In this document: piece by piece, positions 1 to 64,000 of the stretch | Position numbering within the stretch: the stretch's first letter is position 1 | How the letters are laid out: each line of letters opens with the position of its first letter | Assembly: GCF_016427505.1 (NCBI RefSeq) | Contig: NZ_JAELXS010000002.1 | Coordinates: forward strand, 310,001 to 374,000 | Length of the DNA stretch: 64,000 nucleotides | Direction of reading: 5' to 3' | Origin: Sphingomonas mollis | Lineage (GTDB): Bacteria > Pseudomonadota > Alphaproteobacteria > Sphingomonadales > Sphingomonadaceae | Translations under genes and position numbers: made by a program | The notes under the pieces: model-generated | Seen by the model: only the letters and a program-made list of their open reading frames with translations | What the model was told of the DNA's origin: nothing | Databases searched by the model: none

Positions 1-1
1 C

Positions 2-739
2 AAACTTGACACAATTTCCAACGAGCAGGTTGCGATCAACAACGGGATCAAATTGCGCGTGAATATCCTGCGCGATGCGACGATCGACATGATCGACACG
101 GCAACGGCCAATCAGGGCACCAGCCGGAATTATCAGTTTGCCCTTTATCGCATTGGAAAGAACGACGGTCGCTATAATACTGGCATAGATGAGTACATGA
201 AGCTGACGACTCGGCTGGCCGATGTCCGGAGTAAAGTCAGCGCACTCACGCTCGGTACGAATGATGGCGCTGTGGGCTTTGGCGATACAGACCTGCCGAC
301 TTCCACCTCATTCGTGCTGCCGTATTTGAAGGCGACCAGTGCGACATTCGACGATGGCACTACGCAAGCGAAAGCCAGAAAATTCTTCTTCATGGTCACG
401 GACGGCGTGACCGATACCGAGGGGTCATGCACCTATGGCCACTGTACAGCAGCGATCGATCCGGCCACGTGCGATGCCTATAAGGCGAAAGGCATCACGG
501 TAGGTATCGTCTATACCACCTATCTGCCCACAAAGGCCGATCCGACCAAACCATCAAGCACAGCGCTTCGCGACGAATATATCAAGCTCGTTCAGCCGAT
601 TGCCGGGACTATCCGGCCCAATCTTGAAAAATGCGCATCTTCAGGATGGTTCTTTGAGGCATCCGATGCAGCCACTATTCATTCGGCAATGCAAACGCTT
701 TTCCGTCAGGCGAGCCAAACGCCCTCAATCATTCAATAA
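2..739 (+). CDS. TadG-like pilus assembly protein, C-terminal part (5' truncated by window)
   Basis: The reading frame is open from the first bases of the window, so the start lies upstream. The visible part looks like the C-terminal half of a von Willebrand factor A-type TadG protein: a hydrophobic strand ending FFFMVTDG (a VWA core strand), a cysteine-containing stretch (GSCTYGHC, then PATC), a strand TVGIVYTTYLP, and the ending EKCASSGWFFEASDA followed by an amphipathic helix. TadG proteins are envelope parts of Flp/Tad pilus systems. Its GC is clearly below the rest of the window (hand counts of about 47-53% in several 60-base lines). It converges on pdhB, with a hairpin terminator between. 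The family assignment rests on the VWA signature and the C-terminal pattern; the metal-binding DxSxS motif would be upstream and is not visible. Confidence 0.7.
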   Translation, partial: KLDTISNEQVAINNGIKLRVNILRDATIDMIDTATANQGTSRNYQFALYRIGKNDGRYNTGIDEYMKLTTRLADVRSKVSALTLGTNDGAVGFGDTDLPTSTSFVLPYLKATSATFDDGTTQAKARKFFFMVTDGVTDTEGSCTYGHCTAAIDPATCDAYKAKGITVGIVYTTYLPTKADPTKPSSTALRDEYIKLVQPIAGTIRPNLEKCASSGWFFEASDAATIHSAMQTLFRQASQTPSIIQ

Positions 740-742
740 AGA

Positions 743-773
743 AAGACCCCTACTCCATTGGAATGGGGGTCTT
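743..773. terminator. Bidirectional hairpin terminator between tadG-like gene and pdhB
   Basis: AAGACCCC (743-750) pairs with GGGGTCTT (766-773), and TCCA/TGGA in the loop can extend the stem. It begins 4 bases after the TAA of the tadG-like gene and lies 28 bases from the end of convergent pdhB. U-runs are short on both sides, so termination may be stronger for the plus-strand transcript (TCTTCTC follows). Confidence 0.65.
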
Positions 774-800
774 CTCGATATCGCAGCCAAGGAGCAGGTC

Positions 801-2210
801 TTACTTGTAGCAGACCTTCTTCACTGCGCTGATGACCCGTGCGACATCAACCAGCGCCAGCTTTTCCAGGTTCGCTGCATACGGCATCGGTACGTCTTCG
901 TTGGTCACGCGCATGACCGGCGCATCGAGGTCGTCGAAGCCCTGCTCCATACACAGCGCCATGATTTCCGACGCGATCGAGCAGGTCGGAAAACCTTCCT
1001 CGACGACGACGAGGCGGTTGGTCTTGGCCAGGCTCTTCAGCACCGACTGCCGATCGAGCGGGCGCAGCGTGCGCAGGTCGATGACCTCCGCGTCGATACC
1101 CTCGCCCGACAGCTTCTCGGCAGCTTCCAGCGCCAGGCCGACGCCGATCGAATAGGACACGATCGTCACGTCCTTGCCCTCGCGCATGATCCGCGCCTTG
1201 CCGATCGGCAAGACCCAGTCGTCGAGCTTGGGTACGTCGAAGCTGCGACCGTACATCAGCTCGTTTTCGAGGAACACGACCGGGTCGGTGGTACGGATCG
1301 CCGCCTTCAGCAAGCCCTTGGCATCCGCCGCGTCATAGGGCGCGATCACGATCAGGCCGGGGACCGAGGCGTACCACGCGGCGAAGTTGTGCGAGTGCTG
1401 CGCGCCGACGCGGCTGGCGGCGCCGTTGGGACCGCGGAATACGATCGGGCAGCGCATCTGGCCGCCCGACATGTAGTTGGTCTTGGCGGCCGAGTTGATG
1501 ATGTGGTCGATCGCCTGCAACGCGAAGTTGAAGGTCATGAATTCGACGATCGGACGCAGGCCGCCCATCGCCGCGCCCGTCCCAATACCGGCAAAGCCAT
1601 ATTCGGTGATCGGCGTGTCGATGACGCGCTTGTCGCCGAATTCGGCGAGCAGGCCCTGCGTCACCTTGTACGCGCCCTGATACTGCGCGACCTCCTCACC
1701 CATCACGAAGATGCGTTCGTCCTCACGCATTTCCTCGGCCATCGCGTCGCGCAGTGCTTCGCGGACCGTGGTCTTCACCATCTCAGTGCCGGCGGGGACT
1801 TCCGGATCGACTGCCCCGGCCTTCTCGGCATGGGCGACCAGTTGCTGCGTGCCGCTTTCCTGCTCGGCCGCCTTCGCGCTTTCCGGCGCGGGCGGTGCCT
1901 TGTCGTCGGTCGGCTTTTCCTGCGGCGCGGCCGTGGCGGCGCCACCGGCGGCATCCTCGGCGCTCTCGCCTTCTGCGGCGAGTACGGCGATGACGGTACC
2001 GACCTTCACGTTATCGGTGCCCTCGGCGATCAGAATCTTGGCGATGACGCCTTCGTCGACCGCCTCGAACTCCATCGTCGCCTTGTCGGTTTCGATCTCG
2101 GCCATGATGTCGCCGGAGGAGACGGTATCGCCTTCCTTGACTAGCCATTTGGCGAGCGTGCCCTCTTCCATCGTCGGGGACAGCGCGGGCATCTTGATTT
2201 CGATCGGCAT
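801..2210 (-). CDS. pdhB: Pyruvate dehydrogenase E1 component subunit beta with N-terminal lipoyl domain
   Basis: Beta subunit of the thiamine-dependent E1 of the pyruvate dehydrogenase complex (pyruvate to acetyl-CoA). The 469-aa protein has a lipoyl domain at about residues 1-80, with lipoylation motif ETDKATME and attachment lysine K43. An Ala/Pro/Glu-rich linker (about 80-140) follows, then a transketolase-type E1 beta domain starting near [14 protein letters not shown] and ending in a standard C-terminal transketolase fold. A lipoyl domain fused to E1 beta is known in several alphaproteobacteria; E1 beta alone is about 330 aa. The ATG overlaps the TGA of pdhA by one base (TGATG), so the two are translationally coupled. 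No odd features. Confidence 0.96.
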
Positions 2211-3250
2211 CAGTAACGCTCCACCAGCACGTCCGTGTAGAGTTCGGCCGCCTCGGGTTCGGGCGTGCTCTCGGCGAAATCAGCGGATTCGTTCACGACT
2301 TTTCTGATCTCCTGCTCGATCTTCTTCAGTTCGTCCTCGGTCACGCCCTGCTCGTCGAGCAGCCGCTTCACATGCTCGATCGGGTCCGACTTGTCGCGGA
2401 CGCCCTGCACTTCCTCACGCGTCCGGTACTTCGCCGGATCGGACATGGAGTGGCCGCGATAACGGTACGTCTTCATCTCGAGGATGACCGGACCCTTGCC
2501 TGCGCGCACCCAGTCCAGCGCCGTCTCGGCCGCACCGCGGCACGCCAGCACGTCCATGCCATCGACCTGGATGCCGGGAATGCGGAAGCTTTCGCCGCGG
2601 CGATAGAGCTGGTCTTCCGACGAGGCGCGGTTGACCGCGGTGCCCATCGCATACTGGTTGTTCTCGATCACGAAGATGATCGGGAGCTTCCAAAGCTCGG
2701 CCATGTTGAACGCTTCGTACACCTGACCCTGGTTCGCCGCACCGTCGCCGAAATAGGCGAGGCAGACACCACCGTCGTTGTTGTACTTGTGGCTGAAGGC
2801 GAGGCCGGCGCCGAGCGACACCTGCGCACCGACGATGCCATGGCCGCCGTAGAACTTATGTTCCACGGAGAACATGTGCATCGAGCCGCCCTTGCCCTTG
2901 GAAATGCCGGCGGCGCGGCCGGTCAGCTCTGCCATCACGTCCTTGGGAGGAATGCGGCAGAGCAGCATATGACCGTGGTCGCGATATCCGGTGATGACCG
3001 AATCATTCTTGGTCAGCGCCGATTGCAGGCCGACGGCAACCGCTTCCTGGCCGATATACAGATGGCAGAAACCGCCGATCAGGCCGAGGCCATATAGCTG
3101 CCCCGCCTTTTCCTCGAAGCGGCGGATCAGCAGCATATCCTTGTAGAATTCGAGCAGCTGGTCCTTCGACGCCTCGAAAGGTTGCGGCTCGCCGGGTCGT
3201 TCCCGGTTCGGCAAGGGCGGTTCGGAGATCGCGCGGATAGCTTTGGCCAC
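2210..3250 (-). CDS. pdhA: Pyruvate dehydrogenase E1 component subunit alpha
   Basis: Alpha subunit of E1, forming the heterotetramer with PdhB and binding thiamine diphosphate. The ThDP motif is present: GDG at about residues 168-170 and NN at 197-198, within GDGAANQGQ...FVIENNQ. The phosphorylation-loop-type segment [12 protein letters not shown] is also present. The frame stays open 61 codons further upstream, but that part reads as low-complexity intergenic sequence. I chose the GTG at 3250, giving a protein starting [15 protein letters not shown] of 346 aa, the normal family length, with AAGG about 10 bases upstream. It is first in a two-gene operon with pdhB and divergent from the MFS gene across 125 bases that must hold both promoters. 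Confidence 0.95.
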
Positions 3251-3375
3251 AGGGTAAACCTTGTTTCCGTTAGGGAATGATGAGGTGCCTATAGTCTTGC
3301 TTTGCCGCGGACTGCAATTGCCTGTCCGGTGCAAAGGTTGCCCTGCCGCCGAACGGGCGGGTAAGGCGGAGGCAG

Positions 3376-4671
3376 ATGGATCGCCCCCCGCACCCTTTTC
3401 GCATCGCCAATTTCCGCGCCTATTGGGCGGCACGCTTCGCGATGACGCTGGCGCAGAACGCGCTCATCATCGTCGTCGGCTGGCAGACCTACACGATCGC
3501 CCGCCAGACGATGTCGCCCGCCGCCGCCGCCGCGCAATTGGGGCTGATCGGCTTTCTGCAGTTCGTGCCGCTGTTCCTGACCACACCCGTCACCGGGCTG
3601 GTCGCCGATCGATTCGACCGGCGATGGATCACGCGGATCACGGTAACGCTGCAATTGATCTGCGCGATCGTGCTCGCGGTGGTGACGCATCGCGGCGATA
3701 TGACGCTGCCGGTGCTGTTCGGCGTCGCGGTCTTGCTCGGCGTCGCGCGTGCCTTTGCCGGTCCCGCCTTTTCCGCGCTGGCGCCCAATCTGGTGCCGCG
3801 GGAGGTGTTGCCGACCGCGATCGCGCTGTCGTCGATCTCGTGGCAGGTGGGCACGATCATTGGGCCCGCGATCGGCGGCTATGCCTATGGGCATCTGGGT
3901 CAGGCGGCGCCGTATTTCCTCAGCACCGGTCTCTTTTCGCTGGCGCTGATATGCCTGTTCCTGATCGGCCCCGTGCCGCGCACCAATCAGGTCGGCCGCG
4001 CCCGGCCACTGCGCGCGATCATCGACGGCGGTGCCTATGTCTGGCAGAACAAGCTGGTGCTGGGGACGATCACGCTCGATCTGTTCGCGGTGTTCCTGGC
4101 GGGTACCAGCGCGTTGTTGCCGATCTATGCGGCCGACATATTGAAGGTCGGGCCGACCGGTCTCGCCGAACTGGCCGCCGCCCCCGCGGTCGGCGCGGCG
4201 ATCGTCGCGATCGTCTTTTCCATCCGGCCGCTGAAGAACAATGTCGGCCCGCGGATGCTGGTCGCCGTCCTGATCTATGGCACCGCGACGTTGATCTTCG
4301 GCCTGTCGACGTCGATGACGCTCAGTCTCAGCGCGCTGGCGGTGGCGGGCGGCGCGGATATGTTCTCGGTCTACATCCGCCAGTCGCTGATCCAGCTATA
4401 CACCCCCGACGAGATGCGCGGCCGGGTCGGCGCGGTGTCGCAGCTGACCATTTCTGCGTCGAATGAGTTGGGAGAGGCCGAATCGGGCTTCCTCGCCGCC
4501 GCGCTCGGCCCGGTCGGCGCGGTGATGGTCGGCGGTGGCGGCGCGATCATCGTCACGATCCTGTGGACCTTCCTCTTCCCCTCGATCCGCCGTGCGCGGA
4601 CCTTCGATCCGCCAGCGACGTTGGTCGCGGCAGAACAACCTCACCACCAGAAGACGGAGAGCCTGACATGA
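3376..4671 (+). CDS. MFS transporter (EntS/MFS_3-like)
   Basis: A 431-aa integral membrane protein with about 12 hydrophobic segments. The major-facilitator signature between helices 2 and 3 is visible as [17 protein letters not shown], and a long N-terminal stretch [14 protein letters not shown] is typical of the EntS-like branch (siderophore or drug exporters). A strong Shine-Dalgarno, AAGGCGGAGG, lies just before the ATG. Its TGA overlaps the ATG of cysK (ATGA), so it is the first gene of an operon MFS-cysK-cell-wall hydrolase. The substrate cannot be read from the sequence; co-transcription with cysteine synthase suggests, but does not show, export of a cysteine-related metabolite. Confidence 0.85.
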
Positions 4672-5588
4672 AGGCGAACACCATCCTCGACACGATCGGC
4701 AACACCCCGCATATCCGCGTGCAGCGGTTGTTTCCGGGTTCCGAAGTGTGGATCAAATCCGAACGGTCGAACCCCGGTGGCTCGATCAAGGACCGCATCG
4801 CGCTGGCGATGATCGAGGCGGCAGAGGCATCGGGCGACCTGAAGCCCGGTGGCACGATCATCGAGCCGACCAGCGGCAACACCGGGATCGGCCTCGCCCT
4901 CGTCGCGGCGGTGAAGGGGTACAAGCTGGTCCTCGTCATGCCCGAATCGATGTCGCTGGAACGCCGTCGCCTGATGCTGGCCTATGGCGCCAGTTTCGAC
5001 CTGACGCCGCGCGAAAAGGGCATGAAGGGCGCGATCGAACGCGCGATCGAGCTGGTCGGCCAGACACCGGGTGCATGGATGCCCCAGCAGTTTGAAAATC
5101 CTGCCAACATCGACGTCCATGTCCGCACCACCGCACAGGAAATCCTGAACGACTTCCGCGCAACGCCGATCGACGTCATCATCACCGGCGTGGGCACCGG
5201 TGGCCATATCACCGGCGTCGCCGAAGCGCTGAAGAAAGAATGGCCGGCGCTGAAGGTCTATGCGGTCGAACCCACCGCTTCGCCGGTCATCTCCGGCGGC
5301 CAGCCGGGGCCACACCCGATCCAGGGCATCGGTGCCGGTTTCGTGCCGAAGAACCTCCACACCGCGGCACTGGACGGGGTGATCGAGGTCGATGCCGCGG
5401 TCGCCAAGGACATGGCCCGTCGCGCCGCCCGCGAAGAGGGAATGCTGGTCGGCATCTCGTCAGGCGCGACGCTCGCGGCGATTCTGCAGAAGCTGCCCGA
5501 TCTACCTGACAATGCTCGCGTTCTGGGGTTCAACTACGACACGGGCGAGCGTTATCTGTCGGTGCCGGACTTCCTGCCCGAACAGTGA
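4668..5588 (+). CDS. cysK: Cysteine synthase A (O-acetylserine sulfhydrylase)
   Basis: PLP enzyme that makes L-cysteine from O-acetylserine and sulfide. The 306-aa protein has the fold-type II hallmarks: PLP lysine K41 in NPGGSIKDR, the substrate/asparagine loop TSGNTG at about 68-73, and the phosphate-binding glycine loop GVGTGG. An upstream in-frame extension exists, but the ATG at 4668 matches family length and overlaps the upstream MFS stop by four bases. Its own TGA overlaps the GTG of the downstream hydrolase. Together with cysD, cysNC and cysQ at 23-26.7 kb it covers both ends of assimilatory sulfate reduction in this window; the reductase genes are not here. Confidence 0.95.
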
Positions 5589-6895
5589 CAGCTTTTCCCT
5601 CGCCCACCCTTGCGGTTCGGGCTTCGACCATCCTGATCGCCGCGCTGTCGGTGGCGGTGCCGGCGCTCGTCGTCCGGTACGCGCCGCCGATCGCGCCGCA
5701 ATTGCCGCGCAGCGCCCGCCTGCACCGGCCCCCGCAACGCGTCGTCCCGGCCACCGTGGTGCCGCCGGTCGAACCGGTCGAGCTGGTCGATCTGTCCCTG
5801 GACGACGCTCGCGCGTTCAATGCGAGCGTCCCGTTTTCACGCGACGCCAATCCCGCCGCCCGCCGCTTCGTTCTGCAAGACGCATCGGAGGACCTAGCGC
5901 GCGCGACCGACTGCCTCGCCGCGGCCGTTATCTATGAAGCGGGCAACGATCCCGATGGCCAGCGCGCGGTGGCGCAGGTCGTGCTCAATCGGCTTCGCCA
6001 CCCCGCCTTTCCCAAGACGGTATGCGGCGTCGTGTTCGAAGGGCAAGAGCGCAAGACCGGTTGCCAGTTCACCTTCACCTGCGATGGCGCGCTGACCCGC
6101 TGGGCACCGCCGGCCGCGATGTGGACCCGCGCCCGGACGATCGCGACCGCCGCACTGACCGGCGCGGTCTATCGCCCGGTCGGTTATGCCACGCATTATC
6201 ACACCGACTGGGTCGTGCCGTACTGGCAGTCCAGCCTCGACAAGATCGCCGCCGTGAAGAGCCATCTGTTCTTCCGCTGGTCCGGCTGGTGGGGCACCCC
6301 GCCGGCGTTCAACCGCCACGTCGATCCGGTCGAACCGATCATCCAGAAGCTCGCGGCCTTTTCCGACGCGCATCGTCTGGGTGGTGCCGTGGCGACCGCC
6401 GAAGCGGTGTCCACCGATGCCGCCGCTCTGGCGCAGGCGTTGACCGCTGGCCTCGTCGCCCCGCCGACGACGAGCGGCGAGCCCGACAGCTTCCTCGCCG
6501 CCCTGCCCGCCAATGTTTCGCCCGACGCGTATCCGCAGCTGGCGGAAAAGGCGTGCGGGAGCCGCGACCGTTGCCGCTATCTCGGCTGGACCGATGCCAA
6601 GGCGGTGCCAAAGACCGCCGCGCTGGACCCGCAACAGATCGCGTCGATGGCGTTCAGCTATCTGCGCGACAGGCCCGCCAGTCTGGAACGGACATTGTGG
6701 AACTGCACGCTGTTCCCGCATACCCGCCCCGGTGGCTGCATGCGTCGCCAGCCAACGCCGGTCGCCACGCCCGCACCCACCGCCCTGAAAACGCCGCAGC
6801 CTTCGCCGACGCGGGGGCCGCTTCTGCTGGACGGTGTGCGCCGCGCATCGCCCCGGCCAACTGAACCGGGAGCGGCACCGGCGACCGCTCCCTGA
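5585..6895 (+). CDS. Cell wall hydrolase, SleB/Hydrolase_2 family
   Basis: Predicted exported peptidoglycan hydrolase of 436 aa. An N-terminal hydrophobic segment (about residues 14-31) acts as signal or anchor. A proline-rich linker follows, then the SleB-like domain beginning [23 protein letters not shown], where the conserved glutamate of IYEAGND (E118) fits the catalytic position, and continuing through [12 protein letters not shown] and [10 protein letters not shown]. The C-terminal third is Pro/Thr rich and probably disordered. The start is GTG, overlapping the cysK stop (GTGA). Physiological role in sphingomonads is not established; the coupling to cysK looks organisational rather than functional. 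Confidence 0.85.
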
Positions 6896-6902
6896 TCGCG
6901 AA

Positions 6903-8711
6903 TCAGGCCGCCAGAAACATCTCCGGCGGCAAAGCCATCACTGCCTCGGCACCGCCCTCGATCTTCCGCCGCAGGGCGCCGGCCTCGGGCAATACACGCT
7001 CGGCGAAGAACCGTGCCGTCACCAGCTTTGCATCCAGGAACGCCGGCCCGAACCGCGCGTCGCCATCGGCTTTCAAGCGGCTCGCCGCCGTCGCCATCCG
7101 CAGCCACATCAGCCCGGTAGCCACCAGCCCCATCAGGTGCATGTAGCTGACCGCACCGGCGCCGACATTGTCCGGGTTCTTCATGCCGTTGGCCATGAAC
7201 CACATCGTCGCCGCCTGAAGCTCGCCCAGCGATTTTTCCAGCCGTCCGGCCAGATCGGCTGTCGCCGCATCACCCTTTGCCGCTGCCGTTTCCTCGGCGA
7301 CGATGCGAAAGAACGCCTGCACCGCGCGGCCGCCATTCTGCGCCAGTTTGCGCCCGACGAGGTCCATCGCCTGCACGCCGTTGGTACCTTCATAGATCTG
7401 CGCGATCCGGGCATCGCGGACATACTGCTCCATCCCCCATTCCTGGATGTAGCCATGGCCGCCGTACACCTGCTGCGCGGTCGTCGCGATCTCATAGCCC
7501 TTGTCGGTGCCGACGCCCTTGATGACCGGGGTCAGCAAGCCGATCAGGTCGGCCGCCATCTGGCGATCTTCCTCGGTTTCGGCCTTGTGCTCCAGATCGA
7601 CCTGCAACGCTCCCCACAGGCACAGCGCCCGCAGTCCCTCGGTCCACGCCTTGCCCTCCATCAGCATCCGGCGGACGTCGGGGTGAACGAACAGCGTATC
7701 CGCCTTCTCGTTCGGCTCGGCCGGGCCGGTCAGCGCGCGACCCTGACGGCGATCGCGGGCATAGTGGACCGCGTTCTGGTATGCCGTCTCCGCCACGCCC
7801 AGCCCCTGCAAACCGACGCCGAGCCGGGCCGCGTTCATCATGATGAACATCGCGGCGAGGCCCTTCATCTCCTCGCCGACCAGCCAGCCGGTCGCGCCGT
7901 CATAGTTCATGACGCAGGTCGAATTGCCGTGGATGCCCATCTTGTGTTCGATCGATCCGCACGACACCGCGTTGCGCGTGCCGAGCGTGCCGTCGTCGCC
8001 CACCATCACCTTGGGCACCACGAACAGCGAAATGCCCTTCGAGCTTTCCGGCGCACCCGGCGTCTTTGCCAGCACCAGATGGATGATGTTGTCGGTCAGG
8101 TCGTGCTCGCCTGCCGAGATGAAGATCTTGGTGCCGGTGATGCTGTACGATCCATCACCGTTCGGTTCGGCGCGGGTGCGGATCAGGCCCAGATCGGTGC
8201 CGCATTGCGGCTCGGTCAGGTTCATGGTGCCGCCCCATTCGCCCGACACCATCTTGGGCAGGTACTTCGCCTGCTGTTCCGGCGATCCCTTCACCACCAG
8301 CGCGGCGATCGCCCCGTGTGCCAGCCCCGGGTACATCGCGAAGGCCATGTTGGCGGAGATCATATATTCCTGAAACGCGGTCGAGACGACATGCGGCATC
8401 TCCTGCCCGCCGAACGCCTCCGGCGCGGACAGCGTGCCCCAGCCCGATTCGACGAACTGGCGATATGCCTCCTTGAAGCCCGGCGGAGTCGTCACCGATC
8501 CGTCGTCATGCCGGGTGCAGCCGTGCTGGTCGCCGACCTGATTGAGCGGGAACAGTACCTCGGCCACGAAGCGGCCGCCCTCTTCCAGCACCGCATCGAC
8601 GGTATCGGGCGTGGCGGCGGCGAAGCCACGGACATTGGCATGGGCGTTCAGGCCGACGACGTGTTCCAGCACGAAGCGGGTGTCGCGGACGGGGGGCGTG
8701 TATTGGGGCAT
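6903..8711 (-). CDS. Acyl-CoA dehydrogenase, DmdC / long C-terminal-domain type
   Basis: FAD-dependent acyl-CoA dehydrogenase of 602 aa, the length of the 3-methylmercaptopropionyl-CoA dehydrogenase-like branch rather than the 380-aa classical type. Visible motifs are LTEPQCGTDLGLIRTRA and GSYSITGTKIFISAGEHD in the middle beta domain, and GGHGYIQEWGMEQYVRDARIAQIYEGTNG in the C-terminal catalytic domain, followed by an extra C-terminal helical domain. The frame extends upstream, but the ATG at 8711 gives MPQYTPPVRDTRFVLEHV, the standard family start. It follows the MerR gene by four bases, so the regulator and enzyme are one transcript. True substrate unknown: straight-chain, branched-chain or methylthio acyl-CoA are all possible. 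Confidence 0.9.
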   Translation of the reverse strand: MPQYTPPVRDTRFVLEHVVGLNAHANVRGFAAATPDTVDAVLEEGGRFVAEVLFPLNQVGDQHGCTRHDDGSVTTPPGFKEAYRQFVESGWGTLSAPEAFGGQEMPHVVSTAFQEYMISANMAFAMYPGLAHGAIAALVVKGSPEQQAKYLPKMVSGEWGGTMNLTEPQCGTDLGLIRTRAEPNGDGSYSITGTKIFISAGEHDLTDNIIHLVLAKTPGAPESSKGISLFVVPKVMVGDDGTLGTRNAVSCGSIEHKMGIHGNSTCVMNYDGATGWLVGEEMKGLAAMFIMMNAARLGVGLQGLGVAETAYQNAVHYARDRRQGRALTGPAEPNEKADTLFVHPDVRRMLMEGKAWTEGLRALCLWGALQVDLEHKAETEEDRQMAADLIGLLTPVIKGVGTDKGYEIATTAQQVYGGHGYIQEWGMEQYVRDARIAQIYEGTNGVQAMDLVGRKLAQNGGRAVQAFFRIVAEETAAAKGDAATADLAGRLEKSLGELQAATMWFMANGMKNPDNVGAGAVSYMHLMGLVATGLMWLRMATAASRLKADGDARFGPAFLDAKLVTARFFAERVLPEAGALRRKIEGGAEAVMALPPEMFLAA

Positions 8712-8715
8712 CCTC

Positions 8716-9138
8716 TTATCCTTGCTCTTCTGCGGCCCGGCTTTCCACCAGGTCCACGAATTCGTTGAGTTCGACGATCGCTGCGTCGATGTCGCGCTTC
8801 TGGGCTTCCAACGTCGCGATGCGGGCGCGACAGCGTTCGATCGACACCTGTCGCTGGACGCGGCGACCATCGCCCAGATCGTACAGGTCGATCATCTCGC
8901 GAATCTCACCGAGCGAAAATCCGACCCGCTTGCCCCGCAGAATCCATGCCAGCCGGGCACGGTCCCGCTGCGAATAGACGCGCGTGGTCCCGCGACGCTC
9001 CGGCGCGATCAGTCCCTCGTCTTCATAGAAGCGCAGCGCCCGGGCGGTCACGCCGAACTCGCCGCAAAGATCGGTGATCGAGAAATCGTCCCGATCCCCA
9101 CGCGGGGTGATCGAGGCATAGGTTGCAGCATCGGTCAT
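8716..9138 (-). CDS. MerR-family transcriptional regulator (LiuR-like)
   Basis: A 140-aa regulator with an N-terminal winged helix-turn-helix (FSITDLCGEFGVTARALRFYEDEGL, about residues 19-43), the arginine-rich wing RRGTTRVYSQRDRARL, and a C-terminal dimerisation coiled coil (about 85-130). No cysteine metal-binding pattern is seen at the C-terminus, so a metal sensor is unlikely. This matches MerR regulators that control acyl-CoA catabolism (LiuR type), in agreement with the co-transcribed acyl-CoA dehydrogenase directly downstream. A repeated ACGT motif upstream (9160-9174) is a good operator candidate, suggesting autoregulation of the two-gene operon. Effector not readable; an acyl-CoA is likely by analogy. 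Confidence 0.9.
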   Translation of the reverse strand: MTDAATYASITPRGDRDDFSITDLCGEFGVTARALRFYEDEGLIAPERRGTTRVYSQRDRARLAWILRGKRVGFSLGEIREMIDLYDLGDGRRVQRQVSIERCRARIATLEAQKRDIDAAIVELNEFVDLVESRAAEEQG

Positions 9139-9159
9139 AAACGACTTTTTACATTACGC

Positions 9160-9174
9160 TTACGTCAACGTCAA
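9160..9174. promoter_or_regulatory. Candidate MerR/LiuR-type operator
   Basis: TTACGTCAACGTCAA contains two ACGT cores with spacing of two bases, making a short dyad. It lies 22 bases upstream of the MerR start codon, in a locally AT-rich stretch. LiuR-type regulators are known to bind ACGT-containing dyads; the exact match to this family is my inference. Confidence 0.45.
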
Positions 9175-9668
9175 TATCCGCACAGAAGCCTGCCCTGCCG
9201 CCCTCTGAGCGTTGCCGCCTCCGCGGACGAATCGCTCAGCCGATCCACCTCCATTGCCGCCAGTGAAGCGCGGCCCGTGCACAGGGCATCACAGGCCGCC
9301 GGCAGCGTGGCAGGGAACCCGATTCGCTCGCCGTCGAATTTCGCGGCGAACCGGCAATTGCCGAAAGCGATCTTTAGGCGGCTACCCCGTCGATCCAGTC
9401 GGCCCGAAGCGCTGCACCCCTGACCGTCGCCGTAATCGATCAGGACACCGATTCGCTGGCTGCTGCCCGGCGTGTCGACGATGCACATCCGGTCGGTGTC
9501 GCGCGCCCATGATCCCGCGATGCTGGTCCGTGCGGCATCCGGCACCAGTCCGGCCGCCTCCGCCGCCGCTTCCAGTCTGGCGCCCGGCGAGTTGGCTTCC
9601 CCAGACGGGTCACGCGATCCGTTGCCGCATGCCGTCAGCAGCAACGCCAGCCACAACGCACGCGTCAC
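9171..9668 (-). CDS. Small secreted lipoprotein of unknown function
   Basis: A 165-aa predicted lipoprotein: basic-hydrophobic signal [14 protein letters not shown] with lipobox LTAC (lipidated Cys about residue 14). Mature residues include [15 protein letters not shown] and [19 protein letters not shown], with several cysteines that may pair outside the cytoplasm. I place the start at the GTG at 9668, which overlaps the stop of hisI (GTGA) and puts the signal peptide at the N-terminus; the longer open frame upstream is a shadow of hisI. It is therefore coupled to hisI, though no shared function is apparent. I do not recognise a named domain. Confidence 0.75.
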
Positions 9669-10021
9669 GCCACCCGGACCAGCGAATCGCCCTCCACGCG
9701 GCGATAGAAGCAACTCGGTGCGCCGGTGTGGCAGGCGGGTCCGGCGGGATCGCAGATCAGCCACAGCGCATCCTGATCGCAATCGATCCGCATCTCGACG
9801 ACGGTCAGAACGTGCCCGGACGTCTCGCCCTTCTTCCACAATCGTCCGCGGCTGCGTGACCAGAAGGTCGCCTCGCCGGAGCGCTGCGTCGCTGCCAATG
9901 CTTCCGCATTCATATGCGCCACCATCAAGAGCGCGCCGGAGCGATCGGTGACAACGGCGGTAATCAGGCCCGCTGGGTCGTAACGGGGGTCCAGGCGGAG
10001 CGTGGTGTCGCGATCGGTCAT
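9665..10021 (-). CDS. hisI: Phosphoribosyl-AMP cyclohydrolase
   Basis: Third step of histidine biosynthesis: opening of the purine ring of phosphoribosyl-AMP. The 118-aa protein is a stand-alone HisI without the HisE domain, as usual in alphaproteobacteria. Diagnostic motifs are [21 protein letters not shown], the metal site region DCDQDALWL, and the zinc-binding ending [11 protein letters not shown]. The ATG is at 10021. Its TGA overlaps the downstream lipoprotein GTG. It lies apart from any other his gene in this window. Confidence 0.95.
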
Positions 10022-10064
10022 CTGTTCGTCCTACCGAAAGGCGGCGACCCTGCAACCGCGACCG

Positions 10065-10316
10065 TCAACCGTGATCCCGGATCGCCTTCACCAACGCCGC
10101 CTTGTCCATGCCGGAACGGCCCTCGATCCCGATCTTGCGCGCTTCTGCCAGCAGATCGCTCTTGGTCCGGTCTTCGAGCATGACACCGTTGTGGGCCAGC
10201 GTTCCCTTCGCCTTCGCATTGGCGATCCGTGCCGCCTTCTCGGCCGAGTTCCCCTGCTTTCGCAGTTCCTCGTACAGCGCATCGTCCTTGATCGACGGTC
10301 CGTGATCGCGTGCCAT
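10065..10316 (-). CDS. Small basic protein with Rho-N/SAP-like helical motif
   Basis: An 83-aa protein, MARDHGPSIKDDALYEELRK at its start. Residues about 5-45 form charged helices (KQGNSAEKAARIANAKAKG). Residues about 50-80 (TKSDLLAEARKIGIEGRSGMDKAALVKAIRDHG) match the Rho N-terminal/SAP-like nucleic-acid-binding helix pattern, in which L-x-x-x-A-x-x-x-x-I and a second helix LVKAI are conserved. Such small proteins (the DUF7218 group, to my knowledge) are common in proteobacteria with no known role. The ATG at 10316 is preceded by GGAA; the longer upstream frame is not plausible. It is divergent from purF across 127 bases. Confidence 0.75.
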   Translation of the reverse strand: MARDHGPSIKDDALYEELRKQGNSAEKAARIANAKAKGTLAHNGVMLEDRTKSDLLAEARKIGIEGRSGMDKAALVKAIRDHG

Positions 10317-10443
10317 GGCCGGGTTCCTTTCGCGCCCAAAAACGGCCGATGCGACGGAATGCTCCCGAAATATCGTGACAAACAGGCGACAATCCATGTC
10401 GCCGGTCCTATAGGGCCGGCGACACCAAGAGAGCCCCGCTCCC

Positions 10444-11913
10444 ATGCTGACCACCAATCCCTATGATGTTTCCTCCGACGACGGGGACAAGCTGCGTGAA
10501 GAATGCGGCGTGTTCGGCGTCACCGGCAGCGCCAGCGCCGCCGCCCTCGTCGCACTTGGCCTCCATGCGCTGCAGCACCGGGGTCAGGAGGCCGCCGGCA
10601 TCACCTCGTTCGACGGCCAGCATTTCCATACTCACCGGGCGATGGGCCATGTCGCCGGCAATTTCGACCGCGACGATGTGATCCGATCGCTGCCCGGCAC
10701 CGTCGCCGCCGGCCATGTCCGCTATTCGACCAGCGGCGAGACCGCGCTGCGCAACGTGCAGCCGCTCTATGCCGAACTGTCGACCGGCGGTTTCGCGATC
10801 GCGCATAACGGCAATATCTCGAATGCGCTGAAACTGCGCCACGAACTGGTCCGGCGTGGATCGATCTTCCAGTCGACCAGCGATACCGAGACGATCATCC
10901 ATCTGGTCGCTACATCGAGTTATCGCACGCTGCTCGACCGGTTCATCGACGCGTTGAAGCAGATCGAGGGTGCCTATTCGCTGGTCGTCATGACGCCGGA
11001 GGGCATGATCGCCTGCCGCGATCCACTCGGTATCCGGCCGCTGGTGATGGGTCGTCTGGATGACGCCATCATCTTCGCGTCCGAAACCGTGGCGCTCGAC
11101 GTGTGCGGCGCGACGTTCGAACGGATCGTCGAACCGGGCGAGATGGTGATCGTCCAGAACGGCGAGATCCGTTCGGTGAAGCCGTTCGCGCCGGTGGCGG
11201 CACGGCCGTGCATCTTCGAATGGGTGTATTTCTCGCGGCCCGATTCGATCGTCGACGATCACTCGGTCTATTCGGTCCGCAAGGAGATCGGCGCACAGCT
11301 GGCTGCCGAATCGCCGGTCGAGGCTGATCTGGTGATCCCGGTGCCCGATTCGGGCGTGCCGGCGGCGATCGGTTATGCGCAGGCGTCGGGCATCCCGTTC
11401 GAACTGGGCATCATCCGGTCGCACTATGTCGGCCGCACCTTCATCCAGCCGAGCGACAATGTCCGCCATCTGGGCGTCAAGCTGAAGCACAACGCCAACC
11501 GCGCGCTGATCGAGGGCAAGCGGGTGATCCTGGTCGATGATTCGATCGTCCGCGGCACCACCAGCCTTAAGATCGTGCAGATGATGCGCGATGCCGGGGC
11601 CGCCGAGGTGCATCTGCGCATCGCGTCGCCCCCCACCCGCCATTCCTGCTTCTATGGCGTCGATACGCCGGAGCGGACGAAGCTGCTGGCGCACAAGCTG
11701 GACGTCGGCGGCATGACCGATTTCATCCATGCCGACAGTCTGGCGTTCGTGTCGATCGACGGCCTGTACAAGGCGCTGGGCGAAGCGAAACGCGAGGTTC
11801 GGCCGAGCTATTGCGATGCGTGCTTCACCGGCGATTACCCGACGACGCTGACCGATCAGGACGACAGCGCGCAGGTCGACCAGTTCGCGCTGCTCGCCGA
11901 ACGCGTCAACTGA
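10444..11913 (+). CDS. purF: Amidophosphoribosyltransferase
   Basis: First committed step of purine synthesis: PRPP plus glutamine to 5-phosphoribosylamine. The 489-aa protein has the N-terminal nucleophile glutaminase domain, with catalytic cysteine C21 in EECGVFGV after a 20-residue propeptide-like leader, and a C-terminal phosphoribosyltransferase domain with the PRPP loop VILVDDSIVRGTT at about 361-373. Cysteines near the end (SYCDACFTGDYP) resemble the iron-sulfur cluster ligands of the Bacillus-type enzyme, which needs propeptide removal. The SDR gene follows after 15 bases, so they are probably co-transcribed. Confidence 0.96.
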   Translation: MLTTNPYDVSSDDGDKLREECGVFGVTGSASAAALVALGLHALQHRGQEAAGITSFDGQHFHTHRAMGHVAGNFDRDDVIRSLPGTVAAGHVRYSTSGETALRNVQPLYAELSTGGFAIAHNGNISNALKLRHELVRRGSIFQSTSDTETIIHLVATSSYRTLLDRFIDALKQIEGAYSLVVMTPEGMIACRDPLGIRPLVMGRLDDAIIFASETVALDVCGATFERIVEPGEMVIVQNGEIRSVKPFAPVAARPCIFEWVYFSRPDSIVDDHSVYSVRKEIGAQLAAESPVEADLVIPVPDSGVPAAIGYAQASGIPFELGIIRSHYVGRTFIQPSDNVRHLGVKLKHNANRALIEGKRVILVDDSIVRGTTSLKIVQMMRDAGAAEVHLRIASPPTRHSCFYGVDTPERTKLLAHKLDVGGMTDFIHADSLAFVSIDGLYKALGEAKREVRPSYCDACFTGDYPTTLTDQDDSAQVDQFALLAERVN

Positions 11914-11928
11914 ACCGGAACGGGATCG

Positions 11929-12639
11929 ATGACCGAAAAGCCCCTCGCCGACCGGCTCGCCCTCGTCACCGGCGCCAGCCGCGGCATCGGTGCGGCGACC
12001 GCGCTGGCGCTGGCGGCGAAAGGCGCGCATGTCGTCATCACCGCCCGCACTGCCAAGGGACTGGAGGAGATCGAGGAAGCGATCTTCGCAGGCGGCGGAT
12101 CGGCGACGATCGCGCCGCTCGACCTGACCGAAACCGATTCGATCGCGCGGCTGGCGACGGCGATCGGCGAACGCTGGCAAGCATTGGACCTGATGGTACT
12201 GAACGCGGGGATGCTCGGTAGCCTGTCTGCGGTGCCGGCGATCGATCCCAAGGAATTCGCGCAGGTCCTGACCTTGAACGTCAGCGCGCAGGCGGCGCTG
12301 ATCGCGGCGTTCGACCCTCTGCTGCGGCGCGCGGACGCGGGCAAGGTGATCGGTGTTACCTCCAGCGTCGGGCGTACCCCCAGGGCCTATTGGGGTGCAT
12401 ATGGCGCGTCGAAGGCGGCGTTCGAGACGTTGCTGGGCGCCTATGGCGACGAGGTCGAGCAGATCGGCCGCATCCGTACCGCCATCCTCGATCCCGGCGC
12501 GACCCGGACCAAAATGCGGGCGCGGGCCTATCCGGGTGAGGACCCGCAGTCGGTCAAGGAACCATCGGTGGTCGCGGACCGCATCGTCGCACTGGCAATC
12601 GACGGTTTCCCCGCCGGCCACCGCGAGCGAGTGGAATAG
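11929..12639 (+). CDS. SDR-family NAD(P)-dependent oxidoreductase
   Basis: A 236-aa classical short-chain dehydrogenase: Rossmann motif TGASRGIGAATAL near the N-terminus, a cofactor-choice region TARTAKGLEEIE, the NAG motif LNAGMLGSL, the serine of SSVGRTPRAYWGAYGASKAAFE, and the active-site tyrosine/lysine pair Y-x-x-x-K in YGASK. Catalytic residues look intact. It follows purF closely. The substrate is not predictable; family homologues are often annotated as acyl-carrier or sugar oxidoreductases without evidence. A 440-base repeat-rich gap follows it. Confidence 0.88.
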   Translation: MTEKPLADRLALVTGASRGIGAATALALAAKGAHVVITARTAKGLEEIEEAIFAGGGSATIAPLDLTETDSIARLATAIGERWQALDLMVLNAGMLGSLSAVPAIDPKEFAQVLTLNVSAQAALIAAFDPLLRRADAGKVIGVTSSVGRTPRAYWGAYGASKAAFETLLGAYGDEVEQIGRIRTAILDPGATRTKMRARAYPGEDPQSVKEPSVVADRIVALAIDGFPAGHRERVE

Positions 12640-12846
12640 CGCCGGTCGATACCGGCCTGCAGCGTCCGCCGAAAGTCCCGAAAGTCACACCCTCACGGGC
12701 GCCTGCGTGCGTATGCGCGCACGCCCGCGCGAGGCGGAGGCTAATCGATCGATGAACGGTTGAAAGAACGGTGATGAGAAGCGGATACCGGAACGTACCG
12801 CTGTAGGACACACGTTTATCGCCGAAGCGGAGTAAACCCGGCGCTT

Positions 12847-12922
12847 CGTCGTTGCGAGCGTAGCGACGCAACCCAGCGTCACGCGCGCTGCTCTGGATTG
12901 CTTCGCTATGCTCGCAATGACG
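12847..12922. repeat. 76-bp dispersed palindromic repeat, copy 1
   Basis: Ends are CGTCGTTGCGAGC and GCTCGCAATGACG, near-perfect inverted arms that would form a long cruciform or RNA hairpin. A second copy of identical length lies at 41893-41968 in inverted orientation; hand alignment gives about 63 of 76 matching positions. Both copies are strictly intergenic. Confidence 0.85.
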
Positions 12923-13021
12923 AACATACACCGGTCTTTGTTAGTGAGAACTGGAACAAGGTGCGCGCTGGGCAAATTGCTGCTCCGCGGTCGAGCGGGC
13001 CTTTGAGAGCGTTAATCACTT

Positions 13022-13047
13022 GGTTCCCCGGCCTTCGCCGGGGAACC
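13022..13047. repeat. Hairpin repeat of the CCCCGGC-loop-GCCGGGG family
   Basis: GGTTCCCCGGC (13022-13032) and GCCGGGGAACC (13037-13047) form an 11-bp perfect stem around the loop CTTC. The same core occurs twice more at 36913-36998. It lies 33 bases beyond the cfa stop and could act as a transcription or decay stop, but has no U-run. Confidence 0.7.
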
Positions 13048-13079
13048 GAGTTGTTTGGAAATCGAAGTGTCCGCCTACG

Positions 13080-14303
13080 TCAGGTCCTGACCAGCGTTAC
13101 CTGCGCGACGTCGATGCCGCCGCCGCGGAAGCCGCCTTCGCAATACATCAGGTAATAGCGCCACAGCCGCCGAAAGCGCGCGTCCAGTCGGGCCGGCAGT
13201 CGCCCGGCCCGGTCGGCGGCGTCGAAGCGGACGCGCCACAGGCGTAACGTTTCGGCATAGTCCGGACCGAAACCCTGTCGGTCCTCCCACGCCAGCCCGC
13301 GCGCCGCGGCCAGTGCGCGGAAGCGGGGTTCGGACAACAGCATCCCGCCCGGAAAGACATGGCGCTGGATGAAATCCACACTGGCGGCATAGGCGGGGAA
13401 TACGTCGTCGGCGATGGCGATGTACTGGATCGCTGCTCGGCCACCCGGCTTGAGCGCGCGGGCGATCGTGTCGAGATAGATGGGCCAGTATTCCTGCCCG
13501 ACGGCCTCGACCATCTCGATACTGGCGATCGCATCGAACTTGCCCTCGACGTCGCGGTAATCGGTTAGGGATACGGTGACACCGGGCAGTCCCCGCGCCT
13601 CGACCACGCGTTGCTGTTCAGCCGACAGCGTCAGCGCATGGAGCCGCCGGCCCGCCTCCGCCGCGACCGCCGCGAACGATCCCCAGCCGCAGCCGATCTC
13701 AAGGATCGTGTCGCCCGCCGCCGTCCCGGTACGGTCGAGCACCGCCTGCAGCTTGGCCGCCTGTGCATCCTCCAGCGACTGACCCGGCGCGGCGAACAGC
13801 GCGCTGGAATAGGTCAGGCTGTCGTCGAGCCATTCGCGGTAGAAGTCATTGCCCAGATCGTAATGCGCGGCGATGTTGCGCCGTGCGCCCGGCCGGTCGT
13901 TGCGACGCAGCCGGTGCCACGCCTTGGCCGCCAGCCGGACGCCGATCCCGGCTCGTGCCGAATCGCCGAGCGGCACGCGGTTGCGCATGAACAGGTCGAA
14001 CAGCGGCACCGGATCGGGGCTGGACCAGTCGCCGGCTTCCCACCCCTCGTACCAGCCGACCGAACCGCCGGTCGCCAGTCGCCACAGCGCGCGCCAGCGA
14101 TGCACCGCGACGGTGGCGACCGGCCCGTCGGCCCGCCCGCCGATCAGCCGCGCGCTGCCATCGGGCAAGGTCGCCTCGATCGCGCCCGTCGCCAGCCCGC
14201 GATCGATGCGGTCGAGCAACCGGTGAAACGGCCGCGCGACGGTGCGCTGGACGAACGTGCCGCGACGACGGTGAATGGCCCCTGCTTCCATGCGCGGCCC
14301 CAT
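13080..14303 (-). CDS. cfa: Cyclopropane-fatty-acyl-phospholipid synthase
   Basis: SAM-dependent enzyme that adds a methylene bridge to unsaturated acyl chains in membrane phospholipids, a stress-hardening reaction. About 407 aa. An N-terminal lipid-binding domain is followed by the helix pair ARRNIAAHYDLGNDFYREWLD (a cfa hallmark), the SAM motif DTILEIGCGWGSF, and the active-site region IEMVEAVGQEYWP, ending YYLMYCEGGF. The open frame runs to 14396, but those first codons lie in an intergenic repeat (14376-14426), so I reject that start; 14303 is used and 14291 is equally possible. Downstream of photolyase on the same strand. Confidence 0.9.
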   Translation of the reverse strand: MGPRMEAGAIHRRRGTFVQRTVARPFHRLLDRIDRGLATGAIEATLPDGSARLIGGRADGPVATVAVHRWRALWRLATGGSVGWYEGWEAGDWSSPDPVPLFDLFMRNRVPLGDSARAGIGVRLAAKAWHRLRRNDRPGARRNIAAHYDLGNDFYREWLDDSLTYSSALFAAPGQSLEDAQAAKLQAVLDRTGTAAGDTILEIGCGWGSFAAVAAEAGRRLHALTLSAEQQRVVEARGLPGVTVSLTDYRDVEGKFDAIASIEMVEAVGQEYWPIYLDTIARALKPGGRAAIQYIAIADDVFPAYAASVDFIQRHVFPGGMLLSEPRFRALAAARGLAWEDRQGFGPDYAETLRLWRVRFDAADRAGRLPARLDARFRRLWRYYLMYCEGGFRGGGIDVAQVTLVRT

Positions 14304-14375
14304 GCACCGCCGAACGCGTTCAGGAAAGCCCAGAGCAAATTGTGTGAAGTCGGACCCATCCCTTAACCGTTTGGC

Positions 14376-14426
14376 CTGAGCGAAGTCGAAGGCCACCTCT
14401 GCACCAAGTGCTTCGACTGCGCTCAG
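14376..14426. repeat. Short inverted repeat (CTGAGCGAAGTCGAAG family)
   Basis: CTGAGCGAAGTCGAAG (14376-14391) and its inverted copy CTTCGACTGCGCTCAG (14411-14426) agree at 15 of 16 positions, giving a hairpin with a 19-base loop between phrB and cfa. It may mark a break in the transcript. Its codons create a false N-terminal extension for cfa. Confidence 0.75.
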
Positions 14427-14457
14427 CGCGAACAGGTCGGGTCAGGCGCTCGGTGTC

Positions 14458-15819
14458 CTACAGCTTCCTTGCCGCCGCCAATGCCCGTTCGCGCGCCTCG
14501 CGGTGGCCGATGATCTTGGCGGGATAATCGCGCGGGCGGCATCCGGCATCGTCGGGGTCGTGGATCGCGGCGTTGCCGACCTTGGCCAGTTCGGGCACCC
14601 AGCGGCGGATATAGTCGCCGGCGTCGAATTTCTCCGACTGGCTGAGCGGCGCCATGATCCGGCCGAACATGTTGGCATCCACGCCGGTGCCGGCGACCCA
14701 TTGCCAGTTGACCGAATTGTTGCCGTAATCGGCATCGACCAGACAGTCCCAGAACCAGCGTTCGCCCTCCCGCCAGTCGATCAGGAGATGTTTGACGAGG
14801 AAGCTGGCGGTAATCATCCGTACCCGGTTGTGCATCCATCCGCTCTGCCACAATTGGCGCATCCCGGCGTCGACGATCGGATAGCCGGTCCGACCCTCCT
14901 GCCATGCCTTCAGATCCGCCCTGGCCTGCTGGTCGTTGCGCCACGGCAGGCGATCATATTTTTCCCGACCGTTGCGGTCGCCATAATCGGGCAGCGCCAT
15001 GATGACGCCGTGCGTGAAGTCCCGCCACGCGATCTCCTGACGGAAGGTGACGGCGTCACGGTGTCCGTCGGTCTGGTGCCAGATGGTCCGCGCCGATACC
15101 TCGCCGAAATGCAGGTGCGGCGAGAGGCGCGTCGTCCCTTCCTCGGCGGGCATGTTGCGGGCGGTGTCATAGGCCGCCATCTTCTCGCCCACCTCCTTCG
15201 CTCGCTCCAACGCGACGGACTCGCCGGGCGTCCAGTCCTCGTCGAAGCCGCCGGACCAGTCTGGCTTGGTCGGCAGCAATCGCCATTTGTTCAGATCGTC
15301 GCTTGCCGGCCAATGAGCCGGTGCGTCGATCTTGCGCGGTGCGGGCATCGGCTCTTCGGGCGGCAGGAACGATTGCAGCGCCTTCCAGAAAGACGAATAG
15401 ATACGGAACGGCGTGCCCGATCCGGTGCGGATATCCTCGATATGCGCCAGATGATTGCCGTCATGCAGGCACAGACGATCGCCGAGCGCCGCCTCCGCCT
15501 CCCGCCACCATGGTTCGTAGTGGCGCAGGGCATGCACGCGTGTGGCGCCGGTCTGTTCGACCAGCTTGGCGAGTTCCTCGGCAGCGCGGCCGCGGCGCAG
15601 GATCAGGCGGCTGCCCTTGTCCTTCAGATCGGCGGCGAGCGAGGTCAGGCTGTGATGCAGCCACCAGCGCTGTGCCCCGCCGATCCGCCAGTCGCCCGGC
15701 GTTTCGTCGTCGAGGATATAGACCGGGATCACCGGCCCCTCATGCGCCGCCGCGATCAGGGCGGGCTGGTCGTGGAGGCGCAGGTCCTGGCGGAACCAGA
15801 GGATAACGGGATCGGTCAT
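14458..15819 (-). CDS. phrB: Deoxyribodipyrimidine photolyase (class I CPD type)
   Basis: Light-driven repair of UV cyclobutane pyrimidine dimers. 453 aa: an N-terminal Rossmann antenna domain starting MTDPVILWFRQDLRLHDQPAL, then the FAD-binding helical domain with TRLSPHLHFGEVSARTIW, EIAWRDFTHGV, the stretch GYPIVDAGMRQLWQSGWMHNR, and WFWDCLVDADYGNNSVNWQWVAGTG, all diagnostic. Trp residues for electron transfer are present. The ATG at 15819 matches family length; an open frame upstream overlaps the HDAC-like gene and is a shadow. It lies between the HDAC-like gene and cfa on the same strand. Confidence 0.95.
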   Translation of the reverse strand: MTDPVILWFRQDLRLHDQPALIAAAHEGPVIPVYILDDETPGDWRIGGAQRWWLHHSLTSLAADLKDKGSRLILRRGRAAEELAKLVEQTGATRVHALRHYEPWWREAEAALGDRLCLHDGNHLAHIEDIRTGSGTPFRIYSSFWKALQSFLPPEEPMPAPRKIDAPAHWPASDDLNKWRLLPTKPDWSGGFDEDWTPGESVALERAKEVGEKMAAYDTARNMPAEEGTTRLSPHLHFGEVSARTIWHQTDGHRDAVTFRQEIAWRDFTHGVIMALPDYGDRNGREKYDRLPWRNDQQARADLKAWQEGRTGYPIVDAGMRQLWQSGWMHNRVRMITASFLVKHLLIDWREGERWFWDCLVDADYGNNSVNWQWVAGTGVDANMFGRIMAPLSQSEKFDAGDYIRRWVPELAKVGNAAIHDPDDAGCRPRDYPAKIIGHREARERALAAARKL

Positions 15820-15857
15820 GGCCGGCCCAACGCAAGGCCGGGGCGAATGCTCCACCG

Positions 15858-16760
15858 TTACCGCGCGGCGAAGGCTTCGCCGAGAATGAGGATCGCATCG
15901 ACGTGCCGCCGCGCGATGGCCATCACGTCGTCGCCATACCCGCCGCCCACCGTGCTGGCGAGCGGCAGGCCCCGCCCGATCGCGAGGCGCGCCATCAACC
16001 TTTCGCGCCGTGCCAGTCCGTCCAGCGTCAGGCCCAGCCGGCCGAGCCGATCGTCCTCGAACGGATCGACCCCCGCCTGATAGAGGATCAGTTGCGGCTG
16101 CATCTCGTCGATCAGCGGCACCAGCGTCGATTCGAGTGTTGCCAGATACGCGTCGTCGCCCATGCCGTCGGCCAGCGGCACGTCGAGCGTCGATTGCGCC
16201 TTGCGGGCCGGGAAGTTCTTTTCGGCGTGGATCGAATAGGTCGCGATCTCCGGCCGTCCGGCGGTCAGCGCGGCGGTGCCGTCGCCCTGATGAACATCGA
16301 CATCGACGATCAGGAGCCGGTCGACCGTCCCCTCCTCGACCAGCCGGATCGCCGCGACCGCCAGATCGTTGAACACGCAATATCCCGCACCCGTATCGTG
16401 CAGGGCATGATGGCTGCCGCCGGCGGTGTTGGCGGCGAAGCCATGCTCCATCGCCAGCAGCGCCGCCGCCCAGGTGCCGCCCGGCACCATCGCCGCGCGG
16501 GTGGCGACCGTGGGCGTCACGGGAAAGCCGATGCGGCGTTCCTTCACCGGCGGCACGCGGGCCGCCAGCACCTCGGCGACGTAATCGGGGTCGTGCGTCG
16601 CCTCCAGCCAAGGGGTCGGCATCGGTGCCGCCTCGTGCCACGCGATGCGTTCGCTCTCGGCGATCAGCAGGTCGCGGATCGCGCCGTTCTTGCCCCAGCG
16701 ATAGGTCGATCGGCCGGGCGCTTCGGTGACATAGGCGGGATGATGGACGACATGGATCAC
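15858..16760 (-). CDS. Histone-deacetylase-superfamily protein (bacterial HDAC-like)
   Basis: Zinc amidohydrolase of the HDAC/acetoin-utilisation/acetylpolyamine hydrolase superfamily, 300 aa. Catalytic features are present: tandem histidines in GGSHHALHDTGAGYCVFND, the metal ligands in IVDVDVHQGDGTA, and a further conserved aspartate in YQAGVDPFEDD. The short length and the motif order resemble class IV-like bacterial proteins. Bacterial substrates may be acetylated small molecules or acetyl-lysine proteins; which one cannot be read here. It starts 60 bases from the divergent esterase, and 38 bases separate its stop from the photolyase start. Confidence 0.9.
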   Translation of the reverse strand: MIHVVHHPAYVTEAPGRSTYRWGKNGAIRDLLIAESERIAWHEAAPMPTPWLEATHDPDYVAEVLAARVPPVKERRIGFPVTPTVATRAAMVPGGTWAAALLAMEHGFAANTAGGSHHALHDTGAGYCVFNDLAVAAIRLVEEGTVDRLLIVDVDVHQGDGTAALTAGRPEIATYSIHAEKNFPARKAQSTLDVPLADGMGDDAYLATLESTLVPLIDEMQPQLILYQAGVDPFEDDRLGRLGLTLDGLARRERLMARLAIGRGLPLASTVGGGYGDDVMAIARRHVDAILILGEAFAAR

Positions 16761-16820
16761 GCCGCCTAGTTAGGGTCGCGAACCACGACCGGCCACCACG
16801 ATCCGCCACCGGGAGCCTGC

Positions 16821-17798
16821 ATGACCCAACATTATGTCCGTCCAGACGTACGCCGCTTCCTCGATTACCTGAACGCCCTGCCCGGCCCGCGCACGCACGA
16901 GGTCGAGCCGGTCGTCGCCCGCCAGATGTTCGCGGCGACCAAGGATCTGACCGATCCGCCGGTCGGTGAGCTTGCCGTGATCCGCGATCTGGCAATCCCC
17001 CGCCCGGATGGTGGGACGATCCCGGCGCGGCTGTTCGATGCGCAGGCGACGCGGGTGCCGGGGCCGGTAATGGTGTTCTATCATGGCGGCGGTTTCGTGT
17101 TCGGCGATATTGATACGCATGCCAGCCTGTGCGCGGAGATGGCGCGGGTGCTGGGGTTGCCGGTCGTATCGGTCGATTACCGGCTGTCGCCCGAACATCG
17201 CTGGCCGGCGGCGCCCGACGACGCGGAGGCGGCGGCGCGGTGGGTGGCGTCTAACCCCGCAGAGCTGGGCGTCGCCGCGACGGCGCTGGTGCTGTGCGGC
17301 GACAGCGCGGGCGGGATGCTGACGATCAACACGGCGATGGCGTTGCGCGACGAGCCGGCAGCGGTGCCGGTGATCGTGCAGGCGCCGCTCTATCCGGTCA
17401 CCGACCCGGCCGGACGTTATCCCTCGTTCGAGGAGTTCGCGGACGGGTTCGTCCTGACCAAGGCGGCGATGCTGTGGTTCGGGGATGCCTATGCCGCCGA
17501 CGTCACGCATCCGCGCGGATCGCCGATGACGGTCGACCTGAGCAACCTGCCGCCGGCGATCGTCGTGGCGGCTTCGCTCGATCCCCTGCGCGATCAGGGA
17601 CGGGCCTATGCCGCGCGGCTGATCGAGGCGGGGGTGCCGGTGGTGTACCGGGAGGCGGTGGGGACGATCCACGGCTTCGCCACCCTGCGCAAGGCGATCC
17701 CCTCGGCAGCGGGCGAAATCGCCGGCTTCCTGATCGCGCTGAAGGCCGTCGTGACGGAATGCGAAGCGGCGCGCGTGATGGCGCAGGCGGCAGGATGA
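16821..17798 (+). CDS. Alpha/beta hydrolase, hormone-sensitive-lipase (HSL) family esterase
   Basis: A 325-aa esterase of bacterial family IV. The oxyanion motif HGGGF is present in [12 protein letters not shown], the nucleophile is the serine in [10 protein letters not shown], and the acid/base residues fit the aspartate near [11 protein letters not shown] and the histidine of [10 protein letters not shown] clear Shine-Dalgarno (GGGAG) lies five bases before the ATG. The stop overlaps the rppH start (ATGA), so it heads an operon esterase-rppH and probably the DUF481 gene. Natural substrate unknown; short-chain acyl esters by family. Confidence 0.9.
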
Positions 17799-18280
17799 GC
17801 GACCTTCCCTATCGCCCCTGTGCGGGTGTCATGCTGCTGAACCGCGACGGCCGCGTCTTCGTGGGGCAGCGGATGGATACGACGATCGAGGCGTGGCAGA
17901 TGCCGCAGGGCGGGATCGATCCGGGCGAGGATGCGCTGACCGCCGCGATCCGCGAACTGGGCGAGGAGACCGGCGTCGCACCAGACAAGGTGGAACTGAT
18001 CGCGGAGGCGCCCGGCGACTTCACCTACGACCTGCCGCCCGAATTGATCGGCAAGGCGTGGAAGGGCAAATGGCGCGGGCAGACGCAGCGCTGGTTCCTG
18101 TTCCGCTTTCTGGGCGAGGATGCGGATGTCGATATCGACACCAGCCACCGCGAATTCCGGGCCTGGCGCTGGATCGATCCCGACGACCTGCCGCGCCTGA
18201 TCGTGCCGTTCAAGCGCGCGCTGTACGAGTCGGTGCTGGCGGCGTTCCGGCCTCAACTCGCCGCATCGGACGGTCGTTGA
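17795..18280 (+). CDS. rppH: RNA pyrophosphohydrolase (Nudix)
   Basis: Removes pyrophosphate from 5'-triphosphate RNA ends, starting decay by RNase E. The 161-aa protein has the Nudix box at about residues 39-61 ([20 protein letters not shown] then TGV), with the REL and EE metal ligands intact, preceded by [10 protein letters not shown], and later [11 protein letters not shown], which is typical of RppH/NudH. The ATG at 17795 overlaps the TGA of the esterase gene. Other Nudix hydrolases of diadenosine polyphosphates look alike, but length and RWFLF motif favour RppH. Confidence 0.93.
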
Positions 18281-18310
18281 GCGGTTGCAGCATCGGTCGC
18301 GGGCTTTAGG

Positions 18311-19243
18311 GTGGCATCCGTGTTGCCGCTTATCCTGATCCTGCAAGCCGCCGCGCCCGGTGCGGCCACGCCGCCCGCGCCGCCGTCCGGCCCGACCGAT
18401 GCGGGGGCGATGATCCCCGAATCGATCCGCGCGATGCTGGATGCCGCGCTGGAATCGGGGAACGACGGCGATGTCTCCACCATCGTCCGCTATGCGCGGT
18501 CGGCCGATCCGTTGAGCGGCGACGCGGTGCTGGCCATCGCGGAGAAATGGCGCGCCGACCGCGCCGCCGCGCGCGAACAGGTGATCCGTCAGGCGAGTTT
18601 CCTGAACCTGTGGAAGGGTCGCGCGGAGGTGGGCGGGTTCGTCACGACGGGCAATTCGGATACTGCGGGTGGCAGCGCGGTGCTGGCGGCGGAGCGTGAG
18701 GGGCTGCAATGGCGGCACAAGTTCCGGGCACAGGCGGATTACCAGGAAAGCCTGAACGTCACGACGCGCGAGCATTACCTGATCTCGTACGAGCCCAACT
18801 ACAAGTTCGACGACCGCGCCTATGTCTATGGCGCGGTCCAGTATGAGAGCGACCGGTTCCTGGGCTATAACGACCGTCTGTCGATATCGAGTGGTGCCGG
18901 TTACAGCCTGGTCAAGGGACCACGGACGCAGCTCGATCTGGAACTGGGGCCGGCATATCGGCACACCGCCTTCACGGACGACACCATCCAGTCGAGCATC
19001 GCCGGGCGTGGATCGCTCGATTTCCGCTGGCAGATACTGGGCGGCCTGACGCTGAGGGAACAGGCATCCGCCTATGTCCAGCGGTTCAATTCGACGGTCA
19101 GCAGCATGACCGCGATCAACGCCAAGCTGCTCGGGCCGCTGTCGGCGCAACTGTCGTACAACGTGCAATATGAAAGCATGCCGCCGGTCGGGCGGGAGAC
19201 GACGGACACCATCAGCCGCGCCTCGCTGGTCTATTCGTTCTGA
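18311..19243 (+). CDS. DUF481 outer-membrane beta-barrel protein (YdiY-like)
   Basis: A 310-aa protein with a hydrophobic N-terminus (start GTG, residues 1-20), a Pro/Ala-rich segment, and a region of alternating beta strands from about residue 95 on. The segment begins LWKGRAEVGGFVTTGNSDTAGGSA, typical of DUF481 (salt-induced outer membrane protein type), and ends in the phenylalanine-terminated strand ASLVYSF expected of a BAM substrate. The central barrel has aromatic girdle residues. Role unknown; family members are induced by salt in some bacteria. It follows rppH by 30 bases and precedes the M20 hydrolase by two. Confidence 0.85.
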   Translation: MASVLPLILILQAAAPGAATPPAPPSGPTDAGAMIPESIRAMLDAALESGNDGDVSTIVRYARSADPLSGDAVLAIAEKWRADRAAAREQVIRQASFLNLWKGRAEVGGFVTTGNSDTAGGSAVLAAEREGLQWRHKFRAQADYQESLNVTTREHYLISYEPNYKFDDRAYVYGAVQYESDRFLGYNDRLSISSGAGYSLVKGPRTQLDLELGPAYRHTAFTDDTIQSSIAGRGSLDFRWQILGGLTLREQASAYVQRFNSTVSSMTAINAKLLGPLSAQLSYNVQYESMPPVGRETTDTISRASLVYSF

Positions 19244-19245
19244 CC

Positions 19246-20454
19246 GTGGCGGCCCTCAGCGCCCTTGAGCGGTCCGTCACCGAACGGATCGACGGCGCGG
19301 CGATGCTGGCGCAGGTCGAGGCATGGGGCGCGATCAACAGCGGCACGCGCAACCTCGCCGGGCTGGCGACGATGGCGACCCGGCTGGCCGATGCCGCCGC
19401 CGCCCTGCCCGGCGACATCCGGCTGGTCGATCCGGTGCCGGTCGACAGCATCGGCGGCGACGGGCGCCGAATCATGCTGGATCACGGCCGGCATCTGGTG
19501 GTGACGGTGCGACCGGATGTGGCGACGCGATTGCTGTTCGTCGGCCATATGGACACGGTGTACGGCGTCGATCACCCGTTCCAGCACCTGACCTGGCGGC
19601 CGGACGGCGCGCTGGTCGGCCCCGGCGTCACCGACATGAAAGGCGGTCTGGCGGTGATGCTGGCCGCACTGACGGCGGTGGAGGCGGACGGCGGCGCGGC
19701 GGGGATCGGGTATGACATCCTCATCAATGCAGACGAGGAAACCGGATCGCTGTCGTCGTCGGCGCTGATCGCCGAGCTGGCGGCGGGCAAGCTGGCGGCG
19801 CTGGGCTACGAACCCGCGCTGGCGGACGGCACGCTGGCCGGCGCGCGGGGCGGCACCGGCAATTTCTCGATCGTGGTACGCGGGCGCAGCGCCCATGCCG
19901 GCCGCAACCCGGAAGATGGCCGCAACGCGGTCGTCGCCGCGTCCGACCTCGCGGTGCGGCTCGCTGCGGCGCGGGCGCCGATGCTGGGAGTCAACCCGGC
20001 GCGGATCGATGGCGGCGGCCCCAATAACATGGTGCCCGATCTCGCCGTCCTGCGCGTGAATTTCCGGCCGCGCGATGCCGAGGCGATCGCACAGGGTCGG
20101 GCGATACTGGACGAGACGGTGGCGACGATCGCCGGCGAGCATGACGTCGGCATCGACCTGCATGGCAGCTTCAATCGACCGCCCAAGCCGATCGATGCCG
20201 GCGCCGAACGCCTGTTCGCGCTGGTCGGTCGCGCCGGTGCCGATCTGGGGCTGACGATCGGCCGGCGCGATACCGGCGGCGTGTGCGACGGCAACAACGT
20301 CGCCGCCGCCGGCGTGCCGGTGGTCGATACGATGGGCGTTCGCGGCGGCGCGATCCATTCGAGCGACGAATTCCTGCTGGTCGACAGTCTGGTCGAACGG
20401 GCGGCCTTGTCGGCGGTCACCATCCTGCGACTGGCAAAAGGGGGGCTGGCATGA
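19246..20454 (+). CDS. M20-family metallopeptidase / amidohydrolase (carboxypeptidase G2-like)
   Basis: A 402-aa dizinc hydrolase starting at GTG. Metal ligands and base are in place: H101 in FVGHMDTVYG, D130 in GVTDMKGG, E164/E165 in NADEETGS, and a C-terminal histidine in GGAIHSSDEF. The dimerisation lid begins after GARGGTGNFSIVV with RSAHAGRNPEDG. Family members cleave N-acyl or glutamyl amides; DapE, an M20 enzyme, is a desuccinylase. Its stop overlaps astA (ATGA), which strongly suggests a role in the arginine succinyltransferase pathway, possibly cleaving N-succinylglutamate in place of AstE. That last step is my inference. Confidence 0.88.
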   Translation: MAALSALERSVTERIDGAAMLAQVEAWGAINSGTRNLAGLATMATRLADAAAALPGDIRLVDPVPVDSIGGDGRRIMLDHGRHLVVTVRPDVATRLLFVGHMDTVYGVDHPFQHLTWRPDGALVGPGVTDMKGGLAVMLAALTAVEADGGAAGIGYDILINADEETGSLSSSALIAELAAGKLAALGYEPALADGTLAGARGGTGNFSIVVRGRSAHAGRNPEDGRNAVVAASDLAVRLAAARAPMLGVNPARIDGGGPNNMVPDLAVLRVNFRPRDAEAIAQGRAILDETVATIAGEHDVGIDLHGSFNRPPKPIDAGAERLFALVGRAGADLGLTIGRRDTGGVCDGNNVAAAGVPVVDTMGVRGGAIHSSDEFLLVDSLVERAALSAVTILRLAKGGLA

Positions 20455-21476
20455 CGTTCCGCATCCGCGCCGCCACCGATGCCGATCTTCAGCATCTGTA
20501 CGAGATGGCGAAGCTGACGGGCGGCGGCTTCACCAACCTGCCGCCCGATCGCCGGTCGCTGAAGGCCAAGCTGGATCGCAGCCATACCGCCTTCGCCCGC
20601 ACCGAGGGGCCGGTGATCGACGAACTGTTCGTGCTGGTGCTCGAGAATACGAGGACCGGCGAGGTGCGCGGTACGTGCCAGTTGTTCACGCAGGTCGGCG
20701 AGCAGCATCCGTTCTACAGCTATCGCCTCGGCACGCTGACGCAGCACAGCCGCGAACTGGGGCGGACGTTTCGCGCCGAGATGCTGACGCTGACCACCGA
20801 TCTGGAAGGGTCGAGCGAAGTCGGCGGGCTGTTCCTTCATCCCGGCGAGCGCGCGGGCGGGCTCGGGCTGCTGCTCGCGCGGTCGCGATACCTGTTCATT
20901 GCCGCGCACCGGCCGCGTTTCGCCGATCGCATTCTGGCGGAGTTGCGCGGGGTGATCGACGAGGCGGGGGGATCGCCGTTCTGGGACGGGCTGGCCGGGC
21001 GCTTCTTCGGGATGAATTTTCAGGATGCCGACCAGTTCAATGCGATCAACGGGCATCAGTTCATCGCCGACCTGATGCCCAAGCACCCGATCTATACCGC
21101 CATGCTGTCCGACGGCGCCCGCGCTGCGATCGGCCTGCCGCACCCATCCGGGCGGGCGGCGATGCGGATGCTGGAGCATGAGGGGTTCCGGTACGAGGGT
21201 TATCTCGACATCTTCGATGGCGGCCCGACGATGACCGCGCGCACCGATCAGGTGACTTCGGTGCGCGGCGCGGCCGAGGCGCGCGTGGTGGCGATCGACG
21301 GCATGAACGACGGCGGCGGCGACGACGAATTGGTTGCCAGCGGTCGGCTGGCCGCATTCCGCTGCGCGTTCGGTCGGGTACGCGAGGTGGCGGACGGCGT
21401 CCTCCTGTCGCCCGACTGCGCCGCCGCGCTGGGGGTCGAGGCAGGGGACAGCGTGATGCGGGTCGGGCGATGGTAG
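20451..21476 (+). CDS. astA: Arginine N-succinyltransferase
   Basis: First step of the ammonia-producing AST pathway: arginine plus succinyl-CoA to N2-succinylarginine. The 341-aa protein matches AstA: MTFRIRAATDADLQHLYEMA at the start, GGGFTNLP, a GNAT-like core with SSEVGGLFLHPGERAGGLG, then FADRILAELRGV, SPFWDGLAGRFFGM and HPIYTAMLSDGARAAIG. The ATG at 20451 overlaps the M20 hydrolase stop; the longer frame from 20283 is a shadow. astB follows with minimal spacing, completing a tight three-gene unit. astC and astD are not in the window. Confidence 0.95.
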   Translation: MTFRIRAATDADLQHLYEMAKLTGGGFTNLPPDRRSLKAKLDRSHTAFARTEGPVIDELFVLVLENTRTGEVRGTCQLFTQVGEQHPFYSYRLGTLTQHSRELGRTFRAEMLTLTTDLEGSSEVGGLFLHPGERAGGLGLLLARSRYLFIAAHRPRFADRILAELRGVIDEAGGSPFWDGLAGRFFGMNFQDADQFNAINGHQFIADLMPKHPIYTAMLSDGARAAIGLPHPSGRAAMRMLEHEGFRYEGYLDIFDGGPTMTARTDQVTSVRGAAEARVVAIDGMNDGGGDDELVASGRLAAFRCAFGRVREVADGVLLSPDCAAALGVEAGDSVMRVGRW

Positions 21477-21484
21477 GGCTGCCG

Positions 21485-22741
21485 ATGACGGGACTGGTCG
21501 AGATCAATTTCGACGGCATCATCGGCCCCAGCCATAATTATGCCGGCCTCAGCCCCGGCAATCTGGCGGCGACGCGCAACGCCGGCAAGGTCGCGCACCC
21601 CCGCGCCGCCGCGTTGCAGGGGATCGCCAAGATGCGCGCCAACCTGTCGCTGGGGCTGGTGCAGGGTATCCTGCCGCCGCACCCCCGCCCCGACCACCGC
21701 TGGCTTGCCGCCCTCGCCACCGATTACGATCGCGCGCCGATCCATCTGAAGGCGCAGGCATTGTCCGCGTCGGCGATGTGGGCGGCCAACGCCGCCACCG
21801 TCTCGCCCGCCCCGGACACAGGCGACGGTCGCTGCCACCTGACGGTCGCCAATCTGGTGACGATGGCGCATCGCAGCCATGAATGGCCGGCGACGCTGGC
21901 GATGCTGCGCATGGCGTTCGCCGACCCCGCGTTTGCCGTCCACCCGCCGGTGCCCGCGCCGTTCGGGGACGAGGGCGCCGCCAACCACATGCGGCTGACC
22001 GATCATCACGGTGCCGCCGGCGTCGAGATATTCGTCTATGGCGAAGCGGGCGGCCCCTTCCCCGCGCGGCAGTCGCGCGAGGCGAGCGAGGCGGTGGCGC
22101 GCGCGCATGGGTTGGACCCGGCGCGCACGCTGTTCGTGGAGCAGTCCGCCGCCGCGATCGCCGCCGGTGCGTTCCACAACGATGTCGTCGCGGTCGCCAA
22201 CGAACGCGTGCTGTTCGCGCATGAACAGGCGTTCGCCGATCCGGCGCAGGTGTATGCCGACCTCCGCCGCCTGCTTCCCGCGATCGAGATCGTCGAGGTG
22301 CCGGCCGCCGCCGTCAGCCTGCAGGATGCGATCACGTCGTACCTGTTCAACGCGCAGCTCGTCTCGACCGGGGATGGCGCGACGCTGGTCCTGCCCGACG
22401 AGGCGCGCGCGAACGCCGCGGTGTGGCGATGGCTGGAGCGGCATGTGGCCGGCAACGGCCCGATCCGCCGGCTGCATGTGGTCGATGTCCGCGAATCGAT
22501 GGCCAATGGTGGTGGCCCTGCGTGCCTGCGGCTGCGGGTCGTCGCCGATCCGGCCACGATCGACCCGCGCTTTCTGGTCGATGACAGCAAGCTGGACCGG
22601 ATCGCCGCGCTGGTGGCGGAGGCGTGGCCGGAGGCGATCGCGGCCGATGCGATCGGCGATCCTGCGCTGATCGCCGTCATCGAAGGCGCGCGTCGTCGGT
22701 TGCTGGGCCTGCTTGATCTGGGTGAGTTGATCGACGCCTAG
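21485..22741 (+). CDS. astB: N-succinylarginine dihydrolase
   Basis: Second AST step: succinylarginine to succinylornithine, two ammonia and carbon dioxide. 418 aa, guanidino-group hydrolase fold. Diagnostic: VEINFDGIIGPSHNYAGLSPGN at the start (split here for length), a histidine in AFHNDVVAVAN, and the catalytic cysteine in GGGPACLRLR. An ATG at 21470 overlaps the astA stop, but the ATG at 21485 puts the conserved VEINFDG at the family position and has AGGG in good spacing (21475-21478), so I chose it. A repeat-bearing non-coding stretch follows. Confidence 0.94.
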   Translation: MTGLVEINFDGIIGPSHNYAGLSPGNLAATRNAGKVAHPRAAALQGIAKMRANLSLGLVQGILPPHPRPDHRWLAALATDYDRAPIHLKAQALSASAMWAANAATVSPAPDTGDGRCHLTVANLVTMAHRSHEWPATLAMLRMAFADPAFAVHPPVPAPFGDEGAANHMRLTDHHGAAGVEIFVYGEAGGPFPARQSREASEAVARAHGLDPARTLFVEQSAAAIAAGAFHNDVVAVANERVLFAHEQAFADPAQVYADLRRLLPAIEIVEVPAAAVSLQDAITSYLFNAQLVSTGDGATLVLPDEARANAAVWRWLERHVAGNGPIRRLHVVDVRESMANGGGPACLRLRVVADPATIDPRFLVDDSKLDRIAALVAEAWPEAIAADAIGDPALIAVIEGARRRLLGLLDLGELIDA

Positions 22742-22764
22742 ACCCTTTCCACCCTCACCCTTCC

Positions 22765-22803
22765 GCGGCTTTGCCGCTCCCTCCCTCTCCCGCCGGGAGA
22801 GGG
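22765..22803. repeat. Tandem hairpin repeat downstream of astB
   Basis: GCGGC/GCCGC around TTT (22765-22777) is followed by CCCTCTCCC/GGGAGAGGG around GCC (22783-22803). It sits 24 bases after the astB stop. The pattern is a typical REP-like intergenic element and may stabilise or end the ast transcript; no U-run follows. Confidence 0.7.
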
Positions 22804-22905
22804 AACGACGCCCTAAACTGTCGGGTTAACTGACAGATAACCATATCGCTTAACCCGGATATGGCGGATTTCCGGGATTGGCCCCGGTCTTGCCTAACTA
22901 CGACC

Positions 22906-23124
22906 ATGCTGACCCGCCTTGCCCGCCTGTTCGTCATCAAGACCAAATTCGAGGCGTTCCTCGTCATCTATGGCCTCGCGCTCGGCGCGACGCATCGGGG
23001 GGTGCAGTATCTTCAGCAATATCCCGGTACGGGTGGCTGGCTGTTGTTCGCGTGCTGCCCGATCGCGGTGTTCATGGCCGGCGGCCGCATCCTCGACTCG
23101 CTGGAGCGCGAATATGCTGGCTGA
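22906..23124 (+). CDS. Small conserved-looking membrane protein (72 aa)
   Basis: A 72-aa protein, MLTRLARLFVIKTKFEAFLV at its start, with two hydrophobic segments (about residues 16-30 and 41-57) and a charged tail ILDSLEREY. Two cysteines lie in FACCPIAVF. The start at 22906 is favoured over an in-frame ATG at 22861, whose codons run through a GC-poor promoter-like stretch. It precedes cysD by 67 bases on the same strand and might share its transcript. I do not recognise a named domain. Function unknown. Confidence 0.65.
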   Translation: MLTRLARLFVIKTKFEAFLVIYGLALGATHRGVQYLQQYPGTGGWLLFACCPIAVFMAGGRILDSLEREYAG

Positions 23125-23191
23125 CGCGCTTTCCCGGTCAACAGGATAACTTGGCTCCTTTCCGGCGCGGTCTCGCCTATCTGCACAGGAC

Positions 23192-24091
23192 ATGAGCACG
23201 CTCACCCATCTGCAACGCCTCGAAGCCGAGAGCATCCATATCCTGCGCGAGGTCGTCGCCGAGACCGAGCGACCGGTGATGCTGTATTCGGTCGGCAAGG
23301 ATTCGGCGGTGATGCTGCATCTGGCGAAGAAGGCGTTCGCGCCGGGCAAGCCGCCCTTCCCGCTGCTGCATGTCGACACGACGTGGAAATTCCGCGCGAT
23401 GTACGACCTGCGCGACCGGGCCGCCGCCGAGGCCGGCATGGAACTGATCGTCCATCGCAACCCGGAGGCGGAGGCGCAGGCGATCAACCCGTTCGATCAT
23501 GGCGGCCGCCACACCGACATGTGGAAGACGGAGGGGCTGAAACAGGCGCTGACGCTGGGCGGGTACGACGCCGCCTTCGGTGGCGCGAGACGTGACGAGG
23601 AGAAGAGCCGGGCGAAGGAGCGCATCTTCTCGTTCCGCTCCGCCAGCCATGGCTGGGACCCCAAGGCGCAGCGGCCGGAATTGTGGCGGTTGTACAATAC
23701 CCGCCTGAACCGCGGCGAATCGCTGCGCGTGTTTCCGCTGTCGAACTGGACCGAGCTGGATATCTGGCAGTACATCCTGGCCGAGGGGATCGAGATCGTC
23801 CCCCTTTATTTCGCCGCGCCGCGCCCGACCGTGGAGCGCGACGGCATGTTGCTGATGGTCGATGACGACCGGTTCCGGCTGCATCCCGGCGAGGTGCCGG
23901 TGGAGCGGTCGATCCGTTTCCGGACGCTCGGCTGTTACCCGCTGACCGGCGCGGTCGAGAGCGAGGCGGATACGCTGTCCGCGATCATCCAGGAGATGCT
24001 GTTGACGACCACGTCGGAGCGGCAGGGCCGGGCGATCGATCACGATCAGTCGGGCAGCATGGAAAAGAAGAAGCGCGAGGGATATTTCTGA
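23192..24091 (+). CDS. cysD: Sulfate adenylyltransferase subunit 2
   Basis: Small subunit of ATP sulfurylase, making adenosine 5'-phosphosulfate from sulfate and ATP, driven by the GTPase CysN. The 299-aa protein has the PAPS-reductase/PP-loop fold: pyrophosphate loop [66 protein letters not shown], and [11 protein letters not shown], all CysD signatures. It ends KKKREGYF, the usual terminus. cysNC begins one base after its stop (TGAcATG), so the two are coupled. Confidence 0.97.
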
Positions 24092-24092
24092 C

Positions 24093-26006
24093 ATGACGGC
24101 CTATCGCCCCGATGCGCTCGTCGCCGAGGATATCGACGCCTATCTGGCGGGCCACGCCGCCAAGACGATGCTGCGCTTCATCACCTGCGGGTCGGTGGAC
24201 GACGGCAAGTCGACGCTGATCGGCCGCCTGCTGTACGATTCGCGCGCGATCTTCGAGGATCAGCTGGCGGCGCTGGAGGCGGATTCGGCGCGGGTCGGCA
24301 CGCAAGGGACGAATATCGATTTCGCGTTGCTGGTCGACGGCCTGACAGCCGAGCGCGAGCAGGGCATCACGATCGACGTCGCCTATCGCTTCTTCGCGAC
24401 CGAGCGACGCAAATTCATCGTCGCCGACACGCCCGGCCACGAACAATATACCCGCAACATGGTGACGGGCGCCTCGACCGCCGACTGCGCCGTCATCCTG
24501 ATCGATGCGCGCAAGGGCGTGCTGACCCAGACGCGGCGGCACAGCTATCTGGCGAACCTCGTCGGTATCCGTGAGATCGTGCTGGCGGTGAACAAGATGG
24601 ATCTGGTCGGCTACGACCAGTCCGTGTTCGACAGCATCGTCGAGGAATATCGCGCCTTTGCCGCCTCGATCGGCATCGACCGCTTCACCGCCATTCCGCT
24701 GTCAGGCCTGACCGGCGCGAACGTGACCGAACGCGCCGATGCCATGCCCTGGTATGCGGGGCCGACGCTGCTCCAGCATCTGGAGGTCGTGCCGGTCGAT
24801 ACCGATCGCGCGGCGACGCGGCCGTTCCGCCTGCCGGTGCAATGGGTCAACCGGCCCGATCTGGACTTTCGCGGGTTCGCCGGCATGATCGCGGCCGGAT
24901 CGGTCAGCGTCGGCGAGCGGGTCCGCATCGTCCCGTCGGGCCGCACCACGCAGGTGGCGCGGATCATCGGTGCGGACGGCGAGCGCACCCGGGCGGTGGC
25001 CGGCGAGGCGGTGACGGTGACGCTGGCGGACGAGGTCGATTGCTCGCGCGGCGACGTGATCGCCGCCGCCGACAGCCCCCCGGCGATCGCCGACCAGTTC
25101 GTCGCGACGATCGTCTGGCTGGCCGACCAGCCAATGGTGCAGGGTCGCGGTTACTGGCTGAAACTCGGCACGCAGATGGTCAACGCGACCGTCCAGCCGC
25201 CCCGCTACGTGATCGACGTGAATACGCAGGCCGAATTGTCGGCCACCACGCTGGAACTGAACGATATCGGCGTGGCCGAGGTCTATTGCGACCGCCAGAT
25301 CGTGTTCGAACCCTATGCCGATGGCGTCGATCTGGGTGGCTTCATCCTGATCGACCGCGCGACCAACGCGACCGTCGCAGCGGGGATGATCGATCAGGCG
25401 CTGCGCCGCTCGGGCGATGTCCACTGGCAGTCGATCGACGTGACGCGCGAGGCGCATGCGTCCCAGAAGGGACAGAGCCCGCGCGTGCTGTGGTTCACCG
25501 GCCTGTCCGGATCGGGCAAGTCGACGATCGCCAATCTGGTCGAACGGAAACTGCACGCACTCGGCCGCCACAGCTTCCTGCTCGACGGCGATAATATCCG
25601 CCACGGTTTGAACCGCGATCTCGATTTCTCCGAGGCCGGGCGGATCGAAAATGTCCGGCGGGTGGGAGAGGTGGCGCGGTTGATGGCGGATGCGGGGCTG
25701 ATCGTCCTCACCGCCTTCATCTCGCCCTTCCGCGCCGAACGTGACATGGTGCGCGGCATGTTGCCGGTCGGGGAATTCGTCGAAATCTTTGTCGATACCC
25801 CGCTGGCCGTGGCGGAGGCGCGTGACGTGAAGGGGCTGTATGCCAAGGCGCGAGCCGGCCAGATCGCCGATTTCACCGGCATCTCCAGCCCGTACGAAGC
25901 GCCTGCCCGGCCGGATATCCGCATCGACACGACGCGCGAGACGCCGGAAACGGCAGCCGAGCGGATCGTGGAGCATGTGATCGGCATCTGGAGCCCCGAC
26001 CTTTGA
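24093..26006 (+). CDS. cysNC: Bifunctional sulfate adenylyltransferase subunit 1 / adenylylsulfate kinase
   Basis: A 637-aa fusion of CysN (GTPase subunit of ATP sulfurylase) and CysC (APS kinase, making PAPS). The CysN part has P-loop GSVDDGKS at 33-40, switch DTPGHEQY at 112-119 and NKMD at 167-170, followed by translation-factor beta barrels. The CysC part begins near residue 455, with its own P-loop GLSGSGKS at 470-477, then [17 protein letters not shown] and [10 protein letters not shown]. Fused CysNC is common in alphaproteobacteria. Its TGA overlaps the TTG start of cysQ. Confidence 0.96.
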
Positions 26007-26740
26007 CCGACACCGCACTGGCCGCCGTGATCGCCCGCGAGGCGGGGATATTGCTGAAGGCGATCCGGGCCGAAGGACGCGAGGCCGGCAAGGCGCTGGG
26101 CGATCGTGGCGATGCGGAGGCGAACCGGCTGATCCTCGCGCGCCTCGCCGCCGAACGCCCGGACGATTTCGTACTGTCCGAAGAGAGCATCGACGATCGT
26201 CGCCGTTGCGGTGCGCGGCGGGTATGGATCGTCGATCCGCTGGACGGCACGAAGGAATATGCCGGCGGACTGGCCGACTGGGCGGTGCATATCGGCCTGG
26301 CGGTCGACGGCCGGCCATCAGTGGGGGCGGTGGCCGTGCCCGAACTGGACCGGGTGTGGTGCACCGACCATGCCCATGCCGCGCTGGCGCCGTTGCAGGA
26401 TCGCCTGCGCGTCGTCGTCAGCCGATCGCGTTGCCCCGATATCGCCCATGACGTCGGCGTCGCGCTGGATGCCGAAATGATCGGCATGGGATCGGCCGGG
26501 GCGAAGGCGATGGCGGTCGTCGATGGCCGCGCCGATATCTATCTGCACGAGGGCGGCCAGTATGAATGGGACAATTGCGCCCCCGCCGCCGTGGCGCTTG
26601 CCGCCGGGCTGCATGCGTCGCGGATCGACGGCAGTCCGCTGGTCTATAACTGTGCGGACCCGTTGCTGCCCGATCTGCTGATCTGTCGGCCGGAACTGGC
26701 GACGCAGGTGCTGGCCACGATCGCCGAGGCGCGCGGCTGA
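26003..26740 (+). CDS. cysQ: 3'(2'),5'-bisphosphate nucleotidase
   Basis: Hydrolyses 3'-phosphoadenosine 5'-phosphate (PAP), the by-product of PAPS use, to AMP. 245 aa of the inositol-monophosphatase fold: SEES (about 59-62), the metal site [12 protein letters not shown] at about 75-86, and a C-terminal motif [16 protein letters not shown]. Start is TTG, overlapping the cysNC stop (TTGA), which fixes its place in the operon and supports the role in sulfate assimilation. The convergent gene ends only two bases away. Confidence 0.93.
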
Positions 26741-26741
26741 G

Positions 26742-27329
26742 TTAGATGGGCATGCGTTCCAGCATCCGCGCCATCACCCGGCGATAGAGCGTCTCGCCGT
26801 CCACCAGCAGGTCGATCATCGGATCGGTCGGGTCGGCCATGACGCCGTCGCCCGGAAAATAGCCGATCCGGTCGGTCACGACATGCGCGCCGATCCCATT
26901 GTAGAAATCGGCCAGCGCCTCGATCACCCGTTTCGACCGGCCATAGCTGTGATCGCCGTCGATCCACGCCGACGACGGCAGGAATACCCCGACGTAACGA
27001 CGCCAGTGGCGCAGATGCCCCGTCACACGTTCGACATGCGACTCCGCCTCGCCATCGCCATAAGCGCAATCGAACAGATAGGTCGGTGACGCCGTCCGGG
27101 CGATCATCGCGGGATCGACCGGGTCGGTCAGCACGAGAAAACCGTCCCGGCGCAGGCGTGTTGCAAAGGCGCTGCCGACGCGCCCGGTCGCGCCCAGCAC
27201 GATGGCGCTGCCCGGCGCCTCCGCCGTTTCGCCACGCCGATCGGCGCCGGCGCTTGCCTGCATATCGTTCAATGCGATCTCCCGGACCGGGGGCGCCACG
27301 ATCGTGGCGCCGGGGTCCGGTGCGGACAT
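26742..27329 (-). CDS. NAD(P)-binding Rossmann-like protein of unknown function
   Basis: A 195-aa protein. I place the start at the ATG at 27329 because GGAGG lies about 10 bases upstream; a TTG at 27356 is less likely. After about 40 variable residues comes SAIVLGATGRVGSAFATRLRRD, a nucleotide-binding glycine motif, then a region with FDCAYGDGEAESHVERVTGH and VGVFLPSSAWIDGDHSYGRSK, which recalls the S and Y-x-x-x-K layout of extended SDRs (SSAW, YGRSK). It is shorter than normal epimerases. It converges on cysQ and is divergent from an acyl-CoA dehydrogenase pair. Function not known to me. Confidence 0.6.
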   Translation of the reverse strand: MSAPDPGATIVAPPVREIALNDMQASAGADRRGETAEAPGSAIVLGATGRVGSAFATRLRRDGFLVLTDPVDPAMIARTASPTYLFDCAYGDGEAESHVERVTGHLRHWRRYVGVFLPSSAWIDGDHSYGRSKRVIEALADFYNGIGAHVVTDRIGYFPGDGVMADPTDPMIDLLVDGETLYRRVMARMLERMPI

Positions 27330-27466
27330 CCTGCCCGCCTCCGATGCGTTTCGCAATCGGTCAATGAAAAGATCGTTATCGAAGATCGGGTATGCTTTTT
27401 CGATGTCGGGCTTGCGGTCGATCTCGTGGATGTTATCTCTTGCGACAGAACATATCGGAGAGAGTG

Positions 27467-28663
27467 ATGGACCTGCGCTTTACGCCTGAGGAAGAGGCTT
27501 TCCGTGATGAGGTACGCGCTTTCCTCGCCGACAAGCTGCCCGCGCATCTGTCGCGGAAGGTGAAACATGGACTGGCGATGACCAAGGCGGACATGGAGGA
27601 ATGGCACGGCATCCTCCACGCCAAGGGCTGGCTGGCGAGCCATTGGCCCGAACGCCATGGCGGCCCCGGCTGGACGGTGGTGCAGCGATCGATCTTCGAG
27701 GACGAAAGCGCCCGTGCGAATGCGCCGCGCATCGTGCCGTTCGGGGTCAACATGCTGGGGCCGGTGCTCATCAAATACGGATCGGACGAGCAGTGCCAGC
27801 GCATCCTGCCGCGTATTCTCGACGGCACCGACTGGTGGTGTCAGGGATATTCCGAACCCGGCGCGGGATCGGACCTCGCCAGCCTGAAGACCAGCGCGGT
27901 GCGCGATGGCGACCATTATGTCGTCAACGGGCAGAAGACGTGGACGACGCTGGGCCAATATGCCGACTGGATCTTCTGCCTCGTCCGCACCGATCCGACC
28001 GCGAAGGCGCAGGAGGGCATCTCGTTCCTGCTGATCGACATGAAGAGCCCCGGCATCGAGGTGCGGCCGATCGTGCTGCTGGATGGCGATCCGGAGGTGA
28101 ACGAGGTGTTCTTCACCGACGTGCGCGTGCCGGTGGCCAATCTGGTCGGCGAGGAGAACAAGGGCTGGACCTATGCCAAATACCTCCTGACCTATGAGCG
28201 TACGAATATCGCCGGCGTCGGATCGTCGATCGCAGCGTTCGACCGGCTGAAATCGATCGCCGGTCTGTTGACGCGCGGTGGCCGACCGCTGGCGGACGAT
28301 CCATTGTTCGCGGCCCGGCTGGCCCGGATCGAGATCGACCTCGCCAATATGGCGACGACCAACATGCGCGTCATCGCGGCGGCGGCGAACGGAGGCGCAC
28401 CGGGCGCGGAAAGCTCGATGTTGAAGATCAAGGGCACCGAAATCCGCCAGGCGATCACCGCCCTCACCCGTCGCGCCTATGGCCCCTATGCCCAGCCCTT
28501 TATTCCGGAGGCGCTGGAGGATGGCTATAACGGCGAACCGGTGGGGCCGGAGGACGCGGGGTCCGCCGCGCCGACCTATTTCAACTATCGCAAGCTCTCG
28601 ATCTTCGGCGGGTCGAACGAGGTGCAGAAGAACATCATTTCCAAAATGATCGTGGGGCTCTGA
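27467..28663 (+). CDS. Acyl-CoA dehydrogenase, large-subunit-like (PimC type)
   Basis: A 398-aa FAD flavoprotein. The N-terminal alpha domain starts MDLRFTPEEEAFRDEVRAFL. The middle domain has CQGYSEPGAGSDLASLKTSAVRDGDHYVVNGQKTW (FAD and acyl-CoA binding), and the end carries the family signature SIFGGSNEVQKNIISKMIVGL. It matches the large partner of paired acyl-CoA dehydrogenases, often labelled pimeloyl-CoA dehydrogenase. The ATG follows a GGAGAGAG ribosome site. Its TGA overlaps the next gene by one base, and the two probably form one heteromeric enzyme. The true acyl substrate is not readable. Confidence 0.9.
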   Translation: MDLRFTPEEEAFRDEVRAFLADKLPAHLSRKVKHGLAMTKADMEEWHGILHAKGWLASHWPERHGGPGWTVVQRSIFEDESARANAPRIVPFGVNMLGPVLIKYGSDEQCQRILPRILDGTDWWCQGYSEPGAGSDLASLKTSAVRDGDHYVVNGQKTWTTLGQYADWIFCLVRTDPTAKAQEGISFLLIDMKSPGIEVRPIVLLDGDPEVNEVFFTDVRVPVANLVGEENKGWTYAKYLLTYERTNIAGVGSSIAAFDRLKSIAGLLTRGGRPLADDPLFAARLARIEIDLANMATTNMRVIAAAANGGAPGAESSMLKIKGTEIRQAITALTRRAYGPYAQPFIPEALEDGYNGEPVGPEDAGSAAPTYFNYRKLSIFGGSNEVQKNIISKMIVGL

Positions 28664-29757
28664 TGGATTTCCAGCATTCCGAAGACCGGCAGATGCTCGC
28701 CGACACGCTGCGTCGTTTTCTGGCGGAGCGGGCGCCGATCGAGGCGCGCAACAAGGCGGCGTATGGCGAGACCGGCTATAGCCCCGATGTGTGGCGGGGG
28801 CTGGCCGAACTGGGCGTGATCGGCGCGCTGTTCGGCGAGGATGTCGGCGGCTTCGGCGGTGGCGGCTTCGACATCATGGTGGTGTTCGAGGAGATCGGCC
28901 GGGCGCTGGCGGTCGAACCGTTCCTCGGCACGCTGATGGCCGGGCGGGCGCTGGCAGTATCCGGGCGCACGGCCGAGCTGGAGGAAATCATCGCCGGCAC
29001 GACGATCGTCGCCTTTGCCCATGCCGAACCGCAGGACCGCGCCACCGGCGATCCGCTCGCGACGCGCGCGACGGCCGACGGCGATAGCTGGGTGTTGAAT
29101 GGTGCGAAGGCGGTGGTCGTGCAGGCGGAGGCGGCCGACCGGTTGCTGGTGTCGGCGCAGACCGATGCGGGACCTTCCCTGTTCCTGGTCCCGGCCGACG
29201 CAGCCGGCGTGCAACTGCACGGCTATGCGAATGTCGATGGCGGCCGGTCGGCGGAGGTGTCGTTGAAGGACGTCCGGGTCGAGGTATCGGCACGGGTGGC
29301 CGATGACGGCACGGCGGCGATCGCCGCGGCGGAGGCGGCCGGGCTGCTCGCCTTGTCGGCCGAGGCGCTGGGCGCGATGGAAATCGCGAAGTCGGCGACG
29401 ATCGATTACCTCCAGACCCGCAAGCAGTTCGGGGTGCCGATCGGCAAGTTCCAGGCGCTGCAACACCGGATCGCGACGGTTCTGCTGGAGATCGAACAGG
29501 CGCGCTCCGCCGTCATCAATGCGGCCGATGCCTTTGGCGGCGAGACCGCCGATCGCGCGCTGTCCGCGGCGAAATACACGATCGGTGCGACCGGCCAACT
29601 GGTGGCCGAAGAGGCGATCCAGTTGCACGGCGGCATCGGCATGACGTGGGAGCTGCCGCTGTCCCATTATGCCAAGCGGATCACGATGATCGACGGGCAA
29701 CTGGGCGATCAGGACGAGCATCTGCAACGCTATATCGCGCTGGGTCGCGCTGCGTGA
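28663..29757 (+). CDS. Acyl-CoA dehydrogenase, small-subunit-like (PimD type)
   Basis: A 364-aa partner acyl-CoA dehydrogenase. N-terminal MDFQHSEDRQMLADTLRRFL, a middle domain with ATADGDSWVLNGAKAVVVQAEAADR in which the usual FAD-binding motif is weaker, and a C-terminal domain with DYLQTRKQFGVPIGKFQALQHR and EEAIQLHGGIGMTWELPLSHYAKR, both diagnostic. The HGGIGMTWE motif carries the catalytic glutamate position of this subgroup. It is coupled to the upstream dehydrogenase by TGATG. A strong hairpin terminator follows about 110 bases later. Confidence 0.9.
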   Translation: MDFQHSEDRQMLADTLRRFLAERAPIEARNKAAYGETGYSPDVWRGLAELGVIGALFGEDVGGFGGGGFDIMVVFEEIGRALAVEPFLGTLMAGRALAVSGRTAELEEIIAGTTIVAFAHAEPQDRATGDPLATRATADGDSWVLNGAKAVVVQAEAADRLLVSAQTDAGPSLFLVPADAAGVQLHGYANVDGGRSAEVSLKDVRVEVSARVADDGTAAIAAAEAAGLLALSAEALGAMEIAKSATIDYLQTRKQFGVPIGKFQALQHRIATVLLEIEQARSAVINAADAFGGETADRALSAAKYTIGATGQLVAEEAIQLHGGIGMTWELPLSHYAKRITMIDGQLGDQDEHLQRYIALGRAA

Positions 29758-29866
29758 CCGGCGCCGGCTTGGGCGACGGTGTCGCCTGAGCCGGTCGATC
29801 GGCGCGTGTCTATCAGTAGAGCGACGCTGGCCGGAAAGCCGTCAACGGGGACGGGCAGAAACGAAA

Positions 29867-29902
29867 TCAGGCCGGTGTGTCGCCACACCGGCCTGAATTT
29901 TT
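29867..29902. terminator. Strong hairpin terminator after the acyl-CoA dehydrogenase pair
   Basis: TCAGGCCGGTGTG (29867-29879) and CACACCGGCCTGA (29884-29896) make a perfect 13-bp stem with loop TCGC, followed by ATTTTT on the plus strand. On the minus strand it also serves as the exit of the tRNA-Arg gene. This is the clearest intrinsic terminator in the window. Confidence 0.85.
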
Positions 29903-29924
29903 CCATTCCATCCCAATGGGATGG

Positions 29925-30001
29925 TGGTGCGCCCGGAACGATTCGAACGTCCGACCCTCAGATTCGTAGTCTGATGCTCTATCCAGCTGAGCTACGGGCG
30001 C
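29925..30001 (-). tRNA. tRNA-Arg (anticodon ACG)
   Basis: Acceptor stem GCGCCCG pairs with CGGGCGC, followed by A and an encoded CCA. The D loop (AGCTCAGCTGGATAGAGC), anticodon stem TCAGA/TCTGA with loop CTACGAA (anticodon ACG), and T arm GTTCGAATC are all normal. 77 bases. A34 should be edited to inosine, reading CGU, CGC and CGA. Confidence 0.97.
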
Positions 30002-30083
30002 CCGGTGGAGGTGCGCTCTTAGCAGTGTTCGGCGACCGCGCAAGAGCGTTGCGCCGGAAAAGTGAGGATCGTAGGGCCGAAAC

Positions 30084-30578
30084 ATGAAAAAAGTCGCATT
30101 GATCGTTGTTCTGGCGCTGTCGGGCTGCGCCGGAGACCGTGGCACCTATCCGTCGCTCGCCATCCGGCCGACGGAGAAGGTCGGGTTCGCCGAGCCGACG
30201 CCACCACCGCCAACCGTGGCCAAGTCCGATCCGGCGCTCGATGCGACGCTCGCCGGCATGACGGCGAAGCTGCGCGCGATCGTTTCGGGATTCGATGCCG
30301 ATGCCGCGCGGGCCGAGCGGGCCGCCGCCGCCGCGCGGGGGCGGCCGGTGGGCAGCGATCCATGGCTGACCGCGCAGACCGCGCTCGCGGCGCTCGACGA
30401 ATGGCGCGCGCAGGCATCGACGCTGGCGAGCGACGCCAGCCAGTTGGCGAGCGACCGGGCGGCGACGCTGGCGCCTGAATATCCCGGCGTGGATGCGATG
30501 CAACAGGCCGCCACGGCGGAGGCGACGCGGCAGGATGGCGTGATCGGCCGTATTCAGGCGTCGCTGCCGGCCGCCTAG
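30084..30578 (+). CDS. Putative lipoprotein of unknown function (164 aa)
   Basis: Signal MKKVALIVVLALSGCAG with lipobox LSGC (Cys at residue 15), then a Pro-rich stretch (EPTPPPPT) and a long helical region with A/D/R-rich heptad-like spacing, residues about 60-160, including FDADAARAERAAAAARG and SLPAA at the end. Such proteins are usually periplasmic and anchored to the outer membrane. No domain recognised. Its TAG overlaps the stop of the convergent spermidine-synthase-like gene by four bases. Start is ATG about 80 bases beyond the 5' end of the divergent tRNA-Arg. Confidence 0.7.
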   Translation: MKKVALIVVLALSGCAGDRGTYPSLAIRPTEKVGFAEPTPPPPTVAKSDPALDATLAGMTAKLRAIVSGFDADAARAERAAAAARGRPVGSDPWLTAQTALAALDEWRAQASTLASDASQLASDRAATLAPEYPGVDAMQQAATAEATRQDGVIGRIQASLPAA

Positions 30579-32780
30579 AAATCCTTTAGCAGCGGCAGGA
30601 AGCTGGAATAATCGTCGGTCCATGCCGCCAGACCGGGCCGGGTCCGCAGCGCCGTCCAGTCCGGGTCGCCGGCGGTGAACGCCGCCAGCAGTGCCGGATC
30701 GCGCGACAGGGCGATCCAGACCGAGGTGGACGCATCCGCCTGCAACGCGGATGGCCGATGATGGAACTGCGCCGCGTGCCAGCCGTCCTCGCGCGCCACG
30801 GCGGCGACGACGGGTTCCAGATCGAGGAAGCGGTTCGAGATATGGACCAGCAGCAGCCCACGCGGACCCAGCACGCGAGCGTAGGTGACGAACGCCTCCC
30901 GCGTCATCAGATGCATCGGCACCGCGTCGGATGAAAACGCGTCGAGCGCCAGCAGGTCGAGGCTGTTCGACGGCTCGTTCTCCAAGCTGATCCGCGCGTC
31001 ACCCAGCCGGATGACCGGGTTCGGCAGACAACGAGAGAGGTAGGTGAACTGACCGGTGTCGCGCGCGATATGGATCACCGCCGGATCGATCTCGTAGAAG
31101 CGCCAGTCCTGTCCGGCGCGGGCGTAGCAGGACAGCGTTCCCGTCCCCAGACCGACCACGCCGACGCGGGCGTGCGGGCCATATAGCCGGGGCAGCGCCA
31201 GCATCGCCTGCCCGACGCCGGAGCCGGGCGCGTAATAGGTCGTCGGCGTCCGCTCCCGCTCCACGCTGCCGCGCAACTGGATGCCATGGACGGTGGTGCC
31301 GTGGTCCAGCTCGCGAAGACCGGTGCCGTCGCGCACGGTGTACACGCCGAAATAGCTGCGGACCCGCGCACCCGGCTCGATCGACAGCGCCAGCGATCGA
31401 TAGCCACCGAACAGGATCAGGGCGCTGGCCAGCACGGCCAGATAGGCGGGCTTCGTACCGATCGCCGCCAGTCCGGCGGCGGCAATGACGAGGAAGAGCA
31501 GCCCCTGCGCGCTATTGCCCGACAGGCCATCGGGCGTGGCGAATGCGATCGCGAAGAGCAACGCCAGCGCGGCGATCACCGCGGCCAGCGCATAGCGGCG
31601 ATGCGGCCCCAACCACAGGTTGCGGAGACTGGCGAGCAAATAGATCTGCGGTACCAGCATGCCCGCCGCCAGGATCAGCAGCGGAAATTCATAGGTCCAG
31701 TCGAACACCACCGGCGCGATCAGCCCGGCGAAGACACCGCCCAGCGCGCCGCCGGTCGACATGGCAAGATAGAAGCCTGTCAACCGGTCGGGTGCCGGTC
31801 GCCGCCGGTACATCAGCGTATGCAGCGCGACCGAGGCCACGAACAGCAACATCAGCGCGATCATCAGGTTGACCACGGGGCGTTGCTGATACCCGCCCAT
31901 GATGATGCCGCCGAACAACAGGATGGTGATCGGCGCGACGCGGGTGATGAAGTCGGCCACGTCGCGACGCTCGGCGAAGGCGACGGTGAAGCTCAGCAGG
32001 TACAGACCCAGCGGCAGCACCCATAACAGCGGCATCGCGACGATGTCGGTCGTGATATAGGTAGACGTCGCCAGCATCAGGCCGGACGGCACCAGCGCCA
32101 GCACGATCCAGTGCGCCACCTGCCGGCGATCCGGCGCGATGCTTGCCCGCGATGCGACCGTGACGAGCGGTTCGCGGCGGGGCAGCATCGTGATGCACAC
32201 CAGCACCAGAACGGCCAGCAACACATAGCCGCCGCTCCACAACAGACTCTGCGCATGGACGGGCAAGGCCGGCTCGACAATCAGCGGATAGGCGATGAGA
32301 CCGGCAAAACTGCCGAGGTTCGAGGCGGCGTAAAGCGCGTACGGGTCCTGCCCGCCGCTCGCGACGCTGAACCAGCGTTGCACCAGCGGCGCCTGTGCCG
32401 AGACCGCGAAGAATAACGGCCCGATCGACCCGACCAGCAGCCACGGCACCCATAGCGCCGGCTGAGCGCCCGCCGGCAGTTGCGCATTCATCAGCCCGAT
32501 CGGCAGCCATAGCGCCGCCATCAGCAGCACGCCGAGATGCACCAGCCCCTGATGCCGCGGCCGCAGCCGTCCGATCGCATGGGCATAGGCATAGCCGCCG
32601 AGCAGCAACGCCTGATAGACCAGCATCGCCGAGTTCCACACCGCCGGTGCGCCGCCGAGCCGGGGCAGCGCCATGCGGGCGACCATCGGCTGGACGAGGA
32701 ACAGGAGGAACGAGCCGGTCAGGATCGTCACGACGAACGGCGCACGCCCGATCCACCATCCCGCCCGTGCCGGGCCGGCT

Positions 32781-32788
<8 letters not shown>
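30575..32788 (-). CDS. Membrane-anchored spermidine synthase-like protein (fused MFS/SpeE-type)
   Basis: A 737-aa protein. Residues about 15-480 hold roughly ten hydrophobic helices of the fused MFS/spermidine-synthase family. The C-terminal part (about 500-737) is a Rossmann-type aminopropyltransferase-like domain, with the SAM-type loop VGVVGLGTGTLSCYARAGQDW and FYEIDPAVIHIARD, and an acidic residue in LDLLALDAFSSDAVPMHL. Canonical SpeE substrate residues are hard to judge by eye. Family members are widespread with unknown substrates. It overlaps the GNAT gene start by eight bases on the same strand. Confidence 0.85.
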
Positions 32789-34297
<1,509 letters not shown>

Positions 34298-34363
34298 TTA
34301 AGTCCTTGCGGGATCGCGCCGCCCCCCGCAAGCGTTAGCGCGATAGTTCCGGGAGTGTATCGA

Positions 34364-35248
34364 ATGCGCGAGATCAAGTCCGCCGCGATGGTGGTGAATG
34401 CAAAGTCTCGCAAAGGACAGAAGCTGTTCAAGCAGGCGTGCGCCGCGATGAAGGGCCTGCCGTACGACGTCGATGCGCGCGCGGTCGAAAATCCGAAGGA
34501 TCTGGAGAACGCCGTGCGCGACGTGCTGGCGGCCGGGCCGGATCTGGTCATTCTGGGCGGCGGCGACGGGACGATCAGCGGGCTGGTCGACCTGCTGGTC
34601 GGGCATGACGTGATCCTGGGCGTGCTGCCACTGGGGACGGCGAACAGCTTCGCCCGGACGCTGGGTATCCCGCTGACCGTCGATGGCGCGGTCGAGGTGC
34701 TGCGGACGGGACAGCCGCGGCGGATCGATCTGGGGATGATCGATGGCGACTATTTCGCCAATTGCGCGGCGATGGGGATCAGCCCGCAGATCGCCGAGAC
34801 GGTGCCGCACGGATTGAAGAAGGTGCTGGGCATGGTCGGCTATCTGGGCTGGGCCACATATCAGTTCGCGCGGTTCAGGCCGTTCACGCTGATCGTCGAT
34901 GACGGGACGAAGAAGCGCAAGATGCGGGTCGTGGAGGTGCGCATCTCCAATGGCCCCTATCATGGCGGCACCTGGCTGGTGGACGAGGCGTCGGTCGATT
35001 CGGGCGAGATCGTGGTTCAGGCGGTGCGCGGGCATTACAAGCGCAGGCTGGCGTATAACTGGGCGGCGAGCTTCTTCGGGATGAAGGAGCGGCATCAGGA
35101 TACGATCAGCTTTTCCGGGACCAAACTGACGATCGAGACGCAGCCGCCGCTGCCGATCTCGATCGATGGCGAGGTGCTGGCCAAGACGCCGATCACCGCC
35201 CGGATCGCGGCGGGGGTGATCGAGGTGATGGCGCCGGTCGTGGCGTGA
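34364..35248 (+). CDS. Diacylglycerol/sphingolipid kinase-family protein (YegS/DgkB-like)
   Basis: A 294-aa ATP-dependent lipid kinase-like protein with the nucleotide motif LVILGGGDGTISGL (GGGDGT at 65-70) and the conserved LPLGTANSFARTLG at about 88-101, plus a C-terminal beta sandwich. Sphingomonads make glycosphingolipids, so a lipid substrate is natural, but the sequence cannot decide between diacylglycerol and sphingoid bases. The real start is ATG 34364, with GGGAG 8-12 bases upstream; the longer frame is shadow of hemB. A terminator hairpin follows. Confidence 0.88.
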   Translation: MREIKSAAMVVNAKSRKGQKLFKQACAAMKGLPYDVDARAVENPKDLENAVRDVLAAGPDLVILGGGDGTISGLVDLLVGHDVILGVLPLGTANSFARTLGIPLTVDGAVEVLRTGQPRRIDLGMIDGDYFANCAAMGISPQIAETVPHGLKKVLGMVGYLGWATYQFARFRPFTLIVDDGTKKRKMRVVEVRISNGPYHGGTWLVDEASVDSGEIVVQAVRGHYKRRLAYNWAASFFGMKERHQDTISFSGTKLTIETQPPLPISIDGEVLAKTPITARIAAGVIEVMAPVVA

Positions 35249-35306
35249 CGGGGCTTATTGCGAATAGAAGTTCGCGCTGGTTCGCACCAAGAAGGGTTTT
35301 CCGTCG

Positions 35307-35336
35307 AAGAGCTTTTCTATAAAACGCTCTTTTTAT
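35307..35336 (+). terminator. Intrinsic terminator after the lipid kinase gene
   Basis: AAGAGC (35307-35312) and GCTCTT (35326-35331) frame an inner TTTT/AAAA pairing with loop CTAT and one bulged C, followed by TTTAT. It sits about 60 bases past the stop in a markedly AT-rich stretch shared with the end of the convergent MATE gene. Confidence 0.75.
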
Positions 35337-35369
35337 CAGTGTCCTGACTGAATATTCTAATAATATACT

Positions 35370-36794
35370 TCACGCCTTTTGCGGCACTTCACTAGCAGCC
35401 TGCGGCTGGCCATCCTCCCCGTGCCGGGGAACAAGCAGGGCCGTTCTCCGCCACGGACCGTAAAGATAATAGAACGTAGCGCCCAGCAGCGTCGCGGCGG
35501 AGCCGGCGGGGAAGCTCCACCACAGGGCGTCCGCACCGAGCGTCTTGCGGAGCGCCAGCGCGAGGCCGAGGCGGACGGGGAACATGGCGGTGAACAGGAT
35601 CAGCAGCGGCCCCCATACCGCACCGTTGGCGCGGACGGTGCCGAACAGGACCATCGTCGCGCCGAACAGCAGGAAGCTCCACGTCGCGATCAGGCTGATC
35701 CGCTGGGCGATCGGGATCGCGGGGCTATCGGCGCTGAGGAACAGGCCGAGCGTCGTCCGGTCGAACCAGATCACCGCACCGATCATCACGCCGGTCAGGC
35801 CGAGATTATAGAGCAGGCCGGCACGGGTGATCTGCGCCACCCGGTCCCACCGGTTCGCGCCGATATTCTGCGCGGCCATCGCACTGACCGCGGCGCCCAC
35901 CGCGAGCGCGGGCATCTGGACATAGGCCCAGAGTTGCAGCGTCACGCCATACGCCGCGCTGGTCGCCACGCCCTCCCGATTGACGAGGCCGATCATCGCC
36001 AGCGAGGCGACGGAAATGACGAGCATCTGCGCGCCGATCGGCAGCCCCTTGCCCACGATCAGGCGGACCAGTGCCGGATCGGGGCGGACGAAGGTGAGTT
36101 CGGCGCCCTTCAGCCGGATCGGCAGGTCGCGCCAGTTGATATAGGCGGCCAGCGCGATGACCGAGACGCTGCCCGAGATCAGCGTCGCCAGCGCCGATCC
36201 GGCGATGCCCAGCCGCGGGAACGGGCCGATGCCGATGATGAGCAGCGGATTGAGACCGGCGTCAAGGATGACGCCCAGCACCATGAACCACAGAGGCGTC
36301 ATGGCATCGCCGGTGCCGCGCAGGCCCATCATGATGAGGACGATCATCATCGACGCGGGCAGGCCGAGGAAGATGACGCGGAGATAATCCTCCGCCAGCG
36401 GCAGGGCCGGCCCCGGCGTGGCGAGCAGGACGAGGATGTCGTGCGAGAAAGTATAGCCGAGCACCGCGACGATGCACGACACCACCAGCACGAGGCCGAT
36501 CGCGGAGCCGAAGGCGCGGCGCGCGCCCTCGACATCGCGGCGGCCCCAGCTCTGGCCGACCAGGATCGTTGCCGCCATGCCGAAGCCGAACACCGCGCCG
36601 AACATCAGGAACATGATGATATTGGCGTTCGAGGTTGCGGCCAGCGCATCCTCGCCCAGGAAACGGCCGACCCAGATCGCGTTGATCGATCCGTTCAGCG
36701 ACTGGAGGATGTTCGATCCCAGGGTCGGCAGCGCAAAGGCGATCAGCGTCTTGCCGATCGGGCCGGTGGTGAGATCGCGTTGGGGCTTCGCCAC
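35370..36794 (-). CDS. MATE-family efflux transporter
   Basis: A 474-aa membrane protein with about 12 transmembrane helices in two six-helix halves, of the multidrug and toxic compound extrusion family (proton or sodium antiport). Signatures include the opening IGKTLIAFALPTLGSNILQSLNGSINAIWVGRFLG, the motif GQSWGRRDVEGARRAFG after helix 2, and the repeat-half motif NIGANRWDRVAQITRAG. Substrate not predictable. It stands alone on the minus strand, separated from valS by a 228-base repeat-bearing stretch. Confidence 0.92.
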   Translation of the reverse strand: MAKPQRDLTTGPIGKTLIAFALPTLGSNILQSLNGSINAIWVGRFLGEDALAATSNANIIMFLMFGAVFGFGMAATILVGQSWGRRDVEGARRAFGSAIGLVLVVSCIVAVLGYTFSHDILVLLATPGPALPLAEDYLRVIFLGLPASMMIVLIMMGLRGTGDAMTPLWFMVLGVILDAGLNPLLIIGIGPFPRLGIAGSALATLISGSVSVIALAAYINWRDLPIRLKGAELTFVRPDPALVRLIVGKGLPIGAQMLVISVASLAMIGLVNREGVATSAAYGVTLQLWAYVQMPALAVGAAVSAMAAQNIGANRWDRVAQITRAGLLYNLGLTGVMIGAVIWFDRTTLGLFLSADSPAIPIAQRISLIATWSFLLFGATMVLFGTVRANGAVWGPLLILFTAMFPVRLGLALALRKTLGADALWWSFPAGSAATLLGATFYYLYGPWRRTALLVPRHGEDGQPQAASEVPQKA

Positions 36795-36912
36795 GGCCGC
36801 TCCTGCCTTGATGTGGTTCGGGAGAGGCCCGATCGGGTGTGGCTATGCCTGATCGGGGGGCCGCAGGACAGATGTTCGGTGCGGTTTTAGAGTTTGGACA
36901 CCGCTCACTGTT

Positions 36913-36998
36913 CCCCGGCGGAGGCCGGGGTCCAGTTGGGCGAATGATTGTAACGACCTACAACGGCTTTCCCAACTGGGCCCCGGCCTTCGCCGGGG
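36913..36998. repeat. Pair of inverted CCCCGGC hairpins forming a larger palindrome
   Basis: Left unit: CCCCGGC/GCCGGGG around GGAG (36913-36930), then CCAGTTGGG. Right unit: CCCAACTGG, then CCCCGGC/GCCGGGG around CTTC (36981-36998). The two units are mutually inverted over 86 bases, between the MATE gene and valS. Same core as 13022-13047. Confidence 0.8.
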
Positions 36999-37022
36999 CA
37001 CGGGTAATGATCGTCTGGCGGA

Positions 37023-39665
37023 TTACCCCAATCGCCCCAGCGCCGCGTGCAGGCGAGCGGCCTCCGCCATCTTGTCGGCGTGGTCGGCGCGGGCCTTTTC
37101 GACGGCTTCGGGCTTGGCGCGTTCGACGAAGCTGGCGTTCGACAGGCGGCCGCCGAGCGCGTCGCGCTCCTTTTCCGCCGCCGCGATCGCCTTGGTCAGG
37201 CGGGCGCGTTCGGCGTCGAGGTCGATCACGCCTTCGAGCGGCAGGACGAACGTCGCCTCGTCCACGACGACCTGTGCCGCGCCGCCGGTCGATTCGCCGA
37301 CGGTCAGGTCGACGCGGGCGAGACGGGCGATGACCGCTTGTTGGCGGACCAGCCGGTCGGTGGTCAGGTCGCCGGAATCGCGGACATGGAGCGGCAGGCG
37401 GGCGCCCGGCGGTACGTTTAGTTCGGTGCGGGCGGCGCGGATTTCGGAGACGAGGCGGATCAGCCAGTCGATCTCCTTGCTCGCCGCCGGATCGAGCGCG
37501 CGGGCGTCCGGCATCGGCCATTGCCCAACGATCAGGTCGTGATCGCGGGTTGCCAGACCATGCCACAGTTCCTCGGTGATGAACGGCATGAACGGGTGCA
37601 GCAGGACGAGTATCTGGTCGAGCGTCCAGCCGGCGACGGCCTTCGTCTCGTCATCGATCGTGCCGCGGTGCTCGCCGTTCGACACGGGCTTGATAAGCTC
37701 GACATACCAGTCGCAAAACCGGCTCCAGACGAACTGGTAGATCGCGTTGGCGGCGGCATCGAAGCGGTATTCGGCGAGCGCGAGGTCGACCGCCTGTATC
37801 GTCGCGACGCATTCGGCGACGATCCACTTGTTCACCGCATGGGTGGCGACGGGCGGTTCCAGCGTGGTCGATCCGCCGATGCCGTTGAACTGGCAGAAGC
37901 GTGCGGCATTCCAAAGCTTCGTCGCGAAGTTGCGATACCCCTCGACCCGCTTCTCATCCATCTTGATGTCGCGGCCCTGGCTTTCCATCGCCGCCATGAA
38001 GAAGCGCAGCGCATCGGCACCGTATTTGTCGATCAGTCCCAGCGGATCGACCGTATTGCCCTTCGACTTCGACATCTTCGCGCCATCGGCAGCGCGGACG
38101 AGACCGTGGAGATACAGCGTCTTGAAGGGCACATCTCCCATGAAATGGATGCCCTGCATCATCATGCGGGCGTTCCAGAAGAACAGAATGTCGAAGCCGG
38201 AAATCAGGACGTCGTTGGGGTAGCGGCCGCCGAGCCTCGCATCGTTATTCTCGGGCCAGCCGAGCGTGGCGAAGGGCCAGAGGGCGGACGAGAACCATGT
38301 GTCGAGGACATCGGGATCGCGGGTGAGCAAGACGCCCTCGCCCGCCTGCGCCTGTGCCTCTTCCTCGGTTTCGGCGACGAAAATCCGGCCATCGTCCGCG
38401 AACCATGCCGGAATCTGATGCCCCCACCACAATTGCCGCGACACGCACCAGGGCTGGATGTTCTCCATCCAGTTGAAGAAGGTCTTCTCCCATGTCTTCG
38501 GTACCAGATGGATCGCACCGGAGCGGACGGCCTCGATTGCCGGCTGGGCCAGCGTCTTGGCGTCGACATACCATTGGTCGGTCAGCCACGGTTCGATGAC
38601 CACGCCGGAGCGGTCGCCATAAGGCGTCTGGATAACGCGGTCCTCGACGCGCTCCAGCGCGCCGGCTTCCTCCAGCATCTCGACGATGCGGGTGCGCGCG
38701 GCGAACCGATCGAGGCCGACCAACTCGGCGGGAACGCCGCCGCAATCGACGATGCGCGCCCTGGCATCGAGCATGTTGAGCATGTCGCGCGCCTCGATCC
38801 CGGCGCGACGTCCGACCTCGAAGTCGTTGAAATCATGGCCGGGGGTGATCTTCACCGCGCCGCTGCCCAGTTCCGGGTCGGCATGTTCGTCGGCGACGAT
38901 GGGGATCAGGCGACCGGTGATCGGCAGCTTGACCATCTGACCGATCAGCGCGGTGTAGCGCGCGTCGGCGGGGTTCACCGCGACGGCCATGTCTGCGAGC
39001 ATTGTCTCGGGACGCGTAGTCGCGACCGAAATGGTGCCGCTGCCATCGGCGAGCGGATAGGTCAGGTGCCAGAACTTGCCCTGAATCTCGCGCGTCTCGA
39101 CTTCCAGATCGCTGATCGCGGTGCCGAGGCCCGCGTCCCAGTTCACCAGCCGCTTGTCGCGATAGAGCAGGCCCTGTCTGTGAAGCTCGACGAACACCTT
39201 CAGGACGGCGGCGGAGAAGCCCTCGTCCATGGTGAAGCGCTCGTTCGCCCAGTCCATCGAACAGCCGAGGCGGCGGAGCTGGCCGGTGATCTGGCCGCCC
39301 GATTCCGCCTTCCACGCCCAGACCTTGTCAATGAAGGCGTCGCGGCCGAGATCGGTCCGCTTGACGCCGTCCTTCGCCAGATTGCGCTCCACCACCATCT
39401 GCGTGGCGATGCCGGCGTGATCGGTGCCGACGACCCACATCGCATCCTTGCCCTTCAGCCGGGCGTGGCGGGTCAGGATATCCTGCAACGTGTTGTCGAG
39501 TGCGTGGCCGATGTGCAGGCTGCCGGTGACGTTGGGCGGCGGGTTGACGATCGTCCATGGCTCCGCGCCCGGCCGGTCGGGGCGGAACAGGCCGTTCGCC
39601 TCCCAATGCGCGTACCAGTGTTGCTCGATGGCGGCGGGATCGAAGGTTTTCGGAAGCTCGGTCAT
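37023..39665 (-). CDS. valS: Valyl-tRNA synthetase
   Basis: Class I aminoacyl-tRNA synthetase charging tRNA-Val. 880 aa. HIGH motif at about 51-54 ([16 protein letters not shown]), an editing domain in the middle ([15 protein letters not shown]), KMSKS in [15 protein letters not shown] around residue 530, the anticodon-binding helices, and a C-terminal coiled coil ([32 protein letters not shown]). Length and order are standard. No T-box or other leader is evident upstream. It follows the S9 peptidase by 47 bases, which hold an imperfect hairpin. Confidence 0.97.
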
Positions 39666-39712
39666 GCCGCGCTCTTAGCCACTCCATCTCCCAGGCGAAA
39701 GCTGGGGAGACG

Positions 39713-41749
39713 TCATTGTGCCTTCGTCCACTTGTCCATCCAGCCGAGCACTTCGCCATACCATTGACGGCTGTTCTTCGGCTTCAGCACCCAGTGATTC
39801 TCGTTCGGGAAGACGAGCAGGCGCGACGGGACGCCGCGGCGCTGGAGCGCCGTGAAGCTGGCCAGCCCCTGCGTGTAGGGAATGCGGAAGTCCTTTTCGC
39901 CGGTGATGACCAGCATCGGCGTCTTCCAGCGATCGACGAAATTGACCGGGTTCCACTTTTCGAACGCGGCGGGGTCTTCGTAATAGGTCTTGCCGCCATG
40001 TTCCCATTCGTCGAACCATAGCTCTTCGGTCTCGTACGCCATGGCGCGCGCGTCGAAGACGCCGTCGTGCTGGACGATGCATTTGAAGCGATCGGGCCAC
40101 TGGCCCTCGATCCAGTTCATCATATAGCCGCCGTATGACGCGCCCAGCGCACACGCCTTGTCGCCATCGAGCCAGGTGTATTTGGCGGTGGCGGCGGCGA
40201 GGCCCTTTTGCAGGTCCTCCAGCGGCCAGCCGCCCCAGTTGTTGCTGATCGCGTCGGTGAAGCCCTGTCCGTATCCGGTGGAGCCGTGGAAATCGACGGC
40301 GACGAGGCCATAGCCGGCGCCCGCGAACACGGCCGGGTTCCAGCGATAGGACCAGCTGTTGTTGCTCGACCCCTGCGGCCCGCCATGGACCATGAAGGCG
40401 ACGGGCACCTTGCCGGTGCTGCCATAGGGCTTCACCGCATAGCCATGGACGGTGTCGTTGTTGGCGCCGGTGAACGAGAAGCGGGAGACGGTCGGCATGT
40501 CGATGCCGGCCAGCTTCGCGGCGTTGACGCTGGTCAGGCGCTGCGGCTGGCCGGCGCCGGCGATGCTGTAGAAATCGTCGGGTGCGACGAGGCTGTTCAT
40601 GGCGATCACCGCGCCCTTCGGCGTCGCGACGACGGAGGAGACATGGCCTTCCTTCGTCAGGCGCGTGACCTTGCCGCTGGTCGCATCGACGCGGAACAGC
40701 GGGGTTTCCTGCACATCGTCGGCGGTGACGAGGAGCGAACGGCCGTCGAGCGCCCAGGTGATGGACGAAACCGAGCGGTCCCATCCCTCGGTCAGCGCGC
40801 GGACACTGCCCGACGCGAGGTCGCGGATCATCAGAACCTGCCGGTCGGCCTCGAAGCCGGGACGCTTCATCGCGACATAGGCGAGGCTGCGGCCGTCAGG
40901 TGACAGCGTCGGCAGCGTGTCGGTCGCCTTGTTCGAGGCGGTGAGATTGGTCGGCGCGGCCTGACCGTCGGTAGAGGCGGACCATATATCGAGGTTGGTC
41001 GACGTCGCCTCGATCTCGCCGGCCTGACGCAGCGCGAAGAAGATCGTCCTGCCGTCGGGACTCCACGTTACCTCTTCGGCGCCGCCGAACGGTTTGGAGG
41101 GGGTGTCGCCGATCAGGCCGTTTTCGATCGCGACGCCGTCACCGGTCGCGCCGGCGGGGGTGAGTGGCAGGACGAACAGTTGCGAGCGGGTGCCGTCCGC
41201 CCATGTGTCCCAATGGCGTACGAACAGCCGGTCATAGGTGCGGCCGGAGCCGGCATCGGCGGCCTTCTTTTCCATGGGCGGGGCAAGGCTGGGCGCACCG
41301 GGCTTGCGGTCGGCCCAGATGACGAGCTTCGTGGCGTCGGGCGATACCTTGAAACCACCGAAGCCGCCGGCGAAGCGCGTCACCTGGCGCGCGGCACCGC
41401 CGGTGATCGGGATCGCCCAGACGGCGCCGTCGCCGCTGCCCTTGTCGGAGGTGAAATACACGGTGTCGCCGACGATCTGGGGGTCGTTTTCATTGACGTC
41501 GGCTTCCGCCGCCAGCTTCTCCGGTGCGGCGCCACGCCTGCTCAGGTCGAGCCGCCACAGGTCGTAACGGCCGCGATCGTTGGCGAGGTCGGTTTCACGC
41601 TGCGCCCAGACCAGCCAGCGGCCATCCTTAGACGCGGTCGGCGCACCGATGCGGGACAGCATCGTCACGTCCTGAATGGTGAGCTGGCGGGCTATGGCGG
41701 GGGTAGCGGGGGTGGCAAGCGCGACGCCGGCGAGGAACAGATGCTTCAT
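39713..41749 (-). CDS. S9-family peptidase (prolyl oligopeptidase/acylaminoacyl type), exported
   Basis: A 678-aa serine peptidase with signal peptide MKHLFLAGVALATPATPAIA. An N-terminal beta-propeller-like region (repeats of the type WSPDGRTIFFALR and LSPDGRSLAYVAMKR) covers about residues 25-420. A C-terminal alpha/beta-hydrolase domain carries nucleophile S538 in GASYGGYMM, an aspartate in VITGEKDFRIP, and a histidine in FPNENHW. The fold blocks large proteins, so peptides are the likely substrates, probably in the periplasm. Followed closely by valS on the same strand. Confidence 0.92.
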   Translation of the reverse strand: MKHLFLAGVALATPATPAIARQLTIQDVTMLSRIGAPTASKDGRWLVWAQRETDLANDRGRYDLWRLDLSRRGAAPEKLAAEADVNENDPQIVGDTVYFTSDKGSGDGAVWAIPITGGAARQVTRFAGGFGGFKVSPDATKLVIWADRKPGAPSLAPPMEKKAADAGSGRTYDRLFVRHWDTWADGTRSQLFVLPLTPAGATGDGVAIENGLIGDTPSKPFGGAEEVTWSPDGRTIFFALRQAGEIEATSTNLDIWSASTDGQAAPTNLTASNKATDTLPTLSPDGRSLAYVAMKRPGFEADRQVLMIRDLASGSVRALTEGWDRSVSSITWALDGRSLLVTADDVQETPLFRVDATSGKVTRLTKEGHVSSVVATPKGAVIAMNSLVAPDDFYSIAGAGQPQRLTSVNAAKLAGIDMPTVSRFSFTGANNDTVHGYAVKPYGSTGKVPVAFMVHGGPQGSSNNSWSYRWNPAVFAGAGYGLVAVDFHGSTGYGQGFTDAISNNWGGWPLEDLQKGLAAATAKYTWLDGDKACALGASYGGYMMNWIEGQWPDRFKCIVQHDGVFDARAMAYETEELWFDEWEHGGKTYYEDPAAFEKWNPVNFVDRWKTPMLVITGEKDFRIPYTQGLASFTALQRRGVPSRLLVFPNENHWVLKPKNSRQWYGEVLGWMDKWTKAQ

Positions 41750-41892
41750 GGTCGCGACGCTATATCAGCGCGCGCAGGCGTCAACGGCCCAGAGAGATTT
41801 TCGTTAGCTTTGCTTACGTATCCGGGAGCCGACAGGGCCTGAACGGCGCGTCCTTCCGCGCTTGAAGCGCGATGACGTAATACAGGCCCGTC

Positions 41893-41968
41893 CGTCATTG
41901 CGAGCCGAGCGAAGCAACCCAGAGCAGCACGTTACGCCCTGGGTTGCCTCGCTCCGCTCGCAATGACG
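41893..41968. repeat. 76-bp dispersed palindromic repeat, copy 2
   Basis: Ends CGTCATTGCGAGC and GCTCGCAATGACG are inverted arms. Same length as the copy at 12847-12922, in opposite orientation, with about 63 of 76 bases shared by hand alignment. It lies in the 265-base gap between the popZ-like gene and the S9 peptidase, 46 bases beyond the popZ-like stop. Confidence 0.85.
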
Positions 41969-42014
41969 GGTTAAAGCGACGTCATCACATTCGAGATCGA
42001 TGCCAAATGGCGGA

Positions 42015-42575
42015 TCAGCGTGACTGGCCGGTGATCCGGGCGATCTCGGCCGCGACCATCTTTTCGACCATGCCGGGCAACTGCGAATCGAGCCAGTCGC
42101 GCAGCATCGGGCGCAGCATCTCGCGCACCAGCCCTTCCAGCGTGCCGTCATTACCAGTGCCGGACGTGTCCGAGCGGACGATCATGCGGGTCAGGCTGTC
42201 GAGCGAGCTACGGCTCGCCTCGGCCGCACGGGACGACAGGATCGTATCGACGGGCGACGGGGCGACCGGCTGGGTAGCCACCGGCGGCGCGACGGGTGCC
42301 ACCGGGGCGGCGGCGCGCGGCGCGATGGCTTCCGGACGCGGTGCCGGCTCGTCGATCACGGGATCGGGCGCGGGCTCGAAAAACGGCGTCGATGGCATCG
42401 GATCGCTGAGTTCCAGCACCTCGGTGTCGTCGTCGTCATCCTCGTCAATGGCCGGCGGCGGTGGCGTGCGCGCTGCGCGGCGACCCCGTGTCGGTCCGTC
42501 ACCCTCTTCGGCGATGATCCGTTTGATGGAAGACAGGATTTCCTCCATCGACGGCTCGGCGCTCATATCCCCCAT
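42015..42575 (-). CDS. popZ: PopZ-family (DUF2497) polar organising protein
   Basis: A 186-aa acidic protein (or 183 aa from the second ATG at 42566, MSAEPSMEEIL, which mirrors the Caulobacter start). It has the PopZ layout: a short N-terminal helix PSMEEILSSIKRIIAEE that binds client proteins, a central Pro/Glu/Asp-rich disordered linker (about residues 28-110, with DDDDD and many APV repeats), and C-terminal helices with EGLVREMLRPMLRDWLDSQLPGMVEKMVAAEIARI that oligomerise. PopZ anchors ParB and kinases at the cell pole. Between tolC and the S9 peptidase/valS, the usual alphaproteobacterial setting. Confidence 0.85.
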   Translation of the reverse strand: MGDMSAEPSMEEILSSIKRIIAEEGDGPTRGRRAARTPPPPAIDEDDDDDTEVLELSDPMPSTPFFEPAPDPVIDEPAPRPEAIAPRAAAPVAPVAPPVATQPVAPSPVDTILSSRAAEASRSSLDSLTRMIVRSDTSGTGNDGTLEGLVREMLRPMLRDWLDSQLPGMVEKMVAAEIARITGQSR

Positions 42576-42603
42576 TTCCCGCTAGTCCCTTGCGACCGCC
42601 CAG

Positions 42604-44109
42604 TTATTGGCGGTTCGGTGACGCCGTTCCTGTGGTCAAGGCAGGGCTTCTGTCAACATTCGTATCGAGCAACGGATCGAGTGGCCGCGTGACTGTGGCA
42701 TTTTGGGCAGGCGTCGTGGTGGTCGTGGATGCGACCGGCTGCGGCTCGCTGTCGCTGGCCCAGTCGTTGATGCTGTGGCGGACGCGGCGATAGTTGATCG
42801 TCGGATCGTACAGCGAACCGCCGTCCAGCCCCAGATCGCGCGCCTCGGCATCGCCCATCGCCGCCAGCAGCGCAAAGCCCGCGACATAGGCGTCGCGGCG
42901 CGCGGTGACGAGCGTGACCTGACTGTTGAGCAGTTCCTGTTCCGCGTTCAGGATATCGATGATCGTGCGCGTGCCGACGCTGTTTTCGGCGCGCACGCCC
43001 TCCAGCGACAGCTTGTTCGCGTTCACCGCGGTTTCGGACGAGGCGATCACCTGTTGCGACGACTGCCAGAAGGCATAGGCCGATCGCGCCTGCGAGATGA
43101 TGCCGCGTTCGGTGGCGGTGACGTTCTCGATCGCCTGCGACTGCAGGGCCTGCGCCTGACGCACCTGGGCGCCGGGGCGACCGCCCTGGAACAGCGGCAC
43201 GGTCAATTGCAGGCCGGCGGTGGCGCTGGTGCCGGAACCGGGAATCGTCGACTGGGCGGGCAGCGACCCCAGATAATTGAAATAGTTGCCGCTGGCGATG
43301 GCGTTCACGCGCGGCAACCGGCCGGCGCGCGCGACGCCGACATCGAAGCGCGTCGCATCGCGCGTCTTGCGCGCGGCCAGCAATTGCGGGTTCTTGCTCA
43401 ATGCCTCCGTCACCGCCGCATCAGGCGTGGCGGGAAGATTGGGCAGCATCGGCGGCAGTTCCAGCCCGACCGGTGCATCGCCGACGAGGTTGATGTAATT
43501 CTCCCGGCTGGAGATCAGCTGCGCCTGTGCCGATTGCAACTGCGCGCGGGCCAAGGCGAGTCGGGCCTCGGACTGCGCGACGTCGGTTCGAGTCAGGTCG
43601 CCGACCTGAAACCGGTCGCGGCTGGCCTGAAGGTTGACGTCCAGCACGCGAACGTTCTGCGTGTTCAGGCCGACGATCGCCTCGTCTCGGATCACGTTCA
43701 TGTACGCGGCGACGACGTTGGTGAAGAGGTTCGCCTCTGTGCTGCGAAGGTTGGCGACGCCCGCCGCCACGCGTGTTTCCGCTGCAGAGACCGCGTTGCG
43801 GACGGCCCCGCCCTGAAACAGCGGCACGGTGAATTGCGTATTGGCGGTCGCCTGACGACCGGGGTTCAGGAAGTTGTTGTTCGCTTGAACGACGTTGTCG
43901 ATCACCTGCCCGGTCGCGTTCAGCGAGGGCAGCCCGTTGGCGCGGGCGATCGGCACGTTTTCATCGACAGCGCGCTGGTTGGCGCGCTGCGCGGTGATCG
44001 TAGGATTGCTGGCATAGGCCTTCAGCAGGGCCTCGCGCAGCGTCTCCGCCGCCGCCGGCATCGTGATGAACAGGGCAGCGCCGACCAACGCCACCGCCCG
44101 GATCGACAT
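42604..44109 (-). CDS. tolC: TolC-family outer membrane efflux protein
   Basis: A 501-aa outer-membrane channel for tripartite export and type I secretion. Signal peptide MSIRAVALVGAALFITMPAAAE, then two repeats of coiled-coil helices typical of the fold: RANQRAVDENVPIARANGLPSL, FRDRFQVGDLTRTDVAQSEARLALARAQLQSAQ in the first half, and RAENSVGTRTIIDILNAEQELLNSQV in the second. The second half copies the first, as in all TolC. I chose the ATG at 44109; an in-frame ATG at 44121 lies just before a run of Gs. Order is pcm-tolC-popZ. Confidence 0.94.
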   Translation of the reverse strand: MSIRAVALVGAALFITMPAAAETLREALLKAYASNPTITAQRANQRAVDENVPIARANGLPSLNATGQVIDNVVQANNNFLNPGRQATANTQFTVPLFQGGAVRNAVSAAETRVAAGVANLRSTEANLFTNVVAAYMNVIRDEAIVGLNTQNVRVLDVNLQASRDRFQVGDLTRTDVAQSEARLALARAQLQSAQAQLISSRENYINLVGDAPVGLELPPMLPNLPATPDAAVTEALSKNPQLLAARKTRDATRFDVGVARAGRLPRVNAIASGNYFNYLGSLPAQSTIPGSGTSATAGLQLTVPLFQGGRPGAQVRQAQALQSQAIENVTATERGIISQARSAYAFWQSSQQVIASSETAVNANKLSLEGVRAENSVGTRTIIDILNAEQELLNSQVTLVTARRDAYVAGFALLAAMGDAEARDLGLDGGSLYDPTINYRRVRHSINDWASDSEPQPVASTTTTTPAQNATVTRPLDPLLDTNVDRSPALTTGTASPNRQ

Positions 44110-44119
44110 CCCCCCCCCC
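44110..44119 (-). promoter_or_regulatory. Poly-G tract just upstream of the tolC start
   Basis: A run of about ten Cs on the plus strand (Gs in the message) lies immediately upstream of the tolC ATG, where the ribosome site should be. A second in-frame ATG lies at its far side (MGGGM). The exact count is hard to read by eye; frame bookkeeping with the flanking genes supports ten. Confidence 0.6.
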
Positions 44120-44126
44120 ATGTCGA

Positions 44127-44795
44127 TCAGAACCGAAAAGCGGCAGGCCGGGCGAAACCCGGCAGGATCACGCATTCGCCGTCGACGAACGCCTGCACGC
44201 CCTGCCCCCCGGCAGTGCGGCGACCGGCGGCCAGACGCGTCACGCCGCGTTCGACCAGCCCGGTCGCGATCCGGCCATCGACCCGCAACTGCTCGGTCAA
44301 CGCCAGCGGCAGATCCTCGACCGCGCCGTCGATCACCAGCACGTCATAGGGTGCGTCGGCGGCATGACCCTGTGCCAGCGGCCCTTCGACCACCTCGACG
44401 TCGGGCAGACCGGCCAGCGCGGTGCGGGCGATCACCGCCAGGGCCGGGTCGCTTTCCACCGCCGTCACCTTCGCGCCCAGCCGGGCGATCAGGGCCGCGG
44501 TATAGCCCGTCGCCGCGCCGATCAGCAGCACGCGATCCTGCGAAACGATCTCGGCCTCCGTCAGCAACCGCGCGGTCGCCAGCGGCGGGTTCTGGAACCG
44601 CCCGCCCCCCAGCGATAGCGCGGCGTCGCGATAGACGAGCGCGGCCTCGGTGCCGGGAATGAAATCCTCGCGCGGCACGGTCGCCATCGCGGTCACGACG
44701 CGGGCGTCGCTGACCGCGTTCGTCCGCAACTGGCTGGCCACCATGGCGTGGCGCAGGACCGCGGTGTTCGCGGCATCGGTGCTGGTTGTCGTCAT
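44127..44795 (-). CDS. pcm: Protein-L-isoaspartate O-methyltransferase
   Basis: SAM-dependent repair of isoaspartyl residues in damaged proteins. 222 aa: HAMVASQLRTNAVSDARVVTAMATVPREDFIPG is the classical N-terminal region, RFQNPPLATARLLTEAEI matches the 'P-x-x-x-A-x-M' substrate region, and VLLIGAATGYTAALIARLG is the SAM motif I. Motif I is degenerate (GAATGY instead of GTGSGY), as in many sphingomonad members, so activity needs proof. Start ATG 44795 with GGGG upstream; the frame beyond is not plausible. Followed by tolC after 17 bases. Confidence 0.88.
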   Translation of the reverse strand: MTTTSTDAANTAVLRHAMVASQLRTNAVSDARVVTAMATVPREDFIPGTEAALVYRDAALSLGGGRFQNPPLATARLLTEAEIVSQDRVLLIGAATGYTAALIARLGAKVTAVESDPALAVIARTALAGLPDVEVVEGPLAQGHAADAPYDVLVIDGAVEDLPLALTEQLRVDGRIATGLVERGVTRLAAGRRTAGGQGVQAFVDGECVILPGFARPAAFRF

Positions 44796-45087
44796 CCCCG
44801 ACCTTCTGGCACGAGCGTTATAGTCGTGCAATACACTTGTTGAAGGTTGACTACGTACCGCGCCCGCCGGGATGCGCCAAGCGGGAATGATGGCCGCCGG
44901 ACAAGAAGCGGCCCGACGGACGATGCCGCCGGGCCGTGAAGGTGATGCGAGCAAGGTGATGGAACCCGCAAGGAACGGCATAGCGGCCGGCCGCTGAACG
45001 ACGCTCGACGACGACGTTCATCGCCCGGCAACGATCTGGTGGTTGACCGCGGCGGCAAAACCCCTCATTTGCGCCCTCCCGCATCGA
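44796..45087. other. Intergenic stretch between pcm and tRNA-Cys
   Basis: No supported gene. It contains a GC-rich inverted repeat (CGGCCCG near 44908 with CGGGCCG near 44929). The minus-strand frame at 44851-45021 has no recognisable feature and is not called. The left end must hold the pcm promoter. Confidence 0.5.
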
Positions 45088-45161
45088 GGCCCGATGGCGG
45101 AGTGGTGACGTAGAGGACTGCAAATCCTCGCACCCGGGTTCGATTCCCGGTCGGGCCTCCA
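45088..45161 (+). tRNA. tRNA-Cys (anticodon GCA)
   Basis: Acceptor GGCCCGA pairs with TCGGGCC, followed by T and encoded CCA. Anticodon stem GAGGA/TCCTC with loop CTGCAAA gives GCA. T arm GTTCGATTC is standard. 74 bases. Flp pilin genes follow 92 bases downstream. Confidence 0.97.
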
Positions 45162-45253
45162 GATGCCGTGCCGTCCGCACGTGATACGGCCGGTGGCCAG
45201 ATCGGTGTCGATCTTCGGTTTTTTTTAAGCATCCCGACCTACATCGTCGGGCC

Positions 45254-45445
45254 ATGCCCTGCTTTCACGCACTTCGCCGCCTTGCGTTCCGCCTGATCGA
45301 CAGTCGCCGCGGTGCGACGGCCGTCGAATATGGGTTGATCGTGGCGGTGATCGTGCTGGCAATGCTTGGTGCGCTGAACAACGTCGCCGGCGTCACCATC
45401 GGCATGTGGGGCAATGTCAGCACCAAGGTAGTTAACGCACGGTAA
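45254..45445 (+). CDS. Flp-family type IVb pilin, first copy
   Basis: A 63-aa prepilin: basic leader MPCFHALRRLAFRLIDSRRG, prepilin-peptidase site G^ATAVEYGL with the conserved Glu five residues after cleavage, then a single hydrophobic stretch VAVIVLAMLGALNN and a short tail ending KVVNAR. This matches Flp/Tad pilin subunits, cleaved by a TadV/CpaA-like peptidase in the inner membrane and polymerised by the Tad machine. Its leader is longer than usual and cysteine-bearing. A second, shorter pilin follows after 119 bases. No tad assembly genes are adjacent. Confidence 0.92.
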   Translation: MPCFHALRRLAFRLIDSRRGATAVEYGLIVAVIVLAMLGALNNVAGVTIGMWGNVSTKVVNAR

Positions 45446-45454
45446 CTACAATAA

Positions 45455-45490
45455 AAAGGGCGGCGGCTTAAGTATTCGTCAACCGCCTTT
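45455..45490. terminator. Possible attenuating hairpin between the two pilin genes
   Basis: AAAGGGCGG (45455-45463) pairs with CCGCCTTT (45483-45490) with one bulged G and a 19-base loop. TTTCCTTTAT follows on the plus strand and TTTTTAT on the minus. It could lower transcription into the second pilin, or simply end the first message. Confidence 0.45.
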
Positions 45491-45564
45491 CCTTTATCAA
45501 CGGGGTGCTGACCCGGAATACCGGCTCGGCCGGGTGACTGAAGCTTCGAACGATGGAGACCGGA

Positions 45565-45726
45565 ATGCAGACGATTCGCAACATGTTCAAGAACAAGAAG
45601 GGCGCGACCGCCATCGAGTACGGCCTGATCGCCGCGCTGATCGCCGTTGCCGCCATCGGCGCCATGTCCAGCCTGGGCACGAAGCTTAATTCGACCTTCA
45701 ACATGGTCGCCGGCAACATGAAGTAA
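45565..45726 (+). CDS. Flp-family type IVb pilin, second copy
   Basis: A 53-aa prepilin: short leader MQTIRNMFKNKKG, cleavage site G^ATAIEYGL with conserved Glu, hydrophobic segment LIAALIAVAAIGAMSSLG, and tail FNMVAGNMK. This is the canonical Flp1 length and sequence pattern. Shine-Dalgarno GGAGACCGGA precedes the ATG. Its own strong terminator follows. Compared with the first pilin it has a shorter, Lys-rich leader, so the two are not simple duplicates. It is likely the major pilin; that is inference. Confidence 0.93.
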   Translation: MQTIRNMFKNKKGATAIEYGLIAALIAVAAIGAMSSLGTKLNSTFNMVAGNMK

Positions 45727-45749
45727 TCGCCTTACCGGCGTTTACGAAC

Positions 45750-45784
45750 AATGGGGCGGTGGACCGATGGTCCGCCGCCCCATT
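45750..45784. terminator. Strong bidirectional terminator between pilin and accA
   Basis: AATGGGGCGGTGGACC (45750-45765) pairs with GGTCCGCCGCCCCATT (45769-45784) over 16 positions with one G-U pair and loop GAT. It ends the pilin message and, on the minus strand, the xerD-accA message. Confidence 0.85.
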
Positions 45785-45796
45785 TCGTTGAGTGGA

Positions 45797-46744
45797 TCAG
45801 AGCCGACCCATCTTCAGGAACTTCGCCCGGCGTTCGGCGCGCAGTTCCGGGCCGGACAGCGACGACAGATCACCGAGCGACCGCTCGATCTCGTCACCGA
45901 GCGCGGCGATGGCGGTGCCGGGTGCGCGATGGGCGCCGCCGAGCGGCTCGGTCACGATCGAATCGATGATACCGAGCGACTTCAGATCTTGGGCTGTGAC
46001 GCGCATCGCCTCGGCCGCATCGGGTGCCCGGTCGGCGGTGCGCCAGAGAATCGAGGCGCAACCCTCTGGGCTGATGACCGAATAGACCGCGTGTTCGAAC
46101 ATCAGCACCCGGTTGCCGGCCGCCAGCGCGACCGCGCCGCCCGAGCCGCCCTCGCCCACGATCGCGGCGATCACCGGTACGCCGGCGGCCAGACACGCCT
46201 CGGTCGAACGCGCGATCGCCTCCGCCTGACCGCGTTCCTCGGCCTGGATGCCGGGAAAGGCGCCGGACGTATCGACCAGCGTCACCACCGGCAGGCCGAA
46301 TCGGTCGGCCAGTTCGACCAGACGGATCGCCTTGCGATACCCCTCGGGCTTGCCCATGCCGAAATTGTGGCGGAGGCGGCTGGCGGTATCCTCACCCTTT
46401 TCATGGCCGATCGCCATGATCTTGCGGCCGCGAAAGGTGGCGAAGCCGCCGATGATCGCCTGATCGTCCGCAAAGGCGCGGTCGCCGGCGAGCGGCAGCC
46501 ATTCGTCGAACAGACCGGCGACATAGTCCTTGAAATGCGGGCGTTCCGGATGACGGGCGACCTGCGTCTTTTGCCACGGGGTCAGCTTGGCGAAGGTGTC
46601 GCGCAGCAGCTTGTCGGACTTGGCCTGCAGGCGCTGGACGTCGGCGCTGATGTCGACGTCACCACCGGCGGCGGTCTCACGCAGTTCGTCGATCCGGCTC
46701 TGCAGCTCGGCGATCGGCTTCTCGAAGTCGAGGAAACTTGGCAT
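45797..46744 (-). CDS. accA: Acetyl-CoA carboxylase carboxyltransferase subunit alpha
   Basis: Alpha subunit of the carboxyltransferase, transferring CO2 from carboxybiotin to acetyl-CoA with AccD. 315 aa, normal length. The N-terminal helix FLDFEKPIAELQSRIDELRE and core motifs FATFRGRKIMAIGHEKGED, FGMGKPEGYRKAIRL, VVTLVDTSGAFPGIQAEERGQAEAIA and SGGAVALAAGNRVLMFEHAVYSVISPEGCASILWR are diagnostic. The first gene of the pair is xerD, whose stop lies nine bases upstream; the two share a transcript. Confidence 0.96.
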   Translation of the reverse strand: MPSFLDFEKPIAELQSRIDELRETAAGGDVDISADVQRLQAKSDKLLRDTFAKLTPWQKTQVARHPERPHFKDYVAGLFDEWLPLAGDRAFADDQAIIGGFATFRGRKIMAIGHEKGEDTASRLRHNFGMGKPEGYRKAIRLVELADRFGLPVVTLVDTSGAFPGIQAEERGQAEAIARSTEACLAAGVPVIAAIVGEGGSGGAVALAAGNRVLMFEHAVYSVISPEGCASILWRTADRAPDAAEAMRVTAQDLKSLGIIDSIVTEPLGGAHRAPGTAIAALGDEIERSLGDLSSLSGPELRAERRAKFLKMGRL

Positions 46745-46753
46745 CGGCGGCGG

Positions 46754-47689
46754 TTAGGACCCGCCGCCGCCGCCGTCAACGTGAGGGCGTTTTGCGGGGG
46801 CCGGATCGGTCAGCGGATGGCGGGTCGTGACCAGCTCGACGAGGCGGCTGGCATCGACATGCGTATAGATTTCGGTCGTGGCGATATCGGCATGGCCCAG
46901 CATCGTCTGAAGCGCGCGCAAATCGGCCCCGCCCGCCAGCAGATGCGTGGCGAAGGCGTGGCGCAACACGTGTGGACTGACGCGATCGGGCGGAATGCCG
47001 GCCTCCGCCGCGATAGCCTTCACCAGCTGGTACAGACGGATGCGGGTCAGATGTTTCTTGCCCGAAGGGAAGAGCCATGGGCTGTCAACCGGCACATGCG
47101 TTCGCCACGTCGCCACGGCGGCGCGGGCGCGATCGGACAGCGGCACCAGCCGTTCCTTGCCGCCTTTGCCCCGGACGATCAGATAGGGTCGGTCGGGCGC
47201 TATGGCGTTGCGGGGCAGCGACACCAGCTCGGTCGCGCGCAGGCCCGATCCGTATAGCAGCTCGATCAGGGTGGAGAGGCGCAGATCGCCACGTAAGGGA
47301 CGCTCCGCGCCGGTGCGATCGGCGAGGACGGCGAACAGGCGATCGACATCGCCATGGCTGAGCGCCTTTGGCAATGGTCGAGCGGTACCGGGTCTGGGCA
47401 GGGCGGCGCCGGGATCATCGGGGCGGTGGCCCTCGTCATGGAGGAAGGCGTAGAAGCGACGCAGCGCCGCCGCCTTGCGCGCGACGGTGGCGCGGGACAG
47501 CGACGACCAGCCGGCGGACAGTTTGCCGATCAGATCGGCATTGGCGACCGACAGCCGGCCGCCCAGCGCCTTGGACGATAGCGACAAGTCGCTGCGATAG
47601 GCGGCGAGCGTATTCACGGCGGCACCGGTTTCGGCCGCGAGCATTTCCAGAAACCGCTCGATCAGAACGCGGTCGGACGCGCCGGTCAT
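46754..47689 (-). CDS. xerD: Tyrosine recombinase XerD
   Basis: Site-specific recombinase resolving chromosome dimers at dif with XerC. 311 aa: N-terminal SAM-like core-binding domain starting DRVLIERFLEMLAAETGAAVNTL, then catalytic residues: Arg in LLYGSGLRATELVSL, His/Arg in SPHVLRHAFATHLLAGG, and LGHADIATTEIYTHVD with the nucleophilic Tyr. Length and the 'LLAGGADLRALQTMLGH' motif suit a housekeeping XerD, not an integron or phage integrase. Its ATG overlaps the stop of the upstream 597-aa gene by four bases. Confidence 0.93.
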   Translation of the reverse strand: MTGASDRVLIERFLEMLAAETGAAVNTLAAYRSDLSLSSKALGGRLSVANADLIGKLSAGWSSLSRATVARKAAALRRFYAFLHDEGHRPDDPGAALPRPGTARPLPKALSHGDVDRLFAVLADRTGAERPLRGDLRLSTLIELLYGSGLRATELVSLPRNAIAPDRPYLIVRGKGGKERLVPLSDRARAAVATWRTHVPVDSPWLFPSGKKHLTRIRLYQLVKAIAAEAGIPPDRVSPHVLRHAFATHLLAGGADLRALQTMLGHADIATTEIYTHVDASRLVELVTTRHPLTDPAPAKRPHVDGGGGGS

Positions 47690-49479
47690 GCCCGCGCGAT
47701 GGCCTCCGCCGCGATCATCCGCGCTTCGCCGTCGAGGCCGACGCTGCGCAGCGCCGCGACGATGCGATAGAGCGCCGCCGGGGGAACGCCGCGCCAGTTT
47801 GACGTCTGCATCCCGATCGCGGCGAGCAACAGGACGGTGCCGGGCTGGCCATCGGCCGCGGCGCGATCGATCGCGCGGGTCCAGCTGTTGGCGGTGCCGA
47901 TGCGGACGTCGAGTTCCTGCGCGGTCCGTTCGATTTCGTCGGCGCCCATGCGACCGAGACCGGCGAGGCCGGCGAAGAACAGCCGGCGCTTCTCCTCGCC
48001 ATGGCCGCTGGCGTCATAGCCCTGCACGTCCGACAGGCCGAAGCGGCGACGGGCATCCGGGTCGGCGAGGGCGAGCATCGCCCAGGCGTCGCCACCGGCC
48101 GGCACCGCCCCTGCCCAACGGGCGGCGGTGCGGTCGAGACCGGCGGCCAGCATCGCGGCGACGATCCGGTCCGCATCGGCATTGCCGGCGGCTACCGGCT
48201 GACGCGCTGCCGCGCGCGCGGTCAGCACCAGCCGCGCATAGGGCGTGTCCTTACCCCATAGCTGGCGAAGCGCCGCCAGCCGCGCGGCGGGATCGGTGGC
48301 GGCATAGGCGGTGCGGAGATCGTCGGCGGTGGCGCTGACGGCGGAGGTCGCATCCTCGTCAGCGGCGACCGCACCATAGAGATCGACCAGCGCGGCGGTC
48401 GACAGCACGCCCTGCGCGGCGGCGGCCTCCGCCGGCGCGATCCGGTCACCCAGCGCGATGGAGGGCGACAGTGCGCGCCAATAGGTCGCCTGCGCACCGA
48501 CACCGTCATACAGTGTGTCGGGAATGGTGGCGCCGGTGGCCATCGCCAGTCCCAGCCGCCAGACGGTCAGCCGATCGACGCCGTCCCATTCGATTGTGAC
48601 TGCCTGACGCCCCTCGCCGCCCGCGCCCATCACTTTTTGTGCGAGACGCAGGTCGATGTCGGCGCCGGGCCGGCGACGGCGGACCGCGGCGAACTGGGCG
48701 CGCGCGGCGGTGGCGTTCCCGGCCAGCGAGGCGCAGATCGGCTGGGCCAGCGCCCAGCCCGCTTCGCGCGTCGTGGCCAAACCGGCATCGGCGAGCGGAC
48801 ACAGACCCGCCGGATCGCCGGTCGCGAGCATCGCGTTCATCGCCACCTGATAGAGTTTGGGCGTGTAATCGGCGTTATCGACACCCTCGACCACCGAGCG
48901 AGCCGCCACCGATTCGCCCATGCGCAGCAGCAGCCAGGCGCGTTCGGCCGCATAATCCGCGCCATCGACGCCCTTCGGAGTCTGCAATCGTGCAGCGAGC
49001 GTGCGGCGCAGGGCGATCGACAGCCAGCGCGACGGCAGGGGTGCGGCGGTGCGGCGCATCAGGATTTCGAGATACCGGCCATCGGCGTTGCCGAAGGCAT
49101 CGGGCGCCACCTCGCCGCTCACCCCAACCAGCGCCGTCGATCGGCGGGCGAAGGCGGGCATTTCATACGCGGCCAGCGTCTTCGCATCGACCGGCGTCGG
49201 CGACGCGGTGGGGGTCGGCACCGGCGTCGGCGTGTCACCGGGCAGCGGCTGGACGACGGCACCGGCGGGATCGCGGGGCAGCACCGCTCCTGTGGCCGTC
49301 GCGACCGGGCGGGCGGGCGTGCCCGTCGCGCCCGGCGTCGGGCGGGCGGCCGGACGCGGTGCCGGCGCGGGATCGCCGAAGCCGGGGGGCAGGATCGATT
49401 CGGGCCGGTCCTGCGCCGCGACGCCGACGGCCATCGCCGTCAGCGCGACGGCGAGCAGCGCCCTATTGGAGGTTCGCAA
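47686..49479 (-). CDS. Large secreted/periplasmic protein of unknown function (597 aa)
   Basis: Start is TTG with an N-terminal signal peptide (MRTSNRALLAVALTAMAVGVAAQ, cleavage near 22), a Pro/Ala/Thr-rich stretch from about 30 to 95 with many PTP repeats, and a long mainly helical part from about 100 to 597. The latter holds repeated segments such as RTLAARLQTPKGVDGADYAAERAWLLL and AMNATGDPAGLCPLA-like helices that recall tetratricopeptide scaffolds, but no domain is certain. It lies between the 44-aa membrane protein and xerD, overlapping both. Function not known to me; conserved placement beside aroK/xerD would be worth testing. Confidence 0.75.
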   Translation of the reverse strand: MRTSNRALLAVALTAMAVGVAAQDRPESILPPGFGDPAPAPRPAARPTPGATGTPARPVATATGAVLPRDPAGAVVQPLPGDTPTPVPTPTASPTPVDAKTLAAYEMPAFARRSTALVGVSGEVAPDAFGNADGRYLEILMRRTAAPLPSRWLSIALRRTLAARLQTPKGVDGADYAAERAWLLLRMGESVAARSVVEGVDNADYTPKLYQVAMNAMLATGDPAGLCPLADAGLATTREAGWALAQPICASLAGNATAARAQFAAVRRRRPGADIDLRLAQKVMGAGGEGRQAVTIEWDGVDRLTVWRLGLAMATGATIPDTLYDGVGAQATYWRALSPSIALGDRIAPAEAAAAQGVLSTAALVDLYGAVAADEDATSAVSATADDLRTAYAATDPAARLAALRQLWGKDTPYARLVLTARAAARQPVAAGNADADRIVAAMLAAGLDRTAARWAGAVPAGGDAWAMLALADPDARRRFGLSDVQGYDASGHGEEKRRLFFAGLAGLGRMGADEIERTAQELDVRIGTANSWTRAIDRAAADGQPGTVLLLAAIGMQTSNWRGVPPAALYRIVAALRSVGLDGEARMIAAEAIARA

Positions 49480-49597
49480 GCGAAACCTGCTTTTCGACCT
49501 GCGTGACCGGCCGTTCGGCGGTGCGGCCGGACAACAGGAACAACCCGCCGACCACCACGATCAGGATGACGACGACGGAGACGACCAGGCGGGACAT
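49463..49597 (-). CDS. Small single-span membrane protein (44 aa)
   Basis: MSRLVVSVVVILIVVVGGLF then LLSGRTAERPVTQVEKQVSLANLQ: one transmembrane helix (about residues 4-21) with an extracytoplasmic, polar tail. Start ATG 49597. Its last 17 bases overlap the start region of the large secreted protein, so the two are coupled. Such short bitopic proteins often act as anchors or partners. It is divergent from aroK with 79 bases between the starts. Confidence 0.7.
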   Translation of the reverse strand: MSRLVVSVVVILIVVVGGLFLLSGRTAERPVTQVEKQVSLANLQ

Positions 49598-49676
49598 GGG
49601 CAAACCTTGGAAACGAACGCGGACGATACACCCGGCTTTTGCGCGGACGCGTCGCGGCTGTATAGCGCGGGCAGCG

Positions 49677-50207
49677 ATGATGCAAAGCCACTCCCCCTGG
49701 ACCGGCCGGCCGATCGTGCTCGTCGGATTGATGGGCGTCGGCAAATCCACCGTCGGTCGCCGTCTGGCGATCCGGCTGGCGGTGCCGTTCGTCGATGCCG
49801 ATCACGAAATCGAATCGGCCGCCGGCATGACCGTGGCCGAGATATTCGAACGATTCGGCGAACCCTATTTCCGCGATGGCGAACGCCGCGTGATCGGCCG
49901 GCTGATGGACGGCGCGCCCAAGGTGATCGCCACCGGGGGCGGCGCCTTCATCGACGAGACGACGCGGGCGCTGATCCTCGATCAATCGACCGCGATCTGG
50001 CTGAACGCGCATCCCGATGTGCTGGCCGAGCGCGTCCGCCGCCGCGATACCCGCCCGCTGCTGCGCGGACGCGATCCGCGACGCGTGCTCGCCGACCTCG
50101 CGGTCGCACGCGATCCGTTCTACGCGCAGGCTCATATCCATGTGTCGAGCCAGCGCGGCCCGCATGAAACCACCGTGGCGGCGATCTTGAAGGCAATCGG
50201 ACGATGA
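49677..50207 (+). CDS. aroK: Shikimate kinase
   Basis: Phosphorylates shikimate in the aromatic amino-acid pathway. 176 aa: P-loop GLMGVGKST at about 17-25, the substrate loop DADHEIESAAGMTVAEIFERFGEPYFRDGERRV, the GGGA motif IATGGGAFIDE, and the lid RRDTRPLLRGRDPRR. Two ATGs occur in tandem (49677, 49680). Its TGA overlaps aroB (ATGA), giving the standard aroK-aroB pair. Confidence 0.96.
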   Translation: MMQSHSPWTGRPIVLVGLMGVGKSTVGRRLAIRLAVPFVDADHEIESAAGMTVAEIFERFGEPYFRDGERRVIGRLMDGAPKVIATGGGAFIDETTRALILDQSTAIWLNAHPDVLAERVRRRDTRPLLRGRDPRRVLADLAVARDPFYAQAHIHVSSQRGPHETTVAAILKAIGR

Positions 50208-51346
50208 TGATGGAAGCGGCTGAGAACGTGGCGGAGCGCGTGACGGAACGGAGCATCCGGGTCGAACTAGGCGATCGCAGCTATCCCGTTCTGATCGCCG
50301 CCGGCCTGCTGGGCCGTGCCGCCGCGCATCTGGCGCCGCTGGCGCGCGGGCGGACGATGGCGATCGTGACGGACGGGAATGTCGGCCGGCATCTCGCCAC
50401 CTTGCAAGCCGCGCTCGGCGAGGCGGGCGTCGCGAGCGAGGCGCTGGTGCTGCCGCCGGGCGAGGCGACCAAGAGCTGGTCCAGTCTGGCACGGGTCTGC
50501 GACTGGCTGCTGGCACTGGGGGTCGAGCGCGGCGACCATGTCGTGGCGCTGGGCGGCGGCGTGATCGGCGATCTCGTCGGTTTCGCCTGCGCCATCCTGA
50601 AGCGTGGTTGCGGCTTCGTGCAGATCCCCACCACGTTGCTGGCGCAGGTCGATTCGTCGGTGGGCGGCAAGACCGCGATCAATACCGCCGCAGGCAAAAA
50701 CCTGATCGGTGCCTTTTATCAGCCTGGTCTGGTGCTGATCGATCCCGAGGTTCTCGACACGCTGCCCGCGCGCGAGCTGCGGGCGGGTTATGCCGAGGTC
50801 GTCAAATATGGCCTGATCGACGATCCGGCGTTCTTCGAGTGGTGCGAGGCGAACGGTGCCGCGCTGCTGGCGGGCGATGCCGCCGCCCGCGAATATGCGA
50901 TCGCGCATTCGGTGGCGGCGAAGGCGCGGATCGTGGCGGCGGACGAGCATGAGACGACCGGGCTGCGGGCGCTGCTCAATCTCGGCCACACCTTCGGCCA
51001 TGCTTTGGAAGCGGAAGCGGGTTTCGATGGCAGCCTGATCCACGGCGAGGGCGTGGCGGCGGGGATCGCCCTCGCCTATCGATACTCCGCCGTGACCGGT
51101 CTTTGCGACATGGCGGATGCGGACCGGGTGGCGGCGCATTTCCGGACGGTCGGCCTGCCCGACGGGCTTGCCGCCTCGGGTATCCGGGCAAGCGGCGCGC
51201 GGCTGGTCGACCATATGCGTCACGACAAGAAGATGGCAGCCGGCACCCTGCCGTTCCTGCTGGCGCGCGGCATCGGCCGGACCTTCCTGGATCGGACCGT
51301 CGATCTCGGCGACGTCGAACGCTTTCTCGACGCACAGCCACGCTGA
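50204..51346 (+). CDS. aroB: 3-Dehydroquinate synthase
   Basis: Second shikimate-pathway step, NAD- and metal-dependent. 380 aa with motifs [31 protein letters not shown] (NAD binding), [34 protein letters not shown] (substrate and metal), and the zinc ligands in [17 protein letters not shown] with IHGEGVAAG. The ATG triplet at 50204 overlaps aroK. Its TGA shares a base with the ATG of the DUF2256 gene (TGATG). Confidence 0.96.
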
Positions 51347-51486
51347 TGCCCAACGGCGTCGACAAGCAGCACCTGCCGACCAAAATCTGTCCGGCGTGCA
51401 ACCGTCCCTTCACCTGGCGCAAGAAATGGGCGCGTGATTGGGATCAGGTCGTCTATTGTTCGGATGCCTGCCGCCGCAAACGTTGA
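51346..51486 (+). CDS. DUF2256 zinc-ribbon-like small protein (46 aa)
   Basis: [20 protein letters not shown] followed by [26 protein letters not shown]: a C-x2-C...C-x3-C pattern expected to bind zinc, with the conserved PFTWRKKW and YCSDACR of DUF2256. Start ATG overlaps the aroB stop by one base, so it is translated with aroB. Function unknown; relatives occur near photolyase-like genes in other bacteria. Confidence 0.85.
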
Positions 51487-51810
51487 TGCGCACCTAAAAG
51501 AACAGGGGCAAGTAAACTTAGGCATAACGACAATATACGACGGTATGATTGCCCCGATTAGATACGGTTATTGGCAAATCGGATATTGATACGTCCCAAA
51601 TGTCGATACTATACATGCCTTACTGACCATTAGGTTGGTGATGGGGCGCAGTCGATGAACTTTGATCCACGTTTATACGACATATCTGTTTTGAAGCACG
51701 GTCATGCCGACGTTCGGGATGAACCGGTCCAGCGGGACGCGCGACATCGTCGGGCGGCGAATGCGGACGGCCCTGCCCCCTTATCCAACCGGGATCGCAA
51801 GGAACGTCAC
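51487..51810. promoter_or_regulatory. AT-rich regulatory-looking region before the MarR gene
   Basis: Hand count gives about 45% GC over 51481-51660, far below the surroundings. A promoter candidate is TTGATA (51586-51591) with TACTAT (51607-51612) at a short spacing of 15 bases. GGGGCAA (51505-51511) and TTGCCCC (51549-51555) form a wide inverted repeat. An ATG at 51655 opens an in-frame extension of the MarR gene. No other gene is seen. Confidence 0.4.
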
Positions 51811-52356
51811 GTGACCGCCACTATCGTACCACCCGCCGAACTGTTTCTTCGCGAGACGGCAATCCGGGGCGGCATGGATTTGATGTTCTTCGCCCATAGC
51901 CGCCATCTTCGCCGGGCCGATGACGAACTGGCACGCGTCGGTCTGGGCCGCGCACATCATCGCGTACTGTATTTCGTCGCACGCAAGCCCGACATGACGG
52001 TCGGCGAATTGCTGACGATCCTGGCGATCGCCAAGCAGTCGCTGGCCCGCGTCGCGCGGGAATTGACCGAGAAGGGCTTGCTGACGCAGCGGCCGGGCGT
52101 GCGCGACCGGCGGCAACGGCTGATCGCGCTGACGCCGGCCGGCGAAGCGCTGGAACGCGAACTCTTCACCCTGCTGCGGAGCAATATGGCCGATGCCTAT
52201 GCCGCCTCGGGCGGCACGGCGGTCACCGGCTTCTGGACGGTCATGCAGAACCTGATGGGCGAAGAGGCACGCCTGCTGTTCAGCGCGCTCCATCGCAACG
52301 ACCCCCTGCCGGCGACGGGCGCACGGTCAGTCGCCCGGGCTGGTGCCGACGCCTAA
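51811..52356 (+). CDS. MarR-family transcriptional regulator (PetP-like)
   Basis: A 181-aa winged helix-turn-helix regulator. Helices AELFLRETAIRGGMDLMFFAHSRH and LGRAHHRVLYFVARKPDMTVGELLTILAIAKQSLARVARELTEKGLL hold the dimer and DNA-recognition regions; the wing is RPGVRDRRQRLIALT. The H-H-R-V-L-Y-F-V pattern matches PetP-like MarR proteins. I chose the GTG at 51811 because AAGGA lies 7-11 bases upstream and the family starts just before LFLRE; an ATG at 51655 would add 52 residues with no family match. Convergent with the transglycosylase by four bases. Confidence 0.82.
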   Translation: MTATIVPPAELFLRETAIRGGMDLMFFAHSRHLRRADDELARVGLGRAHHRVLYFVARKPDMTVGELLTILAIAKQSLARVARELTEKGLLTQRPGVRDRRQRLIALTPAGEALERELFTLLRSNMADAYAASGGTAVTGFWTVMQNLMGEEARLLFSALHRNDPLPATGARSVARAGADA

Positions 52357-53375
52357 CGCTCGACGGCGTCCGCCAGCAGACCGACCGACAGCGCGTAGAA
52401 GTTCGAACAGTTGTAATCGAGGATGACTCGGTAATTTCCGGTCAGCAGATATGCGGTCGCACCCTCGCCGTCCGGTTCGATCAACGTCGCCTGCACATCG
52501 TCGGCCGGCCAGGCACGTCCCTGCGGCACCATGCCCAGCGCGCGCCATTCGGCCATCGACCGCCAGCCGCTATGCCGTTGGAACACGCGCGGGCAACGGG
52601 GGCTGGCGAGCGTATTGCTGGCCAGCGTCCGATTATACCCACCCGGCACGTTGACCGCGAAGCCCCATGGCTGGCCGGGTCGCCAGCCCGCGTCGGTGAA
52701 GTAATTGGCGATCGAGGCAAGGGTATCGGGCTGGCTGTTCCAGATATCGGCGCGACCATCGCCGTCACCGTCGCGCGCGAGACGGAGGTAGATCGAGGGC
52801 AGGAACTGCGGATTGCCGGTCGCGCCGGCCCAACTGCCCTTCAATTGCGAACGCGGCGTGCCACGGTCGATCATCTTCAGCGCGGCGATCAATTCGCCCT
52901 CGAACAGCGGTCGACGGCGTCCTTCGAAGGCAAGGCTGGCGAGGGAGCGGACGAGATCGAAATTGCCGGTGTAGGAACCGTAGTTCGTCTCATGCCCCCA
53001 GATCGCGACCATGATCGACTCGGGCACGCCCGTCTCGCGTTCGATGGCGGACAGGCGCGATCGCTGGGCCTGATAGACGGAACGACCACGGTCGATGCGC
53101 GCGGCATCGACATGGTCGGCGCGGTACGGCGCGAACGGCGAGAAGCTGGTGCTGAGCACGTTGCCCGGCTGGCCGCGATCGAGTTCGACGACGCGGGTGT
53201 TAAGCGTCAGGCCGGCAAACTCGCGATCGATCGTCGCCGGCGCGACGCCCTGGGCGATGGCGCGGGTGCGGACACCGACCAGATAGGACTGGAAGGGATC
53301 GTCCTGCGCCGCGACTGGCGCGGCGACGGCAACGATGGCGAGGGCGGCGATACGCGCCGACTGGATAGCCCACAT
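52353..53375 (-). CDS. Lytic murein transglycosylase (MltB family)
   Basis: Periplasmic enzyme cutting peptidoglycan glycan strands to 1,6-anhydro products. 340 aa with signal peptide (about residues 1-23, ending AVAAPVAA). MltB features: IDREFAGLTLNTRVVELDRGQP, catalytic E129 in ETGVPESIMVAIWGHETNYG, then YTGNFDLVRSLASLAFEGRRRPLFEGEL and SWAGATGNPQFLPS. No lipobox, so it is soluble rather than membrane-anchored. The C-terminal domain resembles the peptidoglycan-binding part of secreted MltB forms. It stands alone next to tRNA-Ser. Confidence 0.92.
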   Translation of the reverse strand: MWAIQSARIAALAIVAVAAPVAAQDDPFQSYLVGVRTRAIAQGVAPATIDREFAGLTLNTRVVELDRGQPGNVLSTSFSPFAPYRADHVDAARIDRGRSVYQAQRSRLSAIERETGVPESIMVAIWGHETNYGSYTGNFDLVRSLASLAFEGRRRPLFEGELIAALKMIDRGTPRSQLKGSWAGATGNPQFLPSIYLRLARDGDGDGRADIWNSQPDTLASIANYFTDAGWRPGQPWGFAVNVPGGYNRTLASNTLASPRCPRVFQRHSGWRSMAEWRALGMVPQGRAWPADDVQATLIEPDGEGATAYLLTGNYRVILDYNCSNFYALSVGLLADAVER

Positions 53376-53467
53376 GCCTCCGCTTGTCGCGGCGCGAGGC
53401 CGTTACGGCAACCCCCGATCGTCGCCGGGCTTGCACGGGCCAGCGCGGACGCTATCGGGAGGATACC

Positions 53468-53557
53468 GGAGAGATGGCCGAGTGGTTTAAGGCAGCGGTC
53501 TTGAAAACCGCCGTAGGTTAACGCCTACCGTGGGTTCGAATCCCACTCTCTCCGCCA
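53468..53557 (+). tRNA. tRNA-Ser (anticodon TGA)
   Basis: Acceptor GGAGAGA pairs with TCTCTCC, then G and CCA. Anticodon stem GCGGT/ACCGC with loop CTTGAAA gives TGA. A long variable arm (TAGGTTAACGCCTA) and T arm GTTCGAATC are as expected for serine tRNA. 90 bases. Confidence 0.97.
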
Positions 53558-53579
53558 TCCCTGTCGAAGGGAATTGCCG

Positions 53580-53984
53580 ATGGTGGATCGGGTCGCCTCG
53601 TGTTCGTGCGGGCAATTGCGGATCACGGTGTCCGGCGAGCCGCTGGGCGTCGGCGTGTGCCATTGCCTTGCCTGCCAGCGACGGACGGGCAGCGTCTTCG
53701 CGGCGCTGGCCCGGTTTGCCGGCCCCTATCGGGTGTCCGGCGAGGCGAGGGAGTTCGTGCGCGTCGGGGATCAGGGGGCGGCTTTCACGTTCCGGTTCTG
53801 CCCGGTCTGCGGCACCAACCTGTTCGATACCGAGGATGGCGAGACGGGGACGGTGTCCGTCGCCGTCGGCGCGTTCGGCGATCCTGATTTCCCGGCACCG
53901 ACCGTCGAGGTCTATGCTGTACGGCGGCATCGGTGGGTGCGAATGCCGGATGGCATCGTGACGTACCCGCGCGATCCCGATTGA
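53580..53984 (+). CDS. GFA-family protein (Mss4-like zinc fold)
   Basis: A 134-aa protein of the glutathione-dependent formaldehyde-activating (GFA) family. Cysteine motifs: SCSCGQLRITV, VGVCHCLACQRRTGSVF, FRFCPVCGTNLFD. These seven-plus cysteines bind zinc in a beta-tent fold. The family name is historical; most members have no shown formaldehyde activity. The ATG at 53580 is preceded by GAAGGG; a TTG two codons upstream is possible. It starts 22 bases after tRNA-Ser. Confidence 0.9.
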   Translation: MVDRVASCSCGQLRITVSGEPLGVGVCHCLACQRRTGSVFAALARFAGPYRVSGEAREFVRVGDQGAAFTFRFCPVCGTNLFDTEDGETGTVSVAVGAFGDPDFPAPTVEVYAVRRHRWVRMPDGIVTYPRDPD

Positions 53985-53994
53985 GGCGGACATG

Positions 53995-54025
53995 AAAAGG
54001 CCGGCCCGCTTTCGCGGACCGGCCT
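53995..54025 (-). terminator. Terminator after rpmE
   Basis: On the minus strand AGGCCGGTCCGC and GCGGGCCGGCCT (54014-54025 and 53998-54009) form a stem with one C-A mismatch and loop GAAA, followed by TTTT. It lies 20 bases past the rpmE stop and beside the GFA stop, so it may serve both strands. Confidence 0.7.
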
Positions 54026-54045
54026 GTTCGTCACGGCAGAGCCGG

Positions 54046-54276
54046 TTACTTGCGGAGCGAGAGACCGCCGCCGAAGCGCTTGTTGAAGCGGGCGACCTGG
54101 CCGCCGGTGTCGAGCATCGTGCCGCGACCGCCGGTCCAGGCCGGATGCGCGAGCGGATCGATGTCGAGCGTCATCAGATCGCCTTCCTTACCCCAGGTCG
54201 ACCGGGTTTCGAAGACGGTGCCGTCCGTCATCTGAACGCGGATCGTGTGATAGTCGGGATGCGTATCGGTCTTCAT
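54046..54276 (-). CDS. rpmE: 50S ribosomal protein L31
   Basis: A 76-aa bL31: [20 protein letters not shown], then [29 protein letters not shown] and the basic end [13 protein letters not shown]. No CxxC zinc motif is present, so this is the zinc-free alphaproteobacterial form. It lies alone downstream of fabZ and is followed by a terminator. A hairpin just upstream may control it. Confidence 0.95.
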
Positions 54277-54293
54277 GGGGTAGCTCCTGATAT

Positions 54294-54311
54294 GGCTGGT
54301 TCCGACCAGCC
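54294..54311 (-). promoter_or_regulatory. Hairpin in the rpmE leader
   Basis: GGCTGGT (54294-54300) and ACCAGCC (54305-54311) form a 7-bp stem with a four-base loop (TCCG on the plus strand), ending 17 bases before the rpmE ATG and just above its ribosome site (AGGAGCT). Leaders that bind L31 are known in several bacterial groups; this one is only a candidate. Confidence 0.4.
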
Positions 54312-54368
54312 GAAGGACAAGGCGGGGCGCTTAGCGGCACCGCCGGCATAAGTCAAAATTCGCTATCT

Positions 54369-54854
54369 TCACGCAGATGGCGGATCGGCGATCATCGCGG
54401 TAAAGTTAGCTTCCGCAACGACTTGGCCGTCGATCTTCGCAACGCCTGCGAACTTGCAGACGCTGGACCGCTTTTGCACGAACGTGGCTTCCAGGCGGAG
54501 CAGGACGCCGGGTTCGACCGGCTTCCTGAACTTCGCCCCGTCGATCGCCATGAAGTAGACCAGCTTGCCCGAGCCGGCGAGGCCGAGGCTTTCGACCGCG
54601 AGGATGCCGGCCGCCTGCGCCAGCGCCTCGACGATCAACACGCCGGGCATGATCGGGCGGCCGGGGAAATGCCCCTGGAAGAACTGTTCGTTCATCGTCA
54701 CCGCCTTGATGGCGGCGATCCGCTTGTCGATCACCAGTTCCTCGACACGATCGACGAGGAGCAGGGGATAACGATGCGGAAGAGCCGCCATGACCCGTCC
54801 GATATCGAACGGGCCAAGGACGGTTTCCGGTGCAGCGGCGACGGTATCGGTCAC
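54369..54854 (-). CDS. fabZ: 3-Hydroxyacyl-ACP dehydratase
   Basis: Dehydrates 3-hydroxyacyl-ACP in fatty-acid elongation. 161 aa hot-dog fold. Active-site H62 and E76 lie in [20 protein letters not shown], with [13 protein letters not shown] before it, exactly the FabZ pattern. Last gene of the bamA-ompH-fabZ group; the lipid A gene lpxD that often sits here is absent. It follows ompH by nine bases. Downstream, 92 bases lead to rpmE. Confidence 0.95.
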
Positions 54855-54863
54855 CGGCTGCGC

Positions 54864-55523
54864 TCAGCGGCCGCCGGGCTGGGCCGGACGCGCGGCCGGC
54901 GTGGCGGCGGCCGGCGCGGCACCAGCCGCGGGTGCCGCGCCCTGCTGCTGCTGACCGGGTTGCCAGTTGGCGGGCGGCGTGATGCCGACGGTCGGCACCA
55001 GACGGTCCAGCTCGGTCGTGATCGCGGCGGTCACGTCGGCGGTGGGGTTGGCGAACAGCGCCGCATCCGGACGCAGCAGCAGGCTGACGTTACGGGTGCG
55101 GACGACGGCCTGAACGGCTTCGGGCAGGCGGTTCGATATCTGCTCGATCGCGTAGGCCTGCGCGCGCTGGGCCGGGGCGGTCAGGCGGGTGAGTTCGGCC
55201 TGTGCCGCCTGCTCACGGGTCTGGATAGCCTGTGCCTGCGTCTGCAACGCGGCCTGATTGGCGTTCGGCGCTGCACGGGCGGTGTTGAATGCGGTCACGA
55301 GCGGCTGAAGCTCACGCTGCACGGCTTCGCGGCGGGTGTTCGCCTGGTCGAGCTGCGCCTTGTAGGTCGTCTCGATCTGGCCACGGGCAGCGGCCCATGC
55401 CTTCGAATTGCCGACCGCACCCTCTGGATTGGCGACGGCAATGCCGCCGACCTGGGCCGAGGCGGTGGTGGCGATGGCCGGTGCGACGAGCGCGGCGGCG
55501 AGGAGGAGCGTCTTGAAGGTCAT
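54864..55523 (-). CDS. ompH: OmpH/Skp-family periplasmic chaperone
   Basis: A 219-aa protein with signal peptide (MTFKTLLLAAALVAPAIATT, then ASAQ), followed by helical tentacle-like segments rich in Gln, Ala and Glu, e.g. AQAIQTREQAAQAELTRLTAPAQ. The Skp-like opening is VGGIAVANPEGAVGNSKAW. The last 40 residues are Gln/Pro/Ala-rich and probably disordered, longer than in E. coli Skp (161 aa). It carries unfolded outer-membrane proteins to BAM. Its ATG overlaps the bamA TGA by one base. Confidence 0.88.
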   Translation of the reverse strand: MTFKTLLLAAALVAPAIATTASAQVGGIAVANPEGAVGNSKAWAAARGQIETTYKAQLDQANTRREAVQRELQPLVTAFNTARAAPNANQAALQTQAQAIQTREQAAQAELTRLTAPAQRAQAYAIEQISNRLPEAVQAVVRTRNVSLLLRPDAALFANPTADVTAAITTELDRLVPTVGITPPANWQPGQQQQGAAPAAGAAPAAATPAARPAQPGGR

Positions 55524-58336
55524 CAGAACTGGGTTCCTACGTTGAAGGTGATGAGTTTGTCGTCGTCGCCCTTCTGCTTGATCAGCGCGCGGGCGAGATC
55601 GATACGCAGAGGGCCGAACGGCGAATTCCAGTTGACGCCGACGCCGACGGTGATGCGCGGCCGCGCCGAATTGCCGAGGAAATTTTCGACGAAGGGTTGC
55701 GTGGTCACGGCGTCGTTATTGGAGGTGCCCGAGCAGGTGCCGCCGAGCGTTGCCGAATAACCCCTAGCGCATGTCGTCTGCTGTCCGGCATTGGCCGCTT
55801 CAGTGGTCGGGACCGTATAAAGCGCCAATGTCTGGTTGTTGACGATCGTCGTAACCGGCGCGCCGATCAGGGTCGGCGACCCATCAGGATTGATCCGCAA
55901 GACGCCATTGGCATCACGAAGCTGCGTAAATTCCGTCGTCGCTCGTGGCCGCGTCAGGCTGAACAGGCTGCCCGCCTGCGCATAAATGGACGGCCGCAGC
56001 CCGAGTTCGCGCGCACCGGAGCCGAGCGGAATTTCGAGTTCGATGCGGCCCAAATAATAGGCCTTGCCGCCCAAGGGATCGTCGATGATCTGATTGCGAT
56101 CGGTGACCATCGACTGAACCCCGGTGACCGGATCAGTAATCAGCGGCGTCCGCTGGATACGCGGACCGACGCCGCGGATGTTGAAGCCGCGGAAGTTCGG
56201 TTCGCCCAGATAGAAGCGGTCGATGATCCGGACCTTGTCGATCCCCTCGCCCCGGCTCTTTTCGAGCGACTTGATATAGCCGCCCTCACCCAGGAACGAG
56301 AGGACGAAGCCGCTGCCGAGCCCCTTATACTTCGCGACCTCGAACCGGCTGCGGATATACTTCACGTCGCCGCCCAGACCGGCGAAATCCTGGCTGAACG
56401 AGAAGCGCGTGCCGGCGGTGGGACGCAGGCCGCTGTTGAGGCTGTTGTAGATCAGCGAGTAACCGATCGACGAGGTCCACCGATTGCCCAGCTGTTCGCA
56501 GAGATAACGACCGACGGTGGCGTCGCTGCACTGGCCGTTGATGAGCAGGCTGCTGTCCAGCCCGACCTCGTCATAGGACAGGCCGTAGCGACCCGACAGC
56601 GACCAGTATTCGGTCAGCGGCACGCCCGAGCGGATCTGGAACCCGGTCGACACCTGATTGTACAGCTGATTGCGATCGCCATTGGTGGTGAAGTTGAACT
56701 GGTTGAAATCGCGGCGGAACAGGTCGACGCCGACCGCGATGTTCTTGTCGAACAGATACGGCTCGGTGAAGCCCAGCTCGACCGACTTCTGATAGCTGGA
56801 ATAGTTGACGCCGGCGCGCAGCTCCTGCCCCTTGCCGCGGAAATTGCGCTGGGTGATGTTGGCCTGCACGATGAATCGTTCGAGCGACGAATAGCCGGCC
56901 GACAACTGCAACTCGCCGGTCGATTTTTCCTCGACGGGCGCTTCCAGCAGGATGCGGTCGGGGGCGCTGCCGGGGCTGCGCTTGATCTCGAACTTGTCCT
57001 GGAAGAAGCCCAGCGAGTTGATGCGATCCTGCGACCGCTTGATCTGGAAATCGTTGAACGCGTCACCCTCGGCGAGACGCATCTCGCGACGGACGACCTT
57101 GTCCTGCGTCTGCGTGTTGCCGTTGATGTCGATACGCTCGACATAAGTGCGCTGCGCCTGCGCGATGTGGAAATTGATCCCCATCGTGAGCGTTTCGCGA
57201 TCGCGCTGGAATTCCGGATCGACGTTGGTGAAGGCATAGCCGAACAGACCGGCGGTCTGCGACAGGCTATCGACCGAGTCCTCGACCAGCTTCGCATTGT
57301 ACCAGTCGCCCTTTTTCGGGGCGAGCGAGGCGGCGAGGCGGGTGTTGTCGAAATCGCGGATTTCGCTGTCGACGGTGACGTCGCCGAATTTGTAGCGCGG
57401 GCCCTCCTCGACCACATAGGTGATGATGAAGTCCCGCTTGTCGGGGGTGAGTTCCGCCACCGCGCTGGTCACACGAAAATCTGCATAGCCCTGCGTCAGG
57501 TAGAACTGGCGCAGCTTCTGCTGGTCGTAGTTGAGGCGATCCTGATCGTAGCTGGTGTTCGACGACAGGACGCGGAACCAGCGCGACTGCTTGGTCGCCA
57601 TTTCGCCGCGCAGCGCATCGGCCGAGAATTTTTCGTTGCCGATGATGTTGATCTGGCGGACCTTCGACTTCGATCCTTCCGCGATCTCGAACACGATATC
57701 GACGCGGTTCTGGTCGAGGCTGACCATCTTGGGATCGACGACGGCGGCGAACCGGCCCTGACGGCGATACAGCTCGACGATGCGGCCGACATCGGCGCGG
57801 ACGGCGGTGCGGGTGAAGATCTGGCGGGGGGCGAGCTTCAGTTCCTTCTGGATCTTGTCGCTCTTGATCGCCTTGTTACCCTCCAGAATCACCCGGTTGA
57901 TGATCGGGTTCTCGCGGATGCGCAGGACGATGTCGCCGCTCTCGACGCCGGAGATCGAATAGTCGGCGAACAGCTCCGACGCCTGAAGATCGACCAGCGC
58001 CTGATCGAGCGTCGCGGTGGTGTACGGAATGCCGACACGCAACTTTGTATAGGACAGGACCGTTTCCGGTTCGATGCGCTGCGACCCCTCCACCCGAAGC
58101 GAGCGAATCGTGCCGGCGGTGACGGGCGCGGTCGTTGCCTGCCCTGCGGCAGTCGGCGTTGCGGCGGCCGGCGCTGCGGTGGTCGCCGGACGCGGCACGG
58201 TGGGCGCGGGACGCACTGGCGCCGCCTGCGCGGCGGGCGCCGGGGCGGTCTGCGCCATCACCGGGACGCCTGCGAGCATCGTGCTCGCCAGCAACGTCAC
58301 GCCGATCGCCGCGACCTTTTGACCATCATTCTTCAC
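55523..58336 (-). CDS. bamA: Outer membrane protein assembly factor BamA
   Basis: Core of the BAM complex that folds outer-membrane barrels. 937 aa. Signal peptide ends near AVM/AQ (about residue 29), then a Pro/Ala-rich linker longer than in E. coli (about 30-80), five POTRA domains (starting IRSLRVEGSQRIEPETVL), and a C-terminal 16-strand barrel closing in a Phe-ending strand (LITFNVGTQF). The lid motif VRGF of POTRA/barrel appears as NFRGFNIRGVGPRIQ. I chose the GTG at 58336 (MKNDGQKVAAIG), preceded by GGGTGGG; the TTG at 58360 would disturb the signal peptide. Confidence 0.95.
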   Translation of the reverse strand: MKNDGQKVAAIGVTLLASTMLAGVPVMAQTAPAPAAQAAPVRPAPTVPRPATTAAPAAATPTAAGQATTAPVTAGTIRSLRVEGSQRIEPETVLSYTKLRVGIPYTTATLDQALVDLQASELFADYSISGVESGDIVLRIRENPIINRVILEGNKAIKSDKIQKELKLAPRQIFTRTAVRADVGRIVELYRRQGRFAAVVDPKMVSLDQNRVDIVFEIAEGSKSKVRQINIIGNEKFSADALRGEMATKQSRWFRVLSSNTSYDQDRLNYDQQKLRQFYLTQGYADFRVTSAVAELTPDKRDFIITYVVEEGPRYKFGDVTVDSEIRDFDNTRLAASLAPKKGDWYNAKLVEDSVDSLSQTAGLFGYAFTNVDPEFQRDRETLTMGINFHIAQAQRTYVERIDINGNTQTQDKVVRREMRLAEGDAFNDFQIKRSQDRINSLGFFQDKFEIKRSPGSAPDRILLEAPVEEKSTGELQLSAGYSSLERFIVQANITQRNFRGKGQELRAGVNYSSYQKSVELGFTEPYLFDKNIAVGVDLFRRDFNQFNFTTNGDRNQLYNQVSTGFQIRSGVPLTEYWSLSGRYGLSYDEVGLDSSLLINGQCSDATVGRYLCEQLGNRWTSSIGYSLIYNSLNSGLRPTAGTRFSFSQDFAGLGGDVKYIRSRFEVAKYKGLGSGFVLSFLGEGGYIKSLEKSRGEGIDKVRIIDRFYLGEPNFRGFNIRGVGPRIQRTPLITDPVTGVQSMVTDRNQIIDDPLGGKAYYLGRIELEIPLGSGARELGLRPSIYAQAGSLFSLTRPRATTEFTQLRDANGVLRINPDGSPTLIGAPVTTIVNNQTLALYTVPTTEAANAGQQTTCARGYSATLGGTCSGTSNNDAVTTQPFVENFLGNSARPRITVGVGVNWNSPFGPLRIDLARALIKQKGDDDKLITFNVGTQF

Positions 58337-58400
58337 GTACGACCCACCCACGGAAAACAAGATACACGACCCCTGCGGCGTTCGCCCTGCCCCAGACTGT

Positions 58401-59534
58401 TCAACCGATCAAGCCGGCGAGATTGCGCCAGAGCCCGAACTGACCGAGATCGTTGAGCGTCACGAAGAGCATCAGGGCCAACAGCGCGGCGAGGCCGCCG
58501 CGAAACGCCCATTCCTGCACGCGCTGATCGACCGGGCGCCGCCGCACCGCCTCGATCGCGTAGAAGAACAGATGGCCACCATCGAGCATCGGCACTGGCA
58601 GCAGGTTGATGAACCCCAGATTGATGGACACCAGCGCGACCAGCCCGATGAACGCCGGCCAGCCGAGCGACATCTGTTCGCCCGACACCTTGGCGATGCG
58701 CAGCGGCCCGCCCAGTTCGTCGACCGAGCGGCGGCCGGTGATGATCTGGCCGATCGCGTCGAGCGACCCGCGCACGATCGAGAAGACCTGGATCGTACCC
58801 TCGACGGGCGCGCGCCACAGCGAAACGGGGCGATATTCGATCGGCGGGCTGCCGATGCCGACGCGGCCGATCCGATATTCGTTGCCGAAGCGATCGCGCT
58901 GTTCCAGCGTGCCGATGGTCAGCGTGGTCGACAGCGGCCGGCCGGCGCGCTCGACATCGATGCGGATCGTCTCCCCCGGACGCATCATCGCATATTGGGC
59001 GATGTCGGCGAAGCTCTCCATCGACCGGCCACCAAGCGCGATCAGGCGGTCACCGGGTTGCAGATCGGCCTTGGCGGCCGGGCTGGTCGCGACGATCGCG
59101 CCGACGACTGGCGGCGCATAGCGGGTGCCATAGAAGTGGGCGAAGCCGGCGAGGATGACGATCGCGACGACGAAATTGACGACCGGGCCGGCGGCGACAA
59201 CGATCGCGCGCTGCCAAACGGGCTTGGCCTGAAACGTCCGCTCGCGCTCGGCGGCGGGCAGTGCCAGCCATTCGGCGGTCGGCTGGCTGGCGGGGTTCAT
59301 GTCGCCGGCGAAGCGGACGTACCCGCCCAGCGGCAGCCAGCCGAGTTTCCAGCGGGTGCCGCGCTTGTCGGTATAGCCGGCGATCTCGCGACCAAAGCCG
59401 ATCGAGAACGCATCGGCGCCGATGCCGAACCAGCGGCCGGCGAGGTAATGGCCCATCTCGTGCACGAACACGAGCGGACCGATCACCGCCATGAAGGCGA
59501 GGATGGTGAGCAGGAAGCCGGGATTGTCGATCAA
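58401..59534 (-). CDS. rseP: Site-2 zinc metalloprotease RseP
   Basis: Intramembrane protease cutting anti-sigma factors and signal peptides. 377 aa. HEMGH at about 25-29 in VFVHEMGHYLAGRWFGI is the zinc site, with the second catalytic motif NLLPVPMLDGGHLFFYAIE near residue 320, and a PDZ domain between (VVGAIVATSPAAKADLQPGDRLIALGG). The start is TTG 59534, overlapping the dxr stop (TTGA); the longer frame upstream is dxr shadow. Sits between dxr and bamA, the normal order. Confidence 0.93.
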   Translation of the reverse strand: MIDNPGFLLTILAFMAVIGPLVFVHEMGHYLAGRWFGIGADAFSIGFGREIAGYTDKRGTRWKLGWLPLGGYVRFAGDMNPASQPTAEWLALPAAERERTFQAKPVWQRAIVVAAGPVVNFVVAIVILAGFAHFYGTRYAPPVVGAIVATSPAAKADLQPGDRLIALGGRSMESFADIAQYAMMRPGETIRIDVERAGRPLSTTLTIGTLEQRDRFGNEYRIGRVGIGSPPIEYRPVSLWRAPVEGTIQVFSIVRGSLDAIGQIITGRRSVDELGGPLRIAKVSGEQMSLGWPAFIGLVALVSINLGFINLLPVPMLDGGHLFFYAIEAVRRRPVDQRVQEWAFRGGLAALLALMLFVTLNDLGQFGLWRNLAGLIG

Positions 59535-60688
59535 GCTACGCGATCCTCTACGCGCTCGCCCGCCAATATCCGCGCCTCGGCGTCGACGGCGATGACCGCG
59601 TCGAGCGTTTCCGGCGCGGGCGGATCGTAGCGTTCCAGCGTATGTTCCACGATTGCGGCAATTTCGAGGAAGCCGATGCGCCGCGCGAGGAAGGCGGCGA
59701 CGGCGATCTCGTTGGCGGCGTTCAGGATCGCCGGACGCGCGCCGCCGGCCGCCAGTGCTTCGCGGGCTAGACGCAGGGCGGGGAAGCGGACGGGATCGGG
59801 CGCGGCGAAATCGAGGCGGCCGAGCGCGATCAGGTCGAGCGGAGCCATCGGCGTCGCCATGCGATGTGGCCACGCCAGGCAATGCGCGATCGGCACGCGC
59901 ATGTCCGACGGACCAAGCTGGGCGAGCATCGAACCGTCGACATAATCGACCGCGCTGTGGATGACGGACTGCGGGTGGATGACGATCTCGATCCGGTCGG
60001 GGTGGACCGGGAACAGGCGGGCGGCCTCGATCAGTTCGAGGCCCTTATTCATCATCGTCGCCGAATCGACCGATATCTTGGCGCCCATCGACCAGTTGGG
60101 ATGGGCAACCGCCTGTTCGGGGGTGACACCCGCCATGTCGGCCAGCGACCAATCGCGGAACGGGCCGCCGCTGCATGTCAGGATGATGCGGCGGACGGCG
60201 CGCGCCTGATCGGGGGCGAAGCACTGGAAGATCGCATTGTGCTCGCTGTCGGCGGGCAGCAGCGTCGCACCGGAGGCGGCGGCGGCGGCGAGGATGACCT
60301 CGCCGGCGGACACCAGCGGCTCCTTGTTGGCAAGGACGACGGTGCCCCCCTGCCCGACCGCGGCCATGACGGGTTCGAGGCCGGCGCAACCGACGATCGC
60401 GCCCATCGTCCAGTCGGCACCGGAGCGCGCGGCATCGATGATCGCGGCGCGGCCACCGGCCACGTGCGTGGCGGTGCCGGCGAGCGCGGCGCGGAGATCG
60501 GGGAGGCAGGCCTCGTCGGCCACCACCGCCAGTTCGGCACCGGTGCGGCGGGCGGCGGCGGCTAGTTTCGCGACGTCGCAATTGGCGGTGAGCGCGCGGA
60601 CGCGGAACTTGTCCGGCTCGCGCTCGATCAGGTCGAGCGTCGAGGTGCCGACCGAGCCGGTGGCGCCGAGGATGGTGACGGTTCTCAC
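59531..60688 (-). CDS. dxr: 1-Deoxy-D-xylulose-5-phosphate reductoisomerase
   Basis: Second step of the MEP pathway of isoprenoid synthesis, NADPH-dependent. 385 aa. NADPH motif LGATGSVG at about 7-14, LANKEPLVSAGE, the metal/substrate motif LPADSEHNAIFQCF, ILTCSGGPFRD, WSMGAKISVDSATMMNKGLELIEA, and the C-terminal ILNAANEIAVAAFL. The GTG at 60688 has AAGGCAGG upstream and removes a non-family extension. It follows cdsA after ten bases. Confidence 0.96.
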   Translation of the reverse strand: MRTVTILGATGSVGTSTLDLIEREPDKFRVRALTANCDVAKLAAAARRTGAELAVVADEACLPDLRAALAGTATHVAGGRAAIIDAARSGADWTMGAIVGCAGLEPVMAAVGQGGTVVLANKEPLVSAGEVILAAAAASGATLLPADSEHNAIFQCFAPDQARAVRRIILTCSGGPFRDWSLADMAGVTPEQAVAHPNWSMGAKISVDSATMMNKGLELIEAARLFPVHPDRIEIVIHPQSVIHSAVDYVDGSMLAQLGPSDMRVPIAHCLAWPHRMATPMAPLDLIALGRLDFAAPDPVRFPALRLAREALAAGGARPAILNAANEIAVAAFLARRIGFLEIAAIVEHTLERYDPPAPETLDAVIAVDAEARILAGERVEDRVA

Positions 60689-60698
60689 AGAGCCTGCC

Positions 60699-61532
60699 TT
60701 ATCCGAACAGTTGCGGCAGGACCACGAGCAACGCGGCGACGGGCGCGACGGGGACGATGCCGTCGAGCCGGTCGAGGACGCCGCCATGACCGGGCAGGAC
60801 GTTGCCGCTGTCCTTCATCCCGGCGCGACGCTTCAGCGCGCTTTCGTACAGGTCGCCGCCCTGCGCCAGCACGGCGAGGAACGGCGTCGCGATGACAAGG
60901 CGGAAGGGCAGGCCGGAGCCGACGTGCAGCGCAAAAGCGAAGATCGTGGCGAGCACGACGCCGCCGATCAGGCCCGACCACGTCTTGGCGGGGCTGATCC
61001 GCGGCGCGAGCTTTGGCCCGCCCAGCGAGCGGCCGGTGAAGAACGCGCCGATATCGGTCGCCCAGACGAGCGCCAGCGCCCAGAGCGTCAGGACGAGGCC
61101 ATCGGGCTGTTGCCGGATCAGCAGCAGCGCGAATACCGGCAGGCCGACATAGGCCGCCCCGAAAGCGAGACCCGCGTTGCGATGCACGATGGCGATGAAG
61201 AAAAACGCCGCGCCGAGCAGACCGAGGACGAAGAAATGCGGCCCCGCCGCGATCGGCGCCATGATCGCCAGCGGCACGGAGAGGGCGAATTGCGCCATCC
61301 GCTTCGTCTTTGCGTCCGCGCCGTGCAGGTCCGCCCATTCCGCCATCATGAACAGCGCCGCGACGACCGCGAGCAGCCAGAACAGGAAATCCCCCGCCAC
61401 CAGCGCGACCAGCGCGACCGCGATCATCACGACGCTGGCGATCATCCGCAGGCGGAGGTTCGACGGGGTCCTGAGCTTGGCGTCCGGGGTGTCGGGCATC
61501 GTGTCAGGCAACGGGACGGGCGTTTCGGTCAC
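60699..61532 (-). CDS. cdsA: Phosphatidate cytidylyltransferase
   Basis: Makes CDP-diacylglycerol, precursor of all phospholipids. 277 aa with about eight transmembrane helices. The C-terminal family signature is present: GGDLYESALKRRAGMKDSGNVLPGHGGVLDRLDG (catalytic Asp residues). The start is GTG 61532, overlapping the uppS TGA. Standard order uppS-cdsA-dxr-rseP. Confidence 0.94.
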   Translation of the reverse strand: MTETPVPLPDTMPDTPDAKLRTPSNLRLRMIASVVMIAVALVALVAGDFLFWLLAVVAALFMMAEWADLHGADAKTKRMAQFALSVPLAIMAPIAAGPHFFVLGLLGAAFFFIAIVHRNAGLAFGAAYVGLPVFALLLIRQQPDGLVLTLWALALVWATDIGAFFTGRSLGGPKLAPRISPAKTWSGLIGGVVLATIFAFALHVGSGLPFRLVIATPFLAVLAQGGDLYESALKRRAGMKDSGNVLPGHGGVLDRLDGIVPVAPVAALLVVLPQLFG

Positions 61533-62245
61533 AGGCCTCCGTAGCGACGCTGGCGCTGGCCGAAGGCAGCGACCGCGTCGGCCAGCGCATCGGCGCCGAA
61601 ATCGGGCCAGAGCGTGTCGACGAACAACAGTTCGGCATAAGCCGCCTGCCACAACAGGAAGTTCGACAGGCGCTGTTCGCCCGACGTGCGGATGACGAGG
61701 TCGAGCGGCGGCAGGCCGGCGGTGTCGAGTTCCGCCTCGATCGCGGCCTCGTCGATCTGGTCGGCGGGCAGCCGCGCGGCAAGCCGGCGGGCGGCGGCGG
61801 CCAGTTCGGCCTGCGCACCGTAATTGAGCGCGATCGCCAGCAACGGCCCGCTGTTGCCGGCGGTGCGCGCGACAGCATCCTCGATCAGCGCGATCAGATC
61901 GGGCGAGAAGGCGCGGTAGTCGCCGATGATCCGCAGCCGCACATTCTCGCGCGCCAGTTCGGCGAGGTCGGAGCGGATGAACAGGCGCAGCAGACCCATC
62001 AGGTCGCTGACTTCCTCGGCGGGGCGGCGCCAGTTCTCCGACGAGAAGGCATAGAGCGTCAGCGCCTCGATTCCCATCGCGCGCGCGGCGCGGGTAACGC
62101 GGCGAACCGCCTCGACCCCCGCCTTGTGACCGGCGAGGCGCGGGAGGTGACGCTGGCGTGCCCAGCGGCCGTTGCCGTCCATGATGATAGCGACGTGGCG
62201 GGGGATGGTGGGCGCGTCGGTGGCGAGGATGGGTGCGGTGCTCAC
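61529..62245 (-). CDS. uppS: Isoprenyl transferase (undecaprenyl diphosphate synthase)
   Basis: Makes the C55 lipid carrier for cell-wall glycans. 238 aa. Signature HVAIIMDGNGRWA (catalytic Asp about 23), GHKAGVEAVRRV, LTLYAFSSENWRRP, ALNYGAQAELAAAA, and PLDLVIRTSGEQRLSNFLLWQAAYAELLF. I chose the GTG at 62245 (MSTAPILATD...); the frame further upstream runs into the intergenic hairpin repeat. Remarkably, the repeat arm (GGGAGGGGAGAA in the message) provides the ribosome-binding site. Confidence 0.94.
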   Translation of the reverse strand: MSTAPILATDAPTIPRHVAIIMDGNGRWARQRHLPRLAGHKAGVEAVRRVTRAARAMGIEALTLYAFSSENWRRPAEEVSDLMGLLRLFIRSDLAELARENVRLRIIGDYRAFSPDLIALIEDAVARTAGNSGPLLAIALNYGAQAELAAAARRLAARLPADQIDEAAIEAELDTAGLPPLDLVIRTSGEQRLSNFLLWQAAYAELLFVDTLWPDFGADALADAVAAFGQRQRRYGGL

Positions 62246-62250
62246 TTCTC

Positions 62251-62348
62251 CCCTCCCGCTTTCGGGAGGGTTCGGGGGTGGGCTTGAATGACAGACGCGG
62301 GCCCTTGTTGACAGGCCCACCCCCAGCCCCTCCCGCGAGCGGGAGGGG
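62251..62348. repeat. Paired hairpin repeat between frr and uppS
   Basis: Unit one: CCCTCCCG/CGGGAGGG around CTTT (62251-62270). Unit two: CCCCTCCCGC/GCGGGAGGGG around GA (62327-62348). Between them GGGGGTGGGC (62274-62283) and GCCCACCCCC (62315-62324) also pair, so the whole is a large palindrome. It sits inside the pyrH-frr-uppS polycistron. Confidence 0.85.
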
Positions 62349-62369
62349 AGCAGAACTGCACCCGGATGC

Positions 62370-62927
62370 TCACTTGCCCAGGATTTCCTTTTCCTTCGAC
62401 GACGACGCGGCGTCGATGTCGGCGATGGTCTTGTCGGTGACCTTCTGCAACTCGGTTTCGTGGCGCTTGCGCTCGTCCTCGCCGAAGACGTTCTTCTTCT
62501 CGTCGGTCTTCAGGCTGTCCATGCCGTCGCGGCGCACGTTGCGCGCGGCGATGCGGGCCTTTTCGGCGTACTGGCTGGCGAGCTTGGCGAGTTCCTTGCG
62601 GCGCTCCTCGGTCAGGTCGGGGATCGGCAGGCGCAAGGTCTGGCCGTCGTTGATCGGGTTCAGGCCTAGCCCGGCCGACCGGATCGCCTTTTCCACCGAA
62701 CTGACGTTCGTCTTGTCCCACACCTGCACGGTCAACATCCGGGGTTCGGGTGCCGAGACGGTCGCAACCTGGGTCAGCGGCATGTGGCTGCCATAGACCT
62801 CGACGTTGACGGGATCGAGCAGTGTCGTGGAGGCGCGACCGGTGCGCAGGCCGCCGAGATCATGCTTTAGTGCGTCGACCGCGCCGGTCATGCGGCGCTG
62901 GATATCGGCCTTGTCATAGGCGGGCAT
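62370..62927 (-). CDS. frr: Ribosome recycling factor
   Basis: Splits post-termination ribosomes with EF-G. 185 aa. [20 protein letters not shown], then [44 protein letters not shown] and [39 protein letters not shown] are all classical. The ATG at 62927 overlaps the pyrH stop by one base (TGATG). Confidence 0.96.
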
Positions 62928-63805
62928 CAATTCGTTTCCTTTTTCGATTTCTTAGGCGTCGATGCTCTGGGCAGATTGCCGAACGCTGTAATCTTTCTGT
63001 CGATTTTTATCTTACGACCGACTTTGATCCCGCCAGATTTTTTAGGTTTGGCCACTGGATCGGAAGATACCTGAGACGCTTCAGCCTCGACACTCTGGAC
63101 GATCGTGGAAATGCCTTCGCCGGCGAGGACGGCGGCGAAATTGCCGTGCTCGCGGATGTTGAAGACGACGATCGGGATATTGTTGTCACGGCACAGCGCG
63201 ATGGCGGAGGCGTCCATGACCTTCAGGTCATCGGACAGGACCCGCGAATAGCTGACGGTTTCATAACGCGTCGCGGTCGGCACCTTTTTCGGGTCGGCAT
63301 CATAGACGCCGTCGACCGAGGTGCCCTTGAACAGCGCATCGCACTTCATTTCGGCGGCGCGCAACGCGGCGCCGCTATCGGTGGTGAAGAAGGGCGAGCC
63401 GACGCCAGCGGCGAAGATCACGACGCGGCCCTTTTCGAGATGGCGTTCGGCGCGACGGCGGATGAAGGGTTCGCACACCGACGACATTGGGATCGCCGAC
63501 TGGACGCGGGTATCGACACCGATCTGTTCGAGCGCATTCTGGACGGCCAGCGCATTCATGACGGTGGCGAGCATGCCCATGTAATCGGCGGTCGCGCGCT
63601 CGATGCCCTTGGCGGCGGCGGACAGGCCACGGAAGATGTTGCCACCACCGACGACGACGCACAGTTCATACCCCTGCGCGCGGACACCGGCGATCTCGCC
63701 GGCGACGCGGGCGGTGACATCCGGATCGATGGCGAGGCCATTCTCACCCATCAGGACTTCGCCCGACAGTTTCAGCAAAATACGTTTGAAGCGGGGTTCG
63801 GTCAT
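62927..63805 (-). CDS. pyrH: Uridylate kinase with unusual basic C-terminal extension
   Basis: Phosphorylates UMP to UDP. The core (about residues 1-240) is typical: [61 protein letters not shown], and [14 protein letters not shown] followed by GISTIVQS. The family normally ends here (about 240 aa). Instead about 52 extra residues follow, with 14 Lys/Arg ([28 protein letters not shown]). Their DNA (62941-63060) has about 45% GC by hand count against roughly 65% elsewhere. Coupled to frr by TGATG. Confidence 0.93.
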
Positions 63806-64000
63806 GCGTCTCTATGTGTTGGGGGAAGCGGCGCGGACCTTAGGCGGGGCGGGTGCGCGGGGCAACCGTGTGTGGCGGGAGTTTGGCTTGGGGAGGCGGT
63901 AGAGAGAGAGAGAGAGAGAGAGACGATGTTCGCGCGGAGGCGCAGAGGACGCGGAGGTGAACCGCATGCCGCGACCTTCCGCTGTCATCACTCCGGCATG
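63806..64000. other. Leader/upstream region of pyrH at the window edge
   Basis: No gene visible. It must hold the promoter or leader of pyrH unless tsf lies further right. It contains the AG tract and a G-rich stretch with repeated GCGGAGG units (around 63935-63957). Confidence 0.5.
63901..63923. repeat. (AG)11 microsatellite upstream of pyrH
   Basis: Twenty-three bases of pure AG repeat begin 95 bases upstream of the pyrH start. Dinucleotide tracts this long are rare in high-GC chromosomes and prone to slippage. Confidence 0.9.

Follow-up and report, generated by a model that had tools for sequence, protein, structure and literature searches.

Which enzyme completes the arginine succinyltransferase (AST) pathway of arginine use in Sphingomonas mollis? 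The question is raised by a short gene block in the window, the whole 64,000-nucleotide stretch of DNA that was analyzed, where astA and astB follow directly on a gene for an M20 metallo-hydrolase. The last AST step, desuccinylation of N-succinylglutamate, is usually the work of AstE, and the first-pass annotation had proposed that the M20 enzyme may be a non-homologous substitute for it. A genome search that detected no astE, a kept gene order and the mutual exclusion of the two enzymes all lend support to that proposal. With a probability of roughly 85%, we read the M20 protein as a di-zinc amidohydrolase of the carboxypeptidase G2 (CPG2) type, probably a dimer, that carries out the final AST step in place of the unrelated AstE.

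The M20-astA-astB gene block

All three genes lie on the + strand. The M20 gene (19246-20454) begins with GTG and encodes 402 amino acids; its stop codon and the start codon of astA (20451-21476), which encodes arginine N-succinyltransferase, have the ATGA at 20451-20454 in common, the overlap that had been described earlier. The listed start of astB (21470-22741), encoding N-succinylarginine dihydrolase, puts the first seven bases of that gene inside the end of astA, and a second in-frame ATG at 21485 is an alternative to the start at 21470. AstA scored 429.5 bits with PF04958 and passed the subfamily model TIGR03243 (364.3 bits, cut-off 284.35), and AstB scored 554.3 bits with PF04996 and passed NF009789 (521.1 bits, cut-off 452). 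Both proteins scored below the stricter equivalog models, AstA with TIGR03244 (311.8 bits, cut-off 391) and AstB with TIGR03241 (422.2 bits, cut-off 538.3). Judged by their sequences, we regard the identities of astA and astB as certain.

AST genes elsewhere in the genome

The first-pass annotation placed astC, astD and astE outside the window and named a full-genome search for astE as a check. The astD gene was found on another contig (G000:C19:211594-212907, 604.3 bits, cut-off 579.3), and tblastn at E<=1e-5 detected no AstC-like aminotransferase relative in the window. Searches of the whole genome for AstE gave no match with TIGR03242 at E<=0.001, and none with PF04952 at its default of E<=0.001.

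Conservation of gene order

Conservation of the gene order, also named earlier as a check, was found both in related loci and in other lineages. In each of the best 80 of 584 related loci the M20 gene was directly followed by astA, which rules out chance adjacency. In these same best 80 of 584 loci the astA match always started between -4 and +17 bases relative to where the M20 stop codon ends. In 79 of the 80 a start codon in the astA frame gives a four-base overlap with the M20 stop; only L147 departs from this. The 80 loci are not independent, because their M20 proteins are 58-77% identical to that of the window. Farther afield, several other families have the order M20-astA-astD-astB, and three genomes of another lineage (G456, G547 and G554) have the order aminotransferase-M20-astA-astD-astB. 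Of 83 copies of NF005602, the family of the window's M20 protein, 79 lie within 6 kb of AstB.

Distribution of AstE and NF005602 among genomes

In a sample of 299 genomes from the phylum, AstB was present in 61, and of these 39 had AstE, 21 had NF005602 (with no more than five first-look candidates scored in each genome), none had both and one had neither. Thus AstE and NF005602 are mutually exclusive among the AstB-bearing genomes of the sample. The pattern is largely confounded with ancestry, because 20 of the 21 NF005602 genomes belong to the window's class and the remaining one to another lineage. Fisher tests gave p values of 2e-15 and 1e-26; these ignore relatedness and were not relied on. 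Two genomes with AstE, G477 and G524, also hold M20 relatives, scoring 275.7 and 271.8 bits against the NF005602 cut-off of 357. Of the controls, E. coli has AstE and AstB without NF005602 over the cut-off, and Caulobacter has NF005602, AstB and AstD without AstE.

The order sample comprised 128 genomes, with AstB in 86, NF005602 in 82, the two together in 81, and AstD in 87. AstE over the cut-off was found in none of the 128 with PF04952, a model of 76 positions; TIGR03242 was applied to the genome of the window, to the phylum sample and to six selected genomes. Weak AstE-like stretches in the order (G213, 28.4 bits; G255, 20.9; G177, 18) were all far below the cut-off.

Five AstB genomes of the order lack NF005602 over the cut-off. 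In two of these the contig breaks before the M20 position is reached, starting inside astA in G177 and stopping inside astD in G213. The other three (G149, G156 and G173) belong to one family and carry astA, astD and astB, whole or in part, but neither enzyme: there is room beside astA, yet no M20 gene is there, their top M20 matches score 138.5, 152 and 58.9 bits, respectively, and TIGR03242 at E<=0.01 found nothing. Conversely, the single genome with NF005602 over the cut-off and no AstB, G225, has M20-astA-astD on a contig that ends inside astD. The AstB of G110 is weaker (422.5 bits), and in the surrounding 16 kb tblastn detected neither an M20 gene nor a further ast gene.

This comparison of genomes strongly supports replacement of AstE by the M20 enzyme. 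Many M20 enzymes are peptidases or aminoacylases, and the M20 gene lies ahead of astA and not behind astB, so that one might suppose instead that the enzyme feeds the pathway, freeing arginine or glutamate from peptides or from N-acyl-arginine, with another enzyme hydrolyzing succinylglutamate. Such a role seems unlikely to us. It accounts neither for the exclusion of AstE (0/60 genomes with both) nor for the finding that AstE scored over the cut-off in none of the 128 genomes of the order; further, in the three genomes of another lineage the M20 gene sits inside a complete C-A-D-B set, and the closest fold is that of CPG2, an N-acyl-glutamate hydrolase.

Family, fold and active site of the M20 protein

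With 522.3 bits over residues 5-401 against a curated cut-off of 357, the M20 protein belongs fully to NF005602 (PRK07338). NCBIfam names this family only 'hydrolase', with no substrate or pathway. PF01546 (M20) and PF07687 (M20_dimer) were over their cut-offs, and Pfam matches at E<=0.001 were confined to M20, M20_dimer and Peptidase_M28, with none to AstE/AspA. AstE is thus of another family, sharing with the M20 enzyme the proposed reaction and pathway position, and occupying the complementary set of AstB genomes. In a tree of 21 NF005602 members with 15 outgroup M20 proteins and a CPG2 fragment, the members formed a single clade with support of 100/99; the long branches of CPG2, L014 and L006 were flagged.

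N-acyl-glutamates, from which CPG2 frees glutamate, are the kind of substrate that this step calls for. CPG2 is the closest solved structure by sequence (E 1.1e-24) and, for a structure model with a pLDDT of 94.3, the closest fold match (1cg2, 6xj5; Z 45.1), the aligned part of the model being about 27% identical. Alignment to CPG2 identified five metal ligands, H101, D130, E165, E189 and H371, and the catalytic base E164, as the first reading of the locus had anticipated for the ligands. All six residues are invariant in the 21 NF005602 members, as are R311, R274, N261 and H217, the equivalents of CPG2 Arg324, Arg288, Asn275 and His229. R311, R274, N261, H217 and R201 are not by themselves diagnostic of glutamate, because they recur across the outgroup as well (in 11, 15, 15, 15 and 14 of its 15 M20 proteins, respectively). 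The positions of CPG2 K208 and S210 lie outside the 95%-conserved columns of the alignment. In contrast to these shared features, R220, R270, K314, C347 and N351 are invariant in NF005602 and differ in CPG2. From the alignment, R201, R220, R270, R274, R311 and K314 are candidate carboxylate binders.

The original argument drew on DapE; by sequence and predicted fold, the enzyme lies nearer to CPG2. The M20 protein scored 39.7 bits with the DapE model TIGR01246 (cut-off 361.8), and the DapE fold (5vo3, 8f8o) matched at Z 36 versus 45.1 for CPG2. DapE does share the M20 fold and a di-zinc site, and acts on a succinylated amino acid. Its removal of a succinyl group is described in PMC4012986. The likeness to CPG2 makes the proposal chemically more natural than does the route through DapE. 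The protein also fell below the cut-off of the glutamate carboxypeptidase subfamily NF004788 (PRK06133), with 166 bits against 349.

Given that ArgE and DapE, the latter a remover of succinyl groups, are M20 relatives, the enzyme could conceivably act on succinylornithine or succinylarginine, N-succinyl compounds from earlier in the pathway, in an ArgE-like short circuit. We hold this to be less likely still than a pathway-feeding role. AstD, which the pathway requires only once transamination has taken place, is present in 85 of the 86 AstB genomes of the order and is clustered alongside the M20 gene in several families; the ArgE and DapE models give about 80 bits or less, far under their cut-offs, and the closest fold is CPG2 rather than ArgE. 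Least probable of all, indeed scarcely credible, is that the linkage involves no shared chemistry and that a housekeeping folate or p-aminobenzoyl-glutamate carboxypeptidase rides with astA. Such an enzyme would account for CPG2 being nearest in sequence and fold. Against it, none of the 21 NF005602 genomes of the phylum sample lacks AstB, NF005602 occurs even where it is unlinked (G401), and the family has invariant residues that are rare among the 15 outgroup M20 enzymes.

Proposed reaction

As the replacement for AstE, the M20 enzyme would catalyze N-succinyl-L-glutamate + water -> succinate + L-glutamate. The substrate would be supplied by AstA and AstB from the same, presumably co-transcribed, cluster, by AstD from its other locus, and by a general ArgD/AstC-type aminotransferase. 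H101, D130, E165, E189 and H371 would bind two zinc ions that polarize the amide carbonyl, and E164 would activate the water. The substrate has three carboxylates; the glutamate moiety may be gripped by R311 (R324 of CPG2) together with N261 and H217 from the partner subunit, and the other carboxylates may be held by the family-specific R220, R270 and K314, plus R201. We infer these residue roles from the alignment.

Implications

Among the full-text matches listed, from a literature that covered few subscription journals, preprints or supplements, no title or opening of an abstract mentions an M20 replacement for AstE, and the main text of PMC9007349 contains neither 'succinylglutamate' nor 'astE'; the replacement may already be known elsewhere, for instance from mutant-fitness collections. 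NF005602 is likely the standard succinylglutamate desuccinylase of the Sphingomonadales, of Caulobacter and of some other lineages, and some relatives that retain astA, astD and astB with neither enzyme would use yet another solution. If the proposal is true, a gap in an arginine-use pathway would be closed in a large bacterial group that seems to miss the last enzyme, and automatic reconstructions calling the AST pathway incomplete there would be corrected. A curated family now named just 'hydrolase' would gain a function, and two unrelated enzyme families would stand as clear-cut alternatives for a single step of the AST pathway.

The M20 gene and its product

The M20 hydrolase gene (19246–20454, plus strand, GTG start) is followed on the same strand by astA (20451–21476; Pfam 429.5 bits) and astB (21470–22741; Pfam 554.3 bits). 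On these Pfam scores, the sequence-based identities of AstA and AstB are certain; both proteins passed the NCBIfam subfamily cut-offs but failed the stricter equivalog cut-offs. The overlap reported in the first-pass annotation was seen in the window sequence, where astA starts within the ATGA that also contains the M20 stop codon; astB, taken from its listed start, shares 7 bases with the end of astA. The gene for a DUF481 protein (18311–19243) ends directly before the M20 start, and among the best 80 of 584 matched related loci a DUF481 relative lies <100 bases upstream of M20 on the same strand in 36. Downstream, open frames at 23192–26006 resemble by eye the sulfate-activation genes cysD and cysN/C; a relative of the cysD-like frame was present in the fetched flanks of only 13 of those 80 loci.

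The M20 protein scored best, with 522.3 bits against a cut-off of 357, on NF005602 (PRK07338), an equivalog of NCBIfam whose sole name is "hydrolase". The runner-up was the glutamate carboxypeptidase model NF004788 (166 bits), followed by NF005678 (126.7 bits) and the DapE/ArgE models (about 80 bits or less), all under their cut-offs. In a tree that also included 15 further M20 proteins and a fragment of carboxypeptidase G2 (CPG2), 21 NF005602 members grouped as a single clade (support 100/99). The closest named relative among the matches listed is from Sphingomonas, at 77% identity.

If this enzyme replaces AstE as N-succinylglutamate desuccinylase, as had been proposed, a true astE might be expected to be missing from the genome, and indeed none was found in the 3.94 Mb, 24-contig assembly, either with TIGR03242 (E<=0.001) or with PF04952. 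The astD gene is on a different contig (C19:211594–212907; 604.3 bits, cut-off 579.3), and tblastn found no further ast genes within the surrounding 16 kb. The ArgD and AstC aminotransferases of E. coli have overlapping functions.

Co-occurrence with AstB and AstE

In the phylum sample of 299 genomes, AstB was found in 61, AstE in 45 at E<=1e-10 (35 over cut-off), and NF005602 over cut-off in 21. The 61 AstB genomes comprised 39 with AstE (4 of these matches under the curated cut-off), 21 with NF005602, none with both and one, G110, with neither. No NF005602 genome lacked AstB; six AstE genomes did, every one under the AstE cut-off. Two AstE genomes, G477 and G524, have M20 relatives at 275.7 and 271.8 bits, under the NF005602 cut-off. 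The controls gave AstB, AstD and NF005602 without AstE for Caulobacter, and AstE, AstB and AstD without NF005602 over cut-off for E. coli. Because the window's class supplies 20 of the 21 NF005602 genomes, this profile largely reflects ancestry.

Among the 128 genomes of the order sample, AstB was found in 86 and NF005602 in 82, with 81 shared; AstD was found in 87 (84 over cut-off). None of the 128 had AstE over cut-off with PF04952, a 76-position domain. The single PF04952 match (20.9 bits) was in G255, for which no AstB is listed, and weak AstE-like stretches scored 28.4 bits in G213 and 18 bits in G177. A single family includes three genomes, G149, G156 and G173 (95%, 94% and 78% complete), that carry ast genes and in which no NF005602 or AstE was found, so that a third solution, or else missing sequence, is possible. 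Their loci read astA-astD-astB in G173 and G149, and astA with part of astD in G156; in G173 and G156 the gene before astA has, by eye, an epimerase-like start. These loci possibly hold a third way of removing the succinyl group.

Gene order and linkage

In the order sample, 79 of 83 NF005602 copies lie <6 kb from AstB on the same contig. As for the other four, the minus-strand copies of G142 and G239 start <700 bases from the contig start, where astA would come next; the contig of G225 runs out inside astD; and in G219 AstD adjoins the copy, with AstB on a different contig. G401 carries the M20 gene on a contig other than that of astA-astD-astB. Related Sphingomonadaceae loci share the window's M20-astA-astB order, and M20-astA-astD-astB occurs in some genomes of the window's own family as well as in several further families. 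Conservation of the gene order, put forward as a check at the first pass, held for the first two genes: astA is directly 3' of M20 in 80/80 related loci (best 80 of 584), an astA start codon overlapping the M20 stop in 79. In ten of these 80 (L097, L099, L100, L102, L103, L106, L110, L111, L126 and L141), no astB was found in the 9 kb downstream of M20-astA, and therefore M20-astA is the tighter pair.

Two loci are unusual in other ways. At L169:8093–10200, two overlapping same-family M20 matches (339 and 399 aligned residues) directly precede astA, as if the gene were partially duplicated. G175 (L093, L094) has three matches to AstB and two copies of NF005602; one of its clusters, M20-aminotransferase-astD-astB-astA, resembles a second AST set with its genes reordered.

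NF005602 also occurs outside the window's class. In the order of one such genome, G456, it was over cut-off in 3/32 genomes from two families, and all three (G456, G547, G554) have aminotransferase-M20-astA-astD-astB, the aminotransferases of G547 and G554 being named by tblastn only. The G456 aminotransferase passed TIGR00707 and NF002325 (557.3 bits, cut-off 372), whereas its 428 bits on the AstC model TIGR03246 fell short of the cut-off of 609.95. G547 has a 135-aa open frame between astD and astB. Since the E. coli operon is astC-A-D-B-E, the M20 gene would, on gene content, take the place of astE and stand in for it within the otherwise complete ast set of this lineage. Eight further M20 matches in this order (L198–L205; G563, G559, G558 and others) scored 250–285 bits, under the NF005602 cut-off; L208, one such match, is followed by a 488-aa open frame, and no ast genes were found around it.

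Structure and likely mechanism

The AlphaFold2 model of the M20 protein is confident (mean pLDDT 94.3, pTM 0.90). Among solved structures, CPG2 entries match it best (Foldseek E 4.3e-33); VIA-align gave Z 45.1 for CPG2 over 382 residues at 3.7 A, followed by a putative acetylornithine deacetylase (Z 37.2) and a DapE (Z 36.1). The substrates of CPG2 are N-acyl-glutamates, a class that includes N-succinylglutamate, the proposed M20 substrate. The metal ligands of CPG2, H112, D141, E176, E200 and H385, align with H101, D130, E165, E189 and H371 in 21/21 members, in agreement with the earlier claim of a full ligand set; E175 aligns with E164, also in 21/21.

CPG2 R324, R288, N275 and H229 align with R311, R274, N261 and H217, each in 21/21. 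According to a review (PMC6271292), R324 is located in the small domain, and R288 of one monomer contacts H229 and N275 of its dimer partner. Equivalents of R311 are carried by 11/15 outgroups, and those of R274, N261 and H217 by 15/15 each; being common to most outgroup M20 proteins, they are compatible with the proposed reading and are no proof of it. Residues including R220, R270, K314, C347 and N351 are invariant in NF005602 yet rare in the 15 outgroups, and additional conserved basic residues fit because N-succinylglutamate has three carboxylates. The R201 position is Arg in 14/15 outgroups; for a DapE Arg that may be its counterpart, a substrate-carboxylate contact has been suggested (PMC4012986). 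We infer the substrate, the dimer and the residue roles alike: the M20 protein would be a CPG2-like dimer acting on N-succinylglutamate.

In the literature searched, which left most subscription journals, preprints and supplements out of reach, no report of AstE replacement by the M20 family was found in print. It is already known that an unrelated enzyme can take over a step of a pathway, and the proposal that the M20 family has replaced AstE is readily testable.
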